NCBI GenBank assembly: GCA_025056745.1
Contig: JANWVQ010000018.1
Span: 1-64,000 of the forward strand
DNA: 64,000 nucleotides
Direction of reading: 5' to 3'
Source of the DNA: Ignavibacterium sp.
Lineage (GTDB): Bacteria; Bacteroidota; Ignavibacteria; Ignavibacteriales; Ignavibacteriaceae
The notes below the pieces were generated by a model that was not told the origin of the DNA, searched no databases, and saw nothing but the letters and a program-made list of their open reading frames with translations. The translations under genes and the position numbers were made by a program. Of the stretch, positions 1 through 64,000 are shown piece after piece. The number at the start of each line of letters is the position of its first letter. The stretch's first letter is position 1.

Positions 1-1
1 T

Positions 2-157
2 ATTTATCGTGAGCCTGTCATTCTTAGAGATATTCAAGGTTTGACTTATGAAGAAATTTCAGAAATTCTTAATATCGAAGTTGGTACGGTAAAATCAAGA
101 ATAAATAGAGGAAGGAAAAGATTACAGAAATTATTAAAAAATGTTTATGGAGACTGA
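2..157 (+). CDS. RNA polymerase sigma factor, ECF/sigma-70 family (C-terminal fragment, runs off window start)
   Basis: Frame from nt 2 reads IYREPVILRDIQGLTYEEISEILNIEVGTVKSRINRGRKRLQKLLKNVYGD*, a typical sigma-70 region 4 helix-turn-helix. Confidence 0.9.
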   Translation: MYREPVILRDIQGLTYEEISEILNIEVGTVKSRINRGRKRLQKLLKNVYGD

Positions 158-161
158 TAAT

Positions 162-701
162 ATGGAAGATAAAAAATTTGAAAGATTGATAAATGATCTT
201 AACAATCTCGAAAAGATTGAAGCACCCGATAACTTTGAAATTAAGCTTCAGGAGAAATTAAATACTGCACTCACAAAAGAATATTCAAAGACAAAAAAGA
301 TAAATAAGCTTATTCCAGCATTTGCACTATCAATAACAATTATTTTGCTTTTCCTAATTTATCGTCCTTTTAACGATGAATACGAAGACCCCTTCCAAAT
401 ACAGCCACAGATTAGAGAAGATGTAATTGCTTTAACTGAGTCAGATGATAAATCAAATTTGAATGAATTATTAAATGAAACCAATAAAGAAAATGATTCA
501 AACCTTCATAGAAGCACGTCAAAAAATAGAGACAGTAACCAACAACAACTCGAACAATTTGATGAGAGTTATTTATCAGATCAAAATACTAAATTCCAAA
601 TTTCGAAAGAAGAACTTAACTTCATTAAACCAGTTATGAGTGATGAAGAAAAGATGCAAGTTCAACTCTTGAAGCAGAAAATTATGAATAAAGCGAACTA
701 A
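162..701 (+). CDS. Putative anti-sigma factor / membrane-anchored protein
   Basis: Directly downstream of the ECF sigma gene; one TM segment (LIPAFALSITIILLFLIY) after a short N-terminal cytoplasmic region. ATG at 162 preferred over 141, which overlaps the sigma gene. Confidence 0.55.
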   Translation: MEDKKFERLINDLNNLEKIEAPDNFEIKLQEKLNTALTKEYSKTKKINKLIPAFALSITIILLFLIYRPFNDEYEDPFQIQPQIREDVIALTESDDKSNLNELLNETNKENDSNLHRSTSKNRDSNQQQLEQFDESYLSDQNTKFQISKEELNFIKPVMSDEEKMQVQLLKQKIMNKAN

Positions 702-708
702 AGATTTA

Positions 709-1440
709 ATGAATCGAATTCCTCAATCGAATTTAATCAAATCAATTAAAAGAGAATTAAATTCCTTTGCTTCAAAAGAAAAAGCTTTATTCTTACCCAA
801 ATTCTTTAAAACTGGTAAAGGCGAATACGCTGAAGGTGATAAATTCATTGGTGTAACTGTTCCAAATCAAAGATTGGTAGCTAAAAAATATTATTCAAAA
901 ATTACTTTAAATGAAATCGAAGAACTTCTAGAAAGCCCAATTCACGAGCATCGTTTGACTGCTTTAATAATGCTTGTTTACAAGTTCGAAAAAACAAATG
1001 TTCAATCAGAACGTGATGAAATATTTGATCTTTATTTAAGTAAAACAGACAAAATTAATAACTGGGATTTAGTTGATTTATCTGCTCCAAAAATTCTAGG
1101 AGCTTATTTATTCGAGAGAGAAAAGAACTTACTTTATGATTTTGCAAAATCGGATCATTTGTGGAAACAGAGAATTTCAATTGTTTCAACATACTATTTT
1201 ATAAAAAGATATCATTTTGAAGAAACATTGAAGATATCAGAAATTTTACTGAATCATAAACACGATTTGATTCAAAAGGCTGTTGGTTGGATGTTAAGAG
1301 AGATTGGTAATATCAATTTAGAAGTTGAAATAAATTTCCTAAATAAACACTACAAACAAATGCCCAGAACAATGCTGCGATATGCAATTGAAAAGTTTGA
1401 TGAAGATTTGAGACAAAAATATTTGAAAGGTAAAATTTAA
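709..1440 (+). CDS. DNA alkylation repair protein (AlkD-like HEAT-repeat family)
   Basis: KFFKTGKGEYAEGDKFIGVTVPNQR...HEHRLTALIMLV...NNWDLVDLSAPKILG...KAVGWMLREIG matches the DNA alkylation repair family pattern. Confidence 0.85.
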   Translation: MNRIPQSNLIKSIKRELNSFASKEKALFLPKFFKTGKGEYAEGDKFIGVTVPNQRLVAKKYYSKITLNEIEELLESPIHEHRLTALIMLVYKFEKTNVQSERDEIFDLYLSKTDKINNWDLVDLSAPKILGAYLFEREKNLLYDFAKSDHLWKQRISIVSTYYFIKRYHFEETLKISEILLNHKHDLIQKAVGWMLREIGNINLEVEINFLNKHYKQMPRTMLRYAIEKFDEDLRQKYLKGKI

Positions 1441-1468
1441 TTCTCAGAATAAAACTATCATTATATGA

Positions 1469-1509
1469 TTGAGCTTGTCTCAATGCTTAATATTAAGACA
1501 AGCTCTCAA
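1469..1509. terminator. Inverted repeat / probable bidirectional terminator (GAGCTTGTCT...AGACAAGCTC)
   Basis: Perfect 10-bp arms at 1471-1480 and 1496-1505 between convergent genes. Confidence 0.55.
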
Positions 1510-1539
1510 ATAAGATTTACAAATTTTGTTTGTGATAAT

Positions 1540-3696
1540 TTAGTTTACATTTAGTTCTTTTAACAACTCTTTTGCCCCTGTAACTTTATCAGCAAACCAT
1601 AAGATGAAACGAATATCCACTCCAATTGAACGGCTGTAAGAGTCACTCCAAGCATAATCATTAATAGTAGCTTCGAAAGATCTATCGAAATTAACGCCTA
1701 CTAATCTTCCGTATGCATCTAAAATCGGACTTCCTGAATTTCCCCCACTTGTATCGGTATTATAAATAAAAGCTACTGGCAGGTCTTTAATTTTTGGATG
1801 TACATATTCACCAAGATCACCTCTCTGATAAATCTCTTTTATTTTTTCATAAATTCTGTAATCAGTTCCCCAGTAAGATTTTTCTATCATTCCTTTTAGC
1901 GAACTAATTGGTGAATAGTAAACTGCATCGCGCGGGGAATAACCTTTAACATATCCATAAGTCAATCTCAATGTACTATTTGCATCAGGAACAAAAGACT
2001 TATTCAACCATCTTCTTTTTGCCTCATTAAAATTTGCCATCAGAATATTCACTTTGCCATCACGGATTTGCTGCTTTTTTAATTCATCATTTCGTAAATC
2101 ATAAAGTTGTTTGACAAATCTGATAAAAGGATCTTTTATATCTTCAATTTTAACATTATCGTCAAGCAACTTTGGAGTAAAGGATTCTTGGTTTTTTAAT
2201 AATTCAGAGGAATAAAGTTCCTCAATAAATTGTTTCTTGTCTTTTATTTGGTTAATTGATTTAAATGGTTCTAAATTTTTTAATTCATCAAATTTAGCCG
2301 CATCAAATATGATTTTACTAAAAATTTCTTTATCAATTTCTAAATCTCTTTCAGCAAACCAATCATTTATATCATTGATAATTTTGTTTTTATTTGCCTC
2401 TTTATAATCAGCTTTTCGTTCTGCTTCAGGTTTGTTCATTTCGATTTTATAATCAATAAAAAGATTAGCAAGTTTGAATTGCTCTGAGAACATCCTTAGG
2501 GCATTTAATACAAATAAACTTCTTCCACTTTTGAAAGCATCTTGATAAACTTCTTCTAATTCTTTAATAACATTTCCATATTTATCTCTCAGTTCAGGAT
2601 TTGAATCAATAAATTTTTGAAGCTCTCTTTCTTCGTTACGTTTTTTATCAATCAGATTTAAATTTCTTATTCCTTGAATTTTTCCACGATAATTTTTTTC
2701 TGTGTTAGCAAGACCTTTGATAGTAGAAGAAATTTCGAGTGCAAATTCTGGATCATTTTCACCAAGTTTTGTATAATAGTTTATTAACCACGAATATAGT
2801 TCCTGAATATATGGAAGTTGATAGTTGTAGTGATATTCAACAAAATAAGATGGGAAATGTTTGAAAGTTCTTCCCGGATATCCAAGAAGAAAAACAAAAT
2901 CACCATCATCAATTCCATTTTTATTTACTCTTATAAATTTACGGGGTCTGTAGGGAACGTTTTTTTCATTATAAGGAATAGCTTTTCCATCCTTAGAGAC
3001 ATAAGCTCTTACGAAAGAAAAATCTCCTGTATGTCTTGGATAAATCCAATTATCTGATTCACCACCAAACTCACCAACAGTACGAGGTGGAACATAGACT
3101 AATCTTATATCTCGCAAAACTTTATATCTAAATAAAACATATTGCTCACCAACAAACATCTCAGAAACTTCCGCAGTAATTGTGCTATCCTTCGCTTGCT
3201 CTCGATTCACTATTTCTGAAATCTTTTTTGAAATAGCTTTTGATCTCTCAGATACATCCTGAACCTGATTTGCAGCCTCTAATACTTCTTTACTTACATC
3301 TTCATAGGAAACTGTAATTCGTGCAGTTAATCCTTCAACTGGAATTTCTTTTTCTTTACTCGGTGCATAAAATCCTGTTTCCAAGTAATTTTGTTCGAGA
3401 GTACTAACTCTTTGGACTGCACCAAACACACAGTGATGATTAGTAATAATCAATCCTTCATCAGAGACGAATGAACCAGTGCATCCACCTATCCTCACTA
3501 AAGCATCCACCATACTTGGTGCATTTGGATTATAAATTTCATCAACAGAAATCTTTAATCCCTTTTCGTTGAGATTAATTTTATGAATATCACTCAACGG
3601 AAACATTCCCTCATCGGGCTTTGGAGGAAGAAGTCCTAATGAAAATGTTACAAAGAAAAGAATAACAATTTTAAGTAGTCCATTGTTTTTCTTCAT
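1540..3696 (-). CDS. S46 family peptidase (dipeptidyl-peptidase 7/11 type)
   Basis: GGCTGSFVSDEGLIITNHHC and DTSGGNSGSPILDAYGRLVGVNFD motifs; signal peptide; 718 aa. Confidence 0.9.
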   Translation of the reverse strand: MKKNNGLLKIVILFFVTFSLGLLPPKPDEGMFPLSDIHKINLNEKGLKISVDEIYNPNAPSMVDALVRIGGCTGSFVSDEGLIITNHHCVFGAVQRVSTLEQNYLETGFYAPSKEKEIPVEGLTARITVSYEDVSKEVLEAANQVQDVSERSKAISKKISEIVNREQAKDSTITAEVSEMFVGEQYVLFRYKVLRDIRLVYVPPRTVGEFGGESDNWIYPRHTGDFSFVRAYVSKDGKAIPYNEKNVPYRPRKFIRVNKNGIDDGDFVFLLGYPGRTFKHFPSYFVEYHYNYQLPYIQELYSWLINYYTKLGENDPEFALEISSTIKGLANTEKNYRGKIQGIRNLNLIDKKRNEERELQKFIDSNPELRDKYGNVIKELEEVYQDAFKSGRSLFVLNALRMFSEQFKLANLFIDYKIEMNKPEAERKADYKEANKNKIINDINDWFAERDLEIDKEIFSKIIFDAAKFDELKNLEPFKSINQIKDKKQFIEELYSSELLKNQESFTPKLLDDNVKIEDIKDPFIRFVKQLYDLRNDELKKQQIRDGKVNILMANFNEAKRRWLNKSFVPDANSTLRLTYGYVKGYSPRDAVYYSPISSLKGMIEKSYWGTDYRIYEKIKEIYQRGDLGEYVHPKIKDLPVAFIYNTDTSGGNSGSPILDAYGRLVGVNFDRSFEATINDYAWSDSYSRSIGVDIRFILWFADKVTGAKELLKELNVN

Positions 3697-3859
3697 TGAA
3701 TTACCTATTGTTTTTTTTAATCCTTCAAAAGATAAGCAAATGATTTCGAATGAAGAATTTATAAAAAATAACTACTTAACTTATATAATAACAAATTCTG
3801 CAATATTGAAAATAGTAAATTCTTGTTTATAATTATGTTGAAGTTATTTTTAGTTTTGA

Positions 3860-4498
3860 ATGAAACCCGTTTACAAACTAAGTTTTTACTTTCTTTTAGT
3901 AGTATCCTTTTTTTGCTCTTCTGTAATGGGATTCTGTCAAGATGCAACTCCAGAAATTTATAATTGTGAACATAAGCTGGGATTTTCAATCGGATATGGT
4001 GATCAAAAGGTTAACTTAGTTGGACTTGGAATCGATCTTCAAGTAGATTACACTTATAAAATCATTTTTACTCAGATTAACTATATTTATTCGTTTCTTA
4101 ATAATAATCAGTGGGATCTCGGTATTAGCTTACAATCAGAATATGGAATAACAACATTTAAATCTAATCAGAATGATTTAAAGAACTCAAAAAGTTATGA
4201 ATTTGGCATAAGCGCTGGACTGATTTTGTCTTATAAGGTAATAAGAGAAAAACTGAAATTATATTCTTTAATTGCAACAGGACCTCATTATTCAGAAGAA
4301 TCACCTCAAAGGCAGATTTCAGGTTTTATGTTTAATAGTAACTTTGACTTAGGTATTATTGTTTTAATTAAAAATAATTTGAATTTAGATTTTCGAACTG
4401 GATTCAGACACCTGTCAAATGCAAATCTAAGATCTCCAAATTTTGGGATTAATAATTTAATATTTACTATTGGACTACTATATCAAATTTATAATTAG
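3860..4498 (+). CDS. Acyloxyacyl hydrolase / PagL-like lipid A deacylase
   Basis: Signal peptide, beta-strand-rich sequence, and FRHLSNANLRSPNFGINN resembling the PagL H-x-S active-site region. Confidence 0.6.
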   Translation: MKPVYKLSFYFLLVVSFFCSSVMGFCQDATPEIYNCEHKLGFSIGYGDQKVNLVGLGIDLQVDYTYKIIFTQINYIYSFLNNNQWDLGISLQSEYGITTFKSNQNDLKNSKSYEFGISAGLILSYKVIREKLKLYSLIATGPHYSEESPQRQISGFMFNSNFDLGIIVLIKNNLNLDFRTGFRHLSNANLRSPNFGINNLIFTIGLLYQIYN

Positions 4499-4621
4499 TT
4501 TGAGCATAAAATTATCTGAGAATTAAGTTTATTATAATCATCTTCTTACGAATAAGTAAATGAATAATTTTCAAATCTCTATTATAATTGCACAGTTATT
4601 TTTCCATAAATGAGGAAACAA

Positions 4622-6493
4622 ATGGATGTAAAACAAATTTCAGCATTCTTAAAAAAAGTTGAGCTTTTCAAAGATCTTACTGATTCAGAGGTGCAATTGC
4701 TCGCAGAAAATTTTGAACAAAAACACTTTCAAAAAGGCTCACTACTTTTTGTAGAAAATACTCCAAGAAAAAATCTTTATATAATTGTTGATGGAGAAGT
4801 CGAACTATTCAAGAAAACTCCGTTCGGTGAAGAAAAAAGATTATCGTTTTTCACTAAATATGATTTTCTTGGAGAAGGAGTTTTAATTGACGATTCGCCT
4901 CATTCAACAAATGCACGTGCTACACTAAATACTTTCGCACTCATCTTATCAAAAGATAAATTTTTTGAAATATCAAAAAAGGATACAGACTTACCCGTTA
5001 CAATTCTGAGCCGAATGGCAAAAGTTCTTTCAAGAAGAATGCAATTCACTAATACTAGGGTAATAAATCTTGCAGCACAGTATCGTAGTGGAAACACTCG
5101 TAAAGAACACGACCTCTTAGGTGATAGAGATGTTCCAAGTGAAGTTTACTACGGAATTCAGACTCTTCGTGCAGTTGAAAATTTTAATATCAGTGGAGTT
5201 TCAATTTCATTCTATCCGGTTTTAATTGAAGCTCTCGCGATGGTAAAAATCGCAGCAGCTAACGCTAATTATGAATTGGGGCTTTTATCAAAACCCATTC
5301 ACGACGCTATCGTACAAGCTTGCAATGAAATAATAAGTGGAAAATTTCACGGGCACTTCGTAGTTGATATGATTCAGGGCGGCGCTGGTACTTCAACTAA
5401 TATGAATGCAAATGAAGTGATTGCAAATCGCGCTTTGGAAATTCTTGGTTATGAAAGAGGTGAATACAAATATTGTCATCCAAATAATCACGTTAATATG
5501 TCTCAATCTACAAATGATGTCTATCCAACAGCTATTAAAATTGCAATAATCAATAGCAATAAAAAATTAATTGAAGTGTTGAAAAGTTTGATTGAGTCAT
5601 TTCATAAAAAAGCAAAAGAATTTGCTCATATAATTAAAATGGGACGAACACAACTTCAAGATGCAGTCCCTATGACGTTAGGTCAGGAATTTGAAGCTTA
5701 CGCTGTAACTTTAGAAGAAGAAATAAAAAGATTGGAAGAAAACTCGAACCTCTTTCTTGAAGTGAATATGGGAGCTACTGCAATTGGAACTGGAATAAAT
5801 GCTCCAGTCGGTTATAGTGAATTATGTGTTAAACATCTTGCCGAGATAACGGGATTGAACATTGTACTCGCCAAAAATTTAGTTGAAGCAACTCAAGATA
5901 CCGGAGCATTCGTAATTTATTCATCAGCTGTGAAAAGACTTGCTGTGAAACTTTCCAAAATTTGCAATGATTTAAGATTACTTTCATCAGGTCCTCGAAC
6001 TGGTATAGGAGAGATAAATCTTCCACCAATGCAACCAGGTTCTTCAATAATGCCAGGCAAAGTTAATCCAGTCATTCCTGAAGTAGTAAATCAAATTGCT
6101 TTCAAAGTTATTGGAAATGATCTAACTGTAACACTTGCTGCTGAAGCTGGTCAGCTTGAACTAAATGTTTTTGAACCAATAATAGTGCAAAGTATTTTTG
6201 AATCAATCGAAATGCTGAAAAATGGAATGAATACACTTAAATACAAATGCATTGATGGAATTACTGCAAATGAGCAAAGATGCACGGAGTTAGTTCGAAA
6301 CAGCATTGGAATAGTAACTGCATTAAATCCAGTTCTTGGATATGAAGTATCAACTCAACTTGCTAAAGAGGCATTAGAAACAAATCGCGGTGTTTATGAG
6401 CTGGTTCTTGAAAAAAATCTTCTTTCGAAAGAACAATTAGATCAATTATTAGCACCTGAAAATATGATTGGTCCACAAGCAAAAAGGGAATAA
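4622..6493 (+). CDS. aspA: Aspartate ammonia-lyase with N-terminal cyclic-nucleotide-binding domain
   Basis: N-terminal CRP-like domain ([24 protein letters not shown]...[10 protein letters not shown]) followed by a complete aspartase ([19 protein letters not shown]). ATG at 4622 follows a GAGGA Shine-Dalgarno. Confidence 0.88.
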
Positions 6494-6494
6494 A

Positions 6495-7028
6495 ATGAAA
6501 TTAATTTATTTGTTATCATTTGTAATTTTTATCATTCTTACAAGCTTTGCACAAAATAAAGAAAATAAAGTAAGATTAAGTCCCAAAGCTGAGGTGATGC
6601 AAGTAGTTGGTTTCACAGAAGTGAGGATCAATTATTCAAGACCAGCAGTTAAGAATAGAGAAATATGGGGAAAATTGGTCCCATATAATGTCGTATGGCG
6701 CGCTGGTGCGAATGAAGCAACTAAATTCACTTTTTCATCTGATGTTTTAATTGAAGGTAAACTACTTAAATCTGGCTCTTATAGTTTTTTTGTAATTCCA
6801 AATAAAAACGAATGGACAATTATTTTTAATAAAATTGCCGATCAATGGGGAGCATTTCAATATAATGAAGCAGAAGATGCTTTAAGATTTAAAGTCAAGC
6901 CTAAAAAATCTAATCAATTCCACGAGTGGCTAACTTATGATATTACCAAAACGGGTGATTACACTGCTATTATATCACTTCATTGGGAAAAAATTAAAAT
7001 TGAATTCCAAATTGAAGCGAAGAATTAA
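6495..7028 (+). CDS. DUF2911 domain-containing secreted protein
   Basis: Signal peptide MKLIYLLSFVIFIILTSFAQ; RLSPKAEVMQVVGFTEVRINYSRPAVKNREIWG...VWRAGANEATKFTFS is characteristic of DUF2911. Confidence 0.85.
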   Translation: MKLIYLLSFVIFIILTSFAQNKENKVRLSPKAEVMQVVGFTEVRINYSRPAVKNREIWGKLVPYNVVWRAGANEATKFTFSSDVLIEGKLLKSGSYSFFVIPNKNEWTIIFNKIADQWGAFQYNEAEDALRFKVKPKKSNQFHEWLTYDITKTGDYTAIISLHWEKIKIEFQIEAKN

Positions 7029-7070
7029 AATCTTTTTTGATAAATTCAAAACTTTGCCTAAATAAAAGCT

Positions 7071-8876
7071 TTATTTTGATAAAATCATTTTTCTAACTTG
7101 CGTTTTATTGTTTATTGATAATTTATAAAAATAAATGCCGCTTGGAAGCTCTTTATCACCAATTTTCGAATTAAATTCTACTTCATATTCTCCAGCGTCT
7201 TTGAATTCATTTAATAATGTAACAATTTCTTGTCCAAGAATATTATATACCTTTAACGTGTTTAAGCCACTGTTATTATTTTTCCAACGAATTTTAGTAA
7301 TCGGATTAAATGGATTTGGATAGTTTTGAAATAATGTAAACTCATTCAAAGTAATAATCTCAACTTCTAATTGATTGCTAAATTTTGATTTACCATCGTA
7401 ATCAATTTGTTTAAGTCTGTAATAATACTTTCCGTCAGTTAGATCATAATCGAAGAATTTATATTCATTAATGGTTGAAGAATTTCCTTTACCATCTATA
7501 AATCCAATAGTTTCCCATTTGCCTTTAGAGAATCTTTGAATTTCAAAACCTTTGTTATTTGTTTCTGTTGCAGTAATCCAGATGAGCTCAACATTGTTTT
7601 CAAAAATTTTATAATCAAAAGAAATTAGTTCTACGGGTATTTGCATACTAAAGGGAATAAATCTCACAAAACCGTGTTGTGGGTTATCAACTTTATGAAA
7701 AATATTTTGCTCAATTGAAGCAGAATCGTACACACCCCAATCATTATTTTGAGCGAATATATCATTAGTGCAATTATTGTATAAGTCGTAAGTGTTATTT
7801 CCCTGAATATTTCCGTAAATTATATTTTGTCCATCATCAGTCGTGTCGGTATTTTGAAGATTTCCGATATTTGGTTGAGGTCCCGCTTGAACAGTTGTAC
7901 CGTTTTGAATAGTTATCCCCCACCAATTTCCAAATATTCTGTTTTGTTTTATCAAAGGCTGATTGAATGGACTACCATTTATATTTATTCCACTTCCTGA
8001 AACCTGAGTATTGGGATTTATTTTATTGTTATAAATTGTATTATTTCTCACTACTGCGTTAATAACTCCATTAGAGGTACTGTATAAAGTTATTCCGAAA
8101 CTATTATTGAAGATAGTATTACCCTCAATAATTGCATTTGAAAAAGCAGTTGAACCATTAACCCAAAGTGAAATTCCACCAGTTGGAGTGCTTTCGCCTC
8201 CCTCAATTACATTATTTCTAATTATTGGAGAATTATTGCCTTGCAATCCTATACTTATCTGATTCATTGCAGAAGTAGCACGTGTATTATTTTTAATTAA
8301 ATGATTGCCTTCTATAATAGGAGATGAACCTAAAGTCATAGTTATTCCATACTCATAGCTTCTTTCAATAACGTTATTCCTGATTATTGAATTTGATGTT
8401 GATAACTGAACACCTCTTAAACATTTGAAAATATAAGAATTGCTTAATTCAGGGCTTGCGTCGATGCATCGCATTCCATAGTCTGCATAGAATATTCTTG
8501 CATATTTAATTGCAGATTGAGTTGATTGAGGATTAGCATTAAACCTAAAACCTTCATAATAACCTTGTGAGTCAGGTACTGAAGCAGTGAAAATTATTGA
8601 ATCGTTTTGATTCCCGATTGCTTGAAATATTCCATTAACATCAAAACCTCCTGTGGTTGAAGTGAATGTAACTTTTGAACCAGGTCTAATTATAATTCTA
8701 TCATTAGTAGAGACAGTTATCTTTCCATTAATTGTATAGTTCGGGAAATTACCAGTTACAACTCCAGCAGAATATTGAACTAAACTATCAAGATTCCAAA
8801 CAACTGATGTATTTGGGGTTGTATATTGTGCAAAAAGATTAAACGTAAAAACAGAAATTAGTAGAAAAATTTTCAT
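7071..8876 (-). CDS. Right-handed parallel beta-helix protein with T9SS type A sorting domain
   Basis: Repeated NNVIE/GNTIFNNS-type beta-helix coils; C-terminus FTLFQNYPNPFNPITKIRW...LPSGIYFYKLSINNKTQVRKMILSK. Confidence 0.88.
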   Translation of the reverse strand: MKIFLLISVFTFNLFAQYTTPNTSVVWNLDSLVQYSAGVVTGNFPNYTINGKITVSTNDRIIIRPGSKVTFTSTTGGFDVNGIFQAIGNQNDSIIFTASVPDSQGYYEGFRFNANPQSTQSAIKYARIFYADYGMRCIDASPELSNSYIFKCLRGVQLSTSNSIIRNNVIERSYEYGITMTLGSSPIIEGNHLIKNNTRATSAMNQISIGLQGNNSPIIRNNVIEGGESTPTGGISLWVNGSTAFSNAIIEGNTIFNNSFGITLYSTSNGVINAVVRNNTIYNNKINPNTQVSGSGININGSPFNQPLIKQNRIFGNWWGITIQNGTTVQAGPQPNIGNLQNTDTTDDGQNIIYGNIQGNNTYDLYNNCTNDIFAQNNDWGVYDSASIEQNIFHKVDNPQHGFVRFIPFSMQIPVELISFDYKIFENNVELIWITATETNNKGFEIQRFSKGKWETIGFIDGKGNSSTINEYKFFDYDLTDGKYYYRLKQIDYDGKSKFSNQLEVEIITLNEFTLFQNYPNPFNPITKIRWKNNNSGLNTLKVYNILGQEIVTLLNEFKDAGEYEVEFNSKIGDKELPSGIYFYKLSINNKTQVRKMILSK

Positions 8877-8946
8877 ATAGAACCCTTTTTGAATTAAAAC
8901 TCAATTGAAAATTAATCAAATTATTTGAGAAATATGACAAAATCTT

Positions 8947-8999
8947 TCTCCTAATCTTTTGCTCAGATTTTTTAACTTTGCCTGATAAAAATTAGGAGA
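8947..8999 (+). promoter_or_regulatory. Inverted repeat pairing the Shine-Dalgarno region (TCTCCTAAT/ATTAGGAGA)
   Basis: Perfect 9-bp arms at 8947-8955 and 8991-8999; the right arm contains AGGAG upstream of ATG 9005. Confidence 0.35.
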
Positions 9000-9004
9000 T
9001 GGTG

Positions 9005-9352
9005 ATGAAAACATTACAAAAATTAATTCTTCCATTTCTTGTTGGATTATTTATCCTAATAGTGTATTTATTCTATTTCGATACAAAAGACGATTTGGGG
9101 AAATTTTCATCATTTGACCCCAATAATTCAGCGAGTAAAGAAATTAGAGTAAAATTACTTAAGGACAGAGGAATTGATAAAGCAGGAGCAGAAGCCATTT
9201 ACTATGTTATTGATGCGGAGAATAAGGTTATGATGATTTTCGGACCCTCGCCTGACAAACTCCCAGAAGGATTTGACAATGCAGATATAATTACTCTTCT
9301 TGGACATCTTTCAGGAAATGGATTTCACGCACATTCAGTAAAAATTGAATAA
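9005..9352 (+). CDS. Hypothetical membrane-anchored protein upstream of uvrB
   Basis: N-terminal TM segment ([19 protein letters not shown]); start at 9005 gives proper spacing to AGGAG at 8994-8998; stop overlaps the uvrB start (TAATG). Confidence 0.65.
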
Positions 9353-11361
9353 TGAAACAATTTCAGTTAGTTTCAAACTATAAACCAGCTGGCGATCAAC
9401 CTCAAGCTATTGAAAAACTTGTTGAGGGTTTAAAACGTGGAGACAAACATCAAGTATTGCTTGGTGTAACTGGTAGTGGAAAAACTTTCACTATCTCTAA
9501 CGTAATTCAACAAGTTAATAAACCAACTTTGGTTATTTCTCATAACAAAACTTTAGCTGCACAACTTTATTCTGAATTCAAAGCTTTTTTCCCTTACAAT
9601 GCAGTTGAGTTTTTTATTAGCTATTACGATTACTATCAACCAGAAGCTTATGTAGTTTCAAAGGATTTATATATCGAAAAAGATATATCAATAAACGAAG
9701 AAATTGATAGATTGAGATTGAAAGCCACTACTGCATTAATTGAAGGAAGAAGAGATGTAATTGTAGTTGCAAGTGTTAGCTGCATCTATGGAATCGGTGC
9801 ACCTGAAGATTATGCCCGACAAATTATTTTTGTTCATCAGGGCGATAAGATCGATAAAAAAAAATTTCTTCGTCAACTAATTGATATTTATTATACTCGA
9901 AATGATACAGAATATCAACGGGGAGCATTCAGAGCTCGTGGAGATGTTATCGAAATAATCCCTGCATATCAAAATGAAGAAGCAATTAGAATTTCTCTTT
10001 GGGATAATGAAGTCGAAAAAATATCTTATATAGATATTAACACTGGCAAAGAAATTCAACAAGTAGAATCTGTTCCGATTTATCCAGCCAAATATTTCGT
10101 AACTGATAGAGATCGAATGCAAAAAGCAATTTACAGCATTGAGCAAGAGTTAAAAGAAAGAGTTAATGAATTAAATAAACTTGAAAAGTACCTTGAGGCA
10201 GCTCGCCTCGAACAAAGAACGAAATTTGATATTGAAATGATGAAAGAAATTGGATATTGCTCAGGAATCGAAAATTACAGTAGGCATCTTGATGGAAGGC
10301 CAGCAGGCTCTCGCCCTTTCAACTTATTAGATTATTTCCCAAAAGATTTTTTAACAGTAATTGATGAATCACACGTTACTATTCCACAAATTAGAGGAAT
10401 GTATAATGGTGATAGAAGTAGAAAAATGACATTAGTTGAATATGGATTCCGTTTGCCTTCTGCATTAGATAATCGCCCGATGACTTTTGAAGAATTTGAG
10501 TCAATGTTAAATCAAGTTATTTATGTCAGTGCAACTCCCGGTGATTATGAATTAGAAAAATCAGGTGGAGTGATCGTAGAGCAAATCATTCGTCCAACTG
10601 GTTTACTCGATCCTGAAATCGAAGTAAGACCTATAAAAGGACAAATTGATGATTTAATTGCTGAAATCAGAGCAAGAGCTGCTAAAAAAGAAAGATGCCT
10701 TGTTACAACTTTGACCAAAAAAATGTCTGAAGATTTAGCAGATTACTTTGATAAAATAGGCATTAGAGTTCGTTACATTCACAGTGATATAGATTCAATC
10801 GAGAGAGTTGAAATTTTACGTGGCTTAAGATTAGGCGAGTTTGATGTTTTAGTCGGAGTAAACTTGCTCCGCGAAGGTTTGGATTTACCTGAAGTTTCTT
10901 TGGTTGCAATAATAGATGCTGACAAAGAAGGTTTTTTAAGAAGTGAACGTTCATTGATGCAAACTGCTGGCAGAACTGCTAGAAATGTTAATGGTAAAGT
11001 AATTATGTATGCCGATGTTATTACTGACTCAATGAAAAAAATGATTGATGAAACAAACAGAAGAAGAAAACTTCAACAAGAATACAATGAAAAAAATGGA
11101 ATTACACCAGTAACAATTTATAAGTCAGTTGAAGAAATTCTATCCTCTACTTCACTTGCAGAAATTAAAAAGAAAGAGGAAAAAACTGATTACTCTTTTA
11201 CAAAAGTCGCTGAACCTATATTAAAATATATGTCCAAGGAGCAGAAAGAAGATTTAATTGAGCAATTAACTAATGAGATGTATCAAGCAGCCAAAGATCT
11301 TGATTTCGAACGCGCAGCATTTTTAAGAGATGAAATAAATAGATTGAAAAATAAAATTTAG
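9352..11361 (+). CDS. uvrB: Excinuclease ABC subunit B
   Basis: [37 protein letters not shown]-type helicase motifs, C-terminal UVR motif; 669 aa full length. Confidence 0.98.
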
Positions 11362-11670
11362 CTTGTGAAATGAATTTGTTTTTTAATCGAATAAAAGTCC
11401 ATTAAACTCTGATCAAAACCTATAAAGTCCTTTTTTCTAATTGGGATTATTCCTTAAATAAATAGAACCAAATCTTTTAACTCAATCAATCTTCAATATA
11501 AAGTTTAATAATTTTCTTATCGTTTATAATGTATATACTTCAATTACAATTCAAAAATCTTTAATTATCTAATAAATATTTATTACTAAAAATAATTTTT
11601 AGATTGAAAGTAGAAAAAGTTACAATTACAGATTCGTTTCAAATTAAACATTAATCTATTATTATATTTA

Positions 11671-14607
11671 TCATAGCGTCCAAAATAGAGAGGCATAAAG
11701 AGATAAGAATCTATATGCAACTTCATCTCTACTTGTCTTTCCAGCTAAGCCATAAATATAAAGTTGTAAGTTATCTCTCAGATTATATTTAAATGATAAT
11801 CCCCCTTGCATAATAATAAAATCATTTAATGGCACATAACCCAACTTACCAATGGCTTTGAATTCAGTTGTTGAGTCCTTTATTACATACCAATCAGCCC
11901 AGATTGAATGAGATTCGAACTCTCGTGGCGTGTAATACAAATTAGAGCGATATCTAAAGTTTTGATAATGATATTCATATCCAGCTAAAACGTTTTCTGT
12001 AAAGTATCTTCCTATTCTGAACTGAAAATCATTACCCTTATTTTTTCCATAAGTCAATTCATTTCTAAAATATAGGTCAGTTATAGGAGGAATTATTGTA
12101 AATTCCGGTTTGACTTCAACATATTGAAAGTGGCTATATACATATACACCAAAATCAAAATTATATTCGCCTTCAAGTCTATAAATAGATGTGGGGAATC
12201 TGTTCCATAGCAGATAAGGTGAATATAATAACAATGAGCCATCAGCATAATTATAAATTCCTGCGACATAGAATTTATTTTTTTCATCATATCTTAAAAA
12301 AGCATCTCTTGCGGGTTTTCTTAAATAACCGCCAATGGTCGTTCGGCCTAATCCTACCCCACCAGATAATTTACTCTTGTAATTGAAATAAAGATGGCCT
12401 TTGAATGTGTTGAAATCCAAATCGCCATTTACACTTGTGAAAATGTTTGTTCTATAAAATGAGATCCCTGCAGAAAAAATTGAAATCAATCCAACTTCAA
12501 CTCTTCCACCATAATTCAAGAAATTAAATCCAATATTATCAGTATAAAAAGCAATCGAAGGTGAGATACCAACATAGCTCAGTAAAGTTTGAAATAAAGA
12601 AGATGAACTTCCTCTTGGTAACCATTTATATCTCATTTTAACTAAAGAAACTTGAGCAGTATCTAACTCCCATTCCAATAACTTGTCATATATTTTCTCA
12701 GCTTTATCCGCATCGCCGTATAGTGCATAAGAATCACCTAAGTAAAGATTTGCTTCAAAGTTATCAGGTTCTTTTTTAACTAAATCCTCGAAAGCTTTCA
12801 CAGCACTTATAGAATCACGCATTGAATAATAAACTTTGGCTCTTTGAAGTTCAGCATCGAAATAATCGCCTTGCGCTAATGCATTGTTGTATGCTTCAAT
12901 AGCTTTGTCATATTGCTCTGCACAGTATAGAATATCTCCAAATTCTTTATAAAATAGAATGCTTGGTTCGACTCTTTGTTTATATTCCTCGTAGTATTGG
13001 ATAGCATTTAGACAGTCACCAGCTAATGCTAATTGACGTCCTTGTTCGAGTATTTTATAATTTTCTTCTTCTTCAGCTCTTAACTTTAAAAGATCTATGT
13101 TTGATTGCAAAGCAGCTATGTCTGGATTTGCTGGTTCCAAAACTACGGCTCTGTCCACGAAAGTCTGGGCTTCATCAAATCGTTTTTGATAAGCTCTTAA
13201 GGTTCCCATAGAAATAAGTGCAGGAACATACTTTGGTCTAACTCTTAAAACATTAGTCAAATATTCATCAGCTAAATCTAAATCTCTATCAGTCCAAATT
13301 GATAGTTGTGCTCTGAACATTTGATAATCTATGTTTCCAGGATATTGTTTCAAAAGTTCATCCATAATTTCGATTGATTTATCAAAATCTCTATCCCAAG
13401 CCAAATAACGGGCATAGTTAAATTTCAATTCAGGATCATTGTCGTTAGGAACTAATTCATAATATTTTTCAATAACACTTATTGCATTTATATAATCTTC
13501 CTGATAAGCATAATATTGCGATGCAATCTTGACGGCATTAATATCAGTAGGATTGCTTTCCAAGGTCTTCTTAGCTTGATCAATTTTTTGTTGATAAATT
13601 TTATCTCTATAATCATTCACATAATTCCAGTTATCATCAAATCGTTTTGTGCCTTTATATTCTTGTCTTAAGACCTGTAACTGTTGATAAGCCTCTTCTA
13701 ATCTTTCTTCTTTTATTAATTCTTCAACTAGCTTGAATCGAGCTTCATCATTTTGAGGATCATTACGGAGAAGTCTGTAATAATAATCAATCGCATAAAC
13801 ACGCTCTTTTGGAATTAAATCTTGAGCGCGTCTTTTTGTTGTATCATTTACCTGATAAATCAATCCTTTCCCTCGAACAAGATCTAAACCATCGAGAGCT
13901 TCTTTGAAAAATGGTCTTAATTCAAGTGCTTTGAGGAATGCCTGTTCAGCAAGCTTATTTTTTCCTAACCAATGTAAAAAGTATCCATAACGAGACCAAA
14001 GTCTGTGATCAGTCGGATACTTTTCAGTGTATTTTTTAAGCCAAGGTTCACCTTTTTGAATATGATTATTTTTAGCAAGAATCTCTGTATATCGGATTAA
14101 TTCATCTGCTGAAGGATCTTCTCGCTTTAAATATTCATCATACCATTTTTCAGCTTCAAGCCATTCGCCTAATCTTTTGTAATTTTTCCCAATCTCAAGG
14201 TAGTTTTTGGGTACTGCAGGATTAATTGCTATTTCCCGTTTATAGCCTTCAATTGAATTGTAAATTTGAGTATACCATTTATCAGTAACCCGAGAAAGAT
14301 TTTGTTGAATTTCTTTATTGTTTGGAGCGATTTTTAATGCAGTGCGAAGGTCATAAACAGCCATTTCAAAATTACCACGATTTTCATAACAAAGAGCTCT
14401 CAGGTTAAGCCCATCAGCATTTTGAGGATTTGCAGATATGAATCTATTCAAAGTCTCAATAGCTTCTCCATATCTTCCCGCTTTCATCAACTCTTGGGCT
14501 TTTGCCTTTAGATCTTCACTTGGCCTATTTTGTGAATAGATATCGGAATAGAAAACTGATAATATTAAAAAAATTATAAGCAATATTTTCATCATATTAT
14601 TTCTCAT
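11671..14607 (-). CDS. Tetratricopeptide-repeat protein with C-terminal outer-membrane beta-barrel (YaiO/PgaA-like architecture)
   Basis: Signal peptide, multiple TPRs, then about 300 aa of alternating beta-strands ending in aromatic residues (LSLYASLFWTL). Confidence 0.75.
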   Translation of the reverse strand: MRNNMMKILLIIFLILSVFYSDIYSQNRPSEDLKAKAQELMKAGRYGEAIETLNRFISANPQNADGLNLRALCYENRGNFEMAVYDLRTALKIAPNNKEIQQNLSRVTDKWYTQIYNSIEGYKREIAINPAVPKNYLEIGKNYKRLGEWLEAEKWYDEYLKREDPSADELIRYTEILAKNNHIQKGEPWLKKYTEKYPTDHRLWSRYGYFLHWLGKNKLAEQAFLKALELRPFFKEALDGLDLVRGKGLIYQVNDTTKRRAQDLIPKERVYAIDYYYRLLRNDPQNDEARFKLVEELIKEERLEEAYQQLQVLRQEYKGTKRFDDNWNYVNDYRDKIYQQKIDQAKKTLESNPTDINAVKIASQYYAYQEDYINAISVIEKYYELVPNDNDPELKFNYARYLAWDRDFDKSIEIMDELLKQYPGNIDYQMFRAQLSIWTDRDLDLADEYLTNVLRVRPKYVPALISMGTLRAYQKRFDEAQTFVDRAVVLEPANPDIAALQSNIDLLKLRAEEEENYKILEQGRQLALAGDCLNAIQYYEEYKQRVEPSILFYKEFGDILYCAEQYDKAIEAYNNALAQGDYFDAELQRAKVYYSMRDSISAVKAFEDLVKKEPDNFEANLYLGDSYALYGDADKAEKIYDKLLEWELDTAQVSLVKMRYKWLPRGSSSSLFQTLLSYVGISPSIAFYTDNIGFNFLNYGGRVEVGLISIFSAGISFYRTNIFTSVNGDLDFNTFKGHLYFNYKSKLSGGVGLGRTTIGGYLRKPARDAFLRYDEKNKFYVAGIYNYADGSLLLYSPYLLWNRFPTSIYRLEGEYNFDFGVYVYSHFQYVEVKPEFTIIPPITDLYFRNELTYGKNKGNDFQFRIGRYFTENVLAGYEYHYQNFRYRSNLYYTPREFESHSIWADWYVIKDSTTEFKAIGKLGYVPLNDFIIMQGGLSFKYNLRDNLQLYIYGLAGKTSRDEVAYRFLSLYASLFWTL

Positions 14608-14629
14608 AAAAATTTTATCATCTCAAAAC

Positions 14630-16093
14630 TTAAAATTGGAAATAAATAAATGGATGAACGTCCAATGCTTTAAATTGAACAACAATCCAGATCACTATAG
14701 TTATTATTATTGCCTGTGATATCAATGATGCATTGGATATTTTTTCAGTTACAAAATCTTCTAACTTTTTAGGCGTAAAATGGCTTAAAAATCCTATTAC
14801 CATCAATGCAAAAACAATCGAATAACCATTAATAAATTGTAAAAAAACTTCTGGTTTGAAATAATAAAAAATTTGATTAACCATATCAATTCCGTGTTGC
14901 GTCGATTGAGCTCTAAAGAAGATCATTGATATAGCCCAAATATGAAAAGTAACTATCGCTCCAAACAATTTCAGTATTTTAGATTTTTCTAATTTTTCTG
15001 GGAGATTGGTTATTCTTTCAAAAGCTAAAGCTGTTCCGTGAATTCCGCCCCAAACTACGAAATTCCAACTCGCTCCGTGCCAAAGTCCACCTAACAACAT
15101 AGTTAGCATTAGATTGATATAGGTTCTTACTTTTCCAAGTCTATTACCGCCTAAAGAGATATACAAATAATCTCTTAGCCAAGATGATAGAGAAAGATGC
15201 CATCTTCTCCAGAACTCAGTTATTGTAACTGCTTTATAAGGGGAATTGAAATTCATAGGCAACTTAAATCCAAGTAACAATGCAAGTCCAATTGCCATAT
15301 CAGAATAGCCTGAAAAATCACAATATATTTGAAGACAATATCCATAGAGTGCTAACAAATTCTCTACACCGGTATATCTTGCTGGCCAATCGAAAACTCT
15401 ATCAACGAAATTGATACTTATATAATCAGCTATAACTGCTTTTTTTAATAATCCAGCAATAATCAGGAATAAAGCTTTACCTATATCAGCTTTTGTTATT
15501 AAAGGCCTGTTATGTATTTGTGGTAAGAAATCTGCAGCTCTTACAATTGGCCCTGCTACAAGTTGCGGAAAGAATGAAACGAAGAATAAAAAGTCTGTGA
15601 AATTTCTTTCAGGAGTCAATTTATTTCTGTAAATATCGATTGTATAACTCATCGATTGAAAAGTGAAAAAAGATACTCCAACAGGTAGGAAGATATCTTG
15701 CAATGGAATATTAGATGAGAAAAGAGCATTAACATTGTTTATAAAGAAGTTAGTGTATTTGAAATATCCAAGTATTCCAAGATTTGCAATCAGACTCAGT
15801 ATTAGAAACAATTTTCGCTTGAACTTTAAATTAGTATTATGAATTACAATTCCAGCGATATAGTCTATCAAGGAACTGATTATTACTAGAATAAAAAATA
15901 TTCCACTCGATTTGTAGTAAAAATAAATCGAGCTTATCGTCAAAAAGATTATTTTCGCTCTTTTATAATTAGTAAAAAGCTTGTTAAATATTAAAACAAA
16001 CAAAAAGAAATAAAGGAAAAAACCCGAATTGAATAAAAGCGGTGCTTGCGGGTTATATGAAAGAATCTCTATTAGTTTCTCAACAAAATTCAT
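14630..16093 (-). CDS. MBOAT family O-acyltransferase (AlgI-like)
   Basis: Polytopic; PVGVSFFTFQSMSYTIDIYR, FFPQLVAGPIVRA, CDFSGYSDMAIGLALLLGF, TEFWRRWHLSLSSWLRDYLYI, LLGGLWHGASWNFVVWG. Confidence 0.95.
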   Translation of the reverse strand: MNFVEKLIEILSYNPQAPLLFNSGFFLYFFLFVLIFNKLFTNYKRAKIIFLTISSIYFYYKSSGIFFILVIISSLIDYIAGIVIHNTNLKFKRKLFLILSLIANLGILGYFKYTNFFINNVNALFSSNIPLQDIFLPVGVSFFTFQSMSYTIDIYRNKLTPERNFTDFLFFVSFFPQLVAGPIVRAADFLPQIHNRPLITKADIGKALFLIIAGLLKKAVIADYISINFVDRVFDWPARYTGVENLLALYGYCLQIYCDFSGYSDMAIGLALLLGFKLPMNFNSPYKAVTITEFWRRWHLSLSSWLRDYLYISLGGNRLGKVRTYINLMLTMLLGGLWHGASWNFVVWGGIHGTALAFERITNLPEKLEKSKILKLFGAIVTFHIWAISMIFFRAQSTQHGIDMVNQIFYYFKPEVFLQFINGYSIVFALMVIGFLSHFTPKKLEDFVTEKISNASLISQAIIITIVIWIVVQFKALDVHPFIYFQF

Positions 16094-16097
16094 AGGC

Positions 16098-17543
16098 TTA
16101 TTTTAATTTTGTATAGGCCTGAATGAGAGATTCAGCGAGGAGACTTGCCAATTTCTTTGCACCTCTTTCGTTAAAGTGTATGTAATCTTTCGCAGCTAAT
16201 GGTGGATTTGCATCAACCCAGTTGGACATCGAATTTTCTCCTCCCATAACTTCAAAGAAATTCCAAAAGGCAATATTCGTAGCCTTAGCTATATTTTTTT
16301 GAGCATCTAAAAGTTCTTTAACTAAAGGATCTGTTTTCATTCCTTTATCTTGAACACTAATCATCAAAAAGGAAGTATTTGGAAGGATTTTTTTAAGATT
16401 TTCAATTACATTTATCATTGATTTTTCGTAATTAGTAAAATCACCTCTTGCAGCGCCAAGTGCATTCAAACCAAACTCAAAAATAACAAGCTTATAGTTC
16501 ATCTTACTTGAAAATTCCTTCACCAGATCTTCATCAAATTTATTTAAGTCAACTCCAGAGTTTCCTCTCATTGCAAAATTATCCACATAAATTCCATTTC
16601 CATTTTCTAAACTTACTCCAAAAACCTGCGCTTGGTCTTCAAGAGGAAATTCTATTCTTACAGAGTTTGCTGGTTTGGTTAAATTTATAGTAAGAATGTT
16701 TAACGATTTACCAGGAATTAGTTTTTCACTTCTCTTTTCGTTCCCATTGAAAACAAAATTTACATTTGAAGGTTTTGCATTTGTGTAAAGTAATTTAACT
16801 GTAGAAAAATTTTTAAGATATTTGTAAAGATGAGGAGTTGAATATTCAACCCAGCTTCCTGCTTTTGGAACAAATGTTTCTCCATTAAAGCCAATTGGAA
16901 ATCTATTTGGATTTCCTGAATAAACTGTTCCAACCTTCCAATCTGAAGAGAATGATATTTTTGTTGATTGTCTGAAATTAACATCTTGAGTTGTTATTGG
17001 AAGCAATCCAACGCCGTTCCCACCAAAGCGATTTTGTAATAATTCACGAAAATCCGCTGTTACTAAATCTCCTTCAATCATTGAATCACCGAAATGAGCA
17101 ATTCGTACAACTTCACTTTTAGTTTTATTCAGGCCATCAAAGAAGAATTTTAATTGTTGAACGTTACCAACGATTGGTTGATTTTTCAGAACTACCTTAT
17201 TGCCTTTAACGAAAATTGTATCATTATTTGCATCTGATAAGTTTTTAGCTAAAAACAAATTAAAAATAGAAGCTTTGATTTTTTCTTTTAGTTGTAAACC
17301 ATCAATTGAATCATTGCTGTTTGGATTTAAATCATACTTCGGTTTGAAAAAGTCATCTTCTTCAATTGGTTTTTCGGGTTTTATTTCAGGTTTGGGATTT
17401 TCCTTGAAGTCAGAGAAAATGTCAACATTTTTAATTTTAAATCCTGATAAATCAAATTGAAATGGGATGAATGAAAGAATTGCTACGAATAAAAAAACTG
17501 TAGCGGTTAGATAAAGCGGGTAATCATCAACATTTTTTTTCAT
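16098..17543 (-). CDS. SGNH/GDSL hydrolase family protein, membrane-anchored
   Basis: N-terminal TM; VRIAHFGDSMIEGD (block I) and DYIHFNERGAKKLA (D-x-x-H block); adjacent to MBOAT. Confidence 0.8.
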   Translation of the reverse strand: MKKNVDDYPLYLTATVFLFVAILSFIPFQFDLSGFKIKNVDIFSDFKENPKPEIKPEKPIEEDDFFKPKYDLNPNSNDSIDGLQLKEKIKASIFNLFLAKNLSDANNDTIFVKGNKVVLKNQPIVGNVQQLKFFFDGLNKTKSEVVRIAHFGDSMIEGDLVTADFRELLQNRFGGNGVGLLPITTQDVNFRQSTKISFSSDWKVGTVYSGNPNRFPIGFNGETFVPKAGSWVEYSTPHLYKYLKNFSTVKLLYTNAKPSNVNFVFNGNEKRSEKLIPGKSLNILTINLTKPANSVRIEFPLEDQAQVFGVSLENGNGIYVDNFAMRGNSGVDLNKFDEDLVKEFSSKMNYKLVIFEFGLNALGAARGDFTNYEKSMINVIENLKKILPNTSFLMISVQDKGMKTDPLVKELLDAQKNIAKATNIAFWNFFEVMGGENSMSNWVDANPPLAAKDYIHFNERGAKKLASLLAESLIQAYTKLK

Positions 17544-17554
17544 TTTTTTTGCCT

Positions 17555-18259
17555 TTATAAATTTAATTGTTTAAGAGCTTTTTCAACTTCTTCCCCCCAT
17601 ATTTTGTAACCTCTAGCATTTAAATGTAATCCATCGTAGGTAAAATCTTTATTTAAGAAGTTTCCATCTTTTAATTTAGAATTTATATCCAAAAATAATA
17701 TTTTATTATTAAAAGCGAAATTTTTAAGTAATGAGTTTAATTTATCTATCTCTTTATTTCTTCCCAGATTAACTTCACTTGGTTTTAAATTTGGATTGTT
17801 ATTTCGTAACCATTCCTCTCCCCAATTCTCAGCAGCATAAATTGTTGATTGTATTACGACCTTTATATTTCTGGATAGGAGTGAAGCTATAATTTCTTGA
17901 TAAGTTTTGAAAATTTCATCAACTGAAGTCCAATTGTAAATATCATTAACTCCACCCATAATAAAAACTACTTTTGGATTTAACTTAAAAATGTAATCAA
18001 GTCTTTTTTTATAACCCGCTAAAACATCAGATGGAATTCCTCTATTGACCACATCACTTCTACCTAATAGTTCATTCCAATCAACTCCTTTTGTTAAAGA
18101 ATTTCCCAACATAACAATGTTTGCTGACTTGGTTTTGTAAATATTATACAACTCGATTTGTTGCTTGTAATTTGGATTTTCTTGTGAGAAGTGATTTTCA
18201 ATCATAAGGAAAATGATTAATAATATTTTGATGAACAATTTCAATTTTATTTGAAACAT
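17555..18259 (-). CDS. SGNH/GDSL hydrolase
   Basis: IVMLGNSLTKGVDW, VVFIMGGVNDIYN, TYDGLHLNARGYKIW; signal peptide. Confidence 0.85.
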   Translation of the reverse strand: MFQIKLKLFIKILLIIFLMIENHFSQENPNYKQQIELYNIYKTKSANIVMLGNSLTKGVDWNELLGRSDVVNRGIPSDVLAGYKKRLDYIFKLNPKVVFIMGGVNDIYNWTSVDEIFKTYQEIIASLLSRNIKVVIQSTIYAAENWGEEWLRNNNPNLKPSEVNLGRNKEIDKLNSLLKNFAFNNKILFLDINSKLKDGNFLNKDFTYDGLHLNARGYKIWGEEVEKALKQLNL

Positions 18260-18375
18260 ATAGTATTTGATAATTATTACGATTCCTATATTTAAGTTAA
18301 AATTTCTTACCTAAAAATACTAATTGTTTTTAGAGCATCATAAAGATTATTTTTGATAAACAAATTTTAAAGATT

Positions 18376-19491
18376 ATGACAACAGAAAAAATTCTTCGCT
18401 CAATTCCAAAGGTTCTATTGCACGATCATTTAGATGGTGGATTAAGACCTCAAACAGTAATTGAATTAGCTTCAGATTGTAACTATAATAAACTTCCAAC
18501 CAAAGACCCGGAAGAATTAGCAGATTGGTTTCATCGTGGAGCTAACAAAGGTAATCTTGTAGAATATTTGCAAGGTTTCGAACACACAACTGCTGTAATG
18601 CAATCAAAAGATGCATTAATGCGTGTTGCTTATGAGATGATGGAAGATATGAAAAATGATGGAGTGGTATATGTGGAAACGAGATTTGCTCCTGTATTTC
18701 ATACAAATAAAGGCCTTTATCTTGAAGATACTGTTCAAGCTGTATTAGAAGGTTTGGAAAAAGGTAAAAGAGATTTTGGGGTTGGATATGGTTTAATCTT
18801 ATGTGGGATGAGAAATATGAAAAATACTCTTGAAATTGCTGAATTAGCAGTTAATTTCAGAAGAGATGGAGTTGTAGGATTTGATTTAGCAGGAGAAGAA
18901 GGAGGTTATCCACCCAAAAAACATATCGAAGCTTTCCAATTCATACAAAGATCTAATTTTAACATCACAATTCACGCTGGAGAAGCTTTTGGCAAAGAAT
19001 CAATCTGGCAAGCAATTCAATGGTGCGGTGCCCACAGAATTGGCCACGCAACAAGATTAATCGAAGATATAATTACTGATTCATACGGAAATGTTGTTGC
19101 CTTTGGAGATTTAGCTCAATACATTTTGGATAAGAGGATACCGCTTGAAATTTGTCTACTTAGCAACGTTCATACTGGAGCCGTTGATCGAATTGAAAAT
19201 CATCCATTCGGAATCTTCTACAAAGAAAAATTTAGAGTTACTCTTAACACTGATGATAGATTAATGAGTAACACTTCTATGACAAAAGAATTTTTAACAG
19301 CAGTAAAATATTTTAATCTGAATTTTGATGACTTTGAGAAAATTACAATTAATTCAATGAAATCAGCTTTTATTCCATATAAGGAAAGGCTACATTACAT
19401 TTATAATGTCATAAAACCTGGTTATCAAAAAATTAGAGAACAAATTTTATCATTCAATAATGTAGAATTCAGAGATGAAGAAACTTTTTAA
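18376..19491 (+). CDS. add: Adenosine deaminase
   Basis: KVLLHDHLDGGLRPQTVIELA, ITIHAGEAFG, RIGHATRL, FRVTLNTDDRLMSNTSMTKEF. Confidence 0.88.
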   Translation: MTTEKILRSIPKVLLHDHLDGGLRPQTVIELASDCNYNKLPTKDPEELADWFHRGANKGNLVEYLQGFEHTTAVMQSKDALMRVAYEMMEDMKNDGVVYVETRFAPVFHTNKGLYLEDTVQAVLEGLEKGKRDFGVGYGLILCGMRNMKNTLEIAELAVNFRRDGVVGFDLAGEEGGYPPKKHIEAFQFIQRSNFNITIHAGEAFGKESIWQAIQWCGAHRIGHATRLIEDIITDSYGNVVAFGDLAQYILDKRIPLEICLLSNVHTGAVDRIENHPFGIFYKEKFRVTLNTDDRLMSNTSMTKEFLTAVKYFNLNFDDFEKITINSMKSAFIPYKERLHYIYNVIKPGYQKIREQILSFNNVEFRDEETF

Positions 19492-19810
19492 CAACTATAA
19501 TTTTGAATTTGATAAGAACGAAAAAAAATTATTAAAAGCTTACTGTTCTCAAATCTTGAAACAAATCTCTGGTAATCCCAAATTTTATTCTGAGGAGAGA
19601 GTGTTTAATTCAATAATTCAAAAGTTGGATAGCTCAGACACAACCATAAAACTAACTAGGGATGAAAAAACCAAGTTGTCAAATCAATTAAGGCAAAATG
19701 TTGAGAATCTTTCAAAGGAAATGAAAAAAGGTTGGTTTATAAGAAGATGGATTTACAAATCTTTATACAAACAATATAATATTCTATTAGAAAAACATTT
19801 TAAGAGTTAA
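19475..19810 (+). CDS. Hypothetical protein
   Basis: 111-aa basic ORF, 17-nt overlap with add and followed immediately by hutU; fills the gap between co-directional genes. Confidence 0.55.
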
Positions 19811-19812
19811 TT

Positions 19813-21477
19813 ATGATAGCAGAAAAAATTATCAAAGCACCAACTGGAAATAAAATCACCTGCAAAGGTTGGATTCAAGAAGCAGCGCTTAGAATGTTGA
19901 TGAACAATCTCGATCCCGAAGTAGCTGAAAATCCCTCAGAGCTAATCGTCTATGGTGGAAAAGGTAAGGCTGCTCGAAATTGGGAATGTTTTGAAGCGAT
20001 TGTCAACTCACTAAAAAATCTTGAAAACGATGAAACTTTACTTGTTCAATCAGGTAAGCCAGTTGCAATCTTTAGAACTCATATCAATGCTCCAAGAGTG
20101 ATTATCGCAAATTCCAATTTAGTTCCACGTTGGGCAAATTGGGATGAATTCAGAAGACTTGAAGAATTAGGTCTTATAATGTATGGACAAATGACCGCTG
20201 GTAGTTGGATCTATATTGGCACACAAGGAATCTTACAAGGCACTTATGAGACTTTTGCCGAATGTGCTAGAAAACATTTTAACTCCGATTTAAGGGGAAA
20301 ATTTTTGTTGACTTGTGGAATTGGAGGAATGGGCGGAGCTCAACCTTTAGCTGCAACGATGAATGGAGCTGCATTTCTCGGAGTTGATGTTGATATTTCA
20401 AGACTTCAGAAAAGAATTGAAACAGGCTATCTTGATATAATTGCTAATAATTTAGATGAAGCACTAAATCTCGTATTAAATGCAAAAGAGAATAAGCAAG
20501 CACTCTCTGTTGGTTTAGTCGGAAATGCTGGTGAAATTTTACCTGAGATTCTTAAAAGAAACATAATTCCAGACGTGGTAACCGATCAAACCTCAGCACA
20601 CGATACATTGAATGGATATGTCCCAATGGGAATGAGTTTAGATGAAGCTTTAGAACTTCGAAAATCAAATCCAGAGAAATACATACATTTAGCAAAACAA
20701 ACGATTGTTGTTCATCTAAAAGCAATGCTCGAATTTCAGAAACGTGGTTCTATAGTGTTTGATTATGGCAATAACATTCGAGGTGAAGCAAAAGCAAATG
20801 GAGTAGAAAATGCTTTTGATATACCAGGTTTTGTCCCTGAATATATTCGACCGCTTTTCTGTGATGGTAAAGGTCCTTTTAGATGGGCTGCTTTGAGTGG
20901 TGATCCAAATGATATCTATGTAACTGATCAAGCTGTGAAAGAAACTTTTCCTGAGAATAAACAGCTTATTAATTGGATTGATATGGCTCAAAAGAAAGTT
21001 CATTTTCAAGGATTACCAGCAAGAATTTGTTGGCTTGGATATGGTGAAAGAGCGAAAATGGGTTTGATATTTAACAAATTAGTTGCAGAAGGTAAAGTAA
21101 GTGCACCAATTGTTATTGGAAGGGATCATTTAGATTGTGGATCAGTTGCATCCCCATATCGTGAAACAGAAGGAATGATTGATGGTAGTGATGCAATTGC
21201 AGATTGGCCATTATTGAATGCTATGTTGAATTGCATCGGCGGAGCAAGTTGGGTATCAATTCATCACGGTGGTGGTGTTGGTATTGGTAATTCTATTCAC
21301 GCAGGTATGGTGGTTGTTGCAGATGGAACAAAAGAGGCAGAAGAAAGATTACAAAGAGTTTTGACTTATGATCCAGGAATGGGAATTGTTCGACACGCAG
21401 ATGCTGGTTACTCTCGTGCAATTGATAATGCAATTAAATGGCACATTAAAATTCCAATGATTAATTTTAATAAGTAA
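19813..21477 (+). CDS. hutU: Urocanate hydratase
   Basis: [88 protein letters not shown]. Confidence 0.97.
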
Positions 21478-21503
21478 TCATTAACCATAAATAGAGGTAT
21501 AAT

Positions 21504-22694
21504 ATGAAATTAAAAGTATTAATCGCTGACAAATTTCCTGAAAAATATATTCAAGAATTAAAAGAGCTTGGTTTAGAGGTAATTTATGAACCAAAACTCG
21601 GCGAAAAAGATTTGCCAGTCGCTGCTAAAAATGTTGATATTCTTGTTGTTAGATCAACTGTCGTTAGCGAGGAAACTATCAATGCAAGTGAAAATCTTAA
21701 CTTGATCATCAGAGCTGGCTCCGGAGTTAATAACATCGCTATTCAAGCAGCAAACAAAAAAGGAATTTACGTTGCTAATTGTCCTGGAATGAATGCAGTT
21801 GCAGTTGCTGAACTCACAATGGGACTTATGATTGCACTCGATAGATTTATTCCTGAAAATGTCTCTGATTTTCATAATGGTATTTGGAACAAGGAAAAAT
21901 ACTCAAAAGGTAAAGGGCTTAAAGGTAAGACATTGGGCTTAATCGGTGTTGGACATATCGGAAAAGAAGTTGCAAAGCGCGCACTTGCTTTTGAAATGAA
22001 TGTTTATGGAAAAGATATCTCCCGAATTGAAGGAGTTCCAATTAAAGATTTTAGTGAAATGGATAAACTTCTTGAATTATGTGATATTGTTTCAATTCAT
22101 CTTCCTGCTACACCACTAACGAAAGGATTGTTCAATAAACAAATGTTTAGTTGTATGAAAAACGGTGCTTATTTAATCAATACCTCTCGACACGATATAG
22201 TAGTTGAAGAAGATTTGCTTGAAGCCATTAAAGAGAAAAATATTCGTTACGCTTGTGATGTTTTCAAGGGTGAGCCAGAAGCTAAATCAGGAGAGGTAAA
22301 GTCTATTCTTCAAGGAAATCCTAACGTCTATGTTACTCATCATATTGGTGCTTCAACTGAACAGGCTCAAGATGCTGTAGCTGAGGAAACAGTAAGAATT
22401 ATTAAACATTACGTAAATAGTGGAGTAATTGAGCACTGGGTCAACAAAGCAAAACAAATTGATGCAAGATATCAATTAGTTGTCAAACATTATGATAAAC
22501 CCGGAGTTTTAGCTGGTGTGTTAGATATAATTAAAGAAGCTAATATTAACATCGAAGAAATTGAAAATATAATATTTGAGGGCGGTGTTGCAGCAAGCTG
22601 TACAATGAAATTAAGAAGTGCTGTTACCGCAGATATGATAAAAAGAATGAGAGAGCTTCCAAATATTATTAGCGTAAGTCACGTTGAACTATAA
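21504..22694 (+). CDS. serA: D-3-phosphoglycerate dehydrogenase with C-terminal ACT domain
   Basis: NAD-binding GKTLGLIGVGHIGKEVAKRALAFEMNVYG; NTSRHDIVVEEDLLEAI; C-terminal ACT (HYDKPGVLAGVLDIIKEANINIEEIENIIF). Confidence 0.88.
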   Translation: MKLKVLIADKFPEKYIQELKELGLEVIYEPKLGEKDLPVAAKNVDILVVRSTVVSEETINASENLNLIIRAGSGVNNIAIQAANKKGIYVANCPGMNAVAVAELTMGLMIALDRFIPENVSDFHNGIWNKEKYSKGKGLKGKTLGLIGVGHIGKEVAKRALAFEMNVYGKDISRIEGVPIKDFSEMDKLLELCDIVSIHLPATPLTKGLFNKQMFSCMKNGAYLINTSRHDIVVEEDLLEAIKEKNIRYACDVFKGEPEAKSGEVKSILQGNPNVYVTHHIGASTEQAQDAVAEETVRIIKHYVNSGVIEHWVNKAKQIDARYQLVVKHYDKPGVLAGVLDIIKEANINIEEIENIIFEGGVAASCTMKLRSAVTADMIKRMRELPNIISVSHVEL

Positions 22695-22716
22695 TTCGAA
22701 ATAAATTTATATAATA

Positions 22717-22774
22717 AAGCTGTCTCATAAAAAAAATTTAAATTAAAATTTTTCAATTGATTATGAGACAGCTT
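22717..22774. repeat. Inverted repeat AAGCTGTCTCATAA...TTATGAGACAGCTT (family member B)
   Basis: Perfect 14-bp arms at 22717-22730 and 22761-22774, 30-nt AT-rich loop; 22 nt after the serA stop. Confidence 0.8.
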
Positions 22775-22971
22775 CTTTTATAATCAAATTGGAGGATTTT
22801 TAATCATTTAAAGAATAAATTAAATTATTATCAAAAGAATCTATCATTACCTAACTATTTCCTGAATCATCTCCCTTCATATTTAATTAAGTTTTTACAC
22901 TAATCAACATAATAAATAAAAATTGTGTCAATGATTTGTAATGAGAGAAATTTTCTATTTAATTCTATGAA

Positions 22972-24492
22972 TCAATTAAGAAAAATTTTTACACCAGGAC
23001 CAACTGGTAGTTCCATTAAAAACCAGACTATAAAAAGTCCTGTCCATACTATAAAAAATGCAATAGTGTAAGGTAACATTGTAGCTATTAGAGTTCCTAT
23101 TCCAGCTTTATTATCATATTTTGCTACAAAAGCGATAATCAATGCAAAATAAGACATCATAGGTGAAATGATATTAGTAACACTATCTCCTACTCTATAT
23201 GCTGCTTGAACTAACTCTGGTGAATAACCAAGTAACATAAACATCGGAATAAAAACAGGAGCCATAATTGCCCATTTGGCAGATGCACTTCCGATAAAAA
23301 GATTTATAAATGCTGAGATTATTATGAACGAAATTAACAATGGAATAGGTCCTAATCCAGATGATTTAAGAAAATTTGCACCTTCGACTGCGACTATCAT
23401 TCCAAGATTTGTCCAGTTAAAAAAAGCAACAAATTGCGCAGCAAAGAATACCAACACAATGTAAGAGCCCAAAGTCTCCATTGATTTATTCATTCCTTTA
23501 ATTACATCAACATCACTTTTAATTGTCTTAGCTCCAATTCCATAGGCAAGTCCAGAGATTACACCACCAAAGAAAATAAAAGCAACAATTCCACTTAAGA
23601 ATGGTGATTTGAGTATTCCATTGGTTTTAGGATCTCTTAAAAAACCACCATCTGGTATCAACCCAGCGAGAATTATAAGAGAGAAAATGAATAAAGTAAT
23701 TCCTGCATACCAAAGACCTCTTTTTTCATCTGACGAAAGCGGTTTTATCTCTTCGGCTTGAGCTGAACCTTCATATTTTCCTAATCTAGGAACGATTATT
23801 TTTTCAGTGACCCAAGTTCCTGTTATTGCTATAAAAAAAGTAGAAACAAACATAAAGTAATAATTAGCGGCAGCATTAACTTCATAACTTTTATCAATTA
23901 TATGAGCTGCTTCCTGAGTTAAACCAGCTAAAAGAGGATCAATTGTTCCTAATAAAAGATTAGCACTATATCCACCAGAAACACCTGCAAAAGCTGCAGC
24001 TAAACCAGCGATTGGATGTCTTCCTGCTGCTAAGAAAATTACTGCCGATAGTGGGACTAAGAGTACATAACCAATTTCACTAGCTGTATTTGATAATATT
24101 CCAGCAAAAACAATGACGAAAGTAAGAAGTTTTTTAGGTGATTTTAATACTAATAATTTCAGTACAGTGCCAATTAAACCACTATGTTCAGCAACTGCAA
24201 TTCCCAATAAAGAAACCAAGACAGTACCTAAAGGCGCAAAAGAAACAAAATTAGAAATCAGATTAAGTATTATTCGATGCAATCCTTCAATGGAAAGAAG
24301 ATTTATAGGTCTTATTTCTTTTCCTGTTCCGGGATGAATTACAGAAAAATCAAATTGACTGACTATCCACGAGACAAAAATTATCCCCAGTGCAAAAATT
24401 GCAAAAAGAGTTGTTGGATTCGGAAGTTTATTACCAACTTTTTCGATTATGTATAAAAATTTGTCAATAAAATTCCTTTTATTATTCGACAT
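22972..24492 (-). CDS. AbgT family transporter
   Basis: [25 protein letters not shown], polytopic, [21 protein letters not shown]; typical AbgT. Confidence 0.92.
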
Positions 24493-24580
24493 TAATATTC
24501 CCTTTGATTGATTTGAAAAATAAAGATGAGTTGCTGAGATTAAATATAAAAAGAAATGATTTATGATGAAAATTAGGATT

Positions 24581-24668
24581 GAGACTGTCTCAAAAAAATC
24601 TATTTAATTTTTAGGGATATGATTAAAATGAACTTTGGATTTTAATATTTAATCCTTGAGACAGCCTC
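24581..24668. repeat. Inverted repeat GAGACTGTCTCAA...TTGAGACAGCCTC (family member C)
   Basis: Arms at 24581-24593 and 24656-24668 (12/13 paired), 62-nt loop; just downstream of the minus-strand DsrE-like stop. Confidence 0.7.
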
Positions 24669-24684
24669 AAAATAAAGAATATTA

Positions 24685-25179
24685 TTATGTAAAAATTATC
24701 GGGCCACCAGCTGCTTTTTGATAAAAATCTCCAACTGTCAAAATATCATCTACACCTTCCCAAAGGTCTTTTCTTTCTAAATGAAACATATCCATTGCAA
24801 GTTTACAAGCATAGATTCCAGCACCGGCATCTTTAATCATTTGAAGGAATTCTCGAACAGGAGGCACATCAAGTTTCTCCATTTCTTTTTTCATCATCCA
24901 AGTTGCGAAGGATGCCATACCTGGAATTATTCCTAACCAAGTTGGCATTTTCTGTCCCCAAGGCAATCTCATAGCAGCATTTCCAACAGTAGCAATAGAT
25001 AAATTGTCCATTCGTTTATCTATTATTGCATCCATTCCAAAAAATGTAAAGAATAAATTAGCCTCAATTCCTTCCATTCTTGCACCATTTGATAAAATCA
25101 AACCCGGGTAAACTCCATCCAATGAACCTCGGGAGATAATTATTGATACTTTCTTAATTTCTTCAGTTTGATTATTCAT
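24685..25179 (-). CDS. DsrE/DsrF/DsrH-like family protein (DsrE2-like)
   Basis: VSIIISRGSLDGVYPGLILSNGARMEGIEANLFFTFFGMDAI, conserved Cys in GIYACKLAMDMF. Confidence 0.82.
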   Translation of the reverse strand: MNNQTEEIKKVSIIISRGSLDGVYPGLILSNGARMEGIEANLFFTFFGMDAIIDKRMDNLSIATVGNAAMRLPWGQKMPTWLGIIPGMASFATWMMKKEMEKLDVPPVREFLQMIKDAGAGIYACKLAMDMFHLERKDLWEGVDDILTVGDFYQKAAGGPIIFT

Positions 25180-25191
25180 TTTAGCCTCCTA

Positions 25192-25509
25192 TTAAATGCA
25201 ACCTTTAGGTTTTGGTAATCCAGCAATTTTAGCAGCTTTTTTAGCCGGACCTTTTGGAAAAAGTTGATAAAGCTCTTTCGTATCAACTCCGCTTTCTTTT
25301 GTTAATTTTCTGATGGATGGTGCATCATTGTTTTTTTGGAACTCCTGTCTCATATAATTTATCACTAACCAATGTCTATCTGTTAGCTCAGGAATTCCTT
25401 CCTCTTGTGCCAATGCTTTTGCGATGTCTTCATTCCAGTCTGATAAGTTTTTCAGATGACCATCAGCATCAAGTTCTATTTGTTTTCCGGAAATTTCTAT
25501 TACAGCCAT
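25192..25509 (-). CDS. TusE/DsrC/DsvC family sulfur relay protein
   Basis: GYLxNLxDWxxxIA-like start, LTDRHWLVINYMRQEF, LFPKGPAKKAAKIAGLPKPKGCI C-terminus with penultimate Cys. Confidence 0.93.
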   Translation of the reverse strand: MAVIEISGKQIELDADGHLKNLSDWNEDIAKALAQEEGIPELTDRHWLVINYMRQEFQKNNDAPSIRKLTKESGVDTKELYQLFPKGPAKKAAKIAGLPKPKGCI

Positions 25510-25522
25510 ATTTGTCTCCTTT

Positions 25523-26218
25523 TTAGTTTAGTTGAAGATTTTTTACATTATTTTTATTTAAGTCAGATAAACTCTTTAAGAATTCTAAAGTGAAGAATAG
25601 TGCTTTTTTAGTCTCTGGTTGATTTAATTGCTTAATTAGTTTGATTAAAGAAATATCATCTTCGACATTAATGTCAAGTTTTTTATAAACGTTTAATGCA
25701 TTATTAACTGCCTGAAGCATATCGGGTTGAGTAAGATTTTTTATAGTATTGAGAATAGTTACAATATTATCACCTAATGCTTTTACATCTTCAACAGTAA
25801 ATGATGAAACTATATTATCAATAATTTTTAATGACTCTTTGAAGAAAGCAAAATAACCTTTCCTGTCCAATTCATCTAATTTTGTCATCCACTGAACTGT
25901 CATTTCTTTAGAGACAATACTAAAATCTTTACTGAAATCTCTTATGTTTTCTAATTGCTCGAAGATTTTAGTTAGATTATTTACATTTCTTAGTAACTTC
26001 TTGAAAAGGTATACAATATCTCCAGTCTTGAGGTAATCACTGACTTGATCTAATTCATTTATTGAAGTTTGATAAAGATCTTTAGCAACTCTCATCAAGT
26101 CATCTTTCAAATCCTGAATTTCTTGTCTGTGTTTTCTCTGAAGCTCTATTTCATTAAGGATAAAATTAAGTTTATTATTTATTTCATCTAACTGAAGTTG
26201 AATGTTTTTCTCTTCCAT
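25523..26218 (-). CDS. DUF1641 domain-containing protein
   Basis: Pattern and context: helical protein adjacent to SQR-like and DsrE/TusE genes, as commonly seen for DUF1641. Confidence 0.65.
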   Translation of the reverse strand: MEEKNIQLQLDEINNKLNFILNEIELQRKHRQEIQDLKDDLMRVAKDLYQTSINELDQVSDYLKTGDIVYLFKKLLRNVNNLTKIFEQLENIRDFSKDFSIVSKEMTVQWMTKLDELDRKGYFAFFKESLKIIDNIVSSFTVEDVKALGDNIVTILNTIKNLTQPDMLQAVNNALNVYKKLDINVEDDISLIKLIKQLNQPETKKALFFTLEFLKSLSDLNKNNVKNLQLN

Positions 26219-26219
26219 A

Positions 26220-27449
26220 TTAAAACCTCTTTCCTGCCATTGACATATGAGATTCTATTGGTAATTCAACACCTTTCAACAAGAAGTTCCAATACATCCA
26301 CCTGAACATAACCTTTCCAAAGTGATTCATCTGAGTTTCTTCAAGCAATGAGAAAGGTCCAATACCAGGCAATGGAAACTTACCGGGTAAAGGTTCTGTG
26401 TCGTAGTTGAAATCGATTAAAATTCCTTTACCAAATCCACTTTCAATGAAACAATTTGCGTGACCATCAAATTTTGCGGAAGGTTTTCTACCTTCAATTA
26501 CATCAAGGAAATTCTCAACTAAAATATCAGCTTGAAAGTGAGCAACAGAACCAGCTTTGGAACTTGGTAGATTTGTTGCATCACCAATTACGAAGATATT
26601 ATCAAATCCCTCTGCTAATAAAGTGTGTTTGTCAGTTGGGATGAAATTTAATTCATCACCTAACCCGCTTCTTGCTATAGCTTCATCACCTTTGTTAGTT
26701 GGGATTGTAACTAAAACATCGAAAGGAACCTCAATTTCGTCGTAAGAAACGATTTTCTTTTCTTCATTGTCCACTCTTTGTATTAAGAAATCAGGTATCA
26801 GTTTAATGTTCTTCTTTTCTAAGAAATCTCCGAGTATTGCTGATGCTTTTGGTTTTGTAAAAGCACCTGATAATGGTGTTACAAAACTAATATCGACTTT
26901 TTCTCTGATTCCTCTCTCTGAAAAATACCAGTCCGCAAGGAAAGCAAATTCCAATGGTGCGACAGGACATTTAATTGGCATTTCTGTTATATGAATTACA
27001 AGCTTTCCTCCTTCCCAGTTTTTAAAGAATTTACCAAGCGAGCAAGCTCCATCGATGGTGTAAAAATCAAATACATTTTTTCGCCAAAGACTTCCTTGCA
27101 TTCCTTCAATTTCAGAAGGGTCAATTCTTGATCCAGTTGCAATGATTAAATAATCATAACTTAATACTACATTATTTTTTAATATGACTTTATTTTCATT
27201 AACATCTATTTTATCAATTTCACTCATTATTACCGAGACGCCTGAAGGAAAGAAATCTCTTTTTGGTTTTATCACATCCTTTCTTGAATAGATACCAAAA
27301 GGAATAAATAAAAATCCTGGTTGATAATAATGTGTCTCTTCCTTATCTACAATTGTAATGCTCCATTGATTAGTATCCAATTCGTTATAAAGCTTATTTA
27401 GTATCATTGTACCTGCGGTACCAGCTCCGAGAATAACTAATTTTTTCAT
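26220..27449 (-). CDS. FAD/NAD(P)-dependent oxidoreductase, sulfide:quinone oxidoreductase-like
   Basis: VILGAGTAGTMI Rossmann motif, HYYQPGFLFIPFG, YDYLIIATGSR, KCPVAPLEF, NIFVIGDATNLPSSKAGSVAHFQ. Confidence 0.88.
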   Translation of the reverse strand: MKKLVILGAGTAGTMILNKLYNELDTNQWSITIVDKEETHYYQPGFLFIPFGIYSRKDVIKPKRDFFPSGVSVIMSEIDKIDVNENKVILKNNVVLSYDYLIIATGSRIDPSEIEGMQGSLWRKNVFDFYTIDGACSLGKFFKNWEGGKLVIHITEMPIKCPVAPLEFAFLADWYFSERGIREKVDISFVTPLSGAFTKPKASAILGDFLEKKNIKLIPDFLIQRVDNEEKKIVSYDEIEVPFDVLVTIPTNKGDEAIARSGLGDELNFIPTDKHTLLAEGFDNIFVIGDATNLPSSKAGSVAHFQADILVENFLDVIEGRKPSAKFDGHANCFIESGFGKGILIDFNYDTEPLPGKFPLPGIGPFSLLEETQMNHFGKVMFRWMYWNFLLKGVELPIESHMSMAGKRF

Positions 27450-27910
27450 TTTATTTCCTCTATATTTTTTTCAATAGTTAGTTCAATTATTTTATTTTTT
27501 ATAGTTTGACAGTTACTAAATTCTTTGTAAACAATGCAATCTCTACAACTTCGAGATGCACAAGTATTATTTTTATGTTTAAAGTTCCAGCAAGGATCAG
27601 TAGAAGTTTTAAATGCAGAGCAATTATTTCTTTCAGATTCAGAGCAGTTAATAATAGACCAACAAGGTATCATTGATAATGTCTTTTTGATTCCTTCAAT
27701 ACTTACCTTTTCTTCGTTTATTGTTTTACGAATACAATTAATTCTATCAATATCAATTTCTGAATAAAGTCTTTGACCTGATTTTTTTTTGAATGGAATA
27801 ATCAATCCTTCTTTTTCGTACATTCGCAAAGTATGTACTGAAATTTTCAAAAGCTCTGCAGCTTTTCTAATTGGATATTTGGGTTGTTGTTCTAAATTAT
27901 CTCGAAACAT
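27446..27910 (-). CDS. MerR family transcriptional regulator with Cys-rich C-terminus
   Basis: YPIRKAAELLKISVHTLRMYEKEGLIIPFKKKSGQRLYSEIDIDRI HTH; eight Cys in the C-terminal region. Start at Met 27910 preferred over 28012. Confidence 0.85.
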   Translation of the reverse strand: MFRDNLEQQPKYPIRKAAELLKISVHTLRMYEKEGLIIPFKKKSGQRLYSEIDIDRINCIRKTINEEKVSIEGIKKTLSMIPCWSIINCSESERNNCSAFKTSTDPCWNFKHKNNTCASRSCRDCIVYKEFSNCQTIKNKIIELTIEKNIEEIK

Positions 27911-28097
27911 CTTTAATCTTAAAACTTGATATTTATAAATGTCAACTTTTTTGCCAAAAAAAAAATGCTTAATTTTAGTAGAATTTAAGGTTTTTTGAAT
28001 AGTGAATTTCAAATTTTTAGAAAGTTGATATTTATAATTCTAAGATTTAAGAAAATTAGATAGGAATGAGCAGGAATTAGAAATTTCTTATGCAGAA

Positions 28098-28161
28098 AAG
28101 GCTGTCTCAAAGATTAATTCAATTAAAAATTAAAAAAGAAATTATTAAATGAGACAGCCTT
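28098..28161. repeat. Inverted repeat AAGGCTGTCTCA...TGAGACAGCCTT (family member D)
   Basis: Perfect 12-bp arms at 28098-28109 and 28150-28161, 40-nt AT-rich loop; 7 nt downstream of the kbl stop (minus strand). Confidence 0.8.
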
Positions 28162-28168
28162 AAAATAA

Positions 28169-29359
28169 TTAAATACCCATTTCTTTTTTAACTTCCGAAA
28201 ATTTCTCAACTGCAAAATCCAAATCTTCGATAGAATGGGCAGCTGAGATTTGAACTCTGATTCTTGCAGTGCCTTTAGGTACGACAGGATAGAAAAATCC
28301 AATCACATAAACACCTTTTTCCAACATCCTTGCAGCCATTTTTTGAGCTAATACCGCATCTCCCAACATAATTGGGACTATAGGGTGAATACCTTCTTTT
28401 ATTTCAAAACCAGCGGATTTGATTTTTTCACGGAAGTATTTTGTGTTCCTCTCCAAACGATCTCTTAATTCAGTTGTTGATGAAATCATATCTAAAACTT
28501 TTATAGATGCTGATACGATCGCAGGAGCAAGAGTATTTGAAAATAAGTAAGGACGAGAACGTTGTCTAAGTAAATCCACAATTTCTTTTCTTGCTGATGT
28601 GTAACCACCACTTGCTCCACCAAGTGCTTTTCCAAGGGTACCTGTAATGATATCAACTCTACCAATTACATCATTAAACTCGTGAGTTCCTTTACCGTGT
28701 TTTCCCATAAAACCAACTGCGTGAGAATCATCTATCATAACCATAGCACCATATTTATCAGCGAGGTCGCAAATGTCTTTCAATGGAGCAATAAATCCAT
28801 CCATTGAAAAAACTCCGTCAGTTGCTATTAGAATTTTTTGCGCGTTATTTGCTCTTGCCTGTTTTAATTTATCTTCAAGATCGTTCATATCACAATTTTT
28901 ATATCTATATCTTTGAGCTTTACACAATCTGATTCCATCAATTATACTAGCGTGGTTTAATTCATCACTTACAACAGCATCTTCTTCAGATAAAAGTGTT
29001 TCAAATAATCCACCATTTGCATCAAAGCAGGAAGTGTAAAGAATAGTGTCATCTGTTTCTAAGAATTCAGAAATCTTTTGTTCAAGAATTTTATGAATTT
29101 CTTGAGTACCACAAATAAATCTAACTGATGATAAACCAAATCCCCATTTATCTAATCCATCTTTTGCAGCTTGAATAAGTTCTTTGTTGTCAGCTAATCC
29201 GAGATAATTATTAGCACACATATTCAAAACTTTTTGCGAGTGAGAAACTTCAATGTGTGCAGATTGAGGTGAGGTTATAATTCTTTCTCTTTTATACAAA
29301 CCTTCATTTTCAATTGATTCGAGAATTGAACTATAAAAACTTTTTATTTCTGTATTCAT
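28169..29359 (-). CDS. kbl: Glycine C-acetyltransferase (2-amino-3-ketobutyrate CoA ligase)
   Basis: [66 protein letters not shown]. Confidence 0.95.
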
Positions 29360-29391
29360 TTTTCCCTCTTAAAAATTTATTATAATTAATT

Positions 29392-30780
29392 TTAACTTGG
29401 TCCTATCATTTTTTCAGGACGAACAATTTCATCAAATTTTTCAGCAGTCAGTAAGCCTAGTTCAACAGCAGCTTGTTTTAGAGTTTTATTTTCAGCGTGA
29501 GCTTTTTTTGCTACTTTTGCAGCGTTATCATAACCAATTACAGGATTAAGCGAAGTTACAAGCATTAGAGAATTTTCAACGTGTTTTTTAATGTTTTCAA
29601 GATTTGGTTCAATACCAACGACACAATTGTCAGCAAAACTCTCACAGGCATCTGATAATAATCTAATTGAATTTAGAACATTAAAAATTATTACAGGTTT
29701 GAAAACATTCAGTTCGAAATTTCCACTTGCTCCCCCGAAATTAACGGCGACATCATTTCCAAAAACTTGAGCACAAACCATCGTCATAGCTTCGCTTTGA
29801 GTTGGATTTACTTTTCCTGGCATAATAGAACTACCTGGTTCATTTTCTGGTAGATGAAGTTCTCCTAATCCGCATCGAGGACCTGAACCAAGCCAGCGAA
29901 TATCGTTTGCAATCTTCATTAATGAAGCTGCAAGAGTTTTTAATACTCCGTGAAATTCAACGAGTGCATCGTGAGTAGCAAGCGCTTCAAATTTATTTCG
30001 TGCAGTAACAAATGGTAATCCGGTAATCTCAGCGATTTTTTTAGCAGATAATTCGGCAAACTTTGGATGTGTATTTAAGCCTGTTCCCACAGCTGTTCCG
30101 CCTAATGCAAGCTCATATAATCTTGGTAAAGCTGCTTCAATTCTTTCCAAACCGTTATTGAGCATCTGAACATAACCGCTGAATTCCTGTCCTAATGTTA
30201 AAGGAACTGCATCCATTAAATGAGTTCTGCCAATTTTAATGATATCTTTAAATTCTTCAGACTTTTTCTGTAAAGCATCTTTTAATTTTTTAACCATTGG
30301 TATTAATCTTTTATGAATTTGTTCAACAGTTGCAATATGCATTGCTGTTGGGAAAGTATCGTTTGAGGATTGAGCTTTATTTACATCGTCATTCGGGTGA
30401 ATAGGATTTTTACTACCAAGCACTCCACCAGCAATCTCAATTGCTCTATTTGCAATTACTTCATTGGCGTTCATATTTGTTTGAGTACCGCTACCAGTTT
30501 GCCAGACTACTAGAGGAAAATGTTCATCAAGTTTACCTTCAATAACTTCATCAGCTGCTTTAGAAATCAGGTCAGCTTTCTCAGGACTTAAAGTGCCAAG
30601 TTCTTTATTAGCAAGGGCAGCAGCTTTTTTTAATATTCCTAATGCTCTGATCATTTCTCGTGGAAATTTATCTCCGCCTATCTTAAAATTCATTAAAGAC
30701 CTTGCGGTTTGAGCACCATAGTATTTGTCTGATGGGACTTGAACTTCGCCCATCGTGTCTTTTTCAATTCTATATTCCAT
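29392..30780 (-). CDS. fumC: Class II fumarate hydratase
   Basis: [64 protein letters not shown]. Confidence 0.96.
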
Positions 30781-30890
30781 CTTTTTTCTCCCTGAAAAAA
30801 ATTTTTAAAAGTCTTAACGAAATTTATCTATTATTTTAACAACCGACCAAAGAGGTGATTTTATTGAAATGTGGAAATAGCCTAAGTTGA

Positions 30891-32267
30891 TTAGACTGTT
30901 CTCGAATATTTGGCTCGATCTATATTTCTTTCAATAAATCCATCAAAATTCATAGCAATGTTTCTTATAAGAAGTTTACCAATTGGAAAGACTTTTATTT
31001 TATTATCATCAACTTCCAAAAGTCCATCATCAATCATTTCTTTAAGATTTTCTAATCCATATTTAAAATATTCTTTGAAATTGATCTGATATTTTTCTTC
31101 AATGAAACTAAATTCTAATTCAAAGTCACACATTAACTTCATTATTACATCTCTTCTGATATGATCATCTAAAGTCAGATAATAACCTTTAGCTGTTGGC
31201 AATATATCGCTGTCGAGGGCATTATAATATTCTTTTTCTGTTTTATGATTTTGCGCGTAAATGTTTTTCAATTGAGAAATTGATGTAATTCCTAATGCAT
31301 ATAGATCAGTTCCAGAATGAGTGCTATATCCTTGAAAATTTCTGTATAATTTTTTTTCTTTCAATGCTATTGAAAGTTCATCATCAGGTTTAGCGAAATG
31401 ATCCATTCCAATAAATTCATAACCATTTGATGTTAGTTTTTCAATTGTCATTTTTAAAATTTCAAGTTTAACTTCGGGAGCTGGAATATCATCAGGATTA
31501 ATTAAAGTCATATGCTTTTTCAACCACGGGACGTGAGCATAATTGAAAACGGCAATTCTATCAGGGGAGATTTTAATTATTTTATCAACTGTTTTTTCAA
31601 ACGAATCAACTGTCTGATGAGGTAAGCCATAAATCAAATCCAAATTCAATGACTGAAAATTTAGTTCTCTGATCCAGTTAATTGCCTGCATAGTGATTTC
31701 TTCAGGCTGAATTCTATTGACTGCTTTCTGAACTTCTTCATTAAAATCCTGAACGCCCATACTTATTCGATTAAATTTATTAATTCTTAAAGCCTCAAGA
31801 TGTTCACGCTTTAACTCTCGAGGATCAATTTCACAACTAATTTCAGCATCGGTAGTGAAGTTAAAATTTGAATTAATAAACGAAGCCAAATCATTTATTT
31901 CATCAGGATTCAGATGAGTTGGAGTTCCTCCTCCCCAATGATGTTGTACTACAATTCTATCTTCTGATAAAAGAGATTTAATCAAAGAAATTTCTTTTTT
32001 GAGATATTTTATGTATTCACTAATCCTGTTACGATTCCGGGTAACAATCATATTACAACCACAGAAGTAACATAAAGTATCGCAGTAAGGAATATGAAAA
32101 TACAAAGAAAGAGGGGCTTTATTTTCAGCATTGTTCGTTTTTAGGATTTCATTCAAAAAATCTTTGTGAGTAAAACTCTCATTAAATTGAGGTGCAGTCG
32201 GATAGCTTGTATATCTAGGACCGGGTTTATCATATTTTTTAAATTTCTTTAAATCGACTTCAAACAT
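30891..32267 (-). CDS. hemN: Oxygen-independent coproporphyrinogen III oxidase
   Basis: PGPRYTSYPTAPQF, radical-SAM YFHIPYCDTLCYFCGCN, HWGGGTPTHL; about 458 aa HemN-type. Confidence 0.96.
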   Translation of the reverse strand: MFEVDLKKFKKYDKPGPRYTSYPTAPQFNESFTHKDFLNEILKTNNAENKAPLSLYFHIPYCDTLCYFCGCNMIVTRNRNRISEYIKYLKKEISLIKSLLSEDRIVVQHHWGGGTPTHLNPDEINDLASFINSNFNFTTDAEISCEIDPRELKREHLEALRINKFNRISMGVQDFNEEVQKAVNRIQPEEITMQAINWIRELNFQSLNLDLIYGLPHQTVDSFEKTVDKIIKISPDRIAVFNYAHVPWLKKHMTLINPDDIPAPEVKLEILKMTIEKLTSNGYEFIGMDHFAKPDDELSIALKEKKLYRNFQGYSTHSGTDLYALGITSISQLKNIYAQNHKTEKEYYNALDSDILPTAKGYYLTLDDHIRRDVIMKLMCDFELEFSFIEEKYQINFKEYFKYGLENLKEMIDDGLLEVDDNKIKVFPIGKLLIRNIAMNFDGFIERNIDRAKYSRTV

Positions 32268-32332
32268 TTATTTCCTTATTGAAAATTTTCAAAGTTTTGT
32301 TTGTATATAAAAGTAAAATTAAAATGATATTT

Positions 32333-34270
32333 TCAATTCAAGAGAAACTTTTCAAAGAATAACACTTCTGACCAAATATAAAAATCTCTATTGGATTTTT
32401 TTCTAAAACCGTGTCCTTCATCTTTTGCCAACAAATACCAAACTTCTGTTCCATTTTTTCTCACTGCTTGAACAATTTGTTCTGCTTCAGTATATGGAAC
32501 TCTTGGGTCATTCAAACCTTGAACTACAAACAATGGCTTTGTAATTTTATGAGCATTTGTCGTTGGTGAAATCTTTAACAAAAATTCTTTCATTTCAGGA
32601 ATCCTCTCATCACCATATTCAACTCTTCGTAAATCTCTTCTATAATCCTGAGTGTTATTTAAGAATGTAACAAAATTACTTATTCCAACTATGTCAACAC
32701 CGCATCGGATTTTATCATTAAAATGAATCATCGAAGCAAGAACCATATATCCACCATAAGAGCCTCCTGTAACAGCAATTCTTTTAGGATCCAAATCTGG
32801 TTGCTTTTCAATCCATTCAATCAGCTTGCCGATGTCTTTAACTGAATTTTCACGATTATACCAATTATCTAATTCAAGATAAGTTTTCCCGTAACCAGAG
32901 GAACCTCTAACGTTGGGTTCAATAACTGCAATACCCAATTCTAAAGCATAATACTGATTTATTGGATTAAAAGAAGGTCGTGCTTGAGCTTCCGGCCCGC
33001 CGTGAATATCAATCACAACTGGATGTGGGCCTTTTGTTTTGGGCTTATAGATGAATGCAGGAATCATTCTCGGTTTTCCATTAACTGAATCAAAAGTTTC
33101 ATAGTGAAATAATTCTGGAACAATGAAATTGTCCTGATTCAATCCACCGACTTCACTGAAAGTCCATTGCTCTAAGGAATTATTTTTTAGATCAAGCATA
33201 AAAACATCTGATGGAGAAGTTGGTGTATTGATTGTCAATGCGAGTTTATCTCCTTTAGAATTAAATGAAAGCCCACCAATTAACCCCGTTGGAATTGATT
33301 TAACTTGCTTATAACTAAAGTCTTTTGTGTTCATTAAATATAATTTCGATAATCCATTTTCATTCACTGTGAAAGCAAGTTTATCTCCCTTTTTATTAAG
33401 TTGAATGCTTTCAACATCCCAATCAATTTTTTCAGTTAAGATTTTTTCTTTTCCTGTTGATAGATCATAATATCTAAGTTTCTTAAACTCATTATTTTGA
33501 TCTGAGGAATAAAATATTCCTTTACCATCTTTAGAAAAAACCGCACTTCCATAAGAAATTTTATCATTGCTTGGATTTATTTGAGTTAGCTTTTTTGAAG
33601 TTAAATCATAAACATAATAGTAGCTTTCATTTGCTGAGATACTTTTTCTAATTAATAGTTTTTTATCATCTGGGGACCAATCGACAGCAGTCCAAGCACC
33701 ACCTTCACTAAGAATCATTTCAGAATTTCCATCAATATCAGAGATATAAATATCCCAATCTTTACCATTACGTTTTGTTGAAAAATAAGAGAACTTATCT
33801 CCTTTGTTATTCCAATTTACTCCACCATTGCTTGATTTTCCATCTGTTAACAATTTAAAGTTGCCATTGTTCAAATCGAAAGAATAGATCTGATAAAATT
33901 CTCCACCACCAATATCTTTTGTAAAAAGGAAAATATTTTTATTCTTATCTGGACAGAAAGTCGCTCCAGAAACCGGTTCGTTGAAAAAAGTAATTTGCTT
34001 TCTCGCCCCGCCTGGTTTTTCCACAATGTGAATTTGATTTGTTTCACCAAATCGAGTTGATATAAGAATACCTTTATCATTATGAAGCCAATCCTGAAAA
34101 GAAGCCGCGCGAGTGCTTTGATATTGAAACATTCTATCTTTAATTCTTTGAGGAATTTCAGGAATGTTTTCTATAACAAGATTTCCTAATTCTTTTCTCT
34201 GAACCTCCTGTGATAATCCAATGAAAGAAAATGAAAGTACTATTAACAATGCTGAGATTAAATTTTTCAT
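32333..34270 (-). CDS. S9 family peptidase (prolyl oligopeptidase family)
   Basis: Signal peptide, TolB-like beta-propeller repeats, catalytic domain with DIHGGPEAQARPSF, VTGGSYGGYMVLASM, GLNDPRVPYTEAEQ, DEGHGF. Confidence 0.94.
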   Translation of the reverse strand: MKNLISALLIVLSFSFIGLSQEVQRKELGNLVIENIPEIPQRIKDRMFQYQSTRAASFQDWLHNDKGILISTRFGETNQIHIVEKPGGARKQITFFNEPVSGATFCPDKNKNIFLFTKDIGGGEFYQIYSFDLNNGNFKLLTDGKSSNGGVNWNNKGDKFSYFSTKRNGKDWDIYISDIDGNSEMILSEGGAWTAVDWSPDDKKLLIRKSISANESYYYVYDLTSKKLTQINPSNDKISYGSAVFSKDGKGIFYSSDQNNEFKKLRYYDLSTGKEKILTEKIDWDVESIQLNKKGDKLAFTVNENGLSKLYLMNTKDFSYKQVKSIPTGLIGGLSFNSKGDKLALTINTPTSPSDVFMLDLKNNSLEQWTFSEVGGLNQDNFIVPELFHYETFDSVNGKPRMIPAFIYKPKTKGPHPVVIDIHGGPEAQARPSFNPINQYYALELGIAVIEPNVRGSSGYGKTYLELDNWYNRENSVKDIGKLIEWIEKQPDLDPKRIAVTGGSYGGYMVLASMIHFNDKIRCGVDIVGISNFVTFLNNTQDYRRDLRRVEYGDERIPEMKEFLLKISPTTNAHKITKPLFVVQGLNDPRVPYTEAEQIVQAVRKNGTEVWYLLAKDEGHGFRKKSNRDFYIWSEVLFFEKFLLN

Positions 34271-34370
34271 AAAAATCCTAATTTTTATTTGAATTTAATA
34301 GTAAAAATAAATTGGAATCCTTAAGTAAGAAAGGTTGAAAAATTTATTTATAGATTTGACTTTATACTAA

Positions 34371-35027
34371 TTAGTTTAATTTATATCTGATTAGCTCAGA
34401 TTTATTAACGTAATTGATTTGACCGGAAATACTTCTGCTTTCATAATATCTATAAACAATACCGATTCGGGGGACAACAATAACTGAATCATACATTAAT
34501 TGAGTTGAATGAATAAGAGAAATCCAATAATTAAACTGACCAGCTTCTGTTTTAATGGTTTTATTTCTGTTCCAATTAACTCTATAATTTCTTCTTGTGT
34601 CGTCAATTTGAAGGGAAAAAATAAACTCTTCTTTTTTAGGTGGGATTAACCTTAAATATGGAATTCTTCCTTGCCAAAATGGAGCTCGATCAATAGCAAA
34701 TAGACTATCGTTTTTTATGAAAAACTGATTCGACAAAAAAAGCTTGGTTGCATAAGAATTATTTTCAACATTCCAAATTAATCTTCCCAATGAGTCTATT
34801 TGATTTGAAACTATTTTAGTAGTAACAATGCCATAAAAATTATTTGAGAGAGAATCCCTGTAAGTCCATTCAAAACCAATTCCTGTTGGAAATGAAAGAG
34901 TTAAAGAATCTGGATTAAAAGTTGGTTCAACTGGAAATTTTTTCTCTGAGAATGAACAATAAAATAAAATTGAAGAGATAAAAAAGACAACAAAAGCTGA
35001 GGCAATATTAAAATTTTTATTTAACAT
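34371..35027 (-). CDS. Hypothetical lipoprotein
   Basis: N-terminal hydrophobic segment ending in lipobox-like ILFYCSFS; no recognised domain. Confidence 0.6.
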   Translation of the reverse strand: MLNKNFNIASAFVVFFISSILFYCSFSEKKFPVEPTFNPDSLTLSFPTGIGFEWTYRDSLSNNFYGIVTTKIVSNQIDSLGRLIWNVENNSYATKLFLSNQFFIKNDSLFAIDRAPFWQGRIPYLRLIPPKKEEFIFSLQIDDTRRNYRVNWNRNKTIKTEAGQFNYWISLIHSTQLMYDSVIVVPRIGIVYRYYESRSISGQINYVNKSELIRYKLN

Positions 35028-35150
35028 AAAAATCTCATTTATCTTATTTAATAATAATCAAATTAGAATTTAAATCCAACATTTGATAATTGACAAAAGA
35101 ATTTCTACGAATTCAATATCATAAAGCTTTGCACTTTATAGACAAAAAAA

Positions 35151-35181
35151 TTTTTTATCAAATCACTTGTGCTTAGTTTTG
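35151..35181 (+). promoter_or_regulatory. Candidate Bacteroidota-type promoter (TTTT-N19-TAGTTTTG) upstream of pntA
   Basis: TAGTTTTG at 35174-35181 fits the TAnnTTTG -7 consensus; T-rich -33 element at 35151-35154 with 19-nt spacer; 42 nt upstream of the GTG start. Confidence 0.35.
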
Positions 35182-35223
35182 AAAGTCAAATTTAAATAAC
35201 TTCTTATTAGGAGGATAAACTAC

Positions 35224-36363
35224 GTGATTATAGCCGTTCCAAAAGAAATTCATCCTGGCGAAAATCGTGTTGCTTGCACCCCTGATGTTGCTTCAAAACT
35301 TATCAAAATTGGATATGAGATTCACATTGAAAAAAATGCTGGATTAAATGCTGGCTTTAGGGACGAGCAATATGAAAAAGCCGGGGCAAAAGTAATTGAC
35401 AATGCTGAGCAGCTGTTACAATCTGCTGACATTGTTCTCAAAGTTCAAAAACCTGAACTAGGGGAAATAAAAAAAATTAAGAAAGGTGCTTTGTTAATCT
35501 CATTTGTTTATGTATTGCACTATCCAAATATTGCTAAAATCTGTGCTGAAAACGGCATTGATTTAATAGCAATGGATATGATTCCCAGAACTACTCTCGC
35601 TCAAAAAATGGACGCATTGAGTTCTCAAGCTAATATCGCTGGTTATAAAAGTGTTATACTTGCGGCAAATCATCTTGGTAAAATCTTTCCTTTATTGATG
35701 ACAGCAGCAGGAACAATATCACCTGCAAAAGTGGTGATTATGGGTGCGGGAGTTGCTGGATTACAAGCTCTTGGAACAGCTAAAAGACTCGGGGCAGTTG
35801 TGGAAGTATCTGATATCAGACCTTCTGCTAAAGAGGAAGTTCAAAGTCTTGGAGGAAAATTTATTGAAGTAGAGACTTCTGAGAATATGCAAGATGAGAG
35901 AGGTTACGCTAAAGAAGCTTCTGAAGAATTTTTAAGGAAGCAAAAAGAATTAATCTTCAAGCACGTTACAGAAGCAGATATAGTTATAACCACTGCGTTA
36001 GTCCCCGGTAAAAAAGCTCCCGTTCTTGTAACTGAAGAAATGGTAAAAAATATGAGACCCGGAAGTGTTGTTCTTGATATGGCTGTTGAGTTCGGTGGAA
36101 ATTGTGAAATCAGTGAATATGGAAAAACTGTTAAGAAATATGATGTGACTATAATTGGTGAACCAAATCTTCCAAGCCTCGTTCCAACTCACGCCAGTGA
36201 AATGTATTCAAAAAATTTACTCGCATTAATTCAGCATATTGGAAAGAACGGACAAATTGAATTAAAACTTGAAGATGAAATTATCAAAGGATGTCTAATA
36301 ACTAAAAATGGTGAAATAATAAACGAAAGAATTAAAGAATTGTTAAAAGAGAAAGGAGATTAA
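35224..36363 (+). CDS. pntA: NAD(P) transhydrogenase subunit alpha, part 1
   Basis: MIIAVPKEIHPGENRVACTPD, QANIAGYKSVILAAN, VVIMGAGVAGLQALGTAKRLGAVVEVSDIRP; GTG start after AGGAGG. Confidence 0.95.
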   Translation: MIIAVPKEIHPGENRVACTPDVASKLIKIGYEIHIEKNAGLNAGFRDEQYEKAGAKVIDNAEQLLQSADIVLKVQKPELGEIKKIKKGALLISFVYVLHYPNIAKICAENGIDLIAMDMIPRTTLAQKMDALSSQANIAGYKSVILAANHLGKIFPLLMTAAGTISPAKVVIMGAGVAGLQALGTAKRLGAVVEVSDIRPSAKEEVQSLGGKFIEVETSENMQDERGYAKEASEEFLRKQKELIFKHVTEADIVITTALVPGKKAPVLVTEEMVKNMRPGSVVLDMAVEFGGNCEISEYGKTVKKYDVTIIGEPNLPSLVPTHASEMYSKNLLALIQHIGKNGQIELKLEDEIIKGCLITKNGEIINERIKELLKEKGD

Positions 36364-36648
36364 ATGGAAGGATTAACTTTATTGATGCAAATTTACGTCT
36401 TCGTACTTGCAATTTTTGTAGGCTTCGAACTCATTACAAAAGTTCCTCCTACTCTACATACTCCATTAATGTCTGGATCAAATGCAATTTCAGGAATTAC
36501 TATTGTTGGAGCATTATTAAGTGCAGGAGTTGAAGATATGTCAATTAGTACAGTTCTCGGTTTTATAGCAATAATATTTGCAATGATAAATGTTGTTGGT
36601 GGTTTTTTAGTTACTGATAGGATGTTAAAAATGTTTAAGAAGAAATAG
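36364..36648 (+). CDS. NAD(P) transhydrogenase subunit alpha, part 2 (membrane)
   Basis: GFELITKVPPTLHTPLMSGSNAISGITIVGAL is diagnostic. Confidence 0.95.
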   Translation: MEGLTLLMQIYVFVLAIFVGFELITKVPPTLHTPLMSGSNAISGITIVGALLSAGVEDMSISTVLGFIAIIFAMINVVGGFLVTDRMLKMFKKK

Positions 36649-36657
36649 GAGATTAAA

Positions 36658-38052
36658 ATGGTTGTTGTTTCATATATTGTTTATTTAATAGCATCAATTT
36701 GTTTCATATTCGGAATTAAAAAACTTGCTTCTCCCAAAACTGCTAGACAAGGGAATCAACTTGCTGCAGTAGGAATGTTACTGGCAATTATAGTTACTTT
36801 ATTAGATAAAAGAGTAATGTCTTTTGAATGGATAATCGCAGGAATAATTATTGGTTCTGTCATAGGTGCAGTTTTCGCATTAAAAGTAAAAATGACCGGA
36901 ATGCCACAAATGGTTGGTTTATTAAATGGATTTGGTGGAGGTGCATCTGTTTTAGTTGCTCTATCAGAATATGAAAGAATTTATTTCGGCAATCAGCAAT
37001 TTGAAATTTATACATTGATAACTATTGTATTGAGTATTTTAGTTGGCTCTGTTACTTTCACTGGCTCATTAGTAGCTTTTGGTAAATTACAGGAACTTAT
37101 TACCGGAAAAGTAATTAAATATCCTTTTCAACATCCTCTAAATGCTCTTTTAATTCTTGGTGTATTAGTTCTCGGAGTAATTGTCGTAATAAATCCAATT
37201 AACATTCAAATCATTCTGGTTATTACAGCTGTTTCGTTAATACTGGGCATATTATTAGTTCTTCCGATTGGTGGAGCAGATATGCCTGTTGCTATTTCAT
37301 TACTGAACTCATACTCAGGAATAGCAGCATCAATGACAGGATTTGTTCTATCGAATAATATGTTGATCATTGCTGGTGCTTTAGTTGGAGCATCGGGAAT
37401 TATTCTAACAATAATAATGTGCAAAGGAATGAATCGCTCTTTAATGAATGTTGTATTAGGTGGTTGGGAAAGTGCAGGGTCTGGTGGAAGCTCAAGTTCC
37501 GTAGTTTCTCCTAAAGGTCAAGTGAAATCAATTGATGCAGAGGAACTCGCAATGTTATTAGATTCAGTAAGCAGTGTCATAATTGTACCGGGATATGGAA
37601 TGGCAGTTGCCCAAGCTCAACACGCAGTAAGAGATTTGATGAATGTATTGGAGAAAAAAGGTGTTAAAGTAAGATTTGCAATTCATCCTGTGGCAGGTAG
37701 AATGCCAGGACATATGAATGTTCTACTTGCTGAAGCTCAAGTTGAGTATGATAAATTAGTTGCAATGGAAGATATTAACGATGACTTCCCAAATACAGAC
37801 GTTGTTATAATTATCGGGGCAAATGATGTAGTAAATCCAGCTGCAAGGAATAACCCAAACAGCCCAATTTATGGAATGCCTATTCTAAATGTTGATTATG
37901 CTAAAACTGTAATTATCAACAAGCGCTCATTAAATGTTGGCTATGCTGGTATTGATAATGAATTATTCTTCTATCCAAATGCACTTATGTATTTTGGAGA
38001 TGCTAAAGAAGCCATAACAAAACTTGTCAATGAATTAAAATCTTCCAATTAA
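36658..38052 (+). CDS. pntB: NAD(P)(+) transhydrogenase subunit beta
   Basis: VIIVPGYGMAVAQAQHAVRDLMNVLEKKGVKVRFAIHPVAGRMPGHMNVLLAEA; DVVIIIGANDVVNPAA. Confidence 0.97.
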   Translation: MVVVSYIVYLIASICFIFGIKKLASPKTARQGNQLAAVGMLLAIIVTLLDKRVMSFEWIIAGIIIGSVIGAVFALKVKMTGMPQMVGLLNGFGGGASVLVALSEYERIYFGNQQFEIYTLITIVLSILVGSVTFTGSLVAFGKLQELITGKVIKYPFQHPLNALLILGVLVLGVIVVINPINIQIILVITAVSLILGILLVLPIGGADMPVAISLLNSYSGIAASMTGFVLSNNMLIIAGALVGASGIILTIIMCKGMNRSLMNVVLGGWESAGSGGSSSSVVSPKGQVKSIDAEELAMLLDSVSSVIIVPGYGMAVAQAQHAVRDLMNVLEKKGVKVRFAIHPVAGRMPGHMNVLLAEAQVEYDKLVAMEDINDDFPNTDVVIIIGANDVVNPAARNNPNSPIYGMPILNVDYAKTVIINKRSLNVGYAGIDNELFFYPNALMYFGDAKEAITKLVNELKSSN

Positions 38053-38070
38053 ATAGCCTCCTATTCTTAA

Positions 38071-38108
38071 ATCCCTCTTTCGCTATAAAAGTGGAAGGGG
38101 GATTTTTT
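38071..38108 (+). terminator. Rho-independent terminator after the pnt operon
   Basis: ATCCCTCTTTC / GGAAGGGGGAT stem (two G-U pairs), about 11-nt loop, then a T-run. Confidence 0.75.
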
Positions 38109-38114
38109 ATGTTC

Positions 38115-38243
38115 CGATTGTCATTAAATAGTCACTCGGTGGAAATTTAATAGTAATTCAATTGTCATTCGTTGGTCATACGATTGTAATTCAATTGTTT
38201 TGTTATCCGTTATAATCCGTGTTATCCGTTAAATCCGTGTTAT
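38115..38243. repeat. Short degenerate direct repeats in intergenic spacer
   Basis: GTTATCCGTTATAATCCGT (38202-38220) then GTTATCCGTTAAATCCGT (38221-38238); GTAATTCAATTGT repeated at 38153-38165 and 38186-38198. Confidence 0.7.
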
Positions 38244-38347
38244 ATTATAACTGTTTCAATATAAATTCGACCAAATATTTCTTTCTTCATTCTTAAGCAT
38301 TAGAATTATATTTGAAATGTAAACTCAAATTTTATTTGGAGAAAAAT

Positions 38348-38605
38348 ATGAAAATGAATTGGAAGCCCTTCGTTGGTAAACTTATTAATGTTACAATGTA
38401 TGAAAACTATGGATTGATTGATGATCAAAGAAATAACCAAACACTTTATGAGATTGTCTTCAAACACGGCACACTCGTTGAAGTTTACGATGAAGGACTC
38501 TTACTTGAAACAACCAGAGAAGGTCATATAGTAAATATCTTCATTCCTCACGCATCTATCAAATGCGTTGAAATCTTTAATATCAGGGAGAATAACAGTG
38601 ATTAA
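38348..38605 (+). CDS. Hypothetical protein (85 aa)
   Basis: Start at 38348 after TGGAG; overlaps the start of the next gene by 8 nt. Confidence 0.6.
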   Translation: MKMNWKPFVGKLINVTMYENYGLIDDQRNNQTLYEIVFKHGTLVEVYDEGLLLETTREGHIVNIFIPHASIKCVEIFNIRENNSD

Positions 38606-39797
38606 ATTATTTTTTACTTGGCTACTGATAATTACAAATTCATTTTCTCAAATATCTATCAGAAGTTTACACGTTTACACAACTGATGACAATCGCTCAT
38701 TTCCGGTAGTAAATTCCTCAAATAAACTTGTAATTGATTTTGATGTTGATTCAAAGAATGTCCCTGATTTGAATATTATATTCAAATTTTGCGATAAAAA
38801 TTGGAATCCAACAGATAATATTTTTTTACAAAATCAAGGTCAAAATACAGCTTATATCTTGAACTATTTTTCACTTCCTGTTAATGTTGAGGAGGCAAGA
38901 TTTCATTTTTCAAATAGATTCCCCGATGGTGATGGTTATGTTAGCTTTCCATATTCTGGCAAATGGAAATTTTTTATTGTAAATTCAAAAAATCCAGATG
39001 TAATTCTCGCAGAAGGCAAATTCATTGTTGATTTATCAGAAATACCTTTAGATGTTAACATCAAAAAATCTAATTTAATGGATAAAATTTACTCTCCTAA
39101 TGAACTTTCAAGATCTTTTGAGATAATTATTAATGCAACAATCCCAGAAAATTTATTCCCCAACTTTGTTGAAGAAGTAGAAATTTTCAAAGATCATCTT
39201 ATCGATTTCTCATTGAAACAAAATAGAAATAATGGAATAAATTTAAACAGAGATTTTAAGTGGGATGGAGCAAGTAAGCTTTCATTTGTCTTTCGAGATT
39301 TAAGACCAGGAAATGGTTATCGACAAGTAAACCTTATGAATACTAATCTATATTCAGGAAAGAATGTCTTTGCACAATTTGAAGGTTATGAAACTACAAG
39401 ATTCTATTCATCGCCATCAATTGATTTTAATGGTGGAATGCAATTAAAAAATCCTCGAGATCCTTATGCAAATTATATGAATGTTAAATTCAGATTAAAA
39501 CCAGCAAATGAAATTCATAATGATATTTACCTTATTGGAGCTTTCAATAATTGGAAAATTTCTGATGAATATAAATTAGATTTTGATGGAGATCTTTTTA
39601 CTAAAACAATTCTTCTAAAAAGAGGAATTTATGATTATCAATATGCCGTCGTTGAAAATAATTCAGTCGATTTGTATTCACTGGAAGGTAATAATTATAA
39701 CAACACAACCACGATAAACATTTTAATGTTCTATAGAGATCCACAATTTGGTGGTTATGATAGAATGATCGGTTTTTCAAGAATTCATCTGAAATAA
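38598..39797 (+). CDS. DUF5103 / T9SS plug-like domain protein
   Basis: GTG start at 38598 after GGGAG gives signal peptide VIKLFFTWLLIITNSFSQ; SFPVVNSSNKLVIDFDV...FKFCDKNWNPTDNIF...YDYQYAVV pattern of DUF5103. Confidence 0.75.
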   Translation: MIKLFFTWLLIITNSFSQISIRSLHVYTTDDNRSFPVVNSSNKLVIDFDVDSKNVPDLNIIFKFCDKNWNPTDNIFLQNQGQNTAYILNYFSLPVNVEEARFHFSNRFPDGDGYVSFPYSGKWKFFIVNSKNPDVILAEGKFIVDLSEIPLDVNIKKSNLMDKIYSPNELSRSFEIIINATIPENLFPNFVEEVEIFKDHLIDFSLKQNRNNGINLNRDFKWDGASKLSFVFRDLRPGNGYRQVNLMNTNLYSGKNVFAQFEGYETTRFYSSPSIDFNGGMQLKNPRDPYANYMNVKFRLKPANEIHNDIYLIGAFNNWKISDEYKLDFDGDLFTKTILLKRGIYDYQYAVVENNSVDLYSLEGNNYNNTTTINILMFYRDPQFGGYDRMIGFSRIHLK

Positions 39798-39800
39798 TTT

Positions 39801-40796
39801 ATGGATAAATTAAAAGTTGGTGTAATTGGAGTTGGTCATTTAGGTAAACTCCACACAAAAATGTTTAGTCTTTTAGAAAACTGTCAATTAGTCGGAGTTT
39901 TTGATTCTGACTTGGAAAAATCAAAATCTGTTGCTGAAGAATTCAAAACAATAAGTTTCTCTGAACTTAGTGAATTACTTAGCCAAACAAATGCTGTTTC
40001 AATTGCTGCAACAACAAGTGCTCACTTTGAGCTTGCAATGAAAGCAATTGAGTTTAACAATCACATTTTTATAGAAAAACCTATAACAGCAACAATCGAT
40101 GAAGCTGAGAAGTTGGTTGAATTTGCTGAAAAGAAAAATTTGAATATTCAAGTTGGACATATTGAAAGGTTTAATCCAGGTTTGCTCGCAATTGAATCTT
40201 ACATCAAAGAACCGAAATTTATTCAAAGCGATAGACTGGCACCGTTTAATCCAAGAGGAACAGACGTTGCTGTTGTTCTCGATTTAATGATTCACGACAT
40301 TGATATAATTCTCAGTCTTGTCAAAAGCAAAGTTGTTGATGTAGTCGCAAACGGAGTTGAAGTTGTTTCTGATAATATTGATATTGCAAATGCAAGAATA
40401 GAATTTGAAAATGGAGCAGTTGCTAATGTAACGGCTAGTAGAATATCTCAAAAAAGAATGAGAAAGATGAGAATATTTCAAAAAGATAGTTATTTATCAT
40501 TGGATTTTAACACTGGTGCAAGTGAAATTTATAATTTGATTCCTCTAAATAGCGAAACACCTGAAAATGCTATGGTTATTGGTGAAATTGGCATTGGAGA
40601 TAAGAAAAAAAGACTGATTTTTGAACAACCCGATAAAGTTGATGTAAATGCATTGCAATACGAATTACAATTATTCGTTAATTCGATTATTGAAAATAAA
40701 AAGCCCGTAGTTTCTGGATATGATGGACTTCGTGCTTTGAGAATAGCAGATTTAATTATTCAAAAAATAAATCAATCCAAAAGGAAATTATTATGA
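39801..40796 (+). CDS. Gfo/Idh/MocA family oxidoreductase
   Basis: KVGVIGVGHLGKLHTKMF, HIFIEKPITATIDEAEKLV, VGHIERFNP, LMIHDIDIIL. Confidence 0.92.
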   Translation: MDKLKVGVIGVGHLGKLHTKMFSLLENCQLVGVFDSDLEKSKSVAEEFKTISFSELSELLSQTNAVSIAATTSAHFELAMKAIEFNNHIFIEKPITATIDEAEKLVEFAEKKNLNIQVGHIERFNPGLLAIESYIKEPKFIQSDRLAPFNPRGTDVAVVLDLMIHDIDIILSLVKSKVVDVVANGVEVVSDNIDIANARIEFENGAVANVTASRISQKRMRKMRIFQKDSYLSLDFNTGASEIYNLIPLNSETPENAMVIGEIGIGDKKKRLIFEQPDKVDVNALQYELQLFVNSIIENKKPVVSGYDGLRALRIADLIIQKINQSKRKLL

Positions 40797-41404
40797 AAAA
40801 AATTTTTACAATCTCTGTCCTTTTCTTAATAATATTTATTTTCGTTCAGTGTAGCATCTTTCAAACGATAACCAATCTTTCGAGATTAAAATTTAAATTA
40901 GGAAATGTAAGTGGTTTCAGAGTAAATAATATTGATATCTCAAATAAGTCATCATTAAGTGATTTATCACCAATGGAATTAATGTCGCTAACAAATATCA
41001 TAACAAAAGGTCAATTACCTGTTTCCTTTGTCTTGAATGTTGACGCAAAGAATCCAAATGATGGAACAGGCGGTTATCCAAGAACAGATGCAACTCTGAA
41101 ATCATTTAAATGGAGACTATTTATCGATGATAAAGAGACAGTTTCTGGCGATATTGACTCACCTGTAATTATTCCCGGCACTGGAGAAGTTTCAAACATA
41201 CCAATAAGAGTTGAACTTGATCTACTTCAATTCTTCAAAGGAGAGGGATTTGAAAAAATTGGAAATCTTGTATTAGCAATTGGAGGAAAACAAGGAAATT
41301 CATCAAGAATAACTTTGTATGCTACACCAACAATTTCAACTGTATTGGGAGATATTAAATATCCAGGCGAACTTAAGATAATTGATAAAAGTTTCACAAA
41401 TTAA
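40793..41404 (+). CDS. Putative lipoprotein, possibly LEA type-2-like
   Basis: Lipobox IFVQCS; VSFVLNVDAKNPNDGTGG...FKWRLFIDDKETVSGDI pattern is LEA14-like. Confidence 0.55.
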   Translation: MKKIFTISVLFLIIFIFVQCSIFQTITNLSRLKFKLGNVSGFRVNNIDISNKSSLSDLSPMELMSLTNIITKGQLPVSFVLNVDAKNPNDGTGGYPRTDATLKSFKWRLFIDDKETVSGDIDSPVIIPGTGEVSNIPIRVELDLLQFFKGEGFEKIGNLVLAIGGKQGNSSRITLYATPTISTVLGDIKYPGELKIIDKSFTN

Positions 41405-41412
41405 TTTCATAT

Positions 41413-42375
41413 ATGAAAAAAAATCAAAAATTTGCATTAGGAATTGATCTTGGAGGCACAAATATAAAATTAGGCATAGTCTCCGAGTTAGGTAAAATAG
41501 TATCAAAAGTTGAAGTCAAAACAGAAGCTCATTTAGGTCCTAAAGCTGTAATTAAAAATATTGAAAAAGGAATAGATGAGATTCTCAAAAACAAAAAAAT
41601 CAAATTGATTGGAATTGGAATTGGAGCGCCAGGAATAGTAACAATTAAAAAAGGAATTGTTAAAAGTCCACCTAATCTTCCCGGCTGGGATGAAATTCCG
41701 CTTGGCTCTATTATCAAGAAAAAATATGGAATCAAAGTAAATGTTGAAAATGATGCGAATGCTGCCGCAATAGGTGAAATGATTTTTGGAGCTGGTAAAA
41801 AATATTCTTCGTTTATTATGGTTACTTTAGGAACTGGGGTTGGTGGTGGTATAATCTATAACGGAAAACTCTATCGTGGTGAAATCGGTGGAGCGGGGGA
41901 AATTGGACATATTTCAATAAATCCAAACGGACCCCGTTGCAATTGTGGCTCTACTGGTTGTATCGAAGCCTATGCAGGTAATCATTATCTGAAGGAATCA
42001 GTAAAGAAAGATTTAGTAAATCATCCATCATCTAAAATTTGGGAATTGATTGAAAACGATCTTCAAAAAGTTTCACCAAGAATTATTCAAATGGCAGCGG
42101 AACTTGGAGATGTTTATGCTAAAGAAATTATTTTTGATTTAGGCGTTAATCTTGGTATTGCTTTTTCTTCTTTAAGTAATGTGTTGGACATCAGCACTTT
42201 TATTATTGGCGGTGGTGTGGCAGGATTTGGTAAACCACTACTCACCTCAATTAAAACAACTATGATTTCTCGAGTACTTACACCATTGAAAAGTAGAATT
42301 AACATTATTCCCGCTAAATTGAAAAATGAAGCAGGAATTCTTGGCGCTTCTTCACTTGTGTTTTACAATACTTAG
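41413..42375 (+). CDS. ROK family protein (glucokinase-like)
   Basis: LGIDLGGTNIKLGIV, ENDANAAAIGE, TLGTGVGGGIIYNGKLYRG, GHISINPNGPRCNCGSTGCIEAYA. Confidence 0.95.
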   Translation: MKKNQKFALGIDLGGTNIKLGIVSELGKIVSKVEVKTEAHLGPKAVIKNIEKGIDEILKNKKIKLIGIGIGAPGIVTIKKGIVKSPPNLPGWDEIPLGSIIKKKYGIKVNVENDANAAAIGEMIFGAGKKYSSFIMVTLGTGVGGGIIYNGKLYRGEIGGAGEIGHISINPNGPRCNCGSTGCIEAYAGNHYLKESVKKDLVNHPSSKIWELIENDLQKVSPRIIQMAAELGDVYAKEIIFDLGVNLGIAFSSLSNVLDISTFIIGGGVAGFGKPLLTSIKTTMISRVLTPLKSRINIIPAKLKNEAGILGASSLVFYNT

Positions 42376-42393
42376 TTTTTTCTGTTCAGCTTT

Positions 42394-44913
42394 ATGAGAT
42401 TAAGAAATATTATTTGTGTATGGTGGATTTTATTAATTTCATTATCAAAAGCGCAAATAGATACAAGTATTATCAATAATTCTTCAACTAAAGACACTTT
42501 ACTAAAATCATCAACAAAAAAGTCTGACATTGATACAGTTGTCTTCTCAGAGGCAAAAGACTCGATCTTTTTTAATATCAAAGAAAAAAAAATGTTTATT
42601 TATAACAATGGACATTTAAAGTATCGACAAACAGAAATTAAAAGTGGATTTATAAAAATTAATTTTGATAAAAATGATATTGAAGCAGAAGGAATAAAAA
42701 ATGATTCGACTGGAAAAATTGAACAAACGCCTGTATTGAGCGAAGGTCCCGAGACATATACAGGAATTAAGATGCGATATAATTTCAAAACTCAAAGAGG
42801 TACTATTTCATTCGCTCAAACTGAACAAGAGGGATCAAAATATTCTGGTGAGATTATTAATAAAGTTGATAAAGAAACTTACTTCATTTCTGATGGAATT
42901 TATACAACCTGCCTGGATAGCTGTCCTCATTATCATTTTTATTCACCAAAGATGAAGGTAATTCACAAAGAACAAGTTATAGCAAAATGGATTTTTCTAA
43001 ATTTTGGAGGAGTTCCCTTCCCCATTCCGCTTCCTTTTGCAGTCTTCCCTATTGAATCAGGAAGAAGATCAGGAATAATTCCACCAGCATTTGGCGATGA
43101 TGCAAGATTTGGAACATATTTTTCACGATTCGGATATTTCTGGGCAATTAGTGATTATATGGATATTAATTTAACTGGTGATTATTATACTCTCGGAAGT
43201 TACAGATTAAGTAGCCTTTTCAGATATGCTAAAAGATATAATTTCGTTGGAAACCTTGAAGCAAGTTTTGCAAAGTTTGTTGAAAATGAGCCAAAAGATC
43301 CTGATAGACAAGAAAATATTGATTGGAGACTATTGTGGACTCACAATCAAAACATCACTCCAACTATGAGATTTGATGCCAGATTAGAATTCTTATCTAA
43401 CAATCAAATTCAAAGAAACATTTCTGACTTAAATGAAATTTTAAGAAATCAAGCTTATTCGAACGCAACTTTGTTCAAAACTTGGGATGAGTCGGGAAAC
43501 AGTATGTCGATTAGTTATAACAGAAGACAAGTTTTTGAAACGAATGAAGTAAATGAAATCTTGCCGAGTGTAAATTTCTCTTTGTCTCAAAAATATCCTT
43601 TCCGCTCTGAAACTGGAGTATCAAAAAATTTTCTTGAAACTTTTGGAATATCTTATTCAGCACAATTGCAAAATAAAAGAGATAAAATCAAAAATGAATT
43701 AAAAATTCGTGGTGGAATAAATCATTCATTGAATTTCGGATTTTCTCCAAAGCTCGGATATTTCAATCTCGCGCCTTATTTGAATTATCAGGAGAGATGG
43801 TATAACAAACGAATAGAAAAATTTTCTTTAAGATCATCAAGAGGCGAGGATTCTATAATAACAAGGGACGTTAAAGAAATTAATTTCGTAAGAACATTTT
43901 CAACTGGAATTAATATTTCGACGAAATTCTTTGGAATTTTTAATCCTGATGTTTTGGGAGTCAAATCGATAAGACATCAAGTCATTCCATCTATTGGATA
44001 TTCTTACATACCAGATTTTTCAAAACCTTTTTGGGGATATTATGATGAATACATCAATCAGAGAGGTACAAAAGTCAAATACGATAAATTTGAAAGAGAA
44101 GTTTTTGGTGGAGCTTCAAACAGAGAATCGCAATCAATAAACCTTTCTGTTTCAAATATTTTTGAAATGAAAACAGCTGCAGATCCTTCTGACACAACTT
44201 CCAAAGAAAATAAATTTCAATTGCTTAATCTAAATGCAAGTATTGGATATGATTTCACAGCTGATTCTTTAAATTTCTCTGACTTGAATCTAAGTTATAG
44301 AACTCAAATTGGTTCATTTAGCTTTGATGGAGGCTCAACTTTTACACTTTATGATTCTGATGAGAGAAATGATAGAATAAATAAATTTTTGATTGATTCT
44401 AAAAAAGGACTTTTTAGATTAACAAATTTTAATTTTTCTTTTTCTTTTTCTCTCTCTGGAGAAAAAATAAAATCAAAAGAAGCAGATACAATATCTTCAA
44501 CAAATAGAGAAGAATTTCAACTTGTTCAACAAAGACAAAGTATTTATCAAGGATTATATACTGACAGAGATCCAGATTTCTCAATTCCGTGGGATTTGAG
44601 TTTAAATTACTTTTATAATGAATCTAGACCAAATCCAAAAAGAACCTTTAAATCATCAAGTATAAGTGGAAGTTTGAATTTTAATCTAACACCTGCTTGG
44701 AAATTTTCAATAACTGGAAGTTATGATTTAGTAAATAAAGAATTCGCTGCTCCTCAAATTAGAATATCACGAGATTTACATTGTTGGATTATGAATTTTA
44801 CTTGGAATCCAATTGGCACTTTCAGAGGTTATAGATTTGAACTAAGAGTAAAGGCTCCAAATCTTCAGGATTTGAAACTTACAAAACAAGATCAATTCTA
44901 TGAAGGAAGATGA
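42394..44913 (+). CDS. Putative LPS-assembly protein LptD / OstA-like outer-membrane protein
   Basis: Signal peptide, large C-terminal barrel; PVLSEGPETYTGIKMRYNFKTQRGTI and GGVPFPIPLPFAVFPIESGRRSGIIPPAFGDD are LptD-like. Confidence 0.82.
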   Translation: MRLRNIICVWWILLISLSKAQIDTSIINNSSTKDTLLKSSTKKSDIDTVVFSEAKDSIFFNIKEKKMFIYNNGHLKYRQTEIKSGFIKINFDKNDIEAEGIKNDSTGKIEQTPVLSEGPETYTGIKMRYNFKTQRGTISFAQTEQEGSKYSGEIINKVDKETYFISDGIYTTCLDSCPHYHFYSPKMKVIHKEQVIAKWIFLNFGGVPFPIPLPFAVFPIESGRRSGIIPPAFGDDARFGTYFSRFGYFWAISDYMDINLTGDYYTLGSYRLSSLFRYAKRYNFVGNLEASFAKFVENEPKDPDRQENIDWRLLWTHNQNITPTMRFDARLEFLSNNQIQRNISDLNEILRNQAYSNATLFKTWDESGNSMSISYNRRQVFETNEVNEILPSVNFSLSQKYPFRSETGVSKNFLETFGISYSAQLQNKRDKIKNELKIRGGINHSLNFGFSPKLGYFNLAPYLNYQERWYNKRIEKFSLRSSRGEDSIITRDVKEINFVRTFSTGINISTKFFGIFNPDVLGVKSIRHQVIPSIGYSYIPDFSKPFWGYYDEYINQRGTKVKYDKFEREVFGGASNRESQSINLSVSNIFEMKTAADPSDTTSKENKFQLLNLNASIGYDFTADSLNFSDLNLSYRTQIGSFSFDGGSTFTLYDSDERNDRINKFLIDSKKGLFRLTNFNFSFSFSLSGEKIKSKEADTISSTNREEFQLVQQRQSIYQGLYTDRDPDFSIPWDLSLNYFYNESRPNPKRTFKSSSISGSLNFNLTPAWKFSITGSYDLVNKEFAAPQIRISRDLHCWIMNFTWNPIGTFRGYRFELRVKAPNLQDLKLTKQDQFYEGR

Positions 44914-44919
44914 TGGAAA

Positions 44920-45357
44920 ATGTTAGAGTATTTAATTGATGGAAATAATCTATTAGGAAAAATACCTCATCTAAAAAATCTCAAAATAAATGTTGCCGTT
45001 GAAAAATTAATTTTTCTCATTGAAAATTCTTTTGTGAATAAGAAAGTAAGAATAACAATTTTTCTTGATGGTTATCCCTTAGATGTAATTAAATCAAAAT
45101 TAAATTTGGTATATTCATTCAGTAAATCAGCTGACGAAATAATAAAAGAAAAAATCAAACAAAGTAGAAGAAATAAAAATATAATTGTCATATCATCAGA
45201 TTTAGAAGTATATTCATTCGCTAAAGAATATGGTTGCTCTGCAATTAAATCTGAAGAATTCTATAAAAATTATCTAACAAAAAAATTTGAAAACACTGAA
45301 GAAAAGCCATCCATCGGAAACATTGAAGAATTCAAAAAACTATTCAATACTGATTAA
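44920..45357 (+). CDS. NYN domain-containing protein (YacP-like)
   Basis: YLIDGNNLLGKIPHL...ITIFLDG...ADEIIKEKIKQSRRNKNIIVISSDLEVYSFAKEYGC. Confidence 0.8.
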   Translation: MLEYLIDGNNLLGKIPHLKNLKINVAVEKLIFLIENSFVNKKVRITIFLDGYPLDVIKSKLNLVYSFSKSADEIIKEKIKQSRRNKNIIVISSDLEVYSFAKEYGCSAIKSEEFYKNYLTKKFENTEEKPSIGNIEEFKKLFNTD

Positions 45358-45488
45358 AATTTAAATTCAATTTGTGATAATTAGTGTAATTCGTCTCTTC
45401 ATCAAATTTCATTTAAAGATTTCAATTGCATATAAATAAAAATTGATTAACTTTAATCAGAAATTTTTCAACAAAAATAGGAACTAGA

Positions 45489-47774
45489 ATGAAAAAGTTT
45501 TACTTTCCATCCGTCTTCTTTTTATCACTAATATTTTCAGGTTTTTTATTACCACAGATTGATAATCCGCTTTATGATCACGTACCAATTGATTACATAA
45601 GATACATAGAAATTAAAGGTGATGAGCCTGTAATTGAATCAGTCGTAACAGATTCACTTGGATTTGATAATTTTAATTTAGGCGTTGCTTTTGCAGAGCC
45701 TCATATGTCGCAAAATTTAAATTCTCCTCTTCAATACTTTAATGCGTTTAATACAAATACAGCTTATAGAACTTATGATGGCTTAAATTGGATTACGAGT
45801 ACGCCATCATTTGGAGCAACTCTTTATGGAGATCCAGTAACAGCTTACGATAGTTTAGGAAATTTGTATTATCAAAATATGTCAGGTTCAGGCACAATAC
45901 AGAATGCGAGAGTTATTCGTTCTACTGATAACGGACAAACTTGGACTGCCTCTGTAATTGGAGTAAATGGAATTGATAAAAACTGGATGGCTGCTGATCA
46001 AACAAACGGACCTTATAAGAACTACATCTATTGTACAATGACTGGTAGTGGTGGAGTTGGTAATTTTTCAAGAAGCACTGATTTTGGTGCAACATTCCAG
46101 CAAACGGCAACCTTTAATACTCAAACATTACCAGGTATGATGGTTGCTGTTGGACCTAACGTCTTAGGTGGGAATGATATTCCTGGTGGTTGTGTTTATG
46201 TTGTTACAAATTCAGGAAGCGCTTTTGCTTCCACATATACATTTTATGTTTCAACCAATGGTGGTCAAACTTTTACTCTTAAATCTGCACAGAACTTTGC
46301 GAATTATGTAGGCACAAATGTTAGCGGTCGTAATTCTGTTCAAAATATGAGAACACGTCCTTATCCTTTCATAGCTGCCGATAATAGCTACGGTCCTTAT
46401 CGAGGAAGATTATATTTGGTTTATGCTTCAAACACTCCTGCAGGAGATGGTAATAAACCTGATATTTTTCTAAGATATTCTGATGATCAAGGAGCAACTT
46501 GGTCATCAGCAAAAGTTGTAAATGATGATCCAAACACAACAGCAAACCATCAATGGCATCCTGCATTGTGGGTTGACAAAACCTCAGGAAGAGTTTTTAT
46601 TAAATGGATGGATACAAGAGATACACCAACAAGTGATAGCGCTCATATTTATGCAACTTACTCGTCGGATGGAGGAAACACTTTCGCACCAAATCAAAGA
46701 ATTACAACAGCTAAAATGAGAATTAATTGCACAACTTGTGGAGGTGGTGGCACCCCTCGCTATCAAGGCGATTATGATGCAATCGTTGCTCATAACAATA
46801 TCTCAAATATAGTTTGGACTGATTTTCGTGCTGGTAACTTTGGAAGTTATACAGCTTACTTTCCTGATTATGCCCTGAGAGTTTCGCCTCAGTCTCAAGT
46901 AATTGAAAATAATAATGACACGATTTTTTATAAAGTTGAAGTTCCCGCGGTTAAATTATATGATCAAAGCATAACGTTTTCAGCTTCAATATCTCCGACT
47001 CCTGCTCAAGGTTCGTTTCAAATAAACTTTCTGCCTTCGAATGTATTAACAACTTACCCGGACAGTGTAAAATTAAGAATAATAACTCAAGGTTTAGTAT
47101 CAGTAGGCAATTATACAATTACAATAACAGCCAATGGACCTTTTGGTCCTCCAATTCACCGAAGAACTGTTCAAATGACAGTAGATAATGTAATTCCAGT
47201 TGAATTAGTTTCATTTGATGCAATAGTAGAAAAGAATGATGTAATGTTAAATTGGGTCACAGCTACAGAGTTAAACAATCTCGGTTTCGATATTGAAAGA
47301 AAAATTGATGGTGGTGAGTTCGAAAGTATAGGATTTTTGCGAGCTAAGGGGACAAGCTCTGAATTAACTAACTATAAATTTATTGACAGAGGATTAAACG
47401 CAGGTAAATATTTCTATAGACTGAAACAAAAAGATTTCGATGGAACTTTTGATTACTTAAAACAAATTGAAGTGAATGTAACAACTCCAATGGAATATGC
47501 TCTTGAACAAAACTATCCAAACCCATTTGGAAAGGTGATGTATTCTAATAATCCAACAACAACTATTAAATATTCAATAAAAGAAAAGAATCACGTCTCG
47601 TTGAAAGTTTATGATATTTTGGGAAACCTTGTTGCAAACTTAGTCGATGGTGTAATAGATGCTGGTAATTACGAGTTGAAATTTGATGGTTCTAACTTAT
47701 CAAGTGGAGTTTATTACTACTCTTTAACCGTTGATAATTTTTCCTCTACTAAAAAATTTGTTTTGGTTAAATAG
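45489..47774 (+). CDS. Sialidase-like (BNR/Asp-box) secreted protein with T9SS type A sorting domain
   Basis: Asp-box repeats STDNGQTW, STDFGATF, STNGGQTF, SDDQGATW, SSDGGNTF; C-terminus YALEQNYPNPFG...LSSGVYYYSLTVDNFSSTKKFVLVK. Confidence 0.88.
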   Translation: MKKFYFPSVFFLSLIFSGFLLPQIDNPLYDHVPIDYIRYIEIKGDEPVIESVVTDSLGFDNFNLGVAFAEPHMSQNLNSPLQYFNAFNTNTAYRTYDGLNWITSTPSFGATLYGDPVTAYDSLGNLYYQNMSGSGTIQNARVIRSTDNGQTWTASVIGVNGIDKNWMAADQTNGPYKNYIYCTMTGSGGVGNFSRSTDFGATFQQTATFNTQTLPGMMVAVGPNVLGGNDIPGGCVYVVTNSGSAFASTYTFYVSTNGGQTFTLKSAQNFANYVGTNVSGRNSVQNMRTRPYPFIAADNSYGPYRGRLYLVYASNTPAGDGNKPDIFLRYSDDQGATWSSAKVVNDDPNTTANHQWHPALWVDKTSGRVFIKWMDTRDTPTSDSAHIYATYSSDGGNTFAPNQRITTAKMRINCTTCGGGGTPRYQGDYDAIVAHNNISNIVWTDFRAGNFGSYTAYFPDYALRVSPQSQVIENNNDTIFYKVEVPAVKLYDQSITFSASISPTPAQGSFQINFLPSNVLTTYPDSVKLRIITQGLVSVGNYTITITANGPFGPPIHRRTVQMTVDNVIPVELVSFDAIVEKNDVMLNWVTATELNNLGFDIERKIDGGEFESIGFLRAKGTSSELTNYKFIDRGLNAGKYFYRLKQKDFDGTFDYLKQIEVNVTTPMEYALEQNYPNPFGKVMYSNNPTTTIKYSIKEKNHVSLKVYDILGNLVANLVDGVIDAGNYELKFDGSNLSSGVYYYSLTVDNFSSTKKFVLVK

Positions 47775-47800
47775 TAAAAATTTATTGATAAATTATATTG

Positions 47801-47843
47801 GGCTTTCAAAGATTGTCTAATAAAATTCTTTGAAAGCCTTTTT
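47801..47843 (+). terminator. Rho-independent terminator
   Basis: Perfect 12-bp stem GGCTTTCAAAGA/TCTTTGAAAGCC, 14-nt loop, then TTTTT; lies between convergent genes. Confidence 0.85.
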
Positions 47844-47844
47844 G

Positions 47845-49032
47845 TTACTTTACTTTATGATATGCTACACTCGAACCTACCCAGGTTTTATTTTTATTGA
47901 AATCTACTCCCATCATTTTTCCTTTACTTGTTCGAATAAGATTTAATACAAGTTCAGGTTTAGGTTCATTTTCTTCCCATAAAAACATCATTCTTATTTC
48001 AACTTTTGAGTAGCCTTCAGGAGTTTCGATTACAGGAGCATATTCAACTTTTTGTTGTAAAATATAATTTTCTTTATCCTCTATTGAATCTAATTTTTCT
48101 TTTGTAACATCTACATCAACACCAAGTCCTGCAAATGAAAAAAGAGGCTTTAGAACATAATTAGATAAATCATCAGGATACTGTTCAAGATCTTTTAAGT
48201 AATAACAATTTGGAACATACTTCCCTTTCAGCTTTGGAAGAGTGAATTTACTTATTTTGAAAAACCAATTCGGATGCCCAACCCAATGAACATCAACTTC
48301 ATCGGTTAGATTAAAATCAGATTTAATATTTTTTCTTATCAATTCATCAAATATTACTCTGTTATAAATTCTTCTTATTGGTATTTCCTTTCCATCAAAA
48401 CTGTAAAATAAATTCTTTCCTTTTTTAATAATATCAGTTAAGCAGACATATTTTATTCCACATAACTGCTCCATTGCAGCGAAATCAATTCTCGTTTTTT
48501 GATTTTTGGGTTCAATCTCCAATAGAATTACATTCTCTGGACTTTCAGAACCGAGGATAATCTTTTTTAATTTTTCGATATAAGAATTTTCTTCATAATT
48601 ATTGAAATAAGCTGAAAAATTCTCTGGTATTTCGAAAAACTTTCTGATTGCTTTGTCAAGATAAATTTGATAACCATAAAGAGTTGGAAATCCTTGTAAT
48701 TCTATCAGCTTTGGTATGAAGTAATCTTCTTCTTTAGTAATTGCAAAATCTAATGAAAGAAATATTGGATGACTTGTGTCATTAGGAACAAATAAATTTT
48801 TCGGAACTGCCTCGATTGAACTTTTAAGAAAATCTGGATTTGAGAGTTGATCAACAATATCATCACAAGCCTTAAGCAATTCTTCTTTAAATTGTTCACT
48901 TAAAAACATTGGTGTTTCGCAAACTCTAAAGTCAGCAGGATATTTTAAGACATTATTTAAGTAATCGAGGAATTTATGGTATTTTTCTTCAGTAAACTCT
49001 GAGTTGAATTTTTTTCTTAATTCTTCGATCAT
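47845..49032 (-). CDS. Divergent ATP-grasp-like protein (uncharacterised)
   Basis: C-terminal half YVLKPLFSFAGLGVDVDV...NYILQQKVEY...VEIRMMFLW...LVLNLIRTSKGKMMGVDFNKNKTWVGSS looks ATP-grasp-like. Confidence 0.55.
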   Translation of the reverse strand: MIEELRKKFNSEFTEEKYHKFLDYLNNVLKYPADFRVCETPMFLSEQFKEELLKACDDIVDQLSNPDFLKSSIEAVPKNLFVPNDTSHPIFLSLDFAITKEEDYFIPKLIELQGFPTLYGYQIYLDKAIRKFFEIPENFSAYFNNYEENSYIEKLKKIILGSESPENVILLEIEPKNQKTRIDFAAMEQLCGIKYVCLTDIIKKGKNLFYSFDGKEIPIRRIYNRVIFDELIRKNIKSDFNLTDEVDVHWVGHPNWFFKISKFTLPKLKGKYVPNCYYLKDLEQYPDDLSNYVLKPLFSFAGLGVDVDVTKEKLDSIEDKENYILQQKVEYAPVIETPEGYSKVEIRMMFLWEENEPKPELVLNLIRTSKGKMMGVDFNKNKTWVGSSVAYHKVK

Positions 49033-49049
49033 ATCAATTCCCTTATTGA

Positions 49050-49883
49050 TTATGCGATAACAGAAATGAGTTCATCAATAGCGTGTTTAAGAAAACCTGG
49101 TAATATGGTTTGTCTTGTTTTAATGATTTTATCAGGATCTTTTAACCATCGAATCATTTCAAAATATTTTTCTTCATTATAACGTTTGACAACATATTCT
49201 TTTCGTTCTGGCTGTCTAAAATGATATAACATACTTGCTGGATCAGCCTCTGGATGAAATTGTGTCCCCATTATTTCATTAGAAATTCTAACTGCTGTAA
49301 TAGCGGGATTGTCTTTATTTTCTTCTTCGGGTATTTCCCAAGATAAAATTTTGGCACCTAGTTCATTTAGTTTATTATAGTCTGCATTTACCACTTGCCA
49401 ATGTCTTATATCTGCTGCGTAGAAAGGATCACTCAATTCTTTGAATATTAAATCTGATTCAGCATCTTGAGTTTTTGAAAAAGGCATCACTCCAAATGAA
49501 TTTATAAATCTTTTGTTAACTTCACCAAAACGAAAGAACCTCGCCATCATTTGGAAGGAATGACAGATAAAAAAAACGTATTTCTTCTTTTCTGTATTCG
49601 ATTGATTATGATTCCAGATTTTTTCTAAGAGGTTAAAATATTTCTTTTCCCATTCTTTCCCCTCTCCTTCAAATGGGCTACCGGGACCGCCAGAAGAGAT
49701 ATAAATATCATATTCGATTGATGGAATGACATTTTTATATCTTGTTTCATATACATCGTAGCTAATTGTAAAATCATAGCCTTCAGATACTTCTTTTACG
49801 ATATCTCTTATACATCTCATACCTTCATTAGGTTCGTTATTATAAAGATCAATAGTTGTGATTTTTATTTCAGATTTATTCAT
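49050..49883 (-). CDS. Class I glutamine amidotransferase-like protein
   Basis: ISSGGPGSPFEGEG, nucleophile-elbow-like FFICHSFQMMARFF, GTQFHPEADP. Confidence 0.82.
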   Translation of the reverse strand: MNKSEIKITTIDLYNNEPNEGMRCIRDIVKEVSEGYDFTISYDVYETRYKNVIPSIEYDIYISSGGPGSPFEGEGKEWEKKYFNLLEKIWNHNQSNTEKKKYVFFICHSFQMMARFFRFGEVNKRFINSFGVMPFSKTQDAESDLIFKELSDPFYAADIRHWQVVNADYNKLNELGAKILSWEIPEEENKDNPAITAVRISNEIMGTQFHPEADPASMLYHFRQPERKEYVVKRYNEEKYFEMIRWLKDPDKIIKTRQTILPGFLKHAIDELISVIA

Positions 49884-49902
49884 AGGAAAAAATTAGTTAT
49901 TT

Positions 49903-51018
49903 CTACTTTAAGTCAAGTCCGTAGTGGGTTTCATCAATGATATAATCGACAACATTCTTCAAATCCCCTGCTTGCTCATAAACATCAAGTTGTCTGTCAG
50001 CTCCTGTTCCCATTTCAAGTATTTTTTTGACATAGTGAGCTTCCTCTCTACAATTTAGGTCATCAACGACATCATCAATAAATTCAAGAAGTTCTTCAGC
50101 TAATTTTTTAAATTCTACTTCTTCTTGTTTTCCAAAATCAATTAATTTACCGTGAATACCGTATCTTGCTGCTCGCCATTTATTCTCTGCTATTAAAGCT
50201 CTTCGATAAAGTCTGAAACCTAAGTTCTGCTTGATTAATTTGTAAAGTTTTGCTGTAATTGCTTGAATCAATGCCGTAAGACAGATGGTTTCATCAACAC
50301 GCATCGGAATATCACATACTCTATATTCAAGAGTATGGAAATATGGATGAACTCTTATATCCCACCAAATCTTCTTTGCATCATCAATACAATTAGTTTT
50401 GATCAAGAGATTTACATAATTATCATATTCACCTAAACTCATAAAGAAATCAGGAATTCCAGTTCTCGGAAATCTATCAAAAACTTTACTACGATAAGAT
50501 TTGAACCCAGTATTTCTTCCAAGCCAAAACGGAGAATTTGTTGAAAGAGCAAAAATATGAGGAAGGAAATATCTTGCAGCATTCATAATATGTATTGCAG
50601 TGTCTCTGCTATCAACTCCAACGTGAACGTGCAAACCAAAGATCAAATTGGCTCTTGCAACTTGTTGAAAGTCATCAACAATGTTTTTATATCTTGGATT
50701 TGAAGTGATTCGTTGATCTTTCCAATGTGAAAAAGGATGCGTTCCTGCTGCTGCTATTCTTAAATTATTTTGAATTGCGAGTTTGGCTAAATCAGTTCTA
50801 AGTTTTTTGACTTGCTCTCTGGCATCTTTAACGTTTTTGCATACATCTGTTCCAATTTCAACTACTGATTGATGCATTTCAGGTTTGATTCTCTCTTTAA
50901 GAATTATTTTTCCGCCTTCGAGTATTTGTTCTATGTGAGATCTTAATTCTCTGCTTACAGGGTCAACTATCTGGAATTCTTCTTCAACACCGAGAGTGAA
51001 TATTTCAGGATTAAACAT
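49903..51018 (-). CDS. Carboxylate-amine ligase, GCS2/YbdK family
   Basis: FTLGVEEEFQIVDPVSRELRSHIEQ, GLHVHVGVDSRDTAI, ALSTNSPFWLGRNTGFKSYRSKVFDRFPRTGIP, EYRVCDIPMRVDE. Confidence 0.92.
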   Translation of the reverse strand: MFNPEIFTLGVEEEFQIVDPVSRELRSHIEQILEGGKIILKERIKPEMHQSVVEIGTDVCKNVKDAREQVKKLRTDLAKLAIQNNLRIAAAGTHPFSHWKDQRITSNPRYKNIVDDFQQVARANLIFGLHVHVGVDSRDTAIHIMNAARYFLPHIFALSTNSPFWLGRNTGFKSYRSKVFDRFPRTGIPDFFMSLGEYDNYVNLLIKTNCIDDAKKIWWDIRVHPYFHTLEYRVCDIPMRVDETICLTALIQAITAKLYKLIKQNLGFRLYRRALIAENKWRAARYGIHGKLIDFGKQEEVEFKKLAEELLEFIDDVVDDLNCREEAHYVKKILEMGTGADRQLDVYEQAGDLKNVVDYIIDETHYGLDLK

Positions 51019-51033
51019 AGCTCCTTCCTTTAA

Positions 51034-51993
51034 TCAAATTTTTAATGGTTTATTATTTGCGAAAGAAGTTACAAATTCTCCCCAGGTTAAATTATTTTGA
51101 CCTGGCTTATGTGATTTTGCCCTTCTTATTGCCATATTTGCCGCAGCTTCCACAATCCATTCAAAATTCTCTGTCCCAACAGAATTTACATCAGCATCTG
51201 GCGCTGGATTGCAAAAATCAATCGCATAGGGAATTCCATCTCTAACGGCCAATTCAACTGTATTAAAATCATATCCTAATGCAACATTAAGTTTAATTAC
51301 AGCTTCTCTTATTTTTTCCAAAAGATTTTTTTCCACTGGCTTTGGATTTCTAACATATCTGAGATGATGCGGTTGTTTTGGATCATACTGCATAATGTGG
51401 ACATCTTTTCTATCGAGACAGTAACATCTGAAATAATCAGTGTAAATTATCTCTTCCTGCAACATCATAACTAACTGGCCTGTCTGATTATATGCTTGGA
51501 AAAACTCTTCAGGTGAATTCAGCTTATAAACATTTTTCCAACCTCCACCTGCAAATGGTTTAAAATAAGCAGGGAAACCAACATAGTTAAATATACTTTC
51601 CCAGTCCAATGGATAAGCTAAATTTCTAAAAGAACGTTCATTAGTATCTGGTGGATGTTGATTCGATGGTAAAATAACTGTTCTGGGAACTGCTACTCCA
51701 ATTTTCGTAGCTAAAGCATTATTAAAAAACTTGTCGTCAGCAGTCCACCAAAATGGATTGTTGATTACAGCTGTTCCGGTTATAGCTTCATTTTTCAGCA
51801 TTGCTCTGTAAAAAGGGACATCCTGAGATATTCGATCAATAATAACATCATAACCGAGTGGTTCACCTTGAATTACTTTATCCACTCTTAAAAATTCTGC
51901 AACGATATCTTTTTCACCTTTCGAATTGACTCTTTCTACAAATGCTGGTGGAAAAGTTGTTTCCTGACCAAAAAGAATTCCAATTTTTTTCAT
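51034..51993 (-). CDS. ATP-grasp domain protein
   Basis: FPAYFKPFAGGGWKNVYKLNSPEEF, LQEEI, ELAVRDGIPYAIDFCNPAPDADVNSVG. Confidence 0.8.
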   Translation of the reverse strand: MKKIGILFGQETTFPPAFVERVNSKGEKDIVAEFLRVDKVIQGEPLGYDVIIDRISQDVPFYRAMLKNEAITGTAVINNPFWWTADDKFFNNALATKIGVAVPRTVILPSNQHPPDTNERSFRNLAYPLDWESIFNYVGFPAYFKPFAGGGWKNVYKLNSPEEFFQAYNQTGQLVMMLQEEIIYTDYFRCYCLDRKDVHIMQYDPKQPHHLRYVRNPKPVEKNLLEKIREAVIKLNVALGYDFNTVELAVRDGIPYAIDFCNPAPDADVNSVGTENFEWIVEAAANMAIRRAKSHKPGQNNLTWGEFVTSFANNKPLKI

Positions 51994-52189
51994 AAACGCT
52001 CCTGAGAGAATTTTGTTTTATTTTTTATTTCTATTTCAGATTGAGATAGATAAATAGTTCATATTTTTGAAAAAGTAATTTATTATAATTAAATACAATA
52101 ATTGACAAAAAATCAAAAGACCAAATAATCAAGGGAAAAAACAACGGCACTGCTCTCATTGGGCAAATATAATGAAAAGCCATTTAACA

Positions 52190-52219
52190 AAGCAATTATT
52201 AACAAAAAAATAATTGCTT
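52190..52219. repeat. Perfect inverted repeat AAGCAATTATT/AATAATTGCTT in a divergent intergenic region
   Basis: 11-bp perfect arms at 52190-52200 and 52209-52219, 8-nt loop; 37 nt upstream of dapF. Confidence 0.6.
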
Positions 52220-52256
52220 ATAAAATTTATTTTTAAGGAAAATTCAATGAATTTTT

Positions 52257-53105
52257 ATGGAAATAAAATTTAATAAACTAACCGGAGCCGGAAACGATTT
52301 TATTCTAATTGATAAAAAATTAAATAAAGATTTTACTTATTCACCTGAAATAATAAGAAAGTTATGCGATAGAAGATTTGGAATCGGTGCTGACGGAGTT
52401 ATTATTTTCTATGAAAAATCTACAAATTCTTTTGAGATGGATTATTTTAATTCAGATGGTTTCAGAGGAAGTCTATGTGGAAATGGTGCTCGTTGTGCTG
52501 CTTGGTATCATTATTATGTTAACAAATCTTCTAATTACTTAGAATTTTTTAATAACGACAACAAATACAAAGCTGAAATTATCGATAATGAACTAATAAA
52601 AATATTTTTAAACAGTCCAACTAATTTAAGGTCAAATTTTGTTGTTAGAACAACTGATAAAATAATTGAAGCAGCTTTTATTAATACAGGTTCGCCTCAT
52701 TTAGTGATAGATATTTCAAATGGTATAAGGAACATTTTTAATGAAGAATTATTTACTATTGATATCAAAGATTTTCCCGTTTTAGAACTTGGAAGAGAGT
52801 TGAGATTTCATCCTGATTTTAGTCCTGAGGGCACAAATGTAAATTTTTATAAGCAAAATGAAAACGAAATAATTTTAAGAACTTATGAAAGAGGTGTTGA
52901 GAATGAAACTTTAGCTTGTGGAACTGGTTCGGTTGCCACCGCGATCATAAGTCACTTGAATAAAAAAATATTTCCTCCAATTAAAATTAAAACTTGGGGA
53001 GGCGATACATTAATTGTAAATTTCGACTTAGAAAAAAATTCATTTAATAATTTATCTTTAACAGGACCAGCAAAAAATATTTTTTCTGGAACAATAATTA
53101 TTTGA
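52257..53105 (+). CDS. dapF: Diaminopimelate epimerase
   Basis: KLTGAGNDFILIDKK, CDRRFGIGADGVIIF, LCGNGARCAA, ACGTGSVATAII. Confidence 0.96.
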   Translation: MEIKFNKLTGAGNDFILIDKKLNKDFTYSPEIIRKLCDRRFGIGADGVIIFYEKSTNSFEMDYFNSDGFRGSLCGNGARCAAWYHYYVNKSSNYLEFFNNDNKYKAEIIDNELIKIFLNSPTNLRSNFVVRTTDKIIEAAFINTGSPHLVIDISNGIRNIFNEELFTIDIKDFPVLELGRELRFHPDFSPEGTNVNFYKQNENEIILRTYERGVENETLACGTGSVATAIISHLNKKIFPPIKIKTWGGDTLIVNFDLEKNSFNNLSLTGPAKNIFSGTIII

Positions 53106-53125
53106 AAAATTAATTGGGAGTAATA

Positions 53126-53428
53126 ATGTCAAAAGTAATTTTTACTGTTCAGTATGAAATTAAACCAGAGAAAAGAGAGGAATATCTAAACTCAATAAAA
53201 GAGTTAAAACTTCTAATCAAACCTGATGGTATGGAAAATTATTCTGTGTTTGAAGTAAAAGGAAAACCAAATAACTTTCAGGAAATGTTTGTTTTTTCAT
53301 CGGAGGAAGCATTTGAATCTTACGAGGATAATTTAGATGAAAGAACAAGTCTTTTAATTAGTAAAATAACTGAAATGCAAATTAAACAAACATCTAAATA
53401 CTTAACTTTAATAGAAGTTCAACTTTAA
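53126..53428 (+). CDS. Hypothetical protein, possibly dimeric alpha-beta-barrel (ABM-like)
   Basis: 100 aa; VIFTVQYEIKPEKREEYLNSIKEL...FSSEEAFESYED resembles ABM-type domains; start at 53126 after GGGAG. Confidence 0.5.
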   Translation: MSKVIFTVQYEIKPEKREEYLNSIKELKLLIKPDGMENYSVFEVKGKPNNFQEMFVFSSEEAFESYEDNLDERTSLLISKITEMQIKQTSKYLTLIEVQL

Positions 53429-53444
53429 TTAAGAGGAAAACAAA

Positions 53445-54050
53445 TTGAAAATTCAAACGCCTTATTTATACGTCGCAGGAATAGTATTAATTATTATTTC
53501 TCTTTTCATATTCACACAAATTGAAAAAGATAACTCTTCAGAGAAAAAAATCACAAACAATGAGATGCCAGATGATGAAATTCATCGCAATCTGAAGAAT
53601 CAACACGGACAGATGGGCGTGACTGAAGAGACTAAAAAAACAATCGAAAATTTCGAAAAAGCCTTGAAAGAAAATCCCAATGATACTGCTAAAATCAGAG
53701 AATATGCGGATTTCTTAGCAATGGCCCATCAAATAGATAAAGCTCAAAGTTTATATGAAAAAATTCTGAATATAGATAAAAAAAGAACTGATATTCTTCT
53801 TAGTCTATCAACTATTTTTTATAATAAAGGTCAATTAGATAAAGCAGCAGATCTAACTAATGAAATTCTTAAACTAAATAGGAACGACTATACAGCCATT
53901 TACAATCTTGGAGTAATTGAAGCTACAAGAAACAACTTTGATTTAGCAAAAAAACATTGGGAAAAAGTTATCAAAGAATCAAAAGATCAGAATATTACTA
54001 CTGCAGCAAAGTCCGCTCTTGATAGATTAAATCAAATGGAGAAAAAATAA
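53445..54050 (+). CDS. Tetratricopeptide-repeat membrane-anchored protein
   Basis: TTG start after AGAGG; N-terminal TM then TPR repeats (AKIREYADFLAMAHQIDKAQSLYEKIL...). Confidence 0.8.
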   Translation: MKIQTPYLYVAGIVLIIISLFIFTQIEKDNSSEKKITNNEMPDDEIHRNLKNQHGQMGVTEETKKTIENFEKALKENPNDTAKIREYADFLAMAHQIDKAQSLYEKILNIDKKRTDILLSLSTIFYNKGQLDKAADLTNEILKLNRNDYTAIYNLGVIEATRNNFDLAKKHWEKVIKESKDQNITTAAKSALDRLNQMEKK

Positions 54051-54106
54051 TTTTAATTATTAAATCATTTAATTACTTCAATCCCTAAATAGTAATTTCT
54101 TCTAAT

Positions 54107-55156
54107 ATGTTTGAATATGTTGGTTCAATTCACATTCACTCAGTTTTCTCTGACGGAACGGGTGAAATTCCAGATATAGCAAAATTTGCTGATGAGATAG
54201 GACTGGATTTTATAATAATCACTGATCATAATACTCTGAGAGGATTACACGAAGGCTATGAGAAATGGTATGGCAACACTCTTTGTTTAGTAGGCTGCGA
54301 AATCAATGATAAAAATAACAAAAACCATTACCTTGCCTTTGGAATAAACGATGCTTTTTCTACTCGAACCCCAGCAAAAAAATATGTTCAAAAAGTAAAA
54401 GAGTTAGGTGGTGTAGGAATAATTGCTCATCCTTTGGAAAAACGAACTCATATGAAAGAACATCCTCCATACCCTTGGACTGAATGGGATATTACTGATT
54501 TTGATGGAATGGAAATTTGGAATCATATGTCAGAGTGGATGGAAAATCTCACTGAAGAAAATAAATACAGGTCTTTTATTCATCCACTTAAAACAATAAC
54601 AGCGCCTACTGAAGAAACTTTAAAGCTTTGGGATGAATTAAATCTCAAAAGGAAAGTTGTTGGAATCGGTGGAGTTGATGCACACGCACATAAATATAAT
54701 CTTCTTGGATTTTTGGAAGTTGAAATTTTTCCTTATAAAGTTTTATTCAAGTCTGTTAGAACTCACGTCCTTTTAGAAAATGAAATAAAAAAAGGTAGTA
54801 CTCAAAAAGAAATCGATACCGCAAAATGGCAAATATATAACGCAATTCGAAAAGGTTCTGCTTTTATTGCTAATGATTATAATGGTGATTCTCGTGGTTT
54901 TAGATTTTATGCAAAAAGAAATGAGGAAGTATTCAATATGGGTGATTCTGTCGATCATTATGAAAATGTCTCTCTTCACATTTCTATTCCATTATCAGAT
55001 TCAGAAGTAAGAATTATTCAAAACGGGAAATTAATATCAGAACATCTCTCAAATCAGATAGAATATAAATTAAAAGAACCAGGAATTTATAGAGTTGAAG
55101 TATTTAGAAATAAAAGAGCCTGGATTTATTCAAATCATATAAGAGTTGGAATTTAG
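54107..55156 (+). CDS. PHP domain-containing phosphoesterase-like protein
   Basis: GSIHIHSVFSDGTGEIPDIAKFADEIGLDFIIITDHNTLRG; IIAHPLEK; GIGGVDAHAH. Confidence 0.9.
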   Translation: MFEYVGSIHIHSVFSDGTGEIPDIAKFADEIGLDFIIITDHNTLRGLHEGYEKWYGNTLCLVGCEINDKNNKNHYLAFGINDAFSTRTPAKKYVQKVKELGGVGIIAHPLEKRTHMKEHPPYPWTEWDITDFDGMEIWNHMSEWMENLTEENKYRSFIHPLKTITAPTEETLKLWDELNLKRKVVGIGGVDAHAHKYNLLGFLEVEIFPYKVLFKSVRTHVLLENEIKKGSTQKEIDTAKWQIYNAIRKGSAFIANDYNGDSRGFRFYAKRNEEVFNMGDSVDHYENVSLHISIPLSDSEVRIIQNGKLISEHLSNQIEYKLKEPGIYRVEVFRNKRAWIYSNHIRVGI

Positions 55157-55303
55157 TTTTTAGTTTTTTCGTACCTGATTCAAAATTCTAAGATAATAAT
55201 CTCTTCTACTTTTCATTATCCTTATAATATATTTACTTATGTTTGCCCTGAATTGTATTAATTATTTTTATCAATAAAAAAATCCAAGATTAAATAACTC
55301 ATT

Positions 55304-57274
55304 ATGAAAAATGAGTCTCTGAAAAAACTGAATAAAGTTTTGTATTACTTAGGTTTTGAAATTTCTAAAATCATACATTCAATTTTTTTACTAATTTTTA
55401 TTTACATAAATCAGAATTCATTTGCACAGACTTACAGTGATAGCCTTGAATTAGAACAATCTTATAAAACTCGTAACAATTTGTTTTCAATTTTTGATAA
55501 GCAATTAAATGTTTACAGCTTAAATTCTTTTTTCTCTTTTTCGAACCAAATTGAAAATTATCAAATCAGTATAAATGAAAATTTCAGATCATCTTATATA
55601 AAAGGAATAGAAAATACTTTCAGAGATGAAAATCAATTAAATATTTTTCTTGCTAATCAAATTAATGAAAATCTCGATTTAGGAATAAAATTTAGAAGTT
55701 CAATTTTGTCTGACAGCAGAAAGCTCGAGATTAACCAAGCTTCAATTTCATCTTTATCTACTTTTTCAAAACTTAAATTTTTTGATAGTAAATTCAATAT
55801 TATTCCATTCGTCGGCTATTCTGTAAACAATCAAATTAGTGAAAAAGATTGGGGTGCGGAATATGGTTTTGAAGTAGCATCAAAAAATTTAGAAATAAGT
55901 GATTTTATTATTGATTCTGACATAAAATTCAAAAATGAAGATATTTCGCCGAGGAAAAATTTCATTCGTCTTTTAGGATTACAACTTGTAACTGAATTTG
56001 ACAAGAATATTGTGAACAATTTCAATATAAAATTTGCAAAAAATAGAAAAGACTTTTACTTCGCTGCTGATTCGCTAATAGCACAAAACTTCAACGTAAA
56101 TAATAATTTACAAAGCAGAATAGAAACTCAATATTTTGCTTCAAACAAATTGATACTCATTTCTTTTTTTGATTATCTTAGCTTCGAATCAGAAGGAAAG
56201 ATTAATTTAAGAAAAGTTAATCGTGAAACCAGATATAAACTTCCTAGTATCCAATCTTCACCAATATTTGATACTGAAATTAATGAGCTCAAATTAGAAT
56301 TCGATTTATCTTTGGTTTATAAAACTGAAACATTTAACAGCAACTTAAAATTTTCTCTAAGCGAACGTGATGAAAAAAATTCTGTTATATATGATGACAG
56401 GATAAATTTAATTTTATATGAACAAAGAAAAGAATCTGAAGAACAAAAAAACAACAATAGTACTTTTGGTACCTTATCATTTGAGGCGAATTATACTCCA
56501 ACAAATAAAGACAAGGTCAGTTTAAGCTTTTATCAGAGCAAATTAAAATACGACACACAGAGTTTTCTAAATGATGATGACAGAGATGAAATACTTACAA
56601 TAATACGACTGTATTATTCAAGAATATTAAATCCATTCTTCACACTTTTTTTAAATACTGAAGCTAATCAATCTCACACGGTTTATATATTTTCTTCCAA
56701 GAGTTCAAATAATAACATTAACAGAGTATTTCGATTTAGAACAGGTTCAGAGTTTAATTCAAAATTAATTAATTCATCGAACATATTCGAGGTTTCTGCT
56801 AATTATACGAGTTACGATTTTGAGGATTTAAATTCTAAATTAAGAAGTTTTTCGTACCGCCAGTTTACTGCACTTGATTCAACAAAAATATTCTTAACTA
56901 AAAGAATGAATTTTAATTTCATTGGTTATATTAAAATGTCTGAACAAGGTGATTTTAATTGGAAATCTTTCTCAGAGAAGCCCCGAAAGCATATTAAAGA
57001 AATCTTTATTGAACCTAAATTTGAACTTGAATTTTATCAAAACTTATTTGCCTTTGGTATGCGTTATTTCAGACTTTCGTCGTTTAATTATAGAGAAACA
57101 AAAAAAGTTTTTGATAGTGAATTTTTAAGTTATGGTCCTGTTGTTATGATATTTTTTAATACGTTCTCTAATCTGCTAATTAAGTTACAAGGTTATTATG
57201 AATTTGCTAAGACTTCGAATTTCAAGATTAAACAGCAAGCAAATATGAATTTAAACATTAATTGGAATTTCTAA
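55304..57274 (+). CDS. Hypothetical outer-membrane beta-barrel protein
   Basis: Signal-like segment ending NSFAQ, amphipathic beta-strand pattern throughout, C-terminal NLNINWNF. Confidence 0.6.
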   Translation: MKNESLKKLNKVLYYLGFEISKIIHSIFLLIFIYINQNSFAQTYSDSLELEQSYKTRNNLFSIFDKQLNVYSLNSFFSFSNQIENYQISINENFRSSYIKGIENTFRDENQLNIFLANQINENLDLGIKFRSSILSDSRKLEINQASISSLSTFSKLKFFDSKFNIIPFVGYSVNNQISEKDWGAEYGFEVASKNLEISDFIIDSDIKFKNEDISPRKNFIRLLGLQLVTEFDKNIVNNFNIKFAKNRKDFYFAADSLIAQNFNVNNNLQSRIETQYFASNKLILISFFDYLSFESEGKINLRKVNRETRYKLPSIQSSPIFDTEINELKLEFDLSLVYKTETFNSNLKFSLSERDEKNSVIYDDRINLILYEQRKESEEQKNNNSTFGTLSFEANYTPTNKDKVSLSFYQSKLKYDTQSFLNDDDRDEILTIIRLYYSRILNPFFTLFLNTEANQSHTVYIFSSKSSNNNINRVFRFRTGSEFNSKLINSSNIFEVSANYTSYDFEDLNSKLRSFSYRQFTALDSTKIFLTKRMNFNFIGYIKMSEQGDFNWKSFSEKPRKHIKEIFIEPKFELEFYQNLFAFGMRYFRLSSFNYRETKKVFDSEFLSYGPVVMIFFNTFSNLLIKLQGYYEFAKTSNFKIKQQANMNLNINWNF

Positions 57275-57311
57275 TCATTGAGATTAATTTTCTTACAAAA
57301 AAAAGGAAAAT

Positions 57312-57725
57312 TTGGAAAAAAAATTTTATCATCTAGAAATAGAAAGCGATCCTAAAAATCTCATCACAGTTGAAGAATTTATCAACTATTTCGCAGTTGA
57401 ACTGAATCTCAGCGAAGATAAAATTAATGCATTATTACTATCTGTAACGGAAGCTGTAACTAATGCAATTAAACACGGTAACAAAAATCAACCTAATAAA
57501 TTAGTAACTATAAATGTTACATTTGATTCAGAGTATTTAACAATCTCAATAAAAGATCAAGGAGAAGGTTTCAATCCAAACGACATCCCTGATCCTACTC
57601 ATCCAGAAAATTTACTTAAAGACTCAGGTAGAGGTGTTTATCTTATGAAAATTTATATGGATGAAATCTATTTCAACAAAACAAATGAGGGAATGGAAAC
57701 AATATTAAAATTGAAACTTAATTAA
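57312..57725 (+). CDS. ATP-binding protein, RsbW-like anti-sigma/serine kinase (GHKL)
   Basis: [66 protein letters not shown] start after AAGGA. Confidence 0.88.
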
Positions 57726-57754
57726 TGATTTCAGAAAAACTTAAAGGAGAAAAA

Positions 57755-58720
57755 ATGGCAAGAAAAAAAATAGCATTAATAGGTGGAGGTCAAATAGGAG
57801 GTGTTTTAGCCCAATTGATTGCCTCCAGACAATTAGGTGATATCGTTATGTACGATATCGTAGAAGATATGCCACAAGGAAAATGTTTAGATATCGCAGA
57901 AGCTTCTCGCATCGATGGATTTGATGTAAATATTAAGGGCACTAATGATTACAAGGATATTGAGAATTCTGATATTGTTATTGTAACTGCCGGATTGCCA
58001 CGTAAACCAGGAATGAGTCGGGATGATTTGCTAACAACGAATGCTAACATTATAAAAACTGTTGCTGAGAACGTAAAAAAATATGCACCAAATTCAATAG
58101 CAATTATTGTTTCAAATCCACTTGATGCAATGGTTACATTATTTCAAAAAGTAACAGGGTTTGCATTTAATCGAGTTATGGGGCAAGCTGGAGTTTTAGA
58201 TTCATCTAGATTTGCTACTTTTATCGCTTGGGAACTTGGAGTTTCAGTAAAAGATGTAAATGCTCTTGTTCTTGGTGGTCACGGTGATACGATGGTACCA
58301 ATCGTTAGATACGCAAATGTTAATGGTATTCCAGTGATGGAATTATTAGAGAGAAAATACTCAGATAAAGAAAAAGCCAAGGAAATTATGTCTGCAATGG
58401 TTGAAAGAACAAAACAAGCAGGTGGTGAAGTTGTTAAGTTATTAAAAACTGGTTCGGCATTTTATTCACCTGCGTCAGCATCAATTGCTATGGCTGAAGC
58501 TATAATTTTTGATGAAAAGAGAGTTCTACCTGTTTGTGCATATTTAAACGGAGAATTTGGTGTTAGTGGTTATTATGTTGGTGTTCCAGCAATTCTTGGT
58601 AAGAACGGAGTTGAAAAAGTTATTGAATTTAGTCTCAACGATGAGGAAAAATCCTTATTAGATAATTCAGTAAATGCAGTTAAATCTTTAGTGGCTGATA
58701 TGGAAAGATTAGGATTCTGA
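57755..58720 (+). CDS. mdh: Malate dehydrogenase
   Basis: [69 protein letters not shown] 57755 after AAAGGAG. Confidence 0.96.
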
Positions 58721-58750
58721 AAATTTTGAATAACTGAAGATATAAATTAA

Positions 58751-58780
58751 AAAGCCCTCAAGATGAGGGCTTTAATTTTT
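58751..58780. terminator. Bidirectional rho-independent terminator
   Basis: Perfect 10-bp stem AAAGCCCTCA/TGAGGGCTTT, 3-nt loop, T-rich downstream on + and A-rich upstream; between convergent mdh and rpmA. Confidence 0.9.
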
Positions 58781-59037
58781 TATTGTAAAGGATAAACACT
58801 CACGTATTGACGATTTCCTCTTTTGACCTCAAATTTCACAACACCATCAATCAAAGCAAAAAGGGTATCATCTTTACCGATTCCAACATTTTCTCCGGGA
58901 TGAAATTTAGTGCCTCTTTGACGAACAAGAATATTTCCGGCTAAAACTTTTTCTCCGCCAAATCTTTTTACGCCAAGTCTTTGGGCATTACTATCTCTAC
59001 CGTTTCGAGATGAACCTTGACCTTTTTTATGAGCCAT
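58780..59037 (-). CDS. rpmA: 50S ribosomal protein L27
   Basis: [65 protein letters not shown]. Confidence 0.99.
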
Positions 59038-59048
59038 AAAAATCTCCT

Positions 59049-59357
59049 TTAACTAATCTTTGTAATTTCTATTCTTGTTAAATGCTGACGATGACCGCGT
59101 GTTTTTTTATAAGAAATTCTTCTTTTCTTTTTGAATACTATAACTTTGTCATCTTTCAAATGAGCTAATACTTTTGCGGTTACTTTTACACCCTCTAAAA
59201 CTGGATTACCAATTTTTGTGGTCTTCCCATCTGTTAGAAGCAAAACTCTATCGAAAACTATCTCAGAATTTTCTTCTGCCTTTAATCTAGGGACGTAATA
59301 TTTTTTATTTTCAGTTACTTTAAATTGCTGTCCAGCTATATCAACTACTGCATACAT
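59049..59357 (-). CDS. rplU: 50S ribosomal protein L21
   Basis: [25 protein letters not shown]...[22 protein letters not shown]; start at 59357. Confidence 0.98.
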
Positions 59358-59437
59358 TTTAATCACCTATTATTTTTCTTATTTCGAGCCGTAAAACTAA
59401 TAAAATTGAGTTATTTAGACAAATTTTTTTAATGTCA

Positions 59438-60949
59438 TTATTCTACCTTAAAAATTCTTATTGAATCAATTTTTCCAATAAACTTCAAATTACTTAATTG
59501 ATATGGTTCTTCGGTGTAGTCAAAGATATAATTTATTCCCAATTTTTTTGCTTTTTCATACAGTTTGGGATTATTTATTGATAGTTTCTCTGTTCCGAAA
59601 AATTTAGAATTGAGGAAGTATGAAAATGCTAATCCTTGCTCCCAATGATTTGTAGAAGCAAAATTTCCGAATAATTCAAATCTATCTTTAATATTTTTTG
59701 CTTGAAAGTAGAAGTCATTATTTGGTGCTTGCTGTTTAAGTCCATAAATCATAAAAGGGGAAAATGATATTATAATTATAAGATTAATCAATACAGAGTA
59801 AGTTTTGCTTGTAAAAATTTTTATTTGTGCCGAACTCAGTGAATAAAATCCTATAAGAGATAACAAAATAAAAGTTGGCCATATATATCTATTCTCAATA
59901 TAAATAGGGGTATAACCTAAAGCAAAGATTATTGCAGCAATTAAAATTTTTAATAAAATAATATTCTTCAAATCTTTCACTTTAATTAAAAATGCAAAAA
60001 GAGCAAGAGGAGGAGAAAAAACAATAAAAAACAATAAAAACTTTAATACGTTTTTTAAGGTATTAAAGACAAAATATTTAAGATCTTGAATGTTTGAAAA
60101 AGGATTCCAATTTGGATAAGAGTTAATATTCGGATCATCCCAAGCACTTACAGAAAATTTATCTGATGGTATAGCAAATCCTGAGTCAATTGATGGGTGT
60201 TTAAAGTTTAATTCTGGATTAACTATTCTTAAATTTATAGTTCCTGATGATGAAATTGTAAAGCTTCCATATTTTTCACTCAATAAATAAATCCAAGGCG
60301 CAATAAGTATTAAAAATAATATTATACTAACGATGTATCTAACAAGTACAATTTTCGATATTTTTTTATAAAGAAGGTATTCAATGAATATTAAAATTGT
60401 TTGATAACTCAAAAAAAACATTAATCCATAACTCTTAGTCAGAAACATCAATGCACCCAAAAATGAAGATAGGAAAACTAGTGATTTACTGTCCCAGAAT
60501 TTTTCTTCTGTTGTGAGGTAAACATAAATCAGAGTTATTATTAATAATAGATAATCAGGTGTTAATCTATAAAATGAAAAATATATCGCAGGCAGAATAA
60601 AAAAATAAATTCCCAAGACTCTAATTTTTTCGTTAACATTTAATCTAATAAGGAACTTATTAATTAGAACAAATAAAATAATTGATAAAAAAATTGTAAT
60701 TAATCTAGCGAAAATGTGTTGTTCGATCTTTAGCAAGAAAGAAGGTAACAATAACCAAGAAAATAATGGGCCCCAATATGCATTTATTGCTTCGAAAAAA
60801 TTTCCATTGTAATACTTTTTAGAAATAGATATGTAGCTTATACTATCAGGATTAATTCCGTGAATAAAATATTTAGCTGCAATAAACCAACAAATTAGAT
60901 AAAATAAAATTGAAATAAACAAATGTTTGTTGTTTTTCGATTTAATCAA
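59438..60949 (-). CDS. Polytopic glycosyltransferase (GT39/PMT-like)
   Basis: Many TM segments; NPDSISYISISKKYYNGNF...AYWGPLFSWLL N-terminal pattern of GT-C enzymes. Confidence 0.7.
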   Translation of the reverse strand: MIKSKNNKHLFISILFYLICWFIAAKYFIHGINPDSISYISISKKYYNGNFFEAINAYWGPLFSWLLLPSFLLKIEQHIFARLITIFLSIILFVLINKFLIRLNVNEKIRVLGIYFFILPAIYFSFYRLTPDYLLLIITLIYVYLTTEEKFWDSKSLVFLSSFLGALMFLTKSYGLMFFLSYQTILIFIEYLLYKKISKIVLVRYIVSIILFLILIAPWIYLLSEKYGSFTISSSGTINLRIVNPELNFKHPSIDSGFAIPSDKFSVSAWDDPNINSYPNWNPFSNIQDLKYFVFNTLKNVLKFLLFFIVFSPPLALFAFLIKVKDLKNIILLKILIAAIIFALGYTPIYIENRYIWPTFILLSLIGFYSLSSAQIKIFTSKTYSVLINLIIIISFSPFMIYGLKQQAPNNDFYFQAKNIKDRFELFGNFASTNHWEQGLAFSYFLNSKFFGTEKLSINNPKLYEKAKKLGINYIFDYTEEPYQLSNLKFIGKIDSIRIFKVE

Positions 60950-60950
60950 T

Positions 60951-62087
60951 TTAAACTCTTTTGATTAAATGAGAGAATATTATAGAACTCACAAGTTGAA
61001 CTCCAAAAGTACCTAGTGAAATGAAAAATACAGTATCTTTTGAAAAATCAATGTTCGAAAAACCATTCTTTGCCCACAAAGCGAAAAGTAAAAAAATAAA
61101 TCCAAATGATACTAAAAGCGTTGATACTGAAAACCAAAATAGTTTGTCCTCAGAGAGATTAATTAAATATTCATATAATTTTGGTAAACTTTTTCTTTTA
61201 GTAGATAAACCTAAACCAATTGAAAAAATTGTTAGACCAATTACTCCTAAAAACAATAATACAAGCATTGTGTGAATACCCAAGATATTAAATATCCATA
61301 ATTTAATTGGTCCAAGCAACCAGCCCAATAAAATTCCCAAAAAAGAAAAAGTGAATATCAGTAAACCGAGATTATGGAATAACACAGGAGCTTCAACAAG
61401 AATTTGAAGTAAATGACGCATTCCATCTCTCCAAGTTCTGAGATGTGGCACTCTTCCCTCTTTATCAGGATATAAGGTTACATCAATATGAGAAATTTTT
61501 GCTCCGTTCTGTAATGCTTTTACCAACATTTCAGATGCGAATTCCATACCAGTTCCTTTAATATCCCATTCCAAATATGATTTTCTATTAAAACAACGAA
61601 AACCCGAATTACAATCTTTAATTTTATTATCTGATTTGGCATATAGTAAATTAATAATTCCATTAAGAACTGGAGTCCCTAAATATCGATGTAAAAAAGG
61701 CATTGATTCAGTCTTAAGAGTTTTATTCAATCTATTCCCAATTACCAGATCATATCCTTTAATAGCTTCAAAGAATAATTTTGGTGCCTCAAGAAAGTCG
61801 TAAGTATCATCAGCATCTGCAAAAACTACGTAGTCAGTATCAGCTGATTTTATTCCGAAATCTAAAGCAGCACCATATCCTTTTGTCTTGCAGTGTACTA
61901 TTGTTGCTCCAAAATTTTCCGCAATATTCACTGAATTATCTTTACTACCATTATCTGATACTATTATTTTTACTGGATAATCTTTAAGAATGGTTTCTTT
62001 TACTCGATTTATTTTACTCAACACAAAAGGAAGAGTTTTTTCTTCATTGAGACAAGGTATCACAAAAGTAAGAGAAGGCTTTTTCAT
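60951..62087 (-). CDS. Glycosyltransferase family 2 with C-terminal TM region
   Basis: TFVIPCLNEEKTLPFVLSKI, IIVSDNGSKDNSVNIAENFGA, DYVVFADADDTYDF, KDCNSGFRCF. Confidence 0.93.
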   Translation of the reverse strand: MKKPSLTFVIPCLNEEKTLPFVLSKINRVKETILKDYPVKIIVSDNGSKDNSVNIAENFGATIVHCKTKGYGAALDFGIKSADTDYVVFADADDTYDFLEAPKLFFEAIKGYDLVIGNRLNKTLKTESMPFLHRYLGTPVLNGIINLLYAKSDNKIKDCNSGFRCFNRKSYLEWDIKGTGMEFASEMLVKALQNGAKISHIDVTLYPDKEGRVPHLRTWRDGMRHLLQILVEAPVLFHNLGLLIFTFSFLGILLGWLLGPIKLWIFNILGIHTMLVLLFLGVIGLTIFSIGLGLSTKRKSLPKLYEYLINLSEDKLFWFSVSTLLVSFGFIFLLFALWAKNGFSNIDFSKDTVFFISLGTFGVQLVSSIIFSHLIKRV

Positions 62088-62091
62088 AGTT

Positions 62092-63120
62092 TTATTTCTT
62101 CAATTTAAAACTAAATTCACTTCCTATCCCAAGTTTGCTTTGAACTTGAATTTTTGTGTTATGAGCTTCAAGTATGTGCTTTACAATTGATAATCCTAAA
62201 CCAGTTCCGCCAACAGCTCTTGAACGTGCTTTGTCAACTCTGTAGAATCTTTCAAATATTCTATCTAAATCCGATTCTGGAATTCCAATACCAGTATCTT
62301 TTATGCGAAAATTAACGAATTTTTTCTCTTCTTCGACGATTATTTCAACTTTACCTTGTTCAGTATACTTTATTGCATTATGAATAAGATTAGTAAAAAC
62401 TTGTTTTAACCTTTCCTTATCCCCTAAAACATATAATTCAGAAGGTACTTCGTGAAGGATTAGTTGAATATTTTTTTCTTCAGCTAAGTGACGAAGTTCT
62501 TCAACTATAGAGCATAGGTAAGGTTTGATTTCAAAATATCTAAAACTCATCTGCATTTCACCAGACTCAATCATAGAAATATTTATCAAATCGCTTAAGA
62601 GATTATTTAAGTTTATTGTGTGTTGGTTGGCTTTATTGAGAAAATTTCTATTCACTTTTGGGTCATCAATAGCACCATTTAATAGAGTTTCAATATAACC
62701 TTGAATAGCAAAAATAGGAGTTCTTAATTCGTGAGAGACATTACCTATGAATTCTGAACGAACTCTCTGAAGTTTTTTCATATATTCAATATCATTTTTA
62801 GATTTTTCAAACATTCTTTTAATAGAATTTTCAAGTTTATTCAACTTTTCCCTAAGTAAAATTTCATCTGACTTTTGATATTTATTTTCTCGAATATTAT
62901 CAATTATTCTTACTATTTCATCTAATTCTTTTTCCCTTTTCCTGCTCACGTAGTAAAAAGTGAATGTGTTGGATATGAATAGTAGAATTAGAAATAAAGT
63001 AATGTTGATAATTTTGAAGTAAAGAGGAATAACAATCAAAATCGTTAGGGCGATAGAGATAAAATATTCTTTGGAATATTGACGAATTAACTTGAAAAAA
63101 TTCTTTATACTAATTAACAC
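62092..63120 (-). CDS. Sensor histidine kinase (PhoR-like)
   Basis: Two N-terminal TMs; EFIGNVSHELRTPIFAIQGYIETLL, NLIHNAIKYTEQG, FRIKDTGIGIPESDLDRIFERFYRVDKARSRAVGGTGLGLSIVKHI. Confidence 0.96.
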   Translation of the reverse strand: MLISIKNFFKLIRQYSKEYFISIALTILIVIPLYFKIINITLFLILLFISNTFTFYYVSRKREKELDEIVRIIDNIRENKYQKSDEILLREKLNKLENSIKRMFEKSKNDIEYMKKLQRVRSEFIGNVSHELRTPIFAIQGYIETLLNGAIDDPKVNRNFLNKANQHTINLNNLLSDLINISMIESGEMQMSFRYFEIKPYLCSIVEELRHLAEEKNIQLILHEVPSELYVLGDKERLKQVFTNLIHNAIKYTEQGKVEIIVEEEKKFVNFRIKDTGIGIPESDLDRIFERFYRVDKARSRAVGGTGLGLSIVKHILEAHNTKIQVQSKLGIGSEFSFKLKK

Positions 63121-63799
63121 TTTTTATTTTATAGCCCACACCTTTTATAGTTTCAATTAAATCAGCGTGTTTGCCAAGCTTCTCACGAATTTTTCTTATA
63201 TGAACATCTACTGTCCTATCTACAACATAAACATCCGTTCCCCAAATTTCTTTGAGTAAATATTCTCTATTAAAAACTTTATCTGGATTATTTATTAAAA
63301 AATATAATATCTCAAATTCTTTTCTTGGGAAATAAATTTCAACATTATCAACAAAGACTTTAAATGTTTCTTTATCGATTTTGATAGGTCCGTAAGTTAT
63401 TTTAATTGGATATTTATGTTTTGAGGAAATTTCTTCACTTTTTTTAAGATTAGTCTTAACACGAGCTATTAATTTCTTAGGAGAAATTGGTTTTTGAATA
63501 TAATCAATTGCACCTGATTCTAACGCTTTAATTTCACTTATCTCACCATTTTTCGCTGTTAAAAAAATTACTGGAATATCTTTGAATCTTGAATCCTTTT
63601 TCATTCTTTCCAAAACTTCAAAGCCATCTAAAACTGGCATCATTAAATCAAGAATTACAAGGTCTGTATTCTCTGTGAGTTTTTCTAAAGCTTCCTTGCC
63701 ATTTAAAGCAGTTATTATCTCATATCCTTCGAGTTCTAGGTTGTATCTTAGAAACTCGAGAATGTCAGCCTCATCATCAACAAGTAATATTTTTGCCAT
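63110..63799 (-). CDS. Response regulator, OmpR/PhoB family
   Basis: KILLVDDEADILEFLRYNLE, LVILDLMMPVLDGFEVL, winged-helix FPRKEFEILYFLINNPDKVFNREYLLKEIWG, RTVDVHIRKIREKLG. Confidence 0.97.
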   Translation of the reverse strand: MAKILLVDDEADILEFLRYNLELEGYEIITALNGKEALEKLTENTDLVILDLMMPVLDGFEVLERMKKDSRFKDIPVIFLTAKNGEISEIKALESGAIDYIQKPISPKKLIARVKTNLKKSEEISSKHKYPIKITYGPIKIDKETFKVFVDNVEIYFPRKEFEILYFLINNPDKVFNREYLLKEIWGTDVYVVDRTVDVHIRKIREKLGKHADLIETIKGVGYKIKSVN

Positions 63800-63800
63800 A

Positions 63801-64000
63801 CTATAATTCTACCTCTATTTCTTTATTTTTAATTGATGAATCATACATTGCTTCAATTATTTTCATCCTTTTAAGAGCTTCTTCTCCAGGAGAGAGGACT
63901 GGATTTAGATCTTTAACTGCTCCAATAAAACTTTTAAGTTCATTAACGTAAGATTTTTTGAAAAGGTTAGTGGGATTATCAGATTGTTTTGGAGATAAAT
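63801..64000 (-). CDS. Gfo/Idh/MocA family oxidoreductase (C-terminal fragment)
   Basis: Minus strand reads ...YVNELKSFIGAVKDLNPVLSPGEEALKRMKIIEAMYDSSIKNKEIEVEL*, a typical C-terminal end of this family. Confidence 0.75.
   Translation of the reverse strand, partial: LSPKQSDNPTNLFKKSYVNELKSFIGAVKDLNPVLSPGEEALKRMKIIEAMYDSSIKNKEIEVEL

What the first reader, a model, noticed from the sequence alone, without database searches (positions are those of the whole stretch)
11671..18259. SGNH-SGNH-MBOAT-TPR/beta-barrel operon: possible acylated exopolysaccharide modification/export module without a synthase
Seen: four minus-strand genes with 4-22 nt gaps encoding two SGNH hydrolases, an AlgI-like MBOAT, and a 978-aa TPR protein ending in a barrel. 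Established: in alginate, cellulose and PNAG systems, MBOAT plus SGNH proteins O-acetylate the polymer, and TPR plus beta-barrel proteins (AlgK/AlgE, BcsC, PgaA) export it. Inference: this is a stand-alone periplasmic acylation plus outer-membrane export unit. The missing glycosyltransferase suggests an unusual substrate (S-layer, LPS or surface glycan) or a synthase elsewhere.
Basis: partly seen in the sequence, partly recalled or inferred. Interest (0 to 1): 0.6.

Follow-up and report, generated by a model that had tools for sequence, protein, structure and literature searches.

The report
Sugar-polymer acylation and export operon
Four neighbouring genes in an Ignavibacterium-like bacterium most likely decorate a secreted sugar polymer with acyl groups and pass it through the outer membrane, while the enzyme that makes the polymer sits elsewhere in the same genome; related bacteria feed the same machinery through a dedicated acyl carrier protein, a combination I did not find described.

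Summary
The four minus-strand genes are real and intact. AlphaFold gives the 978-aa protein a TPR superhelix and 16 consecutive barrel strands. The MBOAT keeps both histidines (H299, H339) and ends in FIYFQF, the FXYXXF acyl-shuttle motif of PatA/DltX. Both SGNH proteins keep their catalytic residues; the larger has the fold of the peptidoglycan esterase Ape1.

"Without a synthase" is wrong at genome level. Another contig of the same genome carries GH9–KaiC-like ATPase–processive GT2–further genes–histidine kinase. Nearly all relatives have a TPR/barrel paralogue between KaiC and GT2; in this genome and two close relatives that slot is empty, and the window's TPR/barrel is the only copy. Across 396 genomes of the phylum the TPR/barrel and GT2 families occur together in 48, and singly in two each.

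Most relatives also carry a fatty-acyl-AMP ligase and an acyl carrier protein before the MBOAT: a Dlt/Pat hybrid I did not find described. The window belongs to the branch without them.

Main rival: peptidoglycan O-acetylation, because of the Ape1 fold and because wider Bacteroidota have SGNH–SGNH–MBOAT sets without the exporter, some near peptidoglycan genes. Polymer, acyl group and coupling are inferred.

The parts
17555..18259 (-). SGNH_B: small secreted SGNH/GDSL esterase-like protein (234 aa), probable Sec signal; S in LGNS, G in NRG, N in GGVND, D/H in DGLH all present
   Evidence: (nearest solved: Bacteroides-type sialate O-acetylesterase/lysophospholipase L1, 3e-23)
16098..17543 (-). 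SGNH_A: membrane-anchored Ape1-like SGNH protein (481 aa): one N-terminal TM, variable linker, SGNH core with an inserted beta-rich domain
17082..17084 (-). SGNH_A catalytic Ser154 (GDSMIEGD), invariant in 24 relatives
16176..16187 (-). SGNH_A catalytic Asp453 and His456 (DYIH), invariant
14630..16093 (-). MBOAT acyltransferase (487 aa), the only MBOAT found in the genome; branch without ligase/ACP
15197..15199 (-). MBOAT His299 (EFWRRWH), invariant in both MBOAT branches
15077..15079 (-). MBOAT His339 (GLWHG), invariant, the universal MBOAT histidine
14633..14650 (-). C-terminal hexapeptide FIYFQF = FXYXXF acyl-shuttle motif (Tyr484)
   Evidence: motif defined in PMC12148441
11671..14607 (-). 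TPR/beta-barrel outer-membrane exporter (978 aa), the only member of its family in this genome
12628..14523 (-). periplasmic TPR superhelix (residues 29-660)
11677..12573 (-). 16 predicted consecutive beta-strands forming the C-terminal barrel (residues 679-977)

Best explanation
The operon is the periplasmic acylation and outer-membrane export half of a synthase-dependent exopolysaccharide system whose synthase operon lies elsewhere in the genome (contig C42: GH9 lipoprotein glycanase, KaiC-like ATPase, GT2 synthase, a small membrane protein, a 630-aa membrane-anchored periplasmic protein, an fn3-domain lipoprotein, hybrid kinase). Proposed steps: (1) the GT2 polymerises a beta-linked glycan and passes it through the inner membrane; (2) the MBOAT takes an acyl group, probably acetyl from acetyl-CoA, and loads it onto Tyr484 of its C-terminal FIYFQF tail; (3) an SGNH protein, probably membrane-anchored SGNH_A, takes it on its serine and transfers it to the polymer, while the other SGNH either helps or removes acyl groups; (4) the TPR superhelix receives the polymer and the 16-strand barrel lets it out. 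In this species group the MBOAT-linked TPR/barrel has taken the place of the lost synthase-linked one. Shown: gene content, catalytic and shuttle motifs, predicted barrel, synthase in the same genome, empty slot, co-occurrence across the phylum. Inferred: the chemistry, donor, polymer identity and the physical coupling of the two operons.
For: Barrel and TPR predicted with confidence. FXYXXF tail and invariant histidines in the MBOAT (mechanism in PMC12148441). The own-genome GT2 has DGS, DAD, ED and QRYRW motifs, best NCBIfam match PgaC/IcaA at 212 bits, below its cut-off of 422. The GH9 keeps its domain and a lipobox. KaiC and GT2 are 23 nt apart in this genome and also adjacent in G001 and G002, whereas a TPR/barrel sits between them in nearly all others, and the window copy is the only one in the genome. 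Co-occurrence over 396 phylum genomes: both 48, TPR only 2, GT2 only 2, neither 344, Fisher 7e-57 without correction for relatedness; in the distant families the two genes are adjacent in 10 of 11 genomes. The acyl module and synthase operon lie together on one strand in G011, G012, G013 and G014, and partly in G024 and G032. A short SGNH_A sits between TPR/barrel and GT2 in 14 loci, and these SGNH_A nest among Ignavibacteriales SGNH_A. In the 41-genome set all 31 genomes with SGNH_A also have TPR/barrel and GT2.
Against: The two operons are on different contigs, so nothing shows co-expression. SGNH_A is nearest in fold to a peptidoglycan esterase and both SGNHs keep the canonical block II glycine, which PatB lacks, so which one is the transferase is unsettled. 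The wider SGNH_A/MBOAT family occurs without any TPR/barrel. Peptidoglycan-type genes (M23, NlpC/P60) are common neighbours in relatives. G366 has an intact TPR/barrel and SGNH_A but no GT2 orthologue.
Confidence: 0.6

Rival explanations
1. Peptidoglycan O-acetylation set: MBOAT = PatA-like, SGNH_A = Ape1-like esterase, SGNH_B = second SGNH; the TPR/barrel is a separate passenger of the operon.
For: SGNH_A folds like Ape1 (4k3u, TM 0.81 by target length; C. jejuni Ape1 8gld/8gkd). Neisseria/Campylobacter use the same count of genes, PatA+PatB+Ape1 (PMC12148441). In other Bacteroidota the same SGNH-SGNH-MBOAT set has no TPR/barrel; there a LysM domain sits in the second SGNH of L220/L221 and a LysM+SLT lytic transglycosylase is next door in L227/L233. 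NlpC/P60, MLE or M23 genes lie beside the module in some relatives.
Against: The TPR/barrel follows the MBOAT in many relatives and peptidoglycan needs no outer-membrane exporter. Ignavibacteriales SGNH_A also sits inside the GT2 operon between exporter and synthase (14 loci). No PatB-type SGNH with the altered block II was seen; SGNH_B is not PatB-like by sequence. LysM is absent from most of the second SGNHs tested (9 of 10 lack it). G001 carries, besides the window-type module, a second set that groups with the Bacteroidota type (L043), which argues for different jobs.
Confidence: 0.2
2. The module acylates and exports a different polymer from that of the C42 synthase (another GT2 or a Wzy-type glycan); the MBOAT-linked TPR/barrel clade has its own partner.
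For: MBOAT-linked and GT2-linked TPR/barrels are separate clades and coexist in many f2 genomes such as G027, G029, G038; G366 has the former without the GT2 orthologue; other GT2s exist in the genome.
Against: In G000-G002 the GT2-linked copy is gone while the GT2 operon is otherwise kept, leaving only the window copy to serve it.
Confidence: 0.15
3. The SGNH-MBOAT genes act on another envelope target such as LPS or a surface glycoprotein, and the barrel is a protein- or lipoprotein-handling TPR-barrel (Slam-like).
For: Weak sub-threshold Pfam match of the TPR part to Slam TPRs.
Against: Barrel has 16 strands and the family tracks a polysaccharide synthase; the Slam match is short and below cut-off.
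Confidence: 0.05

Closest known systems
PatA/PatB/Ape1 peptidoglycan O-acetylation (Neisseria, Campylobacter)
   Same: MBOAT with C-terminal FXYXXF tail, two SGNH proteins, one of them with the Ape1 fold
   Different: operon continues into a TPR/barrel exporter; SGNH_B is a small secreted protein, not PatB; both SGNHs keep the block II Gly
Alginate AlgI/J/X with AlgK/E, and Wss acetylated cellulose (WssF-I with BcsC-type export)
   Same: MBOAT + SGNH acylation beside a TPR/barrel export route
   Different: SGNH_A resembles Ape1 rather than AlgJ/AlgX; the synthase is in another operon; no PilZ protein found in the genome
PgaABCD (PNAG) and BcsC cellulose exporters
   Same: one protein with TPR superhelix and 16-strand barrel; GT2 nearest to PgaC; small membrane protein next to it
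   Different: GH9 in place of GH8 or PgaB; KaiC-like ATPase; far below the PgaA, BcsC and PgaC family cut-offs
DltABCDX D-alanylation
   Same: relatives of the window have AMP ligase + carrier protein + MBOAT + SGNH; DltB is the nearest model of the MBOAT
   Different: ligase is of the fatty-acyl-AMP type, the shuttle motif is fused to the MBOAT (no DltX needed), Gram-negative, and the window itself lacks ligase and carrier

Membership tests
Bacterial MBOAT-SGNH acyltransferase systems | MBOAT with universal catalytic His | tested here: met
   H339 (and H299) invariant
Bacterial MBOAT-SGNH acyltransferase systems | acyl-shuttle hexapeptide FXYXXF at the MBOAT C-terminus or on DltX | tested here: met
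   FIYFQF at residues 482-487; PMC12148441
Bacterial MBOAT-SGNH acyltransferase systems | SGNH partner with Ser-Asp-His triad | tested here: met
   SGNH_A S154/D453/H456; SGNH_B motifs
Bacterial MBOAT-SGNH acyltransferase systems | acyl transfer to a polymer | not testable with these tools
   needs biochemistry
TPR/16-strand barrel exopolysaccharide exporters (BcsC/PgaA kind) | signal peptide, TPR superhelix and 16-strand C-terminal barrel | tested here: met
   model; N-terminal hydrophobic segment 5-23
TPR/16-strand barrel exopolysaccharide exporters (BcsC/PgaA kind) | fold match of the barrel itself to a solved BcsC/PgaA barrel | tested here: inconclusive
TPR/16-strand barrel exopolysaccharide exporters (BcsC/PgaA kind) | genomic pairing with a processive GT2 synthase | tested here: met
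   family-level pairing; in this genome the pair is split over two contigs
PgaA (TIGR03939) / BcsC (NF008520) proper | score over the curated cut-off | tested here: not met
   69.6 vs 366.65 bits and 35.3 vs 858 bits
PatA/PatB/Ape1 peptidoglycan O-acetylation | Ape1-type SGNH | tested here: met
   fold level
PatA/PatB/Ape1 peptidoglycan O-acetylation | PatB-type SGNH (block II Gly replaced) | tested here: not met
   RGNSG in SGNH_A and NRG in SGNH_B keep glycine; assignment of block II is by my reading of the alignment
PatA/PatB/Ape1 peptidoglycan O-acetylation | acts on peptidoglycan | not testable with these tools
   needs peptidoglycan analysis of a mutant
Dlt system | AMP ligase and carrier protein in the operon | tested here: not met
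   absent in window; no close ligase homologue in the genome; present in the sister branch

The most novel reading that the evidence does not exclude
Ignavibacteriales have a distinct kind of synthase-dependent exopolysaccharide system (GT2 + GH9 + KaiC-like ATPase + TPR/barrel) whose polymer is acylated by an MBOAT-SGNH pair that in one branch is fed by a dedicated fatty-acyl-AMP ligase and acyl carrier protein, so that acyl groups other than acetyl are put on an exported polysaccharide, and in another branch (the window) has a carrier-free donor. In the window's species group the acylation operon's own exporter replaced the synthase's exporter.
Probability: 0.35. Interest if true: 0.72.

Novelty: new variant of a known kind. 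Interest (0 to 1): 0.52.

Why it matters
[quoted passage not shown] The relatives of this operon break that rule: ligase, carrier and a fused FXYXXF tail in one operon. They offer a natural comparison of carrier-fed and carrier-free MBOATs within one order, and a way to learn which polymers can carry longer acyl groups. The empty exporter slot is a clear evolutionary test of how synthase and exporter of an exopolysaccharide recognise each other.

Tried and rejected
Foldseek of the whole TPR/barrel model returned only TPR superhelices of eukaryotic complexes among the 50 best, so it says nothing about the barrel. PilZ/c-di-GMP partner: no PilZ found, one GGDEF protein. Hypothesis that the ligase/ACP pair had only moved elsewhere in this genome: best ligase hit is a 60.9-bit C-terminal match, so rejected; a generic fatty-acid ACP as donor is not excluded. 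A second MBOAT for peptidoglycan in this genome: none. Promoter scan at chance level and terminator scan only mildly above it, unhelpful. Tandem repeats: nothing relevant. Literature searches for MBOAT + SGNH + ACP + exopolysaccharide gave no paper; the library is limited to open papers, so absence is weak evidence.

Full report
What is there. The four ORFs stand at the given coordinates on the minus strand in the order SGNH_B, SGNH_A, MBOAT, TPR/barrel, with gaps of 11, 4 and 22 nt. I use SGNH_B for 17555-18259 and SGNH_A for 16098-17543. Flanks (uvrB and a 117-aa gene on one side, an adenosine-deaminase-like gene and a urocanase-like gene on the other; my reading of the translations) are unrelated in function; the adenosine-deaminase side is conserved in two congeners.

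The proteins. The MBOAT is nearest to DltB models and structures. It keeps H299 and H339, invariant (at least 95%) in both branches of 48 sequences, and ends in FIYFQF. That is the FXYXXF acyl-shuttle motif whose tyrosine is auto-acetylated in PatA (PMC12148441; the N. gonorrhoeae sequence quoted there is FIYANF). SGNH_A has one N-terminal membrane helix, a variable linker and an SGNH core with invariant S154, N360, D453 and H456. By profile it matches Ape1 (8.5e-28), and its AlphaFold model (pLDDT 80.7) is closest to Neisseria Ape1 4k3u and Campylobacter Ape1 8gld/8gkd. SGNH_B is a small secreted SGNH protein with all catalytic blocks. The 978-aa protein folds as TPR superhelix plus 16 consecutive strands (pLDDT 88.5; pTM 0.41, so the arm-to-barrel orientation is loose).

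Relatives. The module recurs in many of the 40 related genomes examined. In most of these, between SGNH_A and MBOAT, there are a ~570-aa AMP-binding ligase of the fatty-acyl-AMP type and a ~77-aa acyl carrier protein with the PGWDSL motif. MBOATs fall into two branches: 33 go with ligase and ACP (two of these have no ligase/ACP in view; one lies at a locus edge) and 15 do not, the branch of the ligase/ACP type having full support. The window belongs to the second branch. Its genome has no good ligase homologue.

The synthase. Asking where the missing glycosyltransferase is gave the clearest result. Relatives have a second TPR/barrel paralogue in an operon GH9 - KaiC-like ATPase - TPR/barrel - (short SGNH_A) - GT2 - small membrane protein - 630-aa anchored protein - fn3 protein - hybrid kinase. 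The window's genome has this operon on contig C42, with the GT2 and the rest, but without the TPR/barrel: KaiC ends at 14918 and GT2 starts at 14942 of L071. G001 and G002 also lack it there. The window copy is the only TPR/barrel of the family in the genome. G004 and G005, of the same genus, keep the TPR/barrel in the GT2 operon and have no SGNH_A match. On the tree of 102 TPR/barrels, GT2-linked and MBOAT-linked copies are the two sides of one fully supported branch, and the window clusters with G038 of another family, as does its MBOAT. I read this as acquisition of the whole acylation-export operon from a Melioribacteraceae-like donor followed by loss of the native exporter; this is inference.

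Strength of the link. Over 396 genomes of the phylum, TPR/barrel (E<=1e-40) and GT2 (E<=1e-170, my cut between orthologues and weaker GT2s) occur together in 48, TPR alone in 2, GT2 alone in 2, neither in 344. Related genomes are not independent, so the Fisher value of 7e-57 is only a rough guide. In ten of eleven genomes from other families the two genes are neighbours by their coordinates; there the match covers the TPR part only. The acyl module adjoins the synthase operon in G011-G014 and partly in G024 and G032. SGNH_A copies inside the GT2 operon form one group within the Ignavibacteriales SGNH_A. The exception G366 has TPR/barrel and SGNH_A without this GT2.

The rival. In other Bacteroidota, SGNH_A-SGNH-MBOAT sets exist without the TPR/barrel (77 of 396 genomes have SGNH_A; none of 26 tested SGNH_A genomes outside Ignavibacteriales has a full TPR/barrel). 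Some of these show peptidoglycan marks: LysM in the second SGNH of L220 and L221, LysM+SLT lytic transglycosylase beside L227 and L233. With the Ape1 fold this suggests that the family's older role may be peptidoglycan O-acetylation and that the Ignavibacteriales put it to use on an exported polymer. For the window I put exopolysaccharide at 0.6 and peptidoglycan at 0.2.

Verdict. As chemistry it is a member of the known MBOAT-SGNH kind; as a system it is a new variant, mainly because of the carrier-fed sister branch and the split, exporter-swapped arrangement. I found no published description in the open library, which is a limited search.

Noticed in passing
L043:1227-4904 (G001): G001 carries a second SGNH-SGNH-MBOAT set whose SGNH_A groups with the Bacteroidota type rather than the window type, so two such modules coexist in one genome.
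   Followed up: partly
L071:16792-18684: The 630-aa protein of the GT2 operon (c10) is membrane-anchored, with an ABC_transp_aux-like stretch and a weak NodB/PdaB-like match; possibly a degenerate PgaB-like deacetylase domain.
   Followed up: no
L071:13638-14918 and relatives: A KaiC-like ATPase is a constant member of the polysaccharide synthase operon; its role there is unknown to me.
   Followed up: no
L171 (G019): G019 has KaiC, a weak c11 match, histidine kinase and then ligase-ACP-MBOAT, but no GT2, TPR/barrel or SGNH_A: apparently a decayed combined locus.
   Followed up: partly
G366:C40: Genome with an intact TPR/barrel and SGNH_A but no GT2 orthologue; its exporter must serve something else or be orphaned.
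   Followed up: no
L050:10252-13217 (G029), L101, L104: Two MBOAT genes in tandem between SGNH_A and the TPR/barrel, without ligase or ACP.
   Followed up: no
L063:3042-5373, L035, L036: NlpC/P60-SH3 plus MR/MLE enolase genes (the make-up of muropeptide recycling YkfC/YkfB, from memory) and two M16 peptidases lie between acyl module and synthase operon in several genomes.
   Followed up: partly
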